Below are positions 1 to 64,000 of a stretch of DNA of 64,000 bases, in pieces. A program made the position numbers and the translations under genes. Source of the DNA: Mugil cephalus (taxonomy: Eukaryota; Chordata; Actinopteri; Mugiliformes; Mugilidae); the NCBI RefSeq assembly GCF_022458985.1, contig NC_061779.1, forward strand, positions 17,901,001-17,965,000, in the 5' to 3' direction. The notes under the pieces were generated by a model, which was not told the DNA's origin, searched no databases, and worked only from the letters and a program-made list of their open reading frames with translations. Each line of letters opens with the position of its first letter. Positions within the stretch are counted from its first letter, which is position 1.

Positions 1-2289
1 AAACGGCATTCGGCTGTTAGAAGGCCTTCATCTGGCGAGCCCGGGTCAAAGGTCAGTTTAAGAACAGCTTGTCCATAAGATACTGTTTCTTCATGGCTCA
101 TCAACTTCAGTCCACCTGAACCATACCTCTGTAAATTAAGCAAAAAAGCCAGTAAGATGAGTCTGTATTCACCTACATAAATTGAAGTAATTACCAAGGA
201 GGAATTGACATATAAACACCTCAGTGTTCCATTGCCTAAAATTCGTTGACTGTCTGCCACCTTGTGGCCAATCCCAGCAATTGCATACAGACGTCTGGTA
301 TTATTTACTCATGATCAGATGTAATGACAGTGTATTAAGTCATACATATTGTAAGTCACTATTTGTTCCCTTACCTTGACAGAGGATGAGGATGGCATCA
401 TGGTTTCATCATCTGAGTCATCATCTGAATCCCTGAGTTCATCAGCTTCCTGCCACTCCACGTTAGGACCTCGATGGAAGCGCAGGCGGGTTCCTGAATA
501 TCAACACAACAGTGTAACATGATGAATGAGCCGATGTGTGTTGATACTGCGGAGAAAGTGCTACAAAAGGAACACAATACTGCTGTTTGGACACCAGAGG
601 TGAGGACTGTTTAACAACATGCACATCCTGAGGCCATTGTGTTCACATGCAAGTGTCTAGGAAAAATCAGTATATAAATGTGCTGGCTGCAAAAACAAAC
701 AAACAAAAAAGTATTCTTCTGGGCAAACAGTGCGGGGTGACAAAACATTATTTATATGGATTAATTCTGGATCATATGACCCAGGGAGTGCATTGTATAG
801 TAAGCTGATTGTAGTTAGTTAGTTTTGTCTAGTGTTTTTGTTCATTTATTACCATATAGCTTATATATTATAATTACATAGGCCCCAAAGAAACACGTGG
901 ATTGTCCCTCTCAGAGAAATGTGTAGTAAAGTGATCCGTAATGACTTACAAATAAAAACAAAATACACTTACGTGTATATCAATTGAGCATATTACAAAA
1001 TATGCCTTAATTTATGTTTAAACATAACTAATTTAAAAATTTACAATGTAGTATTAAAGCATTAATGATGATTATATGATGTTTATACTAGACCATGTGC
1101 CTTTAAGCTGTGAGGTATATTTCTCAAGTAATTTCTTGAGTTAACTTTCACATGTGTCAGTAGACTGAGGTCCAACTGTGTGTGAATGAGTGTGTGTGCA
1201 CCTTTTAGGAAGCAATGCCAGGCAGTGGAGGGCCAGGAATGAGACCAGGCCATGTCTTCGTCATCAGAAAACGATGAGGACATTGAGAAAACCCCTGACT
1301 CTGATTCACTGCTGGCCTGTGGTAGATCACAAAAAAAATATTATAACAGACATCGGTAAAATAAACAGCTTCAGAAAGCTTGTTATACAGAATGTAGCAG
1401 TAGGTTGAAAGGGAAAGATTACCCTGACACGCCTACGCTCCCTCAGGTGGCCTCTGGACGGGTTGGGTGCGCTACTGGCTAAAGGGGGCCGGGCGTAGGA
1501 ATGTAAACTATTACTGTTGCCAAAAATGTGAACTGGAGATGATCTGAAAAAAAAAAATGACAACGTTATAAATATGAGTTGCTTATAAAGAAAACACAAT
1601 TGCAGTGGTGATACACTGACAGGCATTTATCATGAATGCATGTTATCAGTAATACTATGTATTCTGACCGCGAGATTTTAACATATACACCTCTTAATGC
1701 AATCATCTAATAAAAGATTATTTAGCCAGAATTAGAAAAACGTTGACCAAAATTCTGTTTATAATGACATAGGCATGCGACACAATGCCCGGGGATATTT
1801 CACAACCATGTTTCTAACTTGCAAGTCCTGCTGTGTGAAATAGGTGCGCTGGAGTGTGTGTTATAACATGTGTCAGTCTGCCTTTGTGTTTATGTAGCAT
1901 GTTAGACTTGGCTGATTTTCAAGTCACTGTGTATTTATGCAAACCTCTTATGTGGGGCATCCTTCAGTAGGGGACTCTGAGGACTGGTGGCAATGTTGGC
2001 CAATTCAGCAAGCCAGTTGGTGCTAGGGGAGCAGCTGAGCTCCTGGTGAGACACAGCTCCAACCTGAAATAACCCCGGAGACCTCTGGTCCTCCTCCACC
2101 TCCTGCAGCTCCGGCATGTCATCTGGGGAGAGATGACAGTCACAATGAATACATAGGAAAAAAGCTCAGTTAGCTTAAGTAAATGGCAAATTGAACAATT
2201 TTATCGAGCAATTTACCATAATCCATGTGGCACCCAGGTGAGGAGGGCAGGTCTTCGCTACACTTGAGTGGATCAAAAGACTCGTCCAT
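1..2289 (-). CDS. hbp1: HMG-box transcription factor 1 (HBP1), N-terminal half, cut by left edge
   Basis: Nuclear transcriptional repressor of cell-cycle genes. Six coding exons join in phase: 2289-2217, 2122-1945, 1543-1423, 1316-1202, 493-375 and 128 to beyond position 1, giving about 244 residues. Landmarks matching HBP1 are EDLPSSPG near the start, WLAELANIATSPQSPL, SSPVHI..LHSYARPP, SESESGVFSMSS and SWPSTAWHCFLKG. The last opens the AXH domain, which continues through GLKLMSHEETVSYG and LKLTFDPG at the window edge. The C-terminal HMG box lies outside. The start is taken at the ATG at 2289 because MDESFDPLKCSEDLPSSPG aligns with the MNDSLELL.. part of human HBP1; the human protein has about 27 residues more upstream, so a further 5' coding exon cannot be excluded. 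It lies directly downstream of prkar2b on the same strand, as in human. Confidence 0.93.
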
Positions 2290-2310
2290 TCTCAGATGTT
2301 CTGCTGTTTC

Positions 2311-2340
2311 CTCTTCTTCTTCTTCTTCTTCTTCTTCTTT
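2311..2340. repeat. (CTT)n microsatellite just upstream of the hbp1 start codon
   Basis: About nine CTT units. On the hbp1 strand this is a GAA run ending about 20 bases before the assumed ATG and in frame with it, with a TAG a few codons further upstream. It is therefore either 5' UTR or, if an acceptor lies inside it, a short Glu run. Confidence 0.85.
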
Positions 2341-3610
2341 AACAGGCTACAGTTCAGCTTACTGGTCTTCCATTGTCATAGTCTGACACATAAACTGGAT
2401 TTAGACAAAAACAAAGGACAAAATTGGAGCACATTGATGAGTGCCACTCACAATTCAATTTCTATCAAATATACAATAACCATAAATAAAATTAGAACGA
2501 AATTTGGATTTTCAATAATATTACGGTTTGTTTTTGACAGTGTGGAATTACAACATAGTTATAATACACATAATAAGTAAAAGATATCATGTACAGTGTG
2601 TAGTCGCTGCATGTCGCGTATAGCCTCAGTATCAAAAGGTAGGCAGCCTTAAGGGAAGCCTTTGTCTCTGAATCGACACAGTACACCGCTGTAGCTGGTC
2701 ATGTGACTCGCTGCGTGGAGGCCTTGTTTATAAACTTAAAAGGGTTTGGCGCATGCGCACCAGAGCTCATTCATTCATAACTACGCAGCGAAAGTGAGAA
2801 AAATGAAAAAATCATCCCGAAAAGTGGCACATAGAAGCTGGAAAACACGATTATTTTTAGACATGCATGGATGCCACCTCCGGAGTTTAATATTTTGAGT
2901 ATTTATTAAAAGTGTGATGTCTTTGCACGACGTACAACGGAAGCAAACCCGTCACGGATTTAAAGTAGCTGCAAATACCAATATTAAATCATATCATAGG
3001 TAAGAACTAACGGTCATATGCATCAACGGCGGAAGCACGCTCAAAAAAACAAACCGTTTGACGGTGTAAACGCGGACACGGTGGCGACACATCGCTAATA
3101 AGACGCTTTTAAAAGTGTCATTTCGTTCACAAAGACGGACTGAAAGACAGGCCTAGTCTTTCCCCACTCCTCAAAAGCAGCAGCCGTGTCCTCGGCGCAA
3201 ACCCAAAGGCTGTCGGGTCTAACACTGTAAACAAAAGAATGTCAACAAGTTGAGGCATGACGCAACCTCTCTACCTCGTTCAAAATGAATGACACGAAAA
3301 CCTCCGCCAGCATTTAGGCGACATTTCCCACAGTTCAAAGCAGCTTTCTTTGACCATTTGAAGACTTCTCCAAATACACAACGCTGCTGTCGAGTGGATT
3401 TGTTATCATCAAAACAACAAGCGCCACAGCGAAAAAAAAACAACAACCCACAGTCGACCTCAACCTGCCAATCGACATCAAATAAGCGTGTGACAACCTA
3501 ACTAAAACACCGCATTAGAAAAGCAAATGCACGCGTCACAGAACGACGTAGTCAAAATAAATTTTGAACTTTTTATTTATTCGAAAAAAACTAGTCAACT
3601 TCCCACTTAC

Positions 3611-3840
3611 CAGACCTGTCGCCATCAAGAAACTCTGAGGCATTCACTCGAGGGGTGGGACTGAGTGTTTCAGAGGAAGCCTCCCATTGGTCCACGAGAA
3701 CATCAATAACAAGAATATGCAAAATCTATTGGTCCAGACAGGTGAGGAAAATAGGGTGGGCGGGGCCTACTTTGTTGTTCATCATATCATTGGATGAAAG
3801 TATGTGCCTGTTACTACCCAGTAACAGCTGATTGGCAATA
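3611..3840 (-). promoter_or_regulatory. hbp1: hbp1 first (non-coding) exon and CCAAT-box promoter
   Basis: On the minus strand a strong splice donor (CTG|GTAAGTGGG) sits at 3610/3611, closing a probable non-coding first exon. Upstream are four CCAAT boxes in the transcribed orientation, seen as ATTGG on the plus strand at 3686-3690, 3728-3732, 3790-3794 and 3832-3836, spaced 42, 62 and 42 bases. I see no clear TATA box. The transcription start is inferred to lie near 3640-3680. Confidence 0.6.
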
Positions 3841-6038
3841 ACAGGAACAATACATGGTTATTTTTTATCCGCAATGTTGCAACTACAGCAAGAAAAAGAA
3901 AAAAATAATAGCTCACGCTATATTTTAGATCCATTTCTCTCACTTGAATCGAAATCACTGTTCAATCAACGTTACAAGATCTAGTAAATGAACAAACTAA
4001 GGACTGTTAGGAAATGAATGAACGAATGAATGAAAGAGCAAGAGTGACTGAACAATGAATGAAAAAAAAGCTTTGATAGTGTTCCCTTTCTTCATTGTAA
4101 CAAATAATTGTGAGACACGCAAATATAAAATGTTCTTTATTGACATGAAAAGTGAAACATACAGTACTTTTAGCCAGTATTGTGGGTTTGCCTTCAAAAG
4201 TTAGCAGTACTACCAGGGGGAAATAAAATTAGCACATTTAAATGTTTACCCAGTTTTAAACAATTTAAGCTGCGGACAAAATACACAAAGACTTCAGTCG
4301 TTTAAAAATGGAGAGAGGGAAAGAGAGAGAAGAAGAGAGAAAACCCACTTTAGATTCCTGTTGGGCAGGAAACAGTATAAGTTGTTGGCAGAGGTAGACA
4401 GCAATAATGTATATCTTAATAATGTATGTTTCACTTACACAAAAACAATAGACTTAAATTTTACGTTAAAACACAGAAAGAAAAATCAACTGTCTCAAGA
4501 CATTGCCAAAAATGACTACGGTCTAGCAGGGCGAATGATTAAGTTAAAAGTGGGCCTATATAATAACAGTAAATAGTTTTAAAATTGTACAGTGTTGTAT
4601 ATTCTTACAAAACTATCAGCCGTCTCTCTGAAGTTTGCTTTCATGTAAAAGCATAGTAATAGGCTAACTGCCACAAACACTTACCAACGATGATATACAG
4701 TTTATGGGCATGTTTTCAAGGGATTCGATCTTACGGTGAACAGAAATGTATTTTTGTAAAAATGCTAAGGTCCTGCCAAGTCTACATTCTGATGTAATCA
4801 AAAGGCAAGAAATGTTATTTAAATTAATGTCCTTTAAAAACTGTTTGTCCTTCCTCGTGTTGGGGCTTCTGTACCGGCGCGCGTCCTGCGACAAGAGTAT
4901 CTGACTTATCCGCTCACGATTATCCAGTAAGAAATTAGCTTTGGCATCTTAATTTAAACAAATAATATTTAGAAATTTACAAACAATATCATACTGTAGG
5001 TGTAGCCATAACACAGTGGAGAGAATCGAAGGGACAGTTCACATCTCTGCATGTAGTGCATTTCATCCATCGAGATTGCTTTCATTTGGGTGTCAGAGAC
5101 ATCAGGCGTCGAGATTTCTGCCTTTTCTTAAATATAATGGAATTAGATGGTGCTTGGCGAGCGATGCTCAAGGCGCCAAAAAATCGGGAAAACCCATTAG
5201 TATTGTCTCTTTACGGAAGCCAAGACCCAGAGGCCTTGTTGTGAGGAGTTGTGTCATGGAAGTGTTTTCTGTCTACCTCACTATACGCAACACTAGACTC
5301 AAAGAAGCAAATATCTTCCCATAATAAGAGACGACCTTTGGCTAATCGCAGCAGCAGCTTCAATCCTTCCCTCTGCGCGTTGATACAGTTGGCAGGTGTA
5401 GTTACACAGAAGACGGTTCCGACATGAAATTGCTCTCAATTTTCTTGATTTTCTTGAGTACCCGTGTCATGACTTTCAGAAAAAGACGCAGCTCTTATTT
5501 TTCTTTTTTCAAATGTATTATTGTATTGCTTTGAGCGCCACCGGCTGTGTCATCTGATTCAATTATTTTTGAGAGAAGGCTGAAATCTCTTTGGCTGATA
5601 TCTTGAAAAAACAACAAGTGTCTCCAAAACAATCCGGATGGATGAATAGCACTGCGGGCCAAAGGAACAACATTTAGAATTGATTTTGTAAACTGTCCCC
5701 TTTTAGTGTTTAATGTACAAACAAATAATGCATCTGACACTGACAAGTAAAATGTACACTTACATTTTTAAGGTGAGAGTCGTGAGAAATGTAATTTAAA
5801 CAAGCTTCAAGCTTTAACTCTGGAAAACTCTACTCAGACAAACCTTTCGCGAATCTAGTCTGTTAATTTATTTGACACTCGAATGTTGTAGTGTAGTGGG
5901 TGTTCACATTTCCACATTTCTTGTAGCAAAAGCCGTGTTGTAAGTGGTTTTGGGGAAAACATCCATACGAGCCTTTTGTTGTTTTTTTTTCTTCTTCTTC
6001 TTCTTCTTCCCGCCCATTCACGGTCCATTGGAGTCGTC
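3841..6038. other. Spacer between hbp1 promoter and prkar2b stop; probable prkar2b 3' UTR
   Basis: No protein-coding exon was recognised. Minus-strand poly(A) signals (AATAAA, seen as TTTATT) occur at 5867-5872 and 4136-4141, so the prkar2b 3' UTR may end near 5850 or, with the distal signal, near 4120. A run of GAAT/GAAC-like units lies around 4012-4065 and a (CTT)n run at 5990-6010, the latter about 30 bases after the prkar2b stop codon. Confidence 0.5.
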
Positions 6039-9000
6039 TCATGCAGTTTGTTGCTCAATCTCAGGGCTACTTCCAAACAGGGTGACCAGCTGCTCCTCAT
6101 AGTTAGCAATGTTTCTCTTCATGATGTCCATGCACGGGCCTAGCAGTCTCTCAAAGGCCTGAACGTCCATCACTGGGAAAAGAATGGAAAGTAGCAGAAG
6201 CAGAAGTTGAGGATAATTAAACAGAGATACGTAAAATAGCACGCGATTTACGAGAAAATGTTTGTAAAGTACGTATCGGTGAACATAAAATGTACCCAAG
6301 CATTTGACATTCCCCACAGCATAGGCAGATGCAGCCCTGGGCTTGTTTGTGACAAGAGCCAACTCCCCAAAATACTGGCCCCTAGTGCATGTGGCAATTT
6401 CCACCTCCTCTTCCTCCTGGTCTTTTTTTGACTGGCAAGAAGGAAAAGTACATTACAAGACAGCACAGAGGGCCAAAGTACCTTTGATACTTTTCTATGA
6501 GAAGTTAGAAATGAAGAGATTGTGTAAAAATACCCGGCTTCTTTTCATGGTGATTCTGACTTGGCCAGATTCAACAATGTAGAAGCAATCTGCTAAGTCA
6601 CCCTGCAATGCAAAGCCACAAAGTAACTTTAAATCGCTCTACATAAACAAGTGAAAATGAATAAATAAATCAATAAAAACCGATGAAGAGTATAAAGAGA
6701 TTCATCACCTGAGCGATAATCTGCTGTGAATCGTTGTACACCCTGGTGGAAAGCACGTCTACCACCTTCATTCTCTCTGACAGCTGTGGATGAAAGGACG
6801 CAAGGTTGACAACAGTTCGACTGGTAAATTCACAGTGCACTTTCTTAATGATGGAGGGCAAAGCTAATCTCGACCTCTAAAGATGTAAGCAGTGGTAGTG
6901 TCTCAATGAATGCCTCGTACAGCTTCCTCTTCTTGGCGTTGTTCTTCACTATGATCCTCCTGAATGTCAGACGATCCTGAAGCGCAGAAAGAAATCACAG
7001 GGAAAAAAAATGTATGTTTGAAGACACAAGCCCGCGTATATATTTAAAGATGACATTTTTGAGTATTTTTACATCAAAATCCATCTTGTTTCCTGTAAAA
7101 TACCAAACAGCAAGTCTGATGGCTCATTTTCATTGTGATTTTATTCATTTTCCAGAGTTCCAGTTTATGTTGGTGCCTGTTCAATAAACAATAACTCATA
7201 GGAAACAATATTTAACGCAGGATAAGTTTGGAAGGATATAAAGTCCAAAGACTACTACTGGGCTAGGCAGTGTTTTAGACATGCAGTCATGCAGTGCAGA
7301 CTGTTACATATTGTACTGCAGGGAACATATGCAGCTGCAGAGGGCGCCCTCTAGCTGTGAAACCAAACAAACAAACCAAGCAGACGAGGCCCTAATCTTA
7401 AGCTAAAAGACCCAGGACTCAAAGTCATGCAGATTTATTATCTTACCACAATGCCACAACATTAAGTTTATCAGAGGCTGAGCAAAGCTCTGACTGTTTG
7501 CTCAAAGGTCGTTAGGCAGCACTGTCCCTCCCCGACCTAAGCTGACCCTTGGTGGAACAGTTGAGGCTCAAACACACATTACAAGTGTTCAGGTCAACAA
7601 GGGACCAGCAGCAACCTGCCCGGTCTGCGCAGAGATGACATAACGAAGCTGTTACCCACACTTTAAGGACACGACCCTCACCGAGTCATTAATAAACAAG
7701 CTGCTTCACAGGAAGAGGCAAGTAGCAACTGAAGTCCTACAACAGCTGTTCTCGCTGCAGTTTATAAAACAGTTTGGTGTCGTTTGAGCAAAACACCGTC
7801 CGATAGACAGGAATTTCACTTCAAAAGATCGTACGGTGCCAGAATTTTGTACATTTTCATGAACACCTTGAGCAACTGTTGGGAAAACAGACTAGTTTAG
7901 TTTCATCAATGGGCAACGAAAGCTGTCTTAATAGGCCTACATTAACATTCATAAATTTTCATATTCATTTTGCATATTCACTGACCTTGATACAAGCATT
8001 AATGATTATGTAAAATCATTACCAGAGGCACGATTAGTGCTCTCTCAGATTTTCCTGACTCCACTGGGTTTTATAAAGTAGCTATGTTATCTCAGTTGGA
8101 CAACCTGCTCTCACTCTGTGGCAGCAGGTAGCAACACTGCCACAGTCAACCTGGTTGTTTATTTAAATTGTGACAACCGACAGCGCAGCGTGTTATAAAA
8201 ACCTGAGTAAGGAGCCAACTGTGCTGTTGCAGGAAGATGTAATGGTTTACTCACTAGGCACCAAAGGGCTCCAGGCGAGGTGGCGATTATTGTGGCTGCC
8301 CTGGGGGTGTTGTACATCAACGCCAGCTCTCCAAAGCTGCCTCTGTTGTCATAGCAGCCTACCAGCTTCTCCACACCGTCAACCTTTACGAATATGTTAA
8401 ACGTCCCGCTGAATGAAGAAAATACAAGGAGGGGGATAAACATCACAGCAGATGTAGCAAATGTAGCAGCCCTGAGATTGAGCGACAAAAGGGGACATGT
8501 GTACGTCTCCTGAAATCTAAAAACAAGTCAGCAAGAAAACTTTTAGGGATTCTTTTATAAATACATAGCCAGGTGTAGCCGGATTAAATTCTTATGAGGA
8601 TATGAGTCTGGTAACAGGCCATTAGGAATATATCATGGGGCTGGTTTCAACCGACAGACAAAAAAGAAACATATCTGCAACTGGATGCAGGCATGCAGCC
8701 GATCAGAGCCATTGCGTTGTAAACAAATTCAACAGCATTCAGATGACATGCATGACAACGCCACTGTTACACCATCCATCACTGCATGAAGCCGGTCCAA
8801 GCTATTGGATTGGCCCTGCAGATCGTTTCTTGGATCATACTCAGTTCCCAGTGGAGCAACTCCAGGCCAACTTTCTGCCACAAAAAATTGTGGGTGGGGA
8901 TGTCGGTCTGGCTTCCAAGCTAACAGCCTTCATATATGACAGTCGACTATCTGGTTAAAAAGAATCAGGAATGTCGCGAGAACGACGTGAATAACTACCT

Positions 9001-12000
9001 TTCAATAACATAGAAGTTGTCCCCATCATCATCTTGATCAATGATGTGCTCCCCTTCTGTGCAGAACTTCTCAAATATGGCATCCAGCACCTGAGACATC
9101 TCTTCCTGTGGTTGGGAGAAACATCACAACACTTGAAACAACGATGCTGAACGCACTCTGGTTTCTGTCTCTGCAACTGAGCATGCAGCTAAAAGTGTCT
9201 GGTCTCCGACCATGTTCTCCTTTGTGTAGTGAAACAGATGTCGGGGCACAAACCAGAGAATAGTCTACTCACTGGATCCAGATTCTTGAACAGAAGAATG
9301 TCCCTACATGCTTCCTGTAGCCTCTGTCTCTGCTCGTCGGTTTTTGGGTGGGTGACCTACAAGATGAAACAGTGAAGTGGCCTCATGGTGGCTGACACAT
9401 ACAGACCTTATATAGGTCACCATTTTATCCACATTCAGAGCCACCGTCCATGCTGTTAAATGTGAAATTCAACTGATAATGAAAAATTAGATAACTGCAG
9501 CGTGGGGACGCAGTTTACCCTTGACTCTTTATCCTCGTCATCTTCATCGGGATTGAACGCCTCAGCACACACTGCACGAAAGAGAGCAACAAGTGAATGA
9601 AATTTAGAAAGACACTTATTTTGTCCATCCAGTGTTTGGATGGACACATTGAATTAGTGACTGTAAAGGCCAAAGCTGTAACTTGAATCAGAGGATTCAT
9701 GGCTGTCTTAAGGTCTATGAAATCCTGCCTACGATTTTATTCTCCAGTGTGGCACTCGTGTGCCATGTGCACTGGTGTAAAGTAACAAAGAACTGTACTT
9801 AAGTTCTTAGGTATAATCCTAAGGTACTTACTTAAATGACCCCATTTTATTTTGGGGAGAGATATCATATCTTTCTACTTCACTACACTTATCTAACCAT
9901 TCAGGAATCCGGCGATTTGTTGAACAGTCATTTAAGCCACCTCACAGTATATAAAATGAGTAAAACCAGCTCTCAGTCAGTCTCTGTGTTTACATGCTGT
10001 AATAATAACCCAGTAGTATGACATCTGAAAACAGAACCCTGAGAGACTTCACACAGGATGTTTATTGAATGTATTCATACTTAGATAAAAAAAAAAAACA
10101 GATCTGAGCACTTTTTCCACCACAGGCTATGTGTGCATTAAGCAACAGATGAATCGATTTACATTTATGAAAAACTGAACTTCAAGCACATCTTACACAA
10201 CCTCGAAAAAGAATGTTTGCTTTTTAGGTGAGCCGCAGCAAAGGCCAAATTCCAGACAGAAAAAGACAACTCCCAGGAATGATTTAGCACCATTTCATGC
10301 TATAAATCTTTCAATATAAAAAAACTTTTCTTGTCTTAAGTTTGGGGATCTGGGGAGATGGTGGCTCACACTCATACTATGTTTCCTTCCTAGATTCTAA
10401 CAGCAAGGCGTGGTAGCAGCAATACGCTTTTACTTAAGTAACAGTTACTTAAGTAGTAGTGTCCTTTGATGCTCATTTCCTGGCGTGATACTAGCTCTCA
10501 CAAAATAGTTAAACGTAAACAAGCAGCCACCGGCCCTGAAACTGCAAAGTTATTCTCGTGAAGCTGCCGTCTCACTGTTATATTATGAGAATCAGCTGAT
10601 TATTAGCAGCGCCTCTTGTCCCGATCCTCCCGCCCACCTCACTCACTGACATTATCAACCCAGGTTCAAGACAGAGTGGCTTCACAGGCTCCAGTAAATT
10701 AAGCCTATTATAATGCGTGGAAGACAGTAATAAAGGACAGATGGAAAAAAAACCCTTTAGATATCACTTGTACTGGAGCGAATGTGACGCAGCCTCTGTG
10801 CTAGCGTGTCAAAGAAGACTTTTATGTTTCCTGCACTGACACTGTCCAGAGTTTTTCCCTCTGATACGACGGACTTTTAGGAGCCAACTTTTTCAGGCCG
10901 GGCGGCAAATGGGAACTCACCCGATGCTCTCCTGATGAATCTGTTTATCACTGGTGCTGTGGAGCATAGACAAAATACACACTGTAAGTTACATTTCATC
11001 ACAAAGTACATCTATGTGACAGTTATTATAAGGAAGGCTCCCGTGTTTCTACAGCTACAGCAGTACGTGTGGAATGAGCTCATTAGGGATCCATATTCAT
11101 CCGGGGACGACCTGAATAAGGACAGCTGCTTTGAAGTGGATTTGGGTCTTTGAATCGCATTTAAATGAGAGGAAAAAATTCAAATGTAAAACGCAGCAAA
11201 AAAAAGTGCCAAGCTCCTACACAATGGGTCGGTATGAAATATACATTAGACAGGAGGCCTCGTCCATTAATAGCCTGCCAGCCAGTGATGGCTGGGAGGA
11301 GCTCAGTGAAATATGCTTAAAACAGGAGGCGTGTAAAACAGCAAATGCCTACTAGTTTAGTTTAGTTAGTTTAACAGCTGAACACGGTTGTCCTTATGTA
11401 ACCATTACAGACAGCCTTGCAGACCCCACCACTCATTGGGATGCTGTGTCAGTCTCCTCGCTGCACCTCCTTGCTGCCACTGTGCCTATGATATGACTTA
11501 GGAAACACTAAGCCACGGTCGTGTTGCGTGTGGCCTATTGCTTGCATCGCACAGTGGAGCTTCAGTGTTCCACCTCCATCTGCTTTGTCATATTTGTGCT
11601 ACAGTAGCTGATCATGGTATATGGGCCCAGCAAGGCCCGCACCTGCAGCAGGAAAATATTCAAATGATCCAGAGCTGCAGGGCTCCTGTGGAACAAACAC
11701 GGTGTCTCGGCTCTGCGGCTCGTGTCCTTTAACGCCATCCTTATCACACAAACGCGTGTTCGCGGACGAAAAGCAGCACACGTTCACGGAGCGTCTTTCA
11801 GCCTCCGTGACCATATATGGCAAATGACAGAGCCGAGGTGGATGCAAGGTGGCGGAGCATCTCTGCGCCCAGTGTGTCCTCTCCCAGAGAACAGAAGCCA
11901 TGCATGATTATTACTGAAAATAAATACAATCCGCCCCATCTCCACGCTAACGCACAGCACATTCCTGACACATAGTAAATCTATCGGCCCACCTATGAAT

Positions 12001-12257
12001 TCCTCGTCATCGTCGTCGTCTTCCTCTCCGTTTTCCGAATCGATCTGCATGGCTTCGTCAATGAAATTGACCGCTTTTCCAGGTCTCGGGGCCGAATTTT
12101 GGTCATTGCCAAACGCGGCCTCTTTGGTCTCGCTGTCCTTCAGCTGGGTGAAGTACTGTAACGCAAACTCGAGCAAATCCCTGGGCTGATTCCTTAGCAC
12201 TTCCACGGTAAAGCTCTGTAACAGCTCCGTCAGTCCTTCAGGAATTTCTATACTCAT
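6039..12257 (-). CDS. prkar2b: cAMP-dependent protein kinase type II-beta regulatory subunit (RII-beta)
   Basis: Holds PKA catalytic subunits inactive until cAMP binds. Eleven in-phase exons: 12257-11993, 10956-10921, 9571-9519, 9356-9273, 9105-8999, 8408-8255, 6976-6875, 6783-6709, 6602-6534, 6431-6296 and 6172-6039; 404 aa against 418 in human. The start [14 protein letters not shown] opens the dimerisation/AKAP-docking helix bundle (about residues 1-44). An acidic linker ends in EEFI. The 36-base exon 2 encodes the inhibitor segment with RRAS at 97-100, the RII autophosphorylation type. Phosphate-binding cassettes [14 protein letters not shown] (207-220) and [14 protein letters not shown] (336-349) mark cAMP sites A and B. 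The protein ends IEQQTA. RII-beta rather than RII-alpha is chosen from the N-terminus and from the hbp1 neighbour. Confidence 0.96.
9776..10480. mobile_element. Degenerate fish interspersed repeat in prkar2b intron 2 (TTACTTAAGTA-type ends)
   Basis: The left part (9776-9900) contains GTAACAAAGAACTGTACTTAAG and CTACTTCACTACACTT-like words. The right part (10428-10465) contains TTTTACTTAAGTAACAG and GTTACTTAAGTAGTAG. Such ACTTAAGTA-rich repeats are common in fish genomes. The boundaries and the family are uncertain, and no transposase reading frame was seen. Confidence 0.4.
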
Positions 12258-12353
12258 TCCTGTTATCAGTCTATGAATGTGGACAAAACCGGTTTGCTGC
12301 GAACTGGAGACGATCAAAGGCGCGCAAAGCCGAGATTCGGTGGGTTTGTAGGT

Positions 12354-12392
12354 GTGCGCGCGTGCGTGTGCGTGCGTGCGTGTGTGTGTGTG
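12354..12392. repeat. GT/GC-rich microsatellite upstream of prkar2b
   Basis: Alternating GTGC/GTGT units lie about 100 bases 5' of the prkar2b start codon, so in the 5' UTR or core promoter. This purine-pyrimidine alternation can adopt Z-DNA; that is an inference. Confidence 0.75.
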
Positions 12393-12419
12393 GGAAAAAA
12401 AAAAGCCAAAATTAGCAGA

Positions 12420-15400
12420 CGGGTGTAGTCAGGCCACCCAGTCAGCAAGCCATCCACAGCAGACACTCTCTTTTTCCTGAATGAAAATGGCTCTGGATTT
12501 TTGGTCCGAGCATCTTCTGCTGCTTCTGGCTATAGGAAACCCACGCATGTGACCCAGGAATCCATGGCAACCACCTATCCAGGGATTGCGTATGAGCAGC
12601 AGCAGCGGCGCAGAAACTGCAGTCAGTCGCAAAATACAAATTATGGGAAAGAGAAGCCCTCTGGTAGGCTCTGTCAGTCAGACATCGATTTTCCACCGGG
12701 AGACATCAAATATCTGGAGTGCGTCTTATGTCTTTTGACAAGAGGAAAGGGTTTCTGTGTTATTTGCTCGGGCTTGCTTTAAAATAGAACGGAACGATAA
12801 TTAAGATAAATCCAAGAAAAACGACTGACAGTAATACGGAAAAATGAAAATGATGTATTACTAAAATATAGCACACATGATGTAGTAAATTAGAAAATAA
12901 AATGTAAACAACTTGAACAGAGTGATAAGTAAAAAAAAAAGAAAAAGAAAATCATGCATTCATTACCAGCTCCATTACAGTCATTCATTAAATAAAAGCT
13001 CATTATAAAGAGCATGGGTCTTTAATAGCACCGAGAGACTGGAGCTCACTTCTTGTTCCAGAGGGAGGGTAATTAATAAATCTGCTTTTAATGTCAAGGG
13101 ACCTTGGAGAACACGGTGACTCTCAAGCAGATACTGCACATCACCAAACTTCCATTACAGAATTAAACGTTCAGTTTGTACAATAATAATAATAATAATA
13201 ATAGTCTGCGTCTGAAACTAAATCCTCAACAGTGAAGCGACTTCATCTGTGGTCGTCTCTTTACACGAGAAAGCTGTTTACTTTGGTTTTAAATTGACCA
13301 CTAGCTTTCTGTAACTGGGCTCCTAATTGATACCAGTGGCTTTACACAAATTGGGTGGATGCTAAATGATAAAATGGCGCCTCAGAAGACATGTGAGAAG
13401 AAGTCTCTAGATCTGAGATTAGCGTTTTGGTCAGGACACGTCGTTGAATAAGCCTCCTGAGCGTGTGTCGTGTCAAATTGTCATGTTGCGTTTGAAAGTC
13501 AAGGCGGGCAGCTGAGGGAATCACTTGAGGAAGTACCTGTTACTAAAGAAGCAAAGCTATCATCTGCTGTGGTTATCAGTCCTCTGCGGCTCTCGCTGTG
13601 CGACCCCTTCCCCCCCGCCGTGGCCCATATCTGTCACCCTTTATTAAGAAGCCAGGCGCAACACTTTCTCACTCCGGGGAACGTATGGCCGCATGTTGAT
13701 GGAGAGGACCTGTGCTGCTGCTGTTTAGCTGCTACCTAGCTTTTTAAGTGTCCGCCCAAGACCACCGTGAACAGTGCACCAAGGGTTGTTTTTTTCATTT
13801 GTTTGTTTTTTTGTTTCCCTTTTTTAGTACGTGTACAGTACAACCTCGACGTGGTACCTGCTGTAAGAGTCAGCTGCATCAGCCCTAGGCCCTCTGAACC
13901 GTAGATCCTGAACATTGTTTCTGCTTTGTGGCTCTCAACAGACCAACGGAGCCTGCTGCTGCGGAAATTTTACATGTCAGAATGCAAAGATTTTTTTCGC
14001 AAGGTTGCGATACACTGTAAAATGCAGAACTGAGCAGTACGCTACCAGCAGGAGCCGGACTCGGCCTTGAAGGAACTAAAGTGTGAAAATGTGAAGATGT
14101 CGTCGCTACAAGGAGAGAAGGAAACACTTTTTTCCCTCCATCATCAGGACTTCAAATCCTTCCTCTTTAAACATTTTAACACTGCACATGTTTTCTCTCA
14201 CGCTGATTCGTTTGCGGATTTAGATACTGTGAAAACACAGGGTGGTTTCAAGTTAAATAAGGTCAGCTTCACATTAGGCGTAAAGATTGTTTTATTATGT
14301 TGTGAACTCAAATATCTGCTCACCCTCTACAGTCTCTACAGTAAATTGTCGTGCTGCAGAAATTACCAGAGTGTGCCCCCCTTTAAACCTTGGCCTTGTT
14401 AAAGGTCAAAACTCAAATTGTCTAGATGTGTAATAGTAAGATAGATGGGTAATAGTGCCACCTACTGGACATGACCCTACAATGACAATTTCTCTACACA
14501 TGTTTCAGGTTTAGTCAGGTCATCCATTAAGATAATGATCAGTGTGTTGCAAACTTATCACAGTGTGCTGGATAAAACATCATGAGAACTTCTAGGAACA
14601 AAAAATGAGGTCAGGTCAATTGGCTCAAGATCACTGCAGGGTGAGTAAAGAAACATTAACCTCTTTAAGCGCATGGTCTAAAAATGCACATTCTCATTTC
14701 CTGAAGCCCGCCTTTCACGATTCTGCTTATCACAGTAGACAGATATTGAGATAAAGCTTTATGATTTGCTCTTATCAGATGTCATAGTTGTTACCAAGCC
14801 ACAAAGAGTTGCTGCTGATAACAAATGTCAACCACGCACTTTCTGCTACAGTCAAGACATTTTAGTTAGCAGAGCTAAATAAAAATAAGAATTACACATA
14901 GTCACACTCTGTTAAAGATAAATCCACGAATGGGCTTTAAGATTCTACTATAAAGATGGAAACGTTGCATCCCTTTCCTTCTCCTCTGGTCTGTGATTGT
15001 GCCTTCTCTCCCACTAAATGACAGGTTGTAGCTGGGGTGGTAGTACTATTTGTGTTCTTTGGGGTGAGACAGTTTTGTGGATGGGTTACTGTCAGATTTC
15101 GAGTAGTATTCATCCCGTGTGACTGACATATCACAGTGATAAAATAACCACAGTATCCAACAGCGGTGTCAATAGTCGAGTGCCTCTTACCTGGATCAGC
15201 TGCATCCCCACTGAAAACGATTTTGCCCGCTTTGCATAAATGAAAAAAAAAACTGAAACAAGCTCGGTGGTGACTTACGGTACAGTAGACACCTAGGAAA
15301 CACACAGAAAGATCCTTCTCTGTTTGGGGGAGCAGTAAAATAAATAAATATATATATATATATATATACTGTATATATATATATATATATATATATACAT

Positions 15401-16220
15401 ACATAAGTGTGTGTGTATACTCATACACATTTAAGATGTAATTCTGCATTGTCGTGATACAGATAAGAAAGTACACATTTCACTACAGCAGAACAAGGTG
15501 AAGTGGAACAGTTATTGATCACTGTCACCAACGACAAATAACCTTCAACATAAGGATAAGAAAAATGTGGACATGCTTAGGTATAGGTCGTATAGGTCAG
15601 CAGCAGATTCAGAAACACAACACTGGTCCAGGCCATGACGGCCACTAGTAGGATGGCACCACAGATTTAATTAGATTCTGATTTAATTAGAACCACCTGA
15701 TTGTATTAACTAATTTGTAATTTTGTTTAGTTTGAGGAGTTCTAATAATTAGAATAAAATAGAGATATACTGATTCAAAACTTCTTATTTCTACAGGATT
15801 GAATGTCTCAATTTTATCGTTTTATGTTCAGCTTAGGGACCCCGAGAAAATAAAACTCCCTAAAATAACAATTCAGTGTTAAGTCATGTGAGCACAACTT
15901 GAGAGATTTGCTCACTTTAAGTTTCTGTTGGTTGGATTGTAACGTTAGTGTGCCAAGGGCTGGCAATGAGCCAGTTTCACTGTGCATGCAACAGGTCTTT
16001 GCCTGTCAAAGGCTGCATCCTGTTGCCATCAAGGAGTGTCGTTGCTAAGGAGCGGGGGTGTCTGGTCTGGGTCGGTGCTACATGTCAAACATCCACAGGA
16101 ATGCCAGAACATTGTAATGTCACAAGATGGTCAATGTTACTTACTTCTCCCATCAGTGGTCATAATGTTATGCCTGACTGGTGAAACTTATTTTATAAAT
16201 TATTCCGAGACACAATCCTA
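12420..16220. other. Intergenic spacer between prkar2b and hsp90b1
   Basis: No gene was recognised. It holds an (AAT)n run at 13182-13204 and a TA tract at 15340-15398. The longest minus-strand reading frame here (14937-15476) is largely the translated TA tract and resembles no protein I know. Confidence 0.5.
15340..15398. repeat. (TA)n microsatellite
   Basis: Two TA runs separated by a CTG; the whole tract is almost perfectly self-complementary. Confidence 0.9.
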
Positions 16221-16240
16221 TGTTGTTTTTCCAGGAAACA

Positions 16241-16246
16241 TTTATT
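16241..16246 (-). terminator. hsp90b1: hsp90b1 poly(A) signal
   Basis: Minus-strand AATAAA about 230 bases after the KDEL-stop, giving a short 3' UTR of roughly 250 bases ending near 16225. Confidence 0.65.
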
Positions 16247-16475
16247 TGATCAATAGACAGGATCGCATCTTTCCATAAACAGGTCAGTTAAATATTAACA
16301 AATTTACAGTCATGAGGAATGTAATAAAAAAAAAAAAAACAAAAACAAACAAAGCTCGCCTTAAAAAACCCAACCCAGGGACCCCCACCCATGATAACGT
16401 TGAACACGGTGTCGCTGGAACAAGACTTCAGTTCAGTTTCCAGCTCCATTGTTACACGCTCTCCCGTTCAGTGCT

Positions 16476-21734
<5,259 letters not shown>

Positions 21735-21886
21735 TTTGAGAAACCGCTCGAGTGACGCTGTGAGTCTTGAGCCGCTGAGACAAAAGCCGGGAGAGAGCAG
21801 CGCATGCAGCACTGGTTTTACGGGAGAGACTGACAAGCTTCCTCTCCCACCACAAGAGCCCACTTCATCCAACCCGTGACGCTCGA

Positions 21887-21905
21887 CCAATGGCTGCGCA
21901 CCACG
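21887..21905 (+). promoter_or_regulatory. hsp90b1: ER stress response element (ERSE), proximal
   Basis: Exact CCAAT-N9-CCACG on the plus strand, about 155 bases upstream of the hsp90b1 start codon. This is the NF-Y plus ATF6/XBP1 composite known from GRP promoters, where either orientation is active. Confidence 0.88.
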
Positions 21906-21987
21906 CACAAGCGCCGGCCAATCAGAGCAGAGTCTTCTGTACATGCCGTCCAATCAGATTCTTCAACATAAGTCAATACCAGAAAAT

Positions 21988-22006
21988 CGTGGCTGGACAT
22001 CATTGG
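21988..22006 (-). promoter_or_regulatory. hsp90b1: ER stress response element (ERSE), distal
   Basis: Exact CCAAT-N9-CCACG on the minus strand (seen as CGTGG-N9-ATTGG). It lies about 80 bases beyond the first ERSE and in the opposite orientation. Confidence 0.88.
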
Positions 22007-22009
22007 CCA

Positions 22010-24560
22010 ACGGTGAATAATCAGCACATCACTTCCTAAAATTTACTCTTCATTTGAGAAGGGGAAAAAAAAATCTCTGTCCACGCGCTTAGTTAAAGTT
22101 TAATTGTCTTATGCAATTCTACTACGATGTGACACAACGACGTTTGACGACATTAAAGATGACAGGCGCTGTGTGCTCGTAGCTCTATAGCCGCTTTATA
22201 TGGATCTGTTTCGGCCAGTGCCATACAGAACCATTACATGCTGGTACGTGTATGCTATTTGTCTTTCTGCACCACTCTTCTTTTTAAAGCTGCGGATTTA
22301 TCACAACGTGAAGCATACTCAACTCTTGCCCTACCAGGCCTTGCCCATAAGGTGGCACTATTTAGTCAATGAGCCTGTGCCTATGACAGCAAACAATTCA
22401 TTATTTCATAAACACACTATGTGATCAGTTTAAGAAAAGTGTCACTCTATTATACTGTAATCATAAGCTGAATAATAAGTAGAACTTAGTTATTTAATCC
22501 AAATGTGCATATTTTTCTGCTGTTTGTTGAACTTGTGTAGTGGTTGTGTGCTTGGCTGTGTGGGAATATGATCAGGCTACAGGTGTCAAATGGAAGTTAT
22601 TGTTGTGGGCCACCATTAATATAATTACAATGAGTCTTCTAGGAAAATACATAAAATATTTAAAGTCATATTAAGTTTGAACATGGTGTAAGCTCCCAGA
22701 AATCCATGACTGGAAATCAGCCTGTCAGGAAAAGTGGATGGAGCAAATAGAGGACAAAGAAAGATAAAGAAAAAAAAAGTCCTTAAAAACAAACACTTAA
22801 TCAGAATAATGTCAAATTTCTGGAATTTCAAAGTTAAAAAGATTTAACATTAACCTCATTATGAGCAGTGCCCTGTTGCCGGGCTGCAGTTCCTAAACTT
22901 TTTAAAAACCCACAATGCACTTTATTTTTTAGAAGATGTCTGACATAATTTGTTTGATTATGTAAAACAGTGCAAAAATGCAAGTCATATGGAAAATAAA
23001 TACATTTTATTTATATAATGTCAATAACAATACAAACTGTCTGGAGACGCTTTACAAAAACCTGCCTGAAACCTCCAGAGCAAGTCTGAAGGTGACAGTG
23101 ATGAGGAAAAATTCCCTTTTAGCAGGAAGAAACCTTGAGCAGGACTAGCTCATATGGAGGGACCCATCTGCTGAAGGCCAGCCGGGTAGAAACAGAGAAG
23201 AGAGAGAGAAAAGAAGAGCAGGAGAAACAGATAAACAAACTTCTGTCATAGATTCATACATCAGACTCAAGGAAACATGTAGAATCTAATAATACAATAT
23301 ACAGCCAATGATCTTATGTGACAGTTGTTGACAATAGAATAAGATAACTGAAAAAAAAGCAATACAAAGGTAAATACTGACCAAGCTAAAGCAAGTAATA
23401 GTGAGTAGAATTAAGTAAGAAAAAAAAGGCTGGTGGAAGTTAAATATATACAATGGACTTCTTGAATATCATGAATAATGACAACTCCAATAGAAGTATA
23501 GCTTTTAAGACGACAACTATTGCACAGAAATGACACAGTGAGCACATAAAACACCTGGAATACACGTATTCCACTTGTTACAAACATTATTGAACACAAT
23601 GAGATGCCATTTCCTGAGAGATACAGTTTATTGTCCAGACGGTGTTTGTAATGCTTTTGGTGTGGAGCAAATTCTCTAAAAATGCTGCTAAAAATGTTGA
23701 GGTTAAAGAGTTTGACTGCTGTATGGACAAAGACAAAAACCTCTGGTAGAGCTAATTCTTGGTGCAGCAGGTTTAAGGTCCCAACAGTCTCTTATAGGGA
23801 TTAAGATTACTTGTTCAGGATGTTTGACAGTTTGGTTGTCATCCTCCGTTCCCCCACCTGCTCCGCTGAGAGCCTCCAAAGGACCTGCCTGTCTCTTCTA
23901 GTCCCTGCCTGTAATTTTCACAATATCCTGTGTGTGTTTTGTGAGTGTTTGTCCTGCATGCTGCAAAGGACTTCACTCCCTGCAGATGGTGGAGAACTGG
24001 CTGTCTTTAAACAGGACAGCCATATTTAACTGAGGGGTTAGAAATGACAAAGTAAAACTTCATGGAATCTGTCAAAATCTTGGAGTTATTTTATCTTACA
24101 AATGATGATTGATCAAAGTATTATTACATAGTATTTAGTCACAATGTTATCTTTCAATACATCATTTGAATTAAATGATCAGCTAATAGAAATAGTGGAA
24201 CAGATTGTCCAGTGGATATAATGTTTTTTGTTTGTTTGTTTGTTTTATCTTTTAAATGTCCTAAACAGTTGAAGAATTCTTAACATTTACGCGTATGAAT
24301 GAGTGTGAATCATTTTAACAATTCATTTATTATATTGCAAATGTGTATGTTTTGTTAAGTACCTTTTTTATGTTGATTTGAAAAGTGCTATAGAAAAAAA
24401 GATTGTCATTGTAGTTATTAATCTTAAAACTCCGGGAAAAAATAAAACTGTTGGCCTACTTCTACCTCTGTATAACAACGGATCGTTTTCTGGTGTATGC
24501 ATATTTAATAATGTGTCTGGTAAGCTACCCCAGCTGGTGCAGGGACAGCAGCGCATCGAG
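22010..24560. other. Divergent spacer between hsp90b1 and nt5dc3
   Basis: No exon was recognised. It contains a fish interspersed repeat at 22980-23240. A short tail (TTGAAAAGTGCTATAG.. around 24377-24410) resembles the 3' ends of fish repeat elements. The rest is AT-rich unique-looking sequence. Confidence 0.45.
22980..23240 (+). mobile_element. Fish interspersed repeat fragment
   Basis: Carries words of a repeat family abundant in fish: TTTTATTTATATAATG, GACGCTTTACAAAAAC, TCCCTTTTAGCAGGAAGAAACCT, GAGCAGGACTAGCTCATATGG and ACCCATCTGCTGAAGGCC. It is diverged and has no open reading frame. Family assignment comes from memory of the consensus and is approximate. Confidence 0.6.
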
Positions 24561-24573
24561 TTCTGATTCGCTG

Positions 24574-24607
24574 ATTGGCTGGGACCGCACCAAACACGGA
24601 AGTGACG
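24574..24607 (+). promoter_or_regulatory. nt5dc3: nt5dc3 core promoter motifs
   Basis: An inverted CCAAT box (ATTGG, 24574-24578) is followed by CGGAAGTGACG (24597-24607), a combined ETS (GGAAGTG) and CRE/ATF-like (TGACG) site, about 120 bases before the start codon. This is typical of TATA-less housekeeping promoters. Use in the cell is inferred. Confidence 0.55.
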
Positions 24608-24724
24608 CAAGCCCAACCTCGCAGGGACAGTTTCGGTATTTACAGAACAGCCTGTAAACCGCATGCAGTCGCCCGGGAGTCCACTGCGACCTCCACACGG
24701 TTCGCCCCGCACTGAAAAAGAGCT

Positions 24725-27700
24725 ATGGCGCCCTTGTCGTTGTCTCTTCTGAGACAAACGGAGTGTCTACAGAGGGCGAATGTTTTCAGTAACCTCTTAC
24801 AGGGTTTACGCCACCGCCCGTGCAGGTCTCGCTTGTGGACACGGAATTTCAGTGCGGTAACCCGTGAAGTCGGTCAACTCCTGTCCCGCCAGCCGGGAGC
24901 CAAAAACTACGCAGCATCAGTTTGTAGCAGCTCCTATGCAGGTCAGGACATGACCGAGAGGCTGTGGTCTCTGTACAATGAGACAAAGAGGCAGACTGAA
25001 GGTATGGGCATTGTTTTCTTTAAAAAGAATAAAAAAAACTGCATTTATTCATCAAGATACAGCTCTGCGCTGAACACCAATTTATAACCTTGTTTTGAAT
25101 GGTTGTGACTAATGCACCAGCTATTTCTACAGCTGCACATTCCCAACCTTCCACACAATAAATCCAGACTACATGTACTAGCGGGCAAACAACATGTCAT
25201 ACCTGTGTGGTGCTGCTGCACTAGGGAGACAATTACAAAAATTATACATCCGAAGAAAGACGTGTATAAAATAAGATCAAAATTGATTAATAATAGCAAA
25301 ATATTCAGAATTACGGGTTTACAGAAAGATTAAAAACTTAGTGTGCATATGCAATGTACTAGAACTTATGTACTGTCTAATATACGTATGCATACTGGAT
25401 GTAATGTCTATGGTAAGACATTTTAACTTTGATTTGTTTTTTTAATCTGAAAATCAAAGCCAGCATCTTGAATGAGCTTGGTCGTCTACATATATTAACA
25501 GTATTTTGAGAAAACAAAATTTTAAAAATAAAGCAAGTATAAATACAAGTCAAAGCAATAACACAGTTGTAATCTTTAGAGGAGGCCCACTATGTGCAGC
25601 TTGTCCTGTCTATGTGTCAGAGAGGAGATCGATCTATTCTGTACGAGGTATTCTGTCTACTCCTGAATACATAAATTAAAATTCATGGCATTGTCCTAAA
25701 CCAGCAGCCTAATTCACAAAGTTTCTAGCATCAGTATTGCACGAGGACTTGTGATTTCTTAGTATAAGTAGTAGTTCATTGTTACTAGTAGTAATTGGAT
25801 TAATAGTGGCAGAAACGTATATTAGAAAATTGATCTCTTTCTGGCTCCTCTTATGTATTATTTTACTCACTTGTTCAAAGAACTGAGAGGACCTACATTC
25901 AGAAGTTTAACACGTATTCGTACTGGTGTAAACTGCACTATTTATACACCAAAAGCAACTTATCCACAAACTTCAACAAACTTGTTTTCTTCTCTCCTAA
26001 GATGCTTTTCTCTCACGGAAACATAATAACTCCTGAATTAAAGGAAACTGTGGAATAACCTCAGCTGTTTTTCTCCTCTCTTCTCGCGTTTGCTCCCAGT
26101 CATTTCCACCGACTCTGTGGACCCAGACACCATTTTTGCCAACAACGAGATGAGCCTGCGAGACATAGAGATCTACGGCTTTGACTATGACTACACCCTG
26201 GCATTCTACTCCAGCCACCTCCACACGCTCATCTTCAACATAGCACGGGACATCCTCATCGCTAACCACCGGGTACGTGTTAGCCTTCGTTGAGGCTGTT
26301 TTAAACGTGCATCAGGTGTAACGCTTTTTGACGTCACTGAGAATCTCAAACCGATTTTTGATTGTCTTCTTTGTTAGTATCCAGAGGATCTGCGAGCGTA
26401 TGAGTATATTCCAAATTTTGCCGTGCGGGGGCTTCACTATGACGTCCAGAAGGTGAGAGGAGCTTTTCTTGTCTAGCATTTTTTTTTTTATTACATATTT
26501 TACATAAGCTGCAGCGTGTGGATGATTTTTAATGATTTCCTTTAGGCACTGCTGATGAAGATAGATGCTTTCCACTACATCCAGTTGGGAACTGTATACA
26601 GGTACGTGTGCACTGTTACTCACCACATCACAATCAAACACTGTTGAGACGTATAAAACAATCTGAACATAGGTCGTTTCTTTGTGCTGTGTTATATATT
26701 TAAAGTTAAAGTGTATTTATAAGTTATTCTTATACTTGTTTAACATCACATGTATTAGTCTGCACTTGCTACGAATGAAGCTTTCTGTAACGTTTCATAT
26801 TTCTGATTCAGGGGTCTTCATCCAGTGCCTGACGAGGAAGTAATTGCCATGTATGAAGGCTCTCACGTACCTCTGGAGATCATGAGTGACTTCTACGGCA
26901 AGGTGACGATCACATATCACTCTCAACACTGGTGCTAGCTCTAAAAACACACATACAGGATATAATGATGACATCCCCTGTCCTGCAGAGTTCGCATGGC
27001 CACGCCATGAAACAGTTCATGGACATTTTCTCCCTGCCCGAGATGACCCTCCTGTCGTGTGTCAATGACTTCTTCATGCAGCACAACATCGACTACGAGC
27101 CGGTTCATCTCTACAAAGACGTTAAGGTGAAGCTTTATCATTCTGCCTTGTTTGATCGGTGTTTTGGGAAATCTCTCCCTCCTTTATCCCCGAGTGCGTC
27201 TCCCAGGGGCTGGTGTGTGTAAATACTTCAAATCTTTCCACATGTGGATGACTGTATTTACATGTTTCTGGTGTGCTGTGACACTCCAGCCGCTCGGTGC
27301 CATCTTTAGCTGTGAAAAGCAGTGTCTAATTTTAGTCGAGCTAGCTCGCCTCCAGCCATGTGCGTCTGTTCTCCGGTGGCGTCCCTGCTTCACAGGGAGA
27401 GGGGCGAGAAATCAGCACTGTGTTCTCCCTGTGAGGCCAGCTGTCACGCCGGTCCTCTGTGACGCTGTAGTGTTTTTGACAAATTGCTGTCTTTAAAAGG
27501 CCCAACTCTCTCTGTTCCACCAATGCCTCGTATCTTTTCAAGGACGTTCCCTTCACTTTTTTTTTTTTTAATTATTTAGCATTGATCCTGACGTTTTGAA
27601 ACTTTACTTCCCTTTGACTTTACTGTACATGAAATATTCTTTGTGTGCTGTGTTTGCCTTTTCATTCAATCACTCCTTCAAAAGCTCTCTCAGTGTGTCA

Positions 27701-30700
27701 CCACAGAGACTAAACTGTGGGTCCTGCTTTCTTCATATTTAATTTGTATTCAGGGAGGCACTTCCTTTGTGCTTCCAAGTCAACTGTTTATATACAGAGC
27801 AAAGTTGCTCTTGGAGATGAATGTTAACATTGTCTCAGTGGAGTCACGACTTCCTGTCTGAGGGCTGTTTATTTTTCCTCTTCACAGGAAGCTATTAGAG
27901 ATGTTCACGTCAAGGGCATTATGTACCGAGCTGTGGAGGCAGATATTGGTAATCTTCTTTGATTGATATTGCTTTGTTTGGGCTAACGAAGGAAATTACA
28001 CTATCTCGTCTGTGCTGTTGCCAGGACATAAAAACATAATTCAGGCATAATGAGGTTTTGCCATACAAATAAAAAGCAGCACCACCCACCCATACACCTT
28101 CTGTCTATTTATTTCTTTTTCCAGGGAAATATATCTGCTACGGTGAGCAGAGCCACGCGGTGCTGAAGAAGTTGTCGGAGCACGGGAAAAAAATGTTCCT
28201 CATTACCAATAGCCCTTTTGATTTTGTGTAAGTCTGAGCACCGCACGCATTTGCTGGCACGAATAATTAAAAAGATCAAGTACTGATGTACCAACGTTTA
28301 ACTGTCACCACTGTTTATTGGCCTAACTTTTATGGATAGGCGAACAGACATTGGACAGGCTGGTTGTTTTCCTGAAATGACCCGTGCATAAGCATATTCA
28401 ACCCCCAAAGCACTGAAATTATGTCCTGGATTTAATAGTTAGTTGGTGGAGTCATCACAGTGATAAGAAGGGGGAAGATACACATGTAAAATGTGCAAGT
28501 GCTGAAGTTTTTATTTTTGTAATGTTGCAAGTTCCTTAAATGTTATAGTCAGAGCCTGCAGGTTTCTGCAGACATTTTTGCAGACATTGAGTCCTACCCA
28601 GAAAGCAACAGCCAGTTCGATCACCGAGCTTCCGTATACACATAGCGAAGTCCTAAGAGGACATAAAGGCTGTCGCTGCTGTTGTGTAGCTCTGCCCTAT
28701 AAGTGTTATTATACCCCCATAAAGCTTCAAGAGGTTGCTGACAAAATAGAATAATATTCAAAGTCTCCCGCAGGGACCGAGGAATGAACTTCATTGTTGG
28801 AAAAGACTGGAGGGACCTGTTTGATGTCGTTATTGTTCAAGCTGACAAACCCAGTTTCTTCAATGACAGGAGAAAGTGAGTATGTTTGCGTTTGCAGCGT
28901 TTGGTATATTTGTGTAATGTCTTGTTTTTACCACTAGAGGTCACATGAGCACATGAGATGCCAGCAGTAGCTCTTGTATAATAATGTGCATCATGTGTCC
29001 TGTAAACCCCTTCGGGTCTTTCCAGTAATAAACACAGTTTCTCTGTCTATATTCTGTCCTAGACCTTTCAGGCGAGTAACAGACAAAGGTGCACTGCTGT
29101 GGGACAGAATTCACAAACTGGAAAAAGGACAGATCTACAAACAGGTGCAGCGAGAAGCCGTTATAGTGTTTGTAATGAATGACCTCTGGATACACTCCAT
29201 GAAACACATGGTTGATTTAGTTCCTAATTCACATTTTCCATCTCTAGGGAAACCTGTATGAGTTTCTCCGGCTGACCGGCTGGAGCGGATCTAAAGTGCT
29301 CTACTTCGGAGATCACATCTACAGCGACTTGGCAGTAAGCGGCATTCAAACGCATTTACACCACAGAAGTCCTTATAAGTACTCAAAGCACTGTCATATG
29401 AAAAAAGTATCTTATGAATGTGAGTAAAGAGCGGAACCCTGGTCTGACCATGCTCCATTTAAGACGCGAGTTGAAATAAATGTGTTCCCTCTGAACTCAA
29501 AGGGCAAATATGACTCCGTTAATCTTAATGACAGTCTAAGTCTCTCTGCTCTGTTAGAAGTTGCACATAGTAAGACGCTGAGCTAATGTCTGGTATGGTG
29601 TAATGCTAAATGACTGCTTTGAGAGGTGATTCTTTTGCTTTAAAGCCCAATTACTGAAGCACTGCTTTGGGTCCATCTTACAGACATTTTAATTGGTGTC
29701 TCTTGATATATCACACCTACCACATCTGCAGCAGTACTGCAGAGTGCCATGCACCTCACTTATACCTGTAACCCAGCAACTGGCCAGGTGCTGTCACTCT
29801 TCTGCAGTAAACAAACTAACAAGCATCAGGTTTTTTTTTTTTTTTACTGCTTCACAAAGACTTTATATCTGCATATATATGCACTTGATCAGGTGTAAAG
29901 GGTGATGAGAAAGAATTTACATCTTTGGCTTGATGCCTTGTCGATGGCAGACTGCCAGAAGTCAATTATGTTGTCCCGCTTATTCACAGAGATGGAATTG
30001 TGCGTTAGTGTTTCACACCAACTACAGCTCGCTGTCAGACTGTCTGGCTATAGAACGAGATCATTACTGCAAGTGGTCACAGAGCAGAAGCACCTCGGAG
30101 TTACTAATGAAATGATTCAATTACACAAGGTCCAAAACCTGTTCTCACTCCCATGGATGCTTTTTCAATTGTCTCGTTCCAGTTGATTTCGACAGAACAG
30201 ACACTCTTCTATATTAACTGTTGCTTTTGGTGCTGGTCATCTGACAGGTTTGTCTTCACTGAGGCTTTAGGTGCACACCTTTAACTAACAGCCATCCAAA
30301 CTCTTTTGTCTCATTTTTACGACATTCATTCTGTGCTAGGTTGTGGATGCTGTTAAATGTCACTGAGTGGGTAGCAGTCCTGTGATTATATAGGTATACT
30401 GTGGCCGTTAAATAAAAACTGTTGATGCGTGCATATGATGCATACGCCTACAATCTAGTAGAGGAACTTTCTAGAGTAAAAGCTACATCTGTGCTAATCA
30501 GTGTTTGTTCTTGATGTACATTTTTCTGAATTAGACTGTGATTCATCCTCTGAATGCTGGTTCCTTTTTCCAAAGCATTGCCAAAACCTATTAATTCACA
30601 GATCTGTAGTTTACATTTGTATCTCTTGTTTCTTTGGCATACTCCAGATTGCTACATAGCTCTGTCTCCATTGCTGCTTATGTTGGGCTGTTAAACCAGT

Positions 30701-31657
30701 CATTGTTAATATAAGATGCATCAATACCAGTGCAACCAGATATAAAACTGGTTAGCTTAGCGAGTTAGATTAGTTTTATGCATTTGTTTGGAGAGGGCTT
30801 GATTCTAACAGACGTTCATATAAAACAAAAAAGGCCTGCACCAATGTTTGTCTTCCTTTGTACTTAATTATTTATTTCCCGCGTATAGATCCGTGAATCA
30901 AAGCTCCAGCCAAATGGTTACATTCCTAAATCGCTGACAAATTGCACTGCACGCGCTCATTTGGGTTCGACATAAATCTTCTGATGTTTTGTCAAACAGG
31001 ATCTAACACTGAAACATGGCTGGAGGACGGGCGCCATCATCCCTGAGCTGAGGAAGGAGATCAAGATCATGAACACGCAGCAGTACGCTCACATGATGAT
31101 GTGGTTACAGGCGCTGACCGGACTCATCGAACAGATGCAGGTCAGGGGACTGTGTCAAGTGTTTGTGTTGCTGAGCTGCATTGTTTCCCTGGCATTTCAT
31201 GCGCTTAACTTTTAAATTGTGCTCACAAACAGGTTCACAGGGATCCAGAATCTCAAGCCGTAGTCGATGAGTGGATCAGAGAAAGAGAAGCCATGAGGTA
31301 ATAAAGAAGTTTCCTTTAGCAATTTGAGAATTTGGGATTTGTTCATCTTGTAGAAGTGATCTAACTTCAACTTCACCATTTGTGTTTACTCTCAGGCCGC
31401 AGACAAAGGACATCTTCAACGGTCAGTTCGGGAGTCTGTTCCGGACGTACCACAACCCCACCTACTTCTCACGCCGACTCTCGCGGTTCGCTGACATCTA
31501 CATGGCCTCCATCAGCTGCCTGCTCAACTACGACCTCAAGCACACATTCTTCCCTCGCCGCACTCCCCTGCAGCACGAGTCCCCCTTCTGGCCCGAGCAC
31601 AGTCCTGCCATCTTGAACGTCCCCTCTAAGACGCCTCAAGACCAGAGCAGAGTCTGA
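24725..31657 (+). CDS. nt5dc3: 5'-nucleotidase domain-containing protein 3
   Basis: HAD-superfamily protein of the cytosolic IMP/GMP 5'-nucleotidase type; the substrate is not established. Fourteen in-phase exons: 24725-25001, 26100-26272, 26378-26452, 26546-26601, 26812-26902, 26989-27126, 27888-27948, 28125-28227, 28774-28875, 29063-29144, 29248-29334, 31000-31140, 31233-31297 and 31396-31657; 570 aa against 548 in human. The N-terminal ~75 residues are Arg/Ser/Leu-rich with no acidic cluster, suggesting a mitochondrial presequence. [12 protein letters not shown] leads into the nucleotidase fold: motif I GFDYDYT (D121, D123), [11 protein letters not shown], and the acidic motif [17 protein letters not shown] lies near the C-terminus. 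NT5DC3 is preferred over NT5DC2 for [19 protein letters not shown] and [13 protein letters not shown]. It diverges from hsp90b1, its neighbour at human 12q23. Confidence 0.95.
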
Positions 31658-32979
31658 TTAGAAAATGAAGACTGATCAGCTTTTAACTTTTTTCATTCAT
31701 GTAGTTTTTCATGTTTTTAGAAGATGCATGCCACACGTTTAAATTATGTATAATTGGTAACAAACATGTAACATTTTGATGTTCAGTCTAGTGCTTTTTA
31801 AGCCAAAGCACGTGGAAGAGAGAACATATAGGTGCACTATCTAATCAACAGGGGGCAGCCATGTATCAAGTTTCTCATGTGTTTCTGTGGTATGAATTGA
31901 TTACAGAGATTATCTTTGCCTTTTTGTCCAAGGCATCTATTGGTGCAGTGGGAATTTACATTTACATTTACAGACTCTGTTGCCTTAATCTCTTGTTCAC
32001 GTTATATTGGGGGTTTTTTTTGTGTTAGACTGACATAATTTATGGTAATCAAGCTTTTTCAAATTTTGCCTGCAAATGTCATTATGTGCTGCACAGTGTG
32101 ACACGCAATGCACTTTGATGTTCTTTGTATTTAGTAGTTTTAGCTGTACAATACAGGCTGTATGTCTCATTTCAGCAGATGAGAAATGCTAATATTTCTC
32201 AGGAAAAAATAGAACGTAGTTGCTATCTTTAGTACGACCGTCGCTACTTGATCTGTGAAAGAGGCGGCATTCGATTTCTTGTTTTGTTTTGGGTTTTTTT
32301 TTTGTTTTGTTTTGTTGTGTTTTTGCAGATACTGGGTGGAATGTTTTCACACTTCCTGAAGCGATATCTTGTTGAGGATATATCTGAAACGTTGAGTAAG
32401 CCGAAGTTTTTTTTTTAATGCATTTGAAAAAGGGAAAATAACAGTGGCCACAACCAAGACCTCATAGTTTGTGTTTCTGTCGTTTTAAAAAAGAAAAAAT
32501 GCATATTTTTTATGTTTTATTTCACTATATTTATTAAACAAGAAACGGCCTGATCCTAGCGCAGTGCTCATGTCATTGATGTATGGCAGCGTGCTGTAGT
32601 ATGACAACTGTTGTAATTGGACTAAATCATAATGGGGAAAAATGTGTTGCTATACAACCAGCAAAAGGTTTCATAATTTGAAAATAATAATTTTGAGGAT
32701 TAACTGATCTCTTGTTAATAACCACTCAACTTTCCAATTATAATTATAGCAGTGGGTTTATTGTGGTTAATCCTCCCAAATCCTGTTACCAACCAATTTC
32801 CCATATTGCGTTTGGGGCTTTCTCTGTCAGACAGGTGCGTGATCTGAGATCTTGCGAAATAAGAACGGGGATCAGAAATGATCAGATCTGTGTTGCAGGC
32901 TGCTGAGCTGAGCAGAGTGTCTGCGGGTTCAGTCTGTGGCTTCACAGTTGCTTCCTCGAGGCTGGATCATTTGGGAACC
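31658..32979 (+). other. nt5dc3 3' UTR and short spacer before the opsin gene
   Basis: No coding exon. An ATTAAA poly(A) signal at 32533-32538 would give a 3' UTR of about 900 bases. T-rich runs occur at 32279-32330. The remaining ~430 bases upstream of the opsin ATG must hold its promoter; no clear TATA or named photoreceptor site was identified. Confidence 0.5.
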
Positions 32980-34592
32980 ATGGACAGCAACGGCAGCACG
33001 CTGTGGAGCTCCGGCTCCCCTCCTCAATCCGTCCACACCGAGCTGGCAACTGTAGCTCCCACCATCTTCCCTCGGGTGGGCTACAGCATACTTTCTTTCC
33101 TCATGTTCATCAACACAGTGTTGTCAGTTTTTAACAACGGCCTCGTCATAACCGTGATGCTGAGGAACCCGTCCCTCCTCCACCCCATGAACATTTTCAT
33201 CCTCAGCCTCGCCGTGTCTGACCTCATGATAGCTCTGTGCGGCTCCCTGGTCGTCACCATCACAAACTACCACGGCTCCTTCTTTATCGGCCACACCGCC
33301 TGCGTGTTTCAAGGATTTTCGGTCAATTATTTTGGTAAGTTTAGTTGTGAGTATGTGTCTTGTCTTTGTCTGGAGCCCTGTCATAGTCAGACACTGTAAA
33401 CAAAAATGACCATGAGCAGAGAGCCGACGTCCAACGTCTTTACTGAAAGCCCTTCAATAAACCAGTGAGTGTTTATTAATGCACATTCTTTCCAGCGGTG
33501 AATAGAGTTTACTCGCTAGTTGTACTAGAGATGGTCCCCATGACGGTTAAGCCATTTCTGTGCAGCTGGAAACTAAGAAAATATCCTTTAGTTAATATAT
33601 CTTTTTCCATCTCTTTCCTAGGTCTGGTGTCTCTCTGCACCCTCACTCTTCTTGCCTATGAGCGCTACAATGTGGTGTGCAAGCCAAAAGCTGGTTTGAA
33701 GCTGAGCATGCGGAGAAGCATCATCGGGCTGCTCTTCGTCTGGATCTTCTGCTTGTTCTGGGCCGTTACGCCGTTATTTGGCTGGAGCTCTTATGGGCCT
33801 GAGGGCGTCCAGACCTCTTGTTCCCTGGCTTGGGAAGAGAGATCATGGAGCAACTACAGCTACCTAATCCTCTACACGCTCCTCTGCTTCATTCTCCCCG
33901 TCGCAATCATCATCTACTGCTACTCCAAACTGCTGACGTCCATGGACAAGGTGGGCCCGTAATGGCTCGAAATGGCCTCATAATGCATATTTATTACCTT
34001 TTTACTGCGTCTGAGAATGTAAAATTCATACCTCTGTCCATATCTCGCTGTAGTCTCCCACATACGTGCTCAAACATTACGTTTTAATGTGGGTTATATT
34101 TGTTTTCCACCAGCTGAACAGGAGCGTGGAACTGCAAGGCGGGTCCTCCAGCCAGAAGGAGAATGGGCATGCCATCAGCATGGTCTTGGCCATGATTATC
34201 GCATTTTTTGTTTGCTGGCTGCCCTACACGGTATTGTCGGTGGTGGTAGTTGTGGATCCGGAGCTGTACATCCCACCATTGGTCGCCACCATGCCCATGT
34301 ATTTCGCAAAGACCAGCCCTATCTACAACCCCATCATCTACTTTCTTTCCAACAAGCAGGTGAGCGTCTACTTTTGAGATAGTTTTGAAGATTAGAAAGT
34401 ATTGCTCATCCGATTCCCGATTTTTATGTCCACCAGTTCCGTGACTGCGCGCTGGAGGCGTTGTCGTGCGGACACTACATTCCCCACGGGCCCACCAGTG
34501 TCAGCGTCCCCATGTGCTCCTTGAACAGGAGCGGCCGGCTGTCTTCCTTCGGCAGGAAAGTCAACACGCACAGCAAGGTGTTGCCTCTGTGA
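32980..34592 (+). CDS. parietopsin: Parietopsin-type non-visual opsin
   Basis: Retinal-binding GPCR; in other vertebrates parietopsin works in parietal-eye or pineal photoreceptors. Four exons: 32980-33334, 33622-33950, 34114-34359 and 34437-34592; 361 aa with seven hydrophobic segments. The retinal Schiff-base Lys is K294 (bovine 296) in FAKTSPIYNPIIY. The disulfide Cys are C108 and C185. ERY and NPIIY are intact. Bovine position 113 is Gln (Q111, in CVFQGF) while position 181 is Glu (E179, in GPEGVQ), the counterion pattern reported for parietopsin. The glycosylation sequon is NGS at 4-6. Introns fall at the ancestral opsin sites after residues 118, 228 and 310; the one near bovine 177 is missing. 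The MDSNGST start is chosen over an upstream in-frame ATG at 32878, whose extension is not opsin-like. Parapinopsin and VA opsin are the closest alternatives. Confidence 0.85.
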
Positions 34593-37500
34593 CTATGTTC
34601 ATTGGTGCTTTATGAAGGACACAGACCTGAACAACAAGATTGTGTCCCCTGCAGAGGCCTTCACTGGCCCCCAGTGAGCGCACAATCAGCTTCAAGACTG
34701 AGAGCTGGTATCCAGAAGGTGAACAAAATAAACTGTAGCAGATGCAATAATGAAATCCCACAAAACATAGTCGAAGAACTGCTTATTTTGTTCACTTTTT
34801 GTTTTCAGTGTCTGTTTGAGCTGTTTGAGGCTAGTTCGTATTAATTGGATTACATTATATTGCAAGAGCGTGCTCGTCTGCATCCATGCGTTGAGAATTC
34901 AATGAGACGGTTTTTTATGTGATTTGTTTTAGATCAGCACCTCCTTCAAAGTGGTGTTTGCAAGAGTGCACGAATGTAGGAAACTAGCCAAAAAAAAAAA
35001 AAAGGGAAGGAGCTATTGAAAAGCGAGGAAATACTGACTGAGAAGAGTGTTTTGTAAGATTTGTAGTTTCCATTTGCAGTTTCCCATTTGTATGCATTTT
35101 TTAACAAAGCAATTCAAATGACAGAGAGAGACTGTGAGGACAAGAAGCCTTCCGCCCCAGCCTTTTTGTTCAAAAATAAAATGCAGTGGATCTGTTTTGG
35201 TTTATGTGGGAAGCTATTTTCTCGTTTAACAAAGTTAGATATTTAAACATTTCGAGGTGTTGGGTAATGAAATATTGATTTATGCAACGTGCAATCCTTT
35301 TTATATTTCAAGGCCTTTTTTTTTTTCTTTTTTTTTTTTGCTGGGAACTCGAGCTCCGATTTTATGGGTGAAATACTGCACAGCACCACCTTCCTATGTG
35401 ATGTTATTATTATGCAAAAATTGAATTAAAGTCCACAGTAGAAAGCTCCATCAGCCAATCAGTCCTGACAGCTAGGCCGAATAATTTTATCCGTTGTGGA
35501 TTATGCAGTAAGTCCTGCCTGCTCCCTGCTCTCACACATTCCCACATAAGGGCTGCACAAAACATTACCGCACCACACAGAGCCGTAATTTCTCTCATAA
35601 GCACCAATGCGGATACACAGTGCACTAAGTACAATTATTTTTTGGTTGCAGGGAAACAGCGATGTCAACATAATATGCCTAAATACGTTCCCTGCTACCC
35701 TCAAAATCACATTAGGAAAACATTAGAAATTTGGGAGCACTTGTTAAGCAGGCCAGCAGCACGGCTCACCTTGTGCATGTTTTAACAATGTGGAGCCAGT
35801 CAGGCAGTAAAAGACCTTCATTTTTCTTGGTTAGTCGGCTCTGTGGTCTGGCAATTTTTCATTTGTATTACTTTGTATTTTTCATCCCTATAGACAGGGA
35901 GCTTTAGACAGGTCAGAAGAAGGATAACACAATAACAACGTTTCTGTTCCCGATTCAAAGGCAGGGCATCACGTCTCACATGGCACGTGTCTGGGTCCAT
36001 AATGAGTCAGGAAGATGAATATGCTACGCTGAAAAAAAGACAAAGAGTTAAAAGAAAAGGCTGGGGGATTTTTTTTTTTTTTTTTTTTCCACTGTTGAAT
36101 TGCTGCGTACAGTCGGAGTAAAGGATTTAAGACGATGAGTCTGACATCCTTATTATATGTCACTCTCTAGGTGTGATCAGCTGGTCCTTTCCCTCTGTGA
36201 AATGCAGATCGGTCTCTTAATGGTGAGACTGAAATCCAGCCATCCAGTCCCCGGCATGAGTAAGATCTACGTGCGCTCACCGGCCGCTTCATTAGGTACA
36301 CTAGTGAAAAACGTATGCATCTTGATATCACAGCCCTGCATTTAATTCTCTAAAATACTGTTGAAGTTTATAATCAGTTTATGTTGGGCAGGACCAGAAA
36401 GGCAGTAATTCAACTCTATGATCATTTTGGAGAATGGGCTTTGTGGTGGTGTTAAACTGGACTGGAATAAATGTTCCTGTTATTTAGCCAAAATGGGACT
36501 GTCACAATAATAGAAACATGTGTCTTTACAACACAATATTGTAAAACAAAATTAAAAGACAGTTAAAACAATAGCTCCTGATGATTTTACACAGATACTG
36601 AATTCCATAACCTTCATGACTGTTATATTAGGATACATTCATTTTAACCAGTGTACCTAATGAAGTGGCCAGAGAGAGGTCATATCCCTTTAGAAGTATT
36701 TTACTGCACTGTACAGCGTTAGCTAAATCTTCTTTTACACATTTCATCTTCCCTTTACAGTGTGTATAAATAATTAATTTCCATTATTGAAGCAGGTGTG
36801 TTTGGTGCCTCGTTTGTAATATCCTTTTAAGATGTGTTTGGTTTCTTTCGGTTTGGGTTTTTTAGTGAAAAGTAGGTTGACTTTGTTTCTTCGCTCATTC
36901 TCTTCCCTCCCACTTGTCTGGCTCGATGTAAATATTGTAAATGGGAATCTGCTTCTAAATAAATTGCTTTTAACTTTTGTCCCGTGTTTTCAAGCTGCTC
37001 ATTGTCTCGTCCCGTCCCGATGTCGCTGCGCCCGTTCACTGGCTGTGTGCTCGTCCTCGGTCTCTCTTCCAGAACTTGCTGTTCTTCATCCGTGTAATGG
37101 TGTGACACTTTTGATCAGTTTAATATGTAGGATGGTCAGGAGCGAAATGCATTGTGTTGATCTAATCCCAGATTTGGCATAGTCCGTGGGCTTACACATT
37201 TGAAGCAAAGAGCATTTCACACTTTATCTCCAAACGGGATTACACAGTGTCATGCTATAATCCTGTAGCATTGCTCCCTTTATTTCCTGAGCCAATTCAA
37301 CAACTCCCAAGTCATCCATCTGGCATGCTTAATGCAAAGCTTTTAACCTTTGTGAGGTGCTGCATTAAATGAAATGGACAGCTGTTCATTGACACATAAT
37401 CATACGGTATGCTGGGCATCACACTGCCGTACCATCATCTTTATTGCATTTTGGATTTAAAGCCCAGCTTGGCTCTTTTCAAAGTTGTATATCAGGATGA

Positions 37501-37756
37501 GATGAAAGTGATGTAACCGCCATTCAATTACAAGCCCTCTATTTTTTTTTTTTTTTTCCAGTTGTCTCTGCTGTGAATACACTGCAGCGTTTTTAATGAA
37601 TCTTAACAGCGAGGAGTCCCAGGTGACCCACTGGCGCTGAGGAGTGATAATGAAAAGGGCGGATACTTTGGCGTAACTTGTCCAAGCTCCAGCTTTGCCC
37701 ATTAATATCATTCATTCAGCGGAGACACGCGGTGACAAGAGACGCGGGTTTGATGT
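34593..37756 (+). other. Opsin 3' UTR and spacer before the orphan GPCR
   Basis: An AATAAA at 35175-35180 is the likely opsin poly(A) signal, giving a 3' UTR of about 600 bases. A second AATAAA lies near 36958. Poly-T/A runs occur at 34989-35003, 35316-35340, 36069-36088 and 37541-37558. A transposon remnant occupies 36281-36671. No exon was recognised. Confidence 0.5.
36281..36671. mobile_element. Non-autonomous DNA transposon remnant with terminal inverted repeats
   Basis: GGCCGCTTCATTAGGTACACT at the left (from about 36282) matches the reverse complement of AGTGTACCTAATGAAGTGGCC at the right (about 36650-36670) at all but one position. The 390-base interior is non-coding. This CACTT(T)ATTAGGTACAC terminus is familiar from fish genomes. 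I could not identify a clear target-site duplication. Confidence 0.75.
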
Positions 37757-39618
37757 ATGTTGGGTCAGTGCGGAGAGAATGAAGACGCCGAAGTAAACTC
37801 TTTGAAGCTGGAGATGGGAAGCGAGCCCTCGCCGGCACGGGAGTCTGGGAACAACACCGTTTGGAAGGAGTACATCGACATCACCTTTGTCGTGATTAAC
37901 AGTTTGATTCTGTTAATCACTGCTGCTGTGGGAATGGCAGCAAACATTTTTGTCATACTGGCAGTGTATCGCCAAAAATCGCTGCAAACCTCCAATAACG
38001 CTCTGGTGGTGAATCTGGCTGTTATAGACGTTCTGCGATGCGTAATCGACTGCCCCCTTCTGTTAACCATCAATGTGACCGTGTATCAAAGAGGACGAGG
38101 GGACGACTTGATCTGCGAGGCACAGTTGGCCTTCTTTGCTTTCAGCTGCTGTGTCCAGTTGTTAACGTTGGCATGCCTAAGCGCAGAGAGATACCAGGCC
38201 ATTGTGCAACCCTTCAAAGCTAGTCAACGAAAAAGACGGATTACCGTGCTGATCCCTGTCACATGGACCTCGGCTCTTGTGGTGGCTGTTTTTTGTCTGA
38301 TGTTTTTGAGGGACTCACCGGTGCACGTGAGATGCCTCGGACTACAGAAAGAAACCTTAGCTACCTATGACAGCTTTGGACTTTTCATGCTGTTCCCGCT
38401 GTGGGCGGTTTGCTTCAGTGTCATCATTGGATTCTATGCTGGCATATTTTCCCACGTGAGATCGCACAATTGTAAAATATTTGACAAAGGAACTTTTCCT
38501 GTTCCTAAAACTGACACAACAGAAGATAAGCAAAAGAAAGAACCAACCACGGTTTTGGAAAATGATAAATCGGAGGATAACCAAGCGTTGAGTGGAAGCG
38601 TTGCTCAGAAACCTCCTGAACCAGATTCATCTCTGAAGAATCTTGCGACTCCTGTGATAAACTCAGCTAAACCTCCACCGCGTGCCTCTGTCGATTCAGA
38701 GATTAACAAAGAAAAGAAAATCACAGTGGAGAAAAGTGACTTAAAAATGGAGCAACCGCACCCTTTTGGAGTGCAGACTGAGGAGAAACCTGTAAAACCA
38801 GATGGGTCCATCTTTGGTGCATCAAGTGGAGACGCAAATGTCAAGAGCTCAACCTCAAAGATTCAGACGGTGTTAAGCAATCCAAGCACAGACGAGCAGT
38901 CCAAAGAAAGGCCGACCGCCGACAAAGCAACCAAAGAAGTAGGACCCCACGATTACTCATCTACGCAGGCAGGGAATCCTGAATCAAATTCTGTATTACC
39001 GACTGAGCAGACGCAAGCTAACAACAGCAGCAGCAATGGAGGAGACACGCTGGCTGTTTCTACACCAGGTCAAGAGCCTTCATTAACTCCAGTCTCAAGC
39101 GATGCCCCAGAAGCTGAAGCTATAAACCAGCATGTGGCGGTAGAAGGTGCTGTTTGCATGATGCCTTCAAAAGCAAGCAGAGAGAGAGCGAGCAAAAAGA
39201 AAGAAAGCAAATTGGCCAAGCGTGCTGGCTACATAATCATTACTTTCCTTTTATTTTGGCTACCGCTGATCACAACTATCCTGCTGAACATTCCCATTAA
39301 CCAGAGGAAGAATGCACAGGTAGGACACAGCGCCAAGAATTAGAAAGATATCAAGGCTTTTAAAGAAATGCCCATAACCTTTTGTAGCATGCCTAGTGAC
39401 CGCTATTCTTTTGTCCACCTAAGCATTTCTAACGCTGTTTCAATTCTCAGTTATATTTTCAGATACTGATCATTGAGGATGTGGAGATCCTGTCGGTGTC
39501 TATTGCCTGCATCACATCGCTGAGTGACCCAATAATATATGCCGCGGTGAACCCTCAGTTTCGGACAGAGTTTAATCGTTTGAAAAACAGTCTTAAATCC
39601 ACATTCAAGAAGGAATGA
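37757..39618 (+). CDS. Unassigned class A (rhodopsin-like) GPCR with very long third cytoplasmic loop
   Basis: Two exons, 37757-39319 and 39463-39618, phase 0; 572 aa. Seven membrane spans are visible. TM1 has GMAANIFVILAVY. TM2 has LAVIDVL with the conserved Asp. C120 in TM3 and C193 in loop 2 can form the usual disulfide. ERY is at 144-146 and W170 lies in TM4. TM5 has FPLW, TM6 FLLFWLP, and TM7 SDPIIY, a DPxxY form of NPxxY. Loop 3 (about 233-488) is some 255 residues, rich in Lys, Glu, Ser, Thr and Pro, and low in hydrophobics. The tail is short (FRTEFNRLKNSLKS..). N-glycosylation sites are at NNT (32) and NVT (106). A second possible start is M20. The single intron lies in extracellular loop 3. 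I do not recognise the subfamily; it is not GPR22, GPR161 or GPR176 as I know them. It converges on kcnd2. Confidence 0.88.
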
Positions 39619-41567
39619 CCAGGTTACCTATCTACCGTTCGAGCGCCATTAGACAGGCATGAGCACATTTCTATTCATCGTGTAACGGCAAATTTAAAAG
39701 GATAACATTTGTCTAGTCATTGTTCAAATATGAACTACATTAAAATGCAGTTGTCAAAGTATTTTGGAGCGTATGAAGGAGCCCATTATTTTATGTGCCG
39801 CTGTGTTATCTTAGATTTTATGCAGGCTGACTTCTCAGCAGTTACTAAACACTGCAGAGCAGGGGCGACGCACGCTGCGAGATGCGGCCCGAGACCAACG
39901 CAATCAGCTCAGCGGGGGGGCGCGCTGTGCTGCGCTGCGCCGTTCTCTCCGTCAAACAATCACGAGGCCCGCATGTCAGTCTCCGGAGACCTCGCAGCCA
40001 GGACGCACCGCTGGGCCAGTCAGGTCCTCACATGTCCTCCAGCAACACCTAATTATTATCTCATCCTGTTATAAGTGCTGTTCTCCGTGTAATCAGGAAA
40101 AGCATTATGAAAGCCACCTAATTGAGTTGTAGTAAAAGAAAAAAAAAAAGAAAAGACATGGGTCATTTAAAGGGTGTTTGAGTAGCGCTACAGTATTTAT
40201 TCTATCCACTGCACTAAATGCACAATGTGTGATTATTTGTCCCTTTTCCTCACCCCCTTACACATGTAGTCCATGACAAGATTCGCATTTCATTAAAAGC
40301 AAAGTGTTGCAAAAATTTACATCATAACATACCAGCCTCGTCGTGTTTACCTCCACCGGTCTCATTTTTACTGACAAACCAACAAGAAGCAGAGACATAC
40401 TTTAATAAAACAGAATTCGGCAATGACAGCATGCAAATCCTTAATTCAACCAGTTAACAGACAAAAACAGTAAGCCAACAACCGTCAACTAAATCTAGAA
40501 AGAAGAGGAGCCAGCTTCAAATGCAGTCCATAAAGTCCCAACTGAGATATTTACAGTATGAAAAATGTACAAAATGGCCCTTTAACACAGTGAAATCTAC
40601 CAAGTCTCGCTTTTGTGTTTTATAATTTATGAGGAAGTGGGTGAAATGAATGTTGAACACTCTTTCATATGGTTTCCCAGGTCAGTACTATGTGTCCACG
40701 TTAGGGTTAGTATTAGTCAAGTGTTGCCGAGAACACTCACTTATGTCTCTACGTTGTGACCTAACTAATATATACCCTGTATAGTTCTTAATATCATTTG
40801 TTAACTAACGACAGTGGCTTTCACACAGATCCATATCAGAATGTCAAATATGTAGGCTAACACAGATTTCTTCATTTTGACTTTCACTTGCACATTTCAC
40901 AAACATGTCAGGATGCGTAGTATATTTTACTCATCAAGCGATGACACCAACCAGATAATGAGTCAGTCAATGAATATTCACAACAGCTATCCATTCCAGC
41001 GGATGTATGTATGTCTTTTAAATTTACAACAGTGAGGGAAAGATTAGAAACCATTTAACCGAGGGGTTTCAAAACAATCGGTGTAACAGGGTGCTGAGAG
41101 AATGTCTCTGTTGTGTAAGTAAGAGTTCAATATTCACAAAGACGGTCTTTCGGGTGATGAATATGTGTGCTTTGTCATAAGAGGCCATCGAAGATGACGT
41201 TAAACTTTTGCCTTTCCTCCTCAAAATCAGAGACAACAAATACAACTACATTACATATTCAAAAATAAAGTTTTTTTTCTCAGTATTATTTAGGCAACGA
41301 TGATGACCACGCATTCCCCACACTTCCTCACTCGGCTGTGCTTGTTGAAGCAAGATCTGCTGGTTCGCTTTCATTTCCAAGGCAGCGGTCCACGTCGTTT
41401 TAATACCATGCAGAGTTTGACATCAGATGAGATCACTATTTCAAAAACCCCCGACCTCTGCTAATCTTATAATCCCTCTAGATTATGGCAGGTTGATGCT
41501 CGGTGGTCCCTCTCCTCAGCATCTGGTGCTTCTCGAGACCAGTTAGCTGATCAGATAGGCATGACAT
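39619..41567. other. Convergent spacer: GPCR 3' UTR and kcnd2 3' UTR
   Basis: A plus-strand ATTAAA at 39739-39744 could end the GPCR transcript. Minus-strand signals AATAAA (40196-40201) and ATTAAA (40401-40406) could end kcnd2, giving a kcnd2 3' UTR of about 1.2-1.4 kb. A GC- and CpG-rich stretch lies at 39858-40030. No coding exon was seen. Confidence 0.45.
39858..40030. other. CpG-rich segment between GPCR and kcnd2
   Basis: About 170 bases with many CG dinucleotides (CGACGCACGCTGCGAGATGCGG.. style) inside otherwise AT-rich, CpG-poor spacer. It contains no splice-supported coding sequence. It could be a small CpG island or a GC-rich repeat remnant. Confidence 0.45.
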
Positions 41568-46341
<4,774 letters not shown>

Positions 46342-48199
46342 CTACATGACATGACACGTGACGTTACTCTCTCTAAACCCTGTTTCATATATAATTACAC
46401 ACCTGCTGGCACCGGCTAATGCTTTCACGTCGTGACCAAATGCGCTACACATCCTGTGTGACCTCTGTTAGCCAAAACAGCTTGTGAAAGATACAGGGAG
46501 TAGTATCACATCGAGTAAAAGCAAGAGGGAACAGTGTGAGGCCGAACCCTGGGGAGATCGTTTAAGTCTGTGGGCCTCGGCGGCAGCCACCACTGTGTTT
46601 TGTTCTTCTTCCCTCATCAAAATGAGGGCTTTGAATAAAGAACGAGACAAACTGCTCTTCGGAAATCGTGCACAACATTAATCGCTTGGTTCGCCTAAGC
46701 AGAAATAATGGTATGTCGTTTTTTAAATCATCAACAGGCTGCGTTCAAGATGAACACGTTAATGGTCGTATGTTGTGCTGAATGGATGTGAATGGTCTCC
46801 CGTGTCTCTTCTATTAGAAAGTCAGACATGTCATTCAAACTGTCATCCTGGCTTCACCTTCTTTACAGCTTACACTTGCTGCGCCAAAGGTTTAGAGTAC
46901 AAACGGTGTTATTCTGTGGCCACACAGAGGGGTGATTATCATTCAACATCATCGTTGCATAATTACAGAGGAAGTTCTGATTTCTCCAAGGCAATTAATT
47001 AAAGCGGGTACAAAACCTGCAAATTCTTCACAGCGGTCATTTAAACACGACCTGCATGTTCGAAAATATCCTTCTGCTGAGGATTTAAAACCGGTTAAAG
47101 ACCAAGGATGCAGGGGGGGCACGTATGTTTTCCCTGTCTAAACATCCCTCCGCATACTGCGAGGACCAGCAGTTCGCGGGATTGCAGGTCGGTGAGATGA
47201 ATGATCGAGACCCTAATGCGCAAATGACCTGAGAAGACCATTACCTCCAGAGAGCAAGATGAATGCAGGTAGGAAGGGACATCAGCAGTGCTCAGTGGCT
47301 GTGACAGCAGTGCGTCTCTCAAGTGAGGAAGGGTAATGTGAATGTATCGCTACACGGGAGGTTGACTATTTCATAAATGAAGTTGTCTAATGTCCACAGC
47401 CGTCTGCTTGAGTCATTAGCTTCAGGTTTCCAACACGTTGGGCCCAACAGCCTGGGATTTTACAGAGCTCGGGTGGAAAGATGTACAAGTGGACATTTTA
47501 ATATCACGCTTGATGGGACTTCATGTTACAACAGTTTGCTTTCAAGTTGACTAATCTCACGGAGGTGTCATTAGTTTTACAGTTCATTACAGGTCAAGTC
47601 GTTTTCCTGTGTCATCACAGACGGAGACAGACAGCAAGTGTCACTTATGGATTCTGGATGTACTGCTTAAAGCCTATTAAGAGATCCACATAGAAATGCG
47701 GGAGAGCACTCCCTCATAGGGAATGTGATGGCTCACATGTGTTATATACCAATGAACGGGCGGGGGGGGTGGCAAGAGGGCGCCACGTCAGCTGTGCTGT
47801 GCAATGCGGTTTCAGTTGGTGTCGTCTCTTGTAAGCAAACCGTAGTAGTGAACAGGTGAAAAAAGAAAGGAGCTAGTGCACTCTGGAGAGAGGCACTAAC
47901 AGTGATGGATTGTTCATAAGGGGGAAGCTGAGATACACAAAGCTCTGCCTCCTGGATGACGGCAGAGGCAGGAATTAACAGCGGCGACAGATTAAAGTAA
48001 TGTTCCTGCTTTGTTCTTGTTGTCTCCGACTACCAGGTACCCACGTTCGCTACCCCAAGCTGACATGGGTGAGACGCGAAGATGGATGACCAGATTCTTA
48101 TCGTCGCTGCGGAGGAGGAAGGGGTATGTCGGAATGACTGAGTATCAATTCCCCAGTTCCACCCACCTGAAACCATACTGTGCTCGCACTTTTACCCCA

Positions 48200-48620
48200 T
48201 CTTAAAAAGCAGCGCAGTCCATCGAACTGCCCTGCGGTGAGATGACAGCATTGCAGATGAAGCCCGGCGCGATGAGAGAGAAAATCCGGGGGGTTAGCCT
48301 CAGACGGTGTAGGGGAAATGTCAGCCTAAAAGGAATATTTGAATTCCAGGATCGGGTGGATGAATGTGGCCGCCTGGCTTGGATAATAGGCCAATCAAAC
48401 ATTCATGAGTCCCTGTATCAACCCGCGTGGCAGAGTTTGCGTGTTTGACCCTAAAGGCGGTGCGGTACTCCATCAGGAGGGCTCCGAGACAGATTTCTGT
48501 ACATGACCTCACCGCCTCACAGCGAGCGCCGACACCCAAAAGCGCGGACATCCTGGGTACACGGGAACACGCACATGCGGGGCGGTCACGAGAATGTTCG
48601 CTGGTTTGTGTTTGTGTGAA
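48200..48620. other. CpG-richer intronic segment, unexplained
   Basis: CG dinucleotides are much denser here than in surrounding intron, with long reading frames on both strands (48321-48725 minus, 134 codons; 48427-48636 plus). No recognisable protein and no convincing splice pair were found. Candidate conserved non-coding element or regulatory island. Confidence 0.35.
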
Positions 48621-51600
48621 CAGGCCTTTAATTTGACATCTAGTTAAACCAATCCCCCTTCCTAAAAAAGCAATCTTGTTCCTTGATTGTCTTCCAGAAC
48701 CCTGTGTCTGAAATCTGACTGCCATCTGGTTAGTGGGAAGTGAGGAAAAAAAAGATATCTGGATGACTTTACAGACACGTCATTTGTTTATTCCTCTTCT
48801 CGGAGATAGGGCAGGTTCTTCTGTGTAAAAATGAAACACAATAAAATCTTTTCAGGTAAATGGGTTTAAATTGTTCAATCTGACCTTTTTCTGGTGGCTT
48901 GTGTCTGCTGCTTACAAATAGACACTTTCGATGGTTGGTAGGAATATTGAGACACTTAAAAGTGTATAGGGAAAGAACCCCTCTCAAGCGAGAGCAGGCT
49001 CACATTTCTGAGTTCGGTGGTCTAAAGTAAGTCCTTCTGTCCCGCCAACGCACATATCAGTTGCCAAAGCTTAGCAGCGCTGACAATTAGGATCTGAGAA
49101 GGATTGTGGCAGATCTTTCAGCTCAGGGGCCTTTGTCAACAGCATTAAAATCCTATCATCCACCTTCACCTCTGTCATGGTACTTCTCACTTCCATTTCC
49201 TGGGTTTCACCGTGAAACTAGTTTCTGCGGTAAAGCGCATTAATAAAAGCAGAGGGAATGGCTAACATTCAAAAGCCCTCACGGCATTCGATTCCATTGA
49301 CAAGTGATCAAGGTCAAGGTGTTCAAATGGAGAAAAATCCCAAGATGAAGATACTGAAGCTGCCCGACTGTGAGGTGACATCCCATTAAATCCTCCACAG
49401 TAAGAACATTAAACCTCTCTTTCATCAAACCACACTTTGATCTGCTCCACTTTAATATTTCACTGAGAGGCAGTGGAATGAAACAAATTTGATTAATACA
49501 TTAACCATTTAGATTCATCGGCTGATTAGAATGAAAATGAATTAAGCACACTGTCCTATCTCGCGCACCATCTATGCATGTTGTTTCATGGCAGTAATTA
49601 CCGAGAGGCCTGCAATCTGATGATCTGAATCTCAAATTAATTTCAGGCTCACCTTCTTCCACGAGACTGATCTAACTTTGCGTCAGCATTCGTCTTGTGT
49701 TGCAACCATTGTTAGGTCAGACGTTAATTTGTTAGAGCATTTATCAAGGAAATATAAGTGGACCACTGTTAGCGCGATGTGACATTGATATTTTTCAGAA
49801 AAAGATGAGGCAAATTCTATACATGCAGTCTGCCTTGCGTGTCCTCTGCACGCCTTTAACGATTCTGCGATTTTCTATTTGACCTTCATCAAACATCCCA
49901 TCGCACACAGACTCTACACCCTATCAGTGCTTCCTGAGGTAATTCACTAGCTTAGTTTCACAGTTCAGTGGCTTCTGCAGCACGGACAAGCCCTCCAAAC
50001 CTGTGAGACCAGGCCCTGTCTCCTGCTCCGAAACTCTGATACTGTCACCGACTGTACCAATCAAAAGTTGATAATGACAGAGAGAGGCATTAGAGATGTG
50101 GAGGGACGACGGGATGGTGGCAAGGTCGGGAAGTATTAGATACCCTTAAAGTGATGACATCTCCTGCGGGCGTGATGTGAAATGTAAAGCTGTCGCAGAG
50201 GATCAAGCGGTGTCAGAGTGGACATAATGCTGAAATTCTTTTCCTGAGGACGTACTGTAACATACACTCTGCCAGATATTACTCTGACCAGCCGAGAAAG
50301 GCTCCATATTTTACAAGTCGTGACAAGGAGCAAATGGAGCAAAGCTGCACAACAATACGGTTCTCTGTACCTTCTCCACAAGGCTGAAAGAGCACAATAT
50401 TCATCCTTGCTGACAGTTAAATAATAGATGTACCAAAAAAAATGTAATTTTCCCCCTGAACTCCATCATGCTATGAACTATGAATTCGGGATTTGAAGAA
50501 AATGGATTATACTGTCTGCATGTCATAAAGGCATACTAACATGAGTGACAAGAAGATATAAATTATCTGGAATTGGATTTGCGAAGACCGCAAGATTTAT
50601 GGAGTGCTACAGGAGAGGTCGTGAGGGCAGTTATGTCACATTAAGAGGCCTCATAAAACTAGCAGTAGTTCTTAAAAAAAAAACAGGGACACAAAAAAAG
50701 GGCTACGGGGAGTAAAGAAATGTAAAACACGCTGTCGTATTTACAGGTGAGCAGGGACACGTGAGAGTTGCCGAATGAAGGAAATTTCTCTGGTGTAATT
50801 TATGTTTAGATTATTAATGAACCAAACGTACTTGTGTTTTGGCCAGCCTGTTAAAATATTAAGCACATTCTGTATTTACCCACCAAGAACACACTGTGAA
50901 AAAGTACAAATAAAAAATCGTTGGAATGCCAGATAGACTGGAAGCATCACCAGGGGCTTGCAAGGTGAATTTTTTAGTGCAGTGTGTGCAAGTCTGGATG
51001 ATATACTACAAGCTTTCAAGAAGCTGAAACACAATAAATGAACATGATCTCCAACATGATCCCTAAGCATCATTGCTGATGTTCTGCACTGCATCTCTGG
51101 CTACGGGCGGGGAGCACAACATCCAAAATGTTGCCTCTCTTGGGTTTGGACACCAAAGACTGATGGGATTAAGAGTTTGTGGGCTGATAGGACTTTGCTC
51201 TGATGCTATCCTTCAGATATACATCATTATAGAGAGGGGAATCCCACCGGCACTGGGATTAGCCCGCTAGATTTTCTCTGCAGGTGATAAGGGAGAGAAG
51301 GGGATGCTGGCAGAACTACACAACATAATGGGGAGATGGAAAAGCGGAGATAGGGGGGAGCCAGAGGACTGTAATGCGTGTGGTAGGAAAAACACAGCGC
51401 CCGAGTATGAGTAACTCCGAACAATAGCTACAGGGAAGGACAACTTTGAGATAGGTGAACGTTGCCGACTCTGAGGGCGAGAAACTTACACACGCACGGG
51501 CTACATTGTTCTAACTGCATGTTGCAGTAAAATGAAGCGTGGAGCAGACGTGCGAGATCTTTTTTTTTTATGCCTTCCACAATCCAGCTGAGATCCAGCC

Positions 51601-54579
51601 TCTGCAGGTTTGTGGAAAGGCGATGGGCGGAGCTCAAGGTTGTCATGTGAAGTTCATGGAAACAGAAAGCGTGCCTACATGCCAGTGTGCGTTAATGCAC
51701 TGTAATTGAAGACTCTGTGGCAGCAATGTCAATGTAGCTTTGATCTTCCGGGTGAACGTTCACCCAGGAGTCTCACGAGCTACACAGACCCAATAAAGAC
51801 CAGCACGATTCCTCTCTTTTAGCCGTGCCGACACAGATAAATCATATAGAATAATCCCTCACGTATAGTTCTGGCAAAGGCACCTCAGCTCGCTCTCGCT
51901 CACATATCAAACATGTATTCCCTCAGCCCTCCAAATCCCAGCTTAACCCTCACCCCGCAAAACCAGGCGGCTAGTTATCACCGCAGCTTTGACATTAGCA
52001 TGCACGCCCTCTCTCATTTGGGAGATCTTCTTAAGAGTCAGGGATGATAAAAAGCTTTCCTCTCTACCGCTCTTCCGTTCCTGACTTTGAGTCACCCTTC
52101 CTCTGCCTGGACCTGCCTGCCTCTAACTATGAGTTGGAGATGAAACGCTCCATTCCCTTTCTTTTTTCCCTCCTCCTTTTCTATTATCATGCAGTGCTAG
52201 CATAGCCCCTCATTGACATTTTTCTTTTCTTCTGCTCCCCAACAGTCGCTCAGTCTACACCTGCTGACACTTGAGAAACAACTGCTGTCCTATGCAAAAA
52301 AAAAAGCACCCCTATTCCACTGCTATTAAGTGCCAAGTCATCTTTATTTCAGCTACTCATCGTCATGATCGCAACCAATCCCTCGTGGCACTTTCTTTTA
52401 ATTACTGGGTGAATGGGTGTTCTGTGTTAATAGAGATTTTACAAGGGCTGACTGTCGGCAGGGCCCATAAAATAGTGACCCCACAAACACGCAAATGTTA
52501 AAATAATATTTTGGGTCAGGAAGCGCCCTCGTATATGCGAACCTTCAATCAGACAGGACGCGATGAAATCAAGGTGCACTTATTCAAGTGTTGCTCAGAG
52601 TCTCATTTGTCATTCCATGTTTAGATTTCTGCCCGTCCTGCTTACATTACTTCAGAAGGCCAGGGGCTAAAAATACATTGCGAACAGTGTTAGCGTAATG
52701 CTTTGATAATGCAATTACACTGCTTTGTGGCTGGATGGGGTGGGCAAAGGAACATGAAAGAGGGGTTGGCGGCACGAAGGGACGCCGTGGCTATGGATTA
52801 TAAGAAAACGTGATAATAAAAATGAAATCGTCAGACACTCGAGAGATTATGCTAATGAACTCATTCTGTATTCGTCATAGGTTAATTGACATGAAGGCGA
52901 GAGAGCGGTGGCATTTTCTTGAACACAGAGCGCTTTGATCGAGCAGGGGAGCGCGTCGCCTCACCTCTGGAACATAAAGGAATGAAATGAAGTTAAAGGT
53001 GAAAACTCTGAGTTTTACACACCATAAATCATTGCTAGTTGTATTAAGCTAGCTCGCTGTAGTAATGGTGTTAGTTGTATTGTTCCTTTTTCTGGAAAAA
53101 AAAAAAAAAGTAGTCGACAAAGCACAATCAGAATGCCGTAAAATGCATCAAACCGGCCTTAATGTACGTAAGAACCTGTGCTGATGCTCAGCTAGTATTG
53201 ATCAGATGTAATTTCAAAGCGACCCCGGTGACCTTTGTTGTCTGATCGGGTGATAGAGAAGAGAAAAAAACGTGAAAGGTCTTGTGGATTAGTGCCTCTG
53301 TGTTGGAAAGGGGAACTGGTCCAGGAGCCTCATCACACTGACAGCAGATTAGTGCTCCGCGGCGCCAGAGCAGACGGTGCAAGATTAACTTTGATGTGCG
53401 ATTCCACACAGAGCAGCCGCTGGATATCAGCTTCCTCCACCAAATGGCCCCTTAACTGTGAGTCTGCAATGCGCGCATACATGAGCTGCACTATCTAAAA
53501 ATCTGCTTTTTAAATGGCCGACTAAAGTGTCAGATTTTGGACACATTCATTTGTGCTTCCGGTGAAGAAATATCCTTGTGTTGTTTTTTTTTTTTTTTTT
53601 TTTAATTTTACTGTTCCACTTTTGGTTAGCAGCCAGTTTGCCATTCAGTTGTTATTTTCAGTATCAATTGGCCTCTCGAGTGTTTTCTTATTAAAGTGGC
53701 TCTTGATGATCAGATTCATTGTGAGGATGCAGCTTTTAAAATAGTTCTCTTGTGCAACATGAACCCAAAAATGTGTTTCAGAAGAACTAGAAATATACTG
53801 GTGGAGAGTTCCTGGAGAAATCCTATCAAGAAGCTTTTTTGGTGCTGCAAATCACTTGTAATCAATTTTGATCATTTCATTCATTTTTTTTTCAATCTGT
53901 CCGTCACCCAACCATATAAAAATGCAATATTAAAGTGAGTAGCAGATTAATAAATCAACTGTTTAAACTATTAAGTGTAAATGTCAAAAAATAATTGAAA
54001 ATGCCCATCACCATTTAGCAGAGCTGACGGAGAGGTCTGGACCAATTGTTTCTTAATTCCCAATAACAGAGGAGAAAGAATGGCAACATATTGGAGAAGC
54101 TGAAACCTGCAATGTTCTGATTAACATACTAATGTTAGCGTGTCAACTAATCCATCTTCATAAGAACTGAAAAACCAGCAGGGTTTAAAGATCCAGAAAA
54201 CGTAGAAGAGGAAAGTATATGCGGAAGGTTAATATTACAATAAGATGTATTTTTAAATCAAAACATGATGCAATCAAATACATTTCAGCTTTTTGCACCA
54301 AACAGCTGCAGCCCCTCGTATTCAAGTTTGCTTCCTGTACAAACAAAGCTACAGATCCAGGATGGTTGATGCTGCGTGTGCTCCACTCAATACAGAAACG
54401 GCCTCAGAATATTTGTCACACCAGTGAAGTATTTTTAATTCCTCAGAGGGCGCCTTTGAAACAAACATCAAGGTACGATTTCCAGTCGTTTAAAAAAATA
54501 AATAAAACAGCTCCGCGTTCAAAGGGACACTTCAAAATCTCACAGTGAAGCTGAGGGGTATAGAAAAGGTTGTGATGAG

Positions 54580-54800
54580 ACTGAAAGGGCCGCGAAGCGT
54601 AAAAATGTACCGAGCGCTCTCAAACAGAGAGGGTGGACGGCAGCCAAGCTGGCGACAGCGGCGAGGCCAGATAACAGCGAGGACCAGGAACTGGCGAGAA
54701 CCTGTGGGGAAGTGTTGGGAGGTGCTTGGTAGTGCTGCGTCGCCGCTAACAGCTGCTGACTGGTCCCCCGGGGCAGAGCACAGCCGCTAGCCGCAACCCT
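54580..54800. other. CpG-richer intronic segment, unexplained
   Basis: GGGCCGCGAAGCG, GCGACAGCGGCGAGGCC and GCGTCGCCGC words cluster in about 220 bases. Overlapping open frames on both strands look like a by-product of the base composition. No recognised motif. Confidence 0.35.
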
Positions 54801-57800
54801 CACCCCACCTGCACCGCGCTACTTTGTGAGCATGGGGACATCATTACGTTTCCCATTTCACTCCTCCAGATTCCTCCTGTCAAATCAAAAAAGGACACGG
54901 AAAATAATAACTCGGAGCCACGAACAGAACAACAACAGCAACACGACCAAAAGGTCATTTTACCACTGGAAACTGGACTTGCATCCACACAATGTATCAG
55001 TCAGCGATGATGTTGTTGCTGTGTCGTCCTCGTGTGGCTGGTGGGGTGGTGGGGGGGCAAAAGCCTGAATTACACTGACCCTGAGCCACTGTGTACTTAA
55101 TGACACAACTCCCATTATTTATAACTTCAGCATCTTTGTCACTGCAGAGGACGTGCCTCCTGATGAATAATGAGGTTTAAACTCTGAGGACAGGCAGAGT
55201 AAAAGGCACAGCTTTGGCCCCCAACCACTGACAGAGCATTCAAATGTACCGTTAACAATCACGACTGAATGAAGGTTATTCATTTTAATCACACCACAGC
55301 ATGCCCTTCCTTCCACTGTCCCACAGGGGTTGCTATATTTAAGCACTTTTTCATTTCTACTCCTTTTTTTGGTCTTGGCTGATGGCAAGGCGATTGCTTT
55401 GTGGGATGTCTGCCCTTGAAGAATCAGACAACAGAGGGAGATATTTATACATACTGTAGATGTGATGTGAGCGAACTGTATCATATTCTGTCATTCTTCT
55501 TTGACTGCGTGGTGTTGAGACATCAAATCGCAGCCACCACCACCCCCCTTTTTAGCCTTCTTCCTTTGTTAAATGTTTCCCCTCTAAAACACGTAATGTT
55601 GGTTTTGTACTTCCATTGTAGGATTAGCTGTCAGTCCTGAGGGAGACAGACAGAGTTGGAACATTCATCTCCCATTTTTCCCATTCATTTGCCCGCTTTC
55701 TAATTGGGCTTCTCCATCTGTTGAGGTCTACAAATTGTCTTCTGGGGATGCTACAGCTAAAACATCCTATCAAACACACAAATGCATCAGGGACACTCTT
55801 CTTGGAGCTCTGCCATGCCAGGCACTGAATGAGTAGGCTGTGTGTGTGTGTTTGTGTGTATGCGTGCACCTGTGTGATGATGCATAATCAGAAGTCCAGC
55901 AGCATACAGCCTGGAGATAAGTAGATATACAGCATACGCTTAACTCTGATTTGAAGCTGGCAGAATCGGCTGCTTGGGAAATTAATCTATCTACCACACA
56001 GCAGATCTGCCCGTGGAGACTGACATACTTTAATAAGAATTATTTCACAAGATGACAAAGTTGATGGGTGCCTGAATCACAGCGTCAGTCGTATTGACTG
56101 TTATGTCACATGCTCATCTAATGGATGTTTCTCCCCCTGCAATCCCCAAAGATGTTGAGCAAACAGAATCAAACTCTGAAAAATGGCAAACTTTCTGGAT
56201 TCTTTCCCAACTCCAACTTGGGAGCTGTTAATGATATGGCAAATTGTGTTCCTCACGCTTGTCACTCTTTACATCCCATTGACTGGGAGTTGAATACTCA
56301 GGAGCGAGCAGTGGGACGTGTGACAGTGTATTTGTGGTGATGATTACAGCCCATTAACTTTGATGGATGCCATTTCATAGAAAAGACGATGGGAGTTGGA
56401 ACAACGGCAGCGCAGCTTGTTTTCTGTCACGGACATGTGTACACAAAATCGTGGGGGGAAAAGCAAACTGAAGGAAAGTCCATGCAAAATTGATGTTCGG
56501 GAGATGAACAGGACCACTTCACCTTTAGAGGCAACCGAATGTCACGTTCGAGAGGTTGAGGTTGGCTCACGCTCAGGCGTGTTTCCCCTGTGACCTCCAG
56601 AGGACAGCAAGATCTGCTGCTAGAAGATACATGAGGAATACAAATGCTATGTGTGTTTCCGTGCATGTAAGATTGAGTCTGCGTGTGCAAGTAAATGAGA
56701 GCAAGCTGCATCTGAAATTGATTGCAGTGTCTGGCTTTATTAATGTTAACTGTCAAGGTAGCGTTCTTCTTCACTTGCCTGTCTTTGTCTTTTGGCCTCA
56801 GTCATAACGAGACGCATCCGTTTGTCTGTGGCCATTATGTAAAAATATTCCCGCGTTTGCCAGAAATCCAACTCTTAAGCTCCTCCACAAGGATTATGGG
56901 CAATTGGCTAAGAGGAAAAATACAAATAATAATCAACCGTTTACGCTTTTCCGCTAATACCTTAAAAAAAAAAAGAAGAGAAAATCCCCACATGGAAATA
57001 AAATCCTTAAGCAGCTGAGATACTCCTGTGTTGGACACCTGCAGTGAGACAAGCAGCTAGGAAATCCCCTGGATGGGAGCTGAACTTGCGCCGCGCTAAC
57101 ACCAAGCTGAACAATCTACGGTAGCTATCATCTGTCCCCTTCAAAATTAAGCCTTGAAATGGTTGCCACTTTTAAATCTTTTAGTTTCATTCAGTGTGGC
57201 GTGTCAGCCACTGACAAGACAGGATTAGGATTTGTCATCATGCTGTTTTTTTTTTTTTTTTTCAACTTTCAACTTTAATGCGCTTACCTGGTGTGACCTT
57301 GTTAGTTGTTAGCCTAACTCAATCCCTGGGGAATCACAGTAGGTGAGACCCACTGTGATTTTTGGATTTTACCACTAGTGCATTAACCAGAAGCATTCAT
57401 CTAAATTTATAAACTCCTGAGTGATTTAATCTATAATGGTGTCTTTCGTTTGAAAAATCCAAATGATAGCTGCTAGATAATGTCCTTCTGAAGGCAGCCT
57501 ACAATGGAAACACTGAAGTACCACAATGTTGTATTTTAGTCCAGACAATGCAGTTACATGAGACATACTGCATGTAAATGTCTCGTGGAGAGCTACACCA
57601 TGGTCACGGTGCCCCTGTGGGCACCATGGTGGGAGTCAGAGGTGACACATTAGCAGAGGAACACCAGCATCCTGCATGCGCACTTTGAATAAAGCTCAGC
57701 AGAATGATTAATGTTTCAGTAAAATGTGAATTAATCAACCTGATAGCCTGAGAAAAATAAAGAGGAGCACATTTCTGTAATGAGATATGTTTTAGCAGTT

Positions 57801-58525
57801 ATATCAAAACAGTGTCTGATGTTAGAGTCAGTCAGTGTGACATTAGAGCCAGAATAAGAGTCCTCGCCATTTAACACTAGCTGTACGGTTATATTAGAAA
57901 AATCACTCAAAAGTCATTTCGCTGCACAAATACAAATATATGAACACATATGAATTAGATGGCCATCAAATCTGGTACAAATCATCCCCCCGGCAGCACA
58001 AATATCTGCATAAAAATTCACAGTGATCCATCCATAGTAGCGATATTCCACCCTAGTGGTTTACTGACTTACTGACTCACTGCTGCTAGATGCGTATGCA
58101 TAAATCTGGCAGAAAATACTATAGTTTATCGCAGCCGGATGGTAAATTATGTTGAAAATACAGACAAGAGAAAGACACTGATATGTGCTGCCTTCCACCT
58201 GTCATGTAATGATTCTTAATTTACAGTGGGTGGCCACAGTAAAACCATCATCGTGGTTTCCCTTTGTGAAGATTCAGTGCTCAATTCTCGAGAGTGTGGC
58301 AGTAAAGAGTTGATTTAACACTGCGGCAAGACCATCGGTTGCAGTCTTTTAATTGCATCACAGTGTGATGTGTGGTTAAAATTTTGATAAGAGAAACACA
58401 TACGGAAAAGGACAAACAATGCAATTTTCACAACCTGTTATTAGTGAGCTATTATAGTGGAATATGCAGCATGATAAATAATTTACCTAATGTCCCAGAC
58501 CAATGGATGGTACATTTGCCCAATA

Positions 58526-58609
58526 TACGCTACCAGTCAAAAGTTTGGAGACACCTTCTCATTCAATTTAATGGGGTGTGTCCAGACTTTTGACTGGTGC
58601 TGCACACTA
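58526..58609 (+). mobile_element. Short palindromic MITE, copy 1 (ACCAGTCAAAAGT termini)
   Basis: About 84 bases. The left arm CTACCAGTCAAAAGTTTGGAGACA mirrors the right arm TGTCCAGACTTTTGACTGGTGC. TA dinucleotides lie at both outer edges, as expected for a Tc1/mariner-type insertion. Non-coding. Confidence 0.75.
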
Positions 58610-61600
58610 CTAGATAGAATAAAATGCTGAATAGCAATAATATTATTTATCTTTAAAGACTCCTACACTTGCACTGGATTAGCTGAAACTGTCAGCTGAG
58701 GGTGATGGCTGAAGTCTGAACTTGACACGAAATGATGGCCCCATAGGATCACCACTTAATATGACATCAATCCATGTGAGACAGTTAAAGAAGAGGGAAA
58801 CAGTCGGGCTTTGGTTACACACCTGTACACGGGGAAAATAGTCTGAGGTGAAAGAGAAAAATATAGCCCTGAAGCACATGCCCTGTTTAGTTTCTGTTTG
58901 ACCAAATGGCCTACATTAGATGATATATTTAGCTATTTATAGTAGCTGGGGCAGGCAGGAAACAGCTGCCATGCGTCAGGGTGACAGGCTGACATCCCTC
59001 ATCTCAGCAGGACCTCCCTGCCAGGCAGACAGGAGGAAGCTCTTTATGCCTAAACTGAAATGGGACATAGCCTCTTATCATTCATACAGCATACAGAAAC
59101 TAATAATCTAAGGAGCCTGTGGCAAAGTCTCAACAATGAAACTGGGTTAACAGTGGCAAGTATGGGCAGCTCAGTTCAAAGCCACACTTGTGCACTTTAC
59201 AGAGATCTGTATTTTATTTCTTTCTCTTATTTTCTTTTTTTTCTTTTTTTTCAGTTTTCACAGCGAACGCTGTGGATTTCGTTCAAGTGGGATCGGTATT
59301 GATTACGCTTTCATTATTGCATCCTGCTGCCGCAACTGGCACAAGATTCCTCAGATGGTGCGTGAACAGCGAAACAAAGATTTTACCAAACAAACAGGGT
59401 GAATCAATATTCATGAATCTGCTCATGTTCGGGTATTATGAACGGCTGTAAACAAAGTTTCAATTAATGTGTTGGCATCAAAGTTTCATTGTTCTCTCTG
59501 AAACTGACGACAAGCTATGCCTCGTGTTTGTCTCCGGAACATGAAAGTCCGTATTGATTTCAGCGCTTTCGCGGGCAACAAGACAGTAACCGGTGTGAAC
59601 ATAACAGACTGTCGCACGATGAAAGTCTATCTCCAACATGAATGTGTGCTACACAGCGTTTAGGAGTAGGTACTTGAGAAACTGGTGTGACTGTCAGGGT
59701 AATGGATTTCTCTCATTTCACCCGGGTTAATGTTTTTGCTGAGAGGCTTTAAAATCTGCATAGCTTTCTTTTTAAAACCCTGATAAAGTCCTATCACTCT
59801 TTAAAGGAGGCGGCAGAGAGGCGCAAGTTACATCAGCCTTTGAATCCTTTTGTTTCTGTTTCATTCGCGCAGCAGACTGACGATTGCTGTTAGCTGTAAT
59901 CTCTGAATCTCTGCTGATCACAGATGTTGGCTTGTTGGCTGAGGGGTGTTTTTGATAAAGAGACAAATGTCAGGGGGAGGGATACTCGCACTCTGGCGTT
60001 ATGAAAGCTGGCACCATCTCAAGATATTGTGTTTGCTATGCTGTCCCATGCGCCTGAGAGAAATAATCGGCGCAACACTCCCATTCCAAACTCCTCACAG
60101 TGATGGGTGGGACTATCACCGCCTTCCTCCTAACGTTATCATCCTACATCTGTGCTGCAAAGCTGGATTTTGAGGTCAAGGAGGGGGCAAGGCTGCTTCT
60201 GTTCAGGAGATGCAGGATAATGAATGCTAGTTCAATTTTTGCCATAGTGACAGTGGCATCTAAAAATAAAAGAACAACTGTTTCTCTCTCCACCGGCACT
60301 CATTACTGCACATGCCAGTGTGGGGAGCAGTGTTATGTTCGCATAGCTATGCAAACAGTAAAAACGTTTACCATGAAAGCAAACCCAGGTTGTACTTTGT
60401 ATGCTGATTAGCCACAAAAGTAATAAATGCAAGGCCACTGACTTGCATACTTTATGTTAAACTCACTATTTATTAAAGTGATTTTTTTCTTCGTAATGCT
60501 AATGCGACTCATATAAATTAATTAATTTTGTGTTTCAACACAGTACTGTGCAGATAATTAGTTTGCTGACCTTACCCTGAAACGTGTAATTTCAGTGAGT
60601 GGTAGTGACTATTTTTCTCCAAAGAAAACCACCTAGTGGCTGTTCTTGAACTTGTAAAAAGGGTTTGTGTAGAAATGCACAAACGTTGTGGAATCTGCTC
60701 TGATAAAAGGGCACAAGTACGCAACGTGGAGTGTTAAAAAAAACAAAAAAAAAAACACACTCTAATACTTATACTGAGGGCGGTGATGTGTCCATGAAAT
60801 TCTCAGTGCACTCCAGATTAAAGGAATACTGCAATACTGGTTTTTGAAAATGTAGATAAGACAAAAACTCATCTTGTCCATGAACTCAAGAACAATGCAG
60901 GCTTAATTTGAGTGATTTAATAAATAAAGTATCTTCAAATGCACCTTCTTCATGGTGTGACTATGCTACATTTAAGGCTTGGTCAGTTTAAGATAGAAAA
61001 GATCACAGTATCAAACTTAGATAATATAAAGGAAGCAGTGCGCTTTAGGTAAAAAAATGTACTACCTAATTTTCTTGTCTCTGAAACAGTGGCTGTCTTC
61101 CTTATTCTTGGGACAACAGCCTGAGATAAGATGACTGATACCACTGTGGCGCTAGTTAGCTTAGCCTCATATAAAAAGATATAAGAACTAGACTCAGAGA
61201 CAATATGCAAAGAGCGAGAAAGTGGAGGAAACACTTCTATGAAATAAACAGGACTCAATCAAAATTAAGAAACATACTGACCAATTTGACACCACTTAAA
61301 AGGGCCAAATGGAGCTACTATTTCTATTTAGTTTAAAAATAACCCTTAAATCTTAGGCCTTTGGTTCATCCACTGTCTGAAACCTGCAGTTTTAGCTCTT
61401 GTCTCTTTAAGGCCACCCTCCCCAAAAGCCCTAGCCCGGAAGTAGGCTGGATGTCCCGGCAGTAAGTCTGGAACTACTCTATTGGGAACTGATTATTGGA
61501 GAGACAATTTAATTGTTTGGAAGAGATTTATGTGATGACGTCCAGAAGAGTAACAGTGACGTAGTCATACATGTCACCTGGGCGTGTTGGGTTTGAATTT

Positions 61601-61884
61601 GTTTATAACAAAATGACTGTGGTTGGTTGTAGGACTGTTCATTGAGTGTAGAGGTACTTTTGTCTCGGTGTTGGTTGAAACATACCACATAATGAAATAC
61701 CAGTGGCGTGTTAAGTCTGGCTTCGTCAAACTATTAAGGCCCAGGTTTTTGGAAACCTTTATTTTTGGACAATGGACATTAGTTATTGTAGAAATTTGGA
61801 GATGCATAACATTCACAAACTATAAACCTACAAAGTAATGTAATTTCTCGTTTTCTGTTGTGAAGGGCTAAGTTTCCATCTATA

Positions 61885-61966
61885 TACACCACCAGTCAAA
61901 AGTTTGGACACAGCTTCTCGTTCAATTCGTTGAGCTGGTGAGTCCAAAGTTTTGACTGGTAGTGTA
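61885..61966 (+). mobile_element. Short palindromic MITE, copy 2 (ACCAGTCAAAAGT termini)
   Basis: About 82 bases, in the same orientation as the copy near 58.5 kb. The left arm CACCAGTCAAAAGTTTGGACACA and right arm GTCCAAAGTTTTGACTGGTAGTG are inverted, with flanking TA. It shares the CTTCTCxTTCAATT interior with the other copy. Confidence 0.75.
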
Positions 61967-64000
61967 TGTTTAATCCTTTAAGCTCGAACATCTCCAAGAC
62001 ATATTAAATGTAACTCCCATTACCTTTCACGCATGCACTAACAGGGAGTTATTTGTATGTTTGAGCACATTAAACGCCTATAATAGAACTAAATTAGTCA
62101 GTTTTGTTAGAAACACTTAATGAGGACATCATAGTCAGACTCTGTAAGTGTCCTGTACCTGGAGCAGACAACCATACAAAAAAATCTGGGCCGAGAAGAC
62201 GTCAACTCCAAGTAGAACATAATGCTGGAGACCAAGTGTTTAGAGCTGTCTGAAGCATAGACCCTTTGTCTCACAGGGGTTACTTTCAAAAAGCACAGTA
62301 AAAGTCTAATAGGCCCCCTTTAAGTGACATAGATGAATGATACCTAATGGACTGATATTACTAACAGTACTATGTTTAGTTTGGGGTGCATCTTTGGGGT
62401 CAATACAAAAAGAGAAAATGGAATAATCCCTCTAATGTAGACGCTCCTTGCTTTTTGCTGCTGCTCTTGTGTTCACGCATCATTAGTTCAGAGAATACGC
62501 ATTTTAGTTTTGTTATTTGTCATCAAAATCTCTTGCAGCTGATACGTGCCGCTAAGGCTTTAAAAAGTAGCAAAAAGAAAAGTGCCATGTCTGTAATGAT
62601 GAAATGATATTCAGAAATATATTCGCCTCATAAATCATGCCATTGCCCTCTGCTACATGTCACATTAACTCTTTGGATTTCACCCCATTCACGATGAAGG
62701 TCTTGATATTGGTGATTCTGGTCCTGGTATCGCAAATTGTGTCAGATCAAAATCAAATTGTGTTTTATTGCAGACCTTTGGTGCATCTTTTGAATACATT
62801 ATTTATTATTTTATTTTTTTTTTTTGCAGAACATTGATCCTGACATGATAACTGAATTAATGTAATGCTTAGCACGGTGTAGACCACAGGACCAAACCAA
62901 AAGAGAACCAATTTAAACAAAGTGATGAGGAGGCGTAATGTGTGTCTGCATACCGATATCCATGACCAGAGAACCCATTTCCATCTGTATGTTAATACTG
63001 AGTATGTAAATAAGCCACGCCGCACTAGAGGAGGAGATAGCTGTTGGGCTTGGGTTTATCACTCGCACGCTATTTGATCCACTGATCTTGTGGCATACAC
63101 TTTACATCTTATATATTTTACAACACATCAACATTGGAGATAGGACACAGTCACAGAATGTGCAATATTTCCTCAATTCATTCATTCATTCACGCTAGGT
63201 CAGAGTTTGTGGGCTGTTAGATTGGATGGAAGTGGAGTCGGGCAGAGCAAATGCTTTCTAACAACAATGAAATCGAGGTGATGTGTTTTCTCACATATCT
63301 CCTTATTTCCTAATGCAGTGATGCTGCATTCATTCGCACTAACTTTAATCTTGTTCTGGGAAATTCCATTAATCTTCGCCGTTGCTCGCAATACAAAGAC
63401 GAAGATAAAAAATGCTGAGCAGCGGCAAAAACACTGATGCAATATTTTACATCCGCACACTATGTTAACCGAGGCCCACGTGCAGGACATGCTAGTCTAT
63501 TTCCCTGCCTAACGCAGCACATTCAAAGTGAATTAAGGAAAATCCCCAGTGTGGAATGAGTGTTATTGGTATGGCCTCGAAGACAGACTGTCAAAGAAAT
63601 CGAATCAAATGGGAGGACAGCCATTTTGTCCTTGCCGTATAGATTATTTATCAATCTGACCATCCGCAGTGATGCATGCCTGCTTTTAGAGTCAGTTCAC
63701 ATACACAGTAGCCTCACATCAACCTACCAGCTGGCCATAATCTGTTTTTCAGTTCAGGGATGACTGACCACAAATATTCTTTCTCATATTGTATTTTTCA
63801 GTAAATACATCACAATTTAATTTAAGCTGCTACTGAAAAATCTTTGAACATTATTAAAACTTATTGCTTGTAAAAGTACAGAAATATGATGTAATAAATC
63901 TGTAATATACAAATGCCTGTAAAATGTTAATCAATCATTCATCTCACACCTACACAGCGCCCCTCTAAAGCTCTGACTGCCAGCGTGAAACAGTTTCAGC

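What the first reader, a model, noticed from the sequence alone, without database searches (positions are those of the whole stretch)
32980..34592. Parietopsin with Gln at the classical counterion site and Glu at position 181
Translation shows Q111 (bovine 113) and E179 (bovine 181) with the retinal Lys at K294. Most vertebrate ciliary opsins use Glu113. A Gln113/Glu181 state has been reported for parietopsin and is thought to resemble the ancestral counterion. The gene looks intact in all four exons, so this fish probably keeps a working parietopsin although most fish lack a true parietal eye.
Basis: partly seen in the sequence, partly recalled or inferred. Interest (0 to 1): 0.72.

Follow-up and report, generated by a model that had tools for sequence, protein, structure and literature searches.

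The report
Ordinary fish parietopsin gene, intact
This looks like an intact gene for parietopsin, a green-light sensor known from the pineal organ on top of the brain; its unusual charge arrangement around the light-absorbing molecule is the normal, published state of this opsin family, so the gene itself is ordinary.

Summary
Window 32980-34592 (+) holds an uninterrupted four-exon ciliary opsin of 361 aa; aligned to bovine rhodopsin it has Gln at 113, Glu at 181 and Lys at 296. Q113/E181 is the published state of parietopsin. A survey of 451 vertebrate genomes found parietopsin in 112 species, carps, salmons and piranha among those named, and it is reported from the zebrafish pineal. So the state is expected.

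One refinement: Q113/E181 alone does not prove parietopsin, because QB opsin/lepidopsin shares it. Exon number, protein length and gene neighbours favour parietopsin: the gene lies directly 3' of an NT5DC-family gene beside HSP90B1, whereas lepidopsin lies between TNNC1 and RPL29.

The only fresh lead is positional: parietopsin next to an NT5DC3-like gene here, and QB opsin in the NT5DC2/STAB1 region elsewhere, may be ohnologous sites. Interest is low.

The parts
32980..33334 (+). opsin exon 1 (N-terminus to TM3; carries Q111 = bovine Q113)
33622..33950 (+). opsin exon 2 (TM3 to TM5; carries E179 = bovine E181); spans what are exons 2 and 3 of rhodopsin (rhodopsin exon lengths recalled)
34114..34359 (+). 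opsin exon 3 (TM6, TM7; carries K294 = bovine K296)
34437..34592 (+). opsin exon 4 (C-terminal tail; stop codon at 34590-34592)
24725..31657 (+). NT5DC-family gene (5'-nucleotidase domain; NT5DC3 by linkage), ends about 1.3 kb upstream of the opsin ATG; exon model partial, first exon assigned by eye
   Evidence: NT5DC3 rather than NT5DC2 inferred from the adjacent HSP90B1
16476..21130 (-). HSP90B1 (endoplasmin), ends in KDEL; divergent from the NT5DC gene; first exon(s) not traced; exons other than those queried read by eye
32697..32773 (.). two TAATCC hexamers (CRX/OTX-like, motif recalled), one on each strand, about 207-283 bp upstream of the ATG; weak evidence

Best explanation
The gene encodes parietopsin, a vertebrate non-visual ciliary opsin. 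Retinal binds K294 (bovine 296) as a protonated Schiff base; because the classical counterion site holds neutral Gln (bovine 113), Glu at bovine 181 serves as counterion, the arrangement published for parietopsin. [quoted passage not shown] Shown here: gene structure and residues. Inferred from relatives: counterion role, spectrum, bleaching, Go coupling, pineal expression.
For: Intact four-exon gene; Q113/E181/K296. Of the protein's 14 acidic residues, four align to transmembrane segments (D83, E134, and positions 246 and 278 at the two ends of TM6; segment limits recalled) and none of these is a known counterion site (recalled), which leaves E181 (no distances were measured). Intron sites fall at bovine 120 phase 1, 232 phase 0 and 312 phase 0; the rhodopsin intron near 176 (recalled) is missing. 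Four exons is the pattern of parietopsin, parapinopsin and lepidopsin; pinopsin and VA opsin have five. [quoted passage not shown] Lepidopsin/QB opsin is flanked by TNNC1 and RPL29 and has 376-385 residues in lepidosaurs, and in ray-finned fishes only pseudogenes were found; here the protein is 361 aa and the upstream neighbours are an NT5DC gene and HSP90B1; TNNC1 and RPL29 probes typed from recall found nothing in the window. Lamprey parietopsin: ~520 nm, Go, depolarising; zebrafish pineal: Go co-expressed with parietopsin; parietopsin-type bleaching; review on teleost pineal.
Against: No tree and no direct comparison with a known parietopsin was possible; identity rests on exclusion and locus. 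I found no text that names the parietopsin neighbours, so the NT5DC/HSP90B1 locus speaks against QB opsin but does not by itself prove parietopsin, and an NT5DC gene is also part of the QB region. The lepidopsin length range is from lepidosaurs only. The six-frame Pfam scan of the neighbourhood failed its own control, as it did not report the opsin.
Confidence: 0.9

Rival explanations
1. The gene is an intact QB opsin (Q113-bistable opsin, lepidopsin), which would be the first intact one in a ray-finned fish: UV-sensitive and bistable rather than green-sensitive and bleaching.
For: Same Q113/E181 pair and same four-exon plan; an NT5DC-family gene belongs to both neighbourhoods (NT5DC2 in the QB region; an NT5DC gene here).
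Against: Lepidopsin is flanked by TNNC1 and RPL29 in all lepidosaurs analysed by its authors; neither was found in the window, with probes typed from recall, and the next genes here are others. HSP90B1 next door points to the STAB2-NT5DC3-HSP90B1 region, not the NT5DC2 region. Length 361 against 376-385 aa in lepidosaurs. In ray-finned fishes only pseudogenes were found.
Confidence: 0.07
2. The gene is a parapinopsin, VA opsin or pinopsin with a secondary E113Q change.
For: All are close relatives; parapinopsin has the same exon number.
Against: VA opsin and pinopsin have five exons; parapinopsins have E or D at 113 and in fishes sit near CACNA2D3, TKT and ERC2, which I did not search for in this window; pinopsin is said to be absent from teleosts (abstract of PMC6167363 as listed).
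Confidence: 0.02
3. The gene is parietopsin by descent but is a very recent pseudogene or is not expressed in this animal.
For: Parietopsin has been lost many times in vertebrates; expression cannot be tested here.
Against: All splice sites, the reading frame and the conserved opsin residues examined are intact.
Confidence: 0.05

Closest known systems
Parietopsin (OPNPT) of lizard, frog, zebrafish and lamprey
   Same: Q113, E181; four exons; present in several fish groups
   Different: none found, but no sequence of a known parietopsin could be compared here
QB opsin / lepidopsin (OPNLEP)
   Same: Q113, E181, four exons; an NT5DC gene in the region
Parapinopsin (PP1, PP2)
   Same: four exons, pineal opsin
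   Different: E or D at 113; published neighbours CACNA2D3, TKT, ERC2
Bovine rhodopsin
   Same: C110/C187, E181, K296; intron sites at 120, 232, 312 (rhodopsin's recalled)
   Different: E113 counterion, one more intron (recalled), 116 of 339 aligned residues identical

Membership tests
parietopsin | Gln at bovine 113 with Glu at 181 and Lys at 296 | tested here: met
   Q113 and E181 as features
parietopsin | four coding exons (five in pinopsin and VA opsin) | tested here: met
   feature
parietopsin | groups with known parietopsins in a tree | not testable with these tools
   no non-visual opsin sequence reached: the 60 PDB matches shown of 753 include visual, squid and spider opsins only; scans of viral and prokaryote contigs confirmed no relative; own-genome search did not complete
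parietopsin | green absorption (~520 nm), Go coupling, pineal expression | not testable with these tools
   published for relatives only
parietopsin | conserved gene neighbours of parietopsin | tested here: inconclusive
   neighbours here are an NT5DC gene, HSP90B1, PRKAR2B and a KCND gene; no text I saw names the neighbours elsewhere, and two full-text searches found no paper pairing parietopsin with hsp90b1 or opsin with nt5dc3
QB opsin / lepidopsin | Q113 and E181 | tested here: met
   feature
QB opsin / lepidopsin | flanked by TNNC1 and RPL29 | tested here: not met
   0 of 2 probes (typed from recall, unverified) hit the 64-kb window at E<=0.1; the bovine rhodopsin control found 3 of 4 opsin exons; the nearest genes seen are an NT5DC gene and a GPCR
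QB opsin / lepidopsin | length 376-385 aa (range given for lepidosaurs) | tested here: not met
   361 aa; range
parapinopsin | Glu or Asp at bovine 113 | tested here: not met
   Gln; feature
VA opsin / pinopsin | Glu113 and five exons | tested here: not met
   features

The most novel reading that the evidence does not exclude
Parietopsin and QB opsin, the two vertebrate non-visual opsins of this group with Q113/E181, sit at ohnologous sites made by the early whole-genome duplications: parietopsin just 3' of an NT5DC3-like gene (this window), QB opsin in the NT5DC2/STAB1 block. Their shared counterion state would then be inherited from one ancestral gene, against the published trees that join QB opsin with parapinopsin.
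Probability: 0.25. Interest if true: 0.5.

Novelty: already known. Interest (0 to 1): 0.15.

Why it matters
It confirms a routine retention of a pineal light sensor with the ancestral-type counterion. If the positional lead holds, it would help order the duplications among vertebrate non-visual opsins and explain why two of them share Q113/E181.

Tried and rejected
Own-genome search for other opsins: the tool was busy at all 8 tries, so no paralogue or species context. Relatives in viral contigs (1 pattern match) and prokaryote contigs (24 pattern matches): none confirmed by tblastn; neither collection is a place where fish genes are expected. Six-frame Pfam scan of 21-36 kb with stops read as X: reported only the 5'-nucleotidase family, in 2 of 6 frames, and missed the opsin itself, so its silence on other genes means little. 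Promoter idea: two TAATCC sites in the 300 bp before the ATG; 1.6% of all 300-bp stretches of the window have as many (TAATCY: 5.6%), suggestive only. A literature search on CRX/OTX and parietopsin gave nothing that I followed. tRNAs: none found. Considered and dropped: chance ORF; hidden Glu113 by a wrong exon 1; VA opsin, pinopsin, parapinopsin. I did not run a structure prediction.

Full report
What is there. The stretch 32980-34592 on the + strand is a complete four-exon opsin gene: 32980-33334, 33622-33950, 34114-34359, 34437-34592, with three GT-AG introns, 361 codons and a stop. Solved-structure and Pfam searches make it a rhodopsin-class receptor; among the 60 matches shown of 753, the closest are vertebrate visual opsins. 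On a MAFFT alignment with bovine rhodopsin (sequence checked against 1f88_A), Q111 is position 113, E179 is 181 and K294 is 296; the disulfide cysteines, ERY and NPxxY are kept. Of the 14 acidic residues, four align to transmembrane segments: D83 and E134, shared with rhodopsin, and residues at positions 246 and 278, at the two ends of TM6; two more align to 194 and 195 in the second extracellular loop (segment limits recalled). None is a known counterion site as far as I recall, so E181 is the plausible counterion; no distance was measured.

Which opsin. Two 2025 surveys supply the yardsticks. [quoted passage not shown] Parietopsin, parapinopsin and lepidopsin have four exons, pinopsin and VA opsin five (one section of PMC12043008; passages). 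The window gene has four exons, with introns at bovine 120, 232 and 312. That leaves parietopsin or QB opsin/lepidopsin, which I take to be the same gene (both flanked and described alike; a review cites them together). Lepidopsin is flanked by TNNC1 and RPL29 and is 376-385 residues long in lepidosaurs; the QB block also holds NT5DC2 and STAB1 (the figure itself was not visible to me); in ray-finned fishes only pseudogenes, in sterlet and gar, were found. Here the protein is 361 residues, and TNNC1 and RPL29 probes typed from recall found nothing, while a bovine rhodopsin control found 3 of 4 opsin exons.

Neighbourhood. From low to high coordinates: a type II-beta PKA regulatory subunit (- strand, about 6-12.4 kb; N-terminal part 64.9 bits to II-beta, at most 55.1 to II-alpha), HSP90B1 (- strand, 16.5-21.1 kb, ends KDEL), an NT5DC-family gene (+, 24.7-31.66 kb), the opsin, a two-exon amine-receptor-like GPCR (+, 37.75-39.6 kb) and part of a Kv4 (KCND) channel gene (-; the matched part is about 45.94-46.12 kb, KCND2 98.2 and KCND3 97.2 bits, so not told apart). 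STAB2, NT5DC3 and HSP90B1 are listed together in one cattle region (passage of PMC5271371) and in one mouse linkage block (passage of PMC6224167), so the NT5DC gene here is most likely NT5DC3. I could not test NT5DC2 against NT5DC3 by sequence: the 26 PDB matches are NT5C2 and a bacterial relative.

How it works. Retinal on K296, Gln at 113, Glu181 as counterion: this is the arrangement reported for parietopsin by Sakai et al. 2012 and Su et al. 2006, which I saw only as cited (the former is not held). Iguana parietopsin absorbs at 522 nm (passages of PMC3375259); lamprey parietopsin at about 520 nm with A1 retinal, with Go and a depolarising response (passages of PMC8444496; bleaching type, one section); in the zebrafish pineal parietopsin is co-expressed with Go and parapinopsin 1. 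Against an important role: a review reports that zebrafish lacking PP1 respond to neither UV nor visible light in these cells, PP1 alone being necessary and sufficient (passages of PMC13094114). For the animal of this window all of this is inference.

Is it surprising. No. The survey found 115 parietopsin genes in 112 species among 451 vertebrate genomes, 249 of them non-mammalian, with many secondary losses; the text I saw does not give the number of fishes, but names carps, salmons and two characiforms and cites zebrafish and fugu. The parietal eye is not a precondition, since the teleost pineal expresses it.

What might be new. Parietopsin here lies directly 3' of an NT5DC3-like gene, while the QB opsin block holds NT5DC2 and STAB1. 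That NT5DC2/STAB1 and NT5DC3/STAB2 are duplicate regions is recalled, not tested; STAB2 was not found or specifically sought in this window. Full-text searches found no held paper with both 'parietopsin' and 'hsp90b1', or both 'nt5dc3' and 'opsin'. Against it: published trees put QB opsin with parapinopsin, the authors derive those two by tandem duplication, and a 2025 model already places parietopsin within the visual-opsin chromosome set (PMC12486383, passages and the results section; its figure not visible to me), so the chromosome-level part may be in print. I give the ohnologue idea 0.25.

Limits. No tree, no named species, no other opsin of this genome, no expression data.

Noticed in passing
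46000-46113 (-): Rfam potassium-channel RNA editing signal (RF00485, 87.1 bits against a cut-off of 51) inside the Kv4-like coding exon; probably coding homology to the Kv1 site rather than proof of editing.
   Followed up: no
37754-39615 (+): Two-exon amine-receptor-like GPCR with a very long third intracellular loop; best solved match dopamine D2 receptor, only E=1.8e-16, so its family is unclear; the second exon was seen by eye.
   Followed up: partly
about 16928 (-): HSP90B1 appears, read by eye, to use a GC splice donor (CAG/GCAAGT) before its last two coding exons, which is needed to reach the KDEL end.
   Followed up: no
32697-32773: Two TAATCC CRX/OTX-like sites upstream of the opsin start codon; 1.6% of 300-bp stretches in the window hold as many.
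   Followed up: partly
42583-42662: Perfect (TTTCT)16 tandem repeat.
   Followed up: no
3-2165 (-): Exon-like reading frames that resemble HBP1 from memory; the two pieces tested gave no Pfam match.
   Followed up: partly
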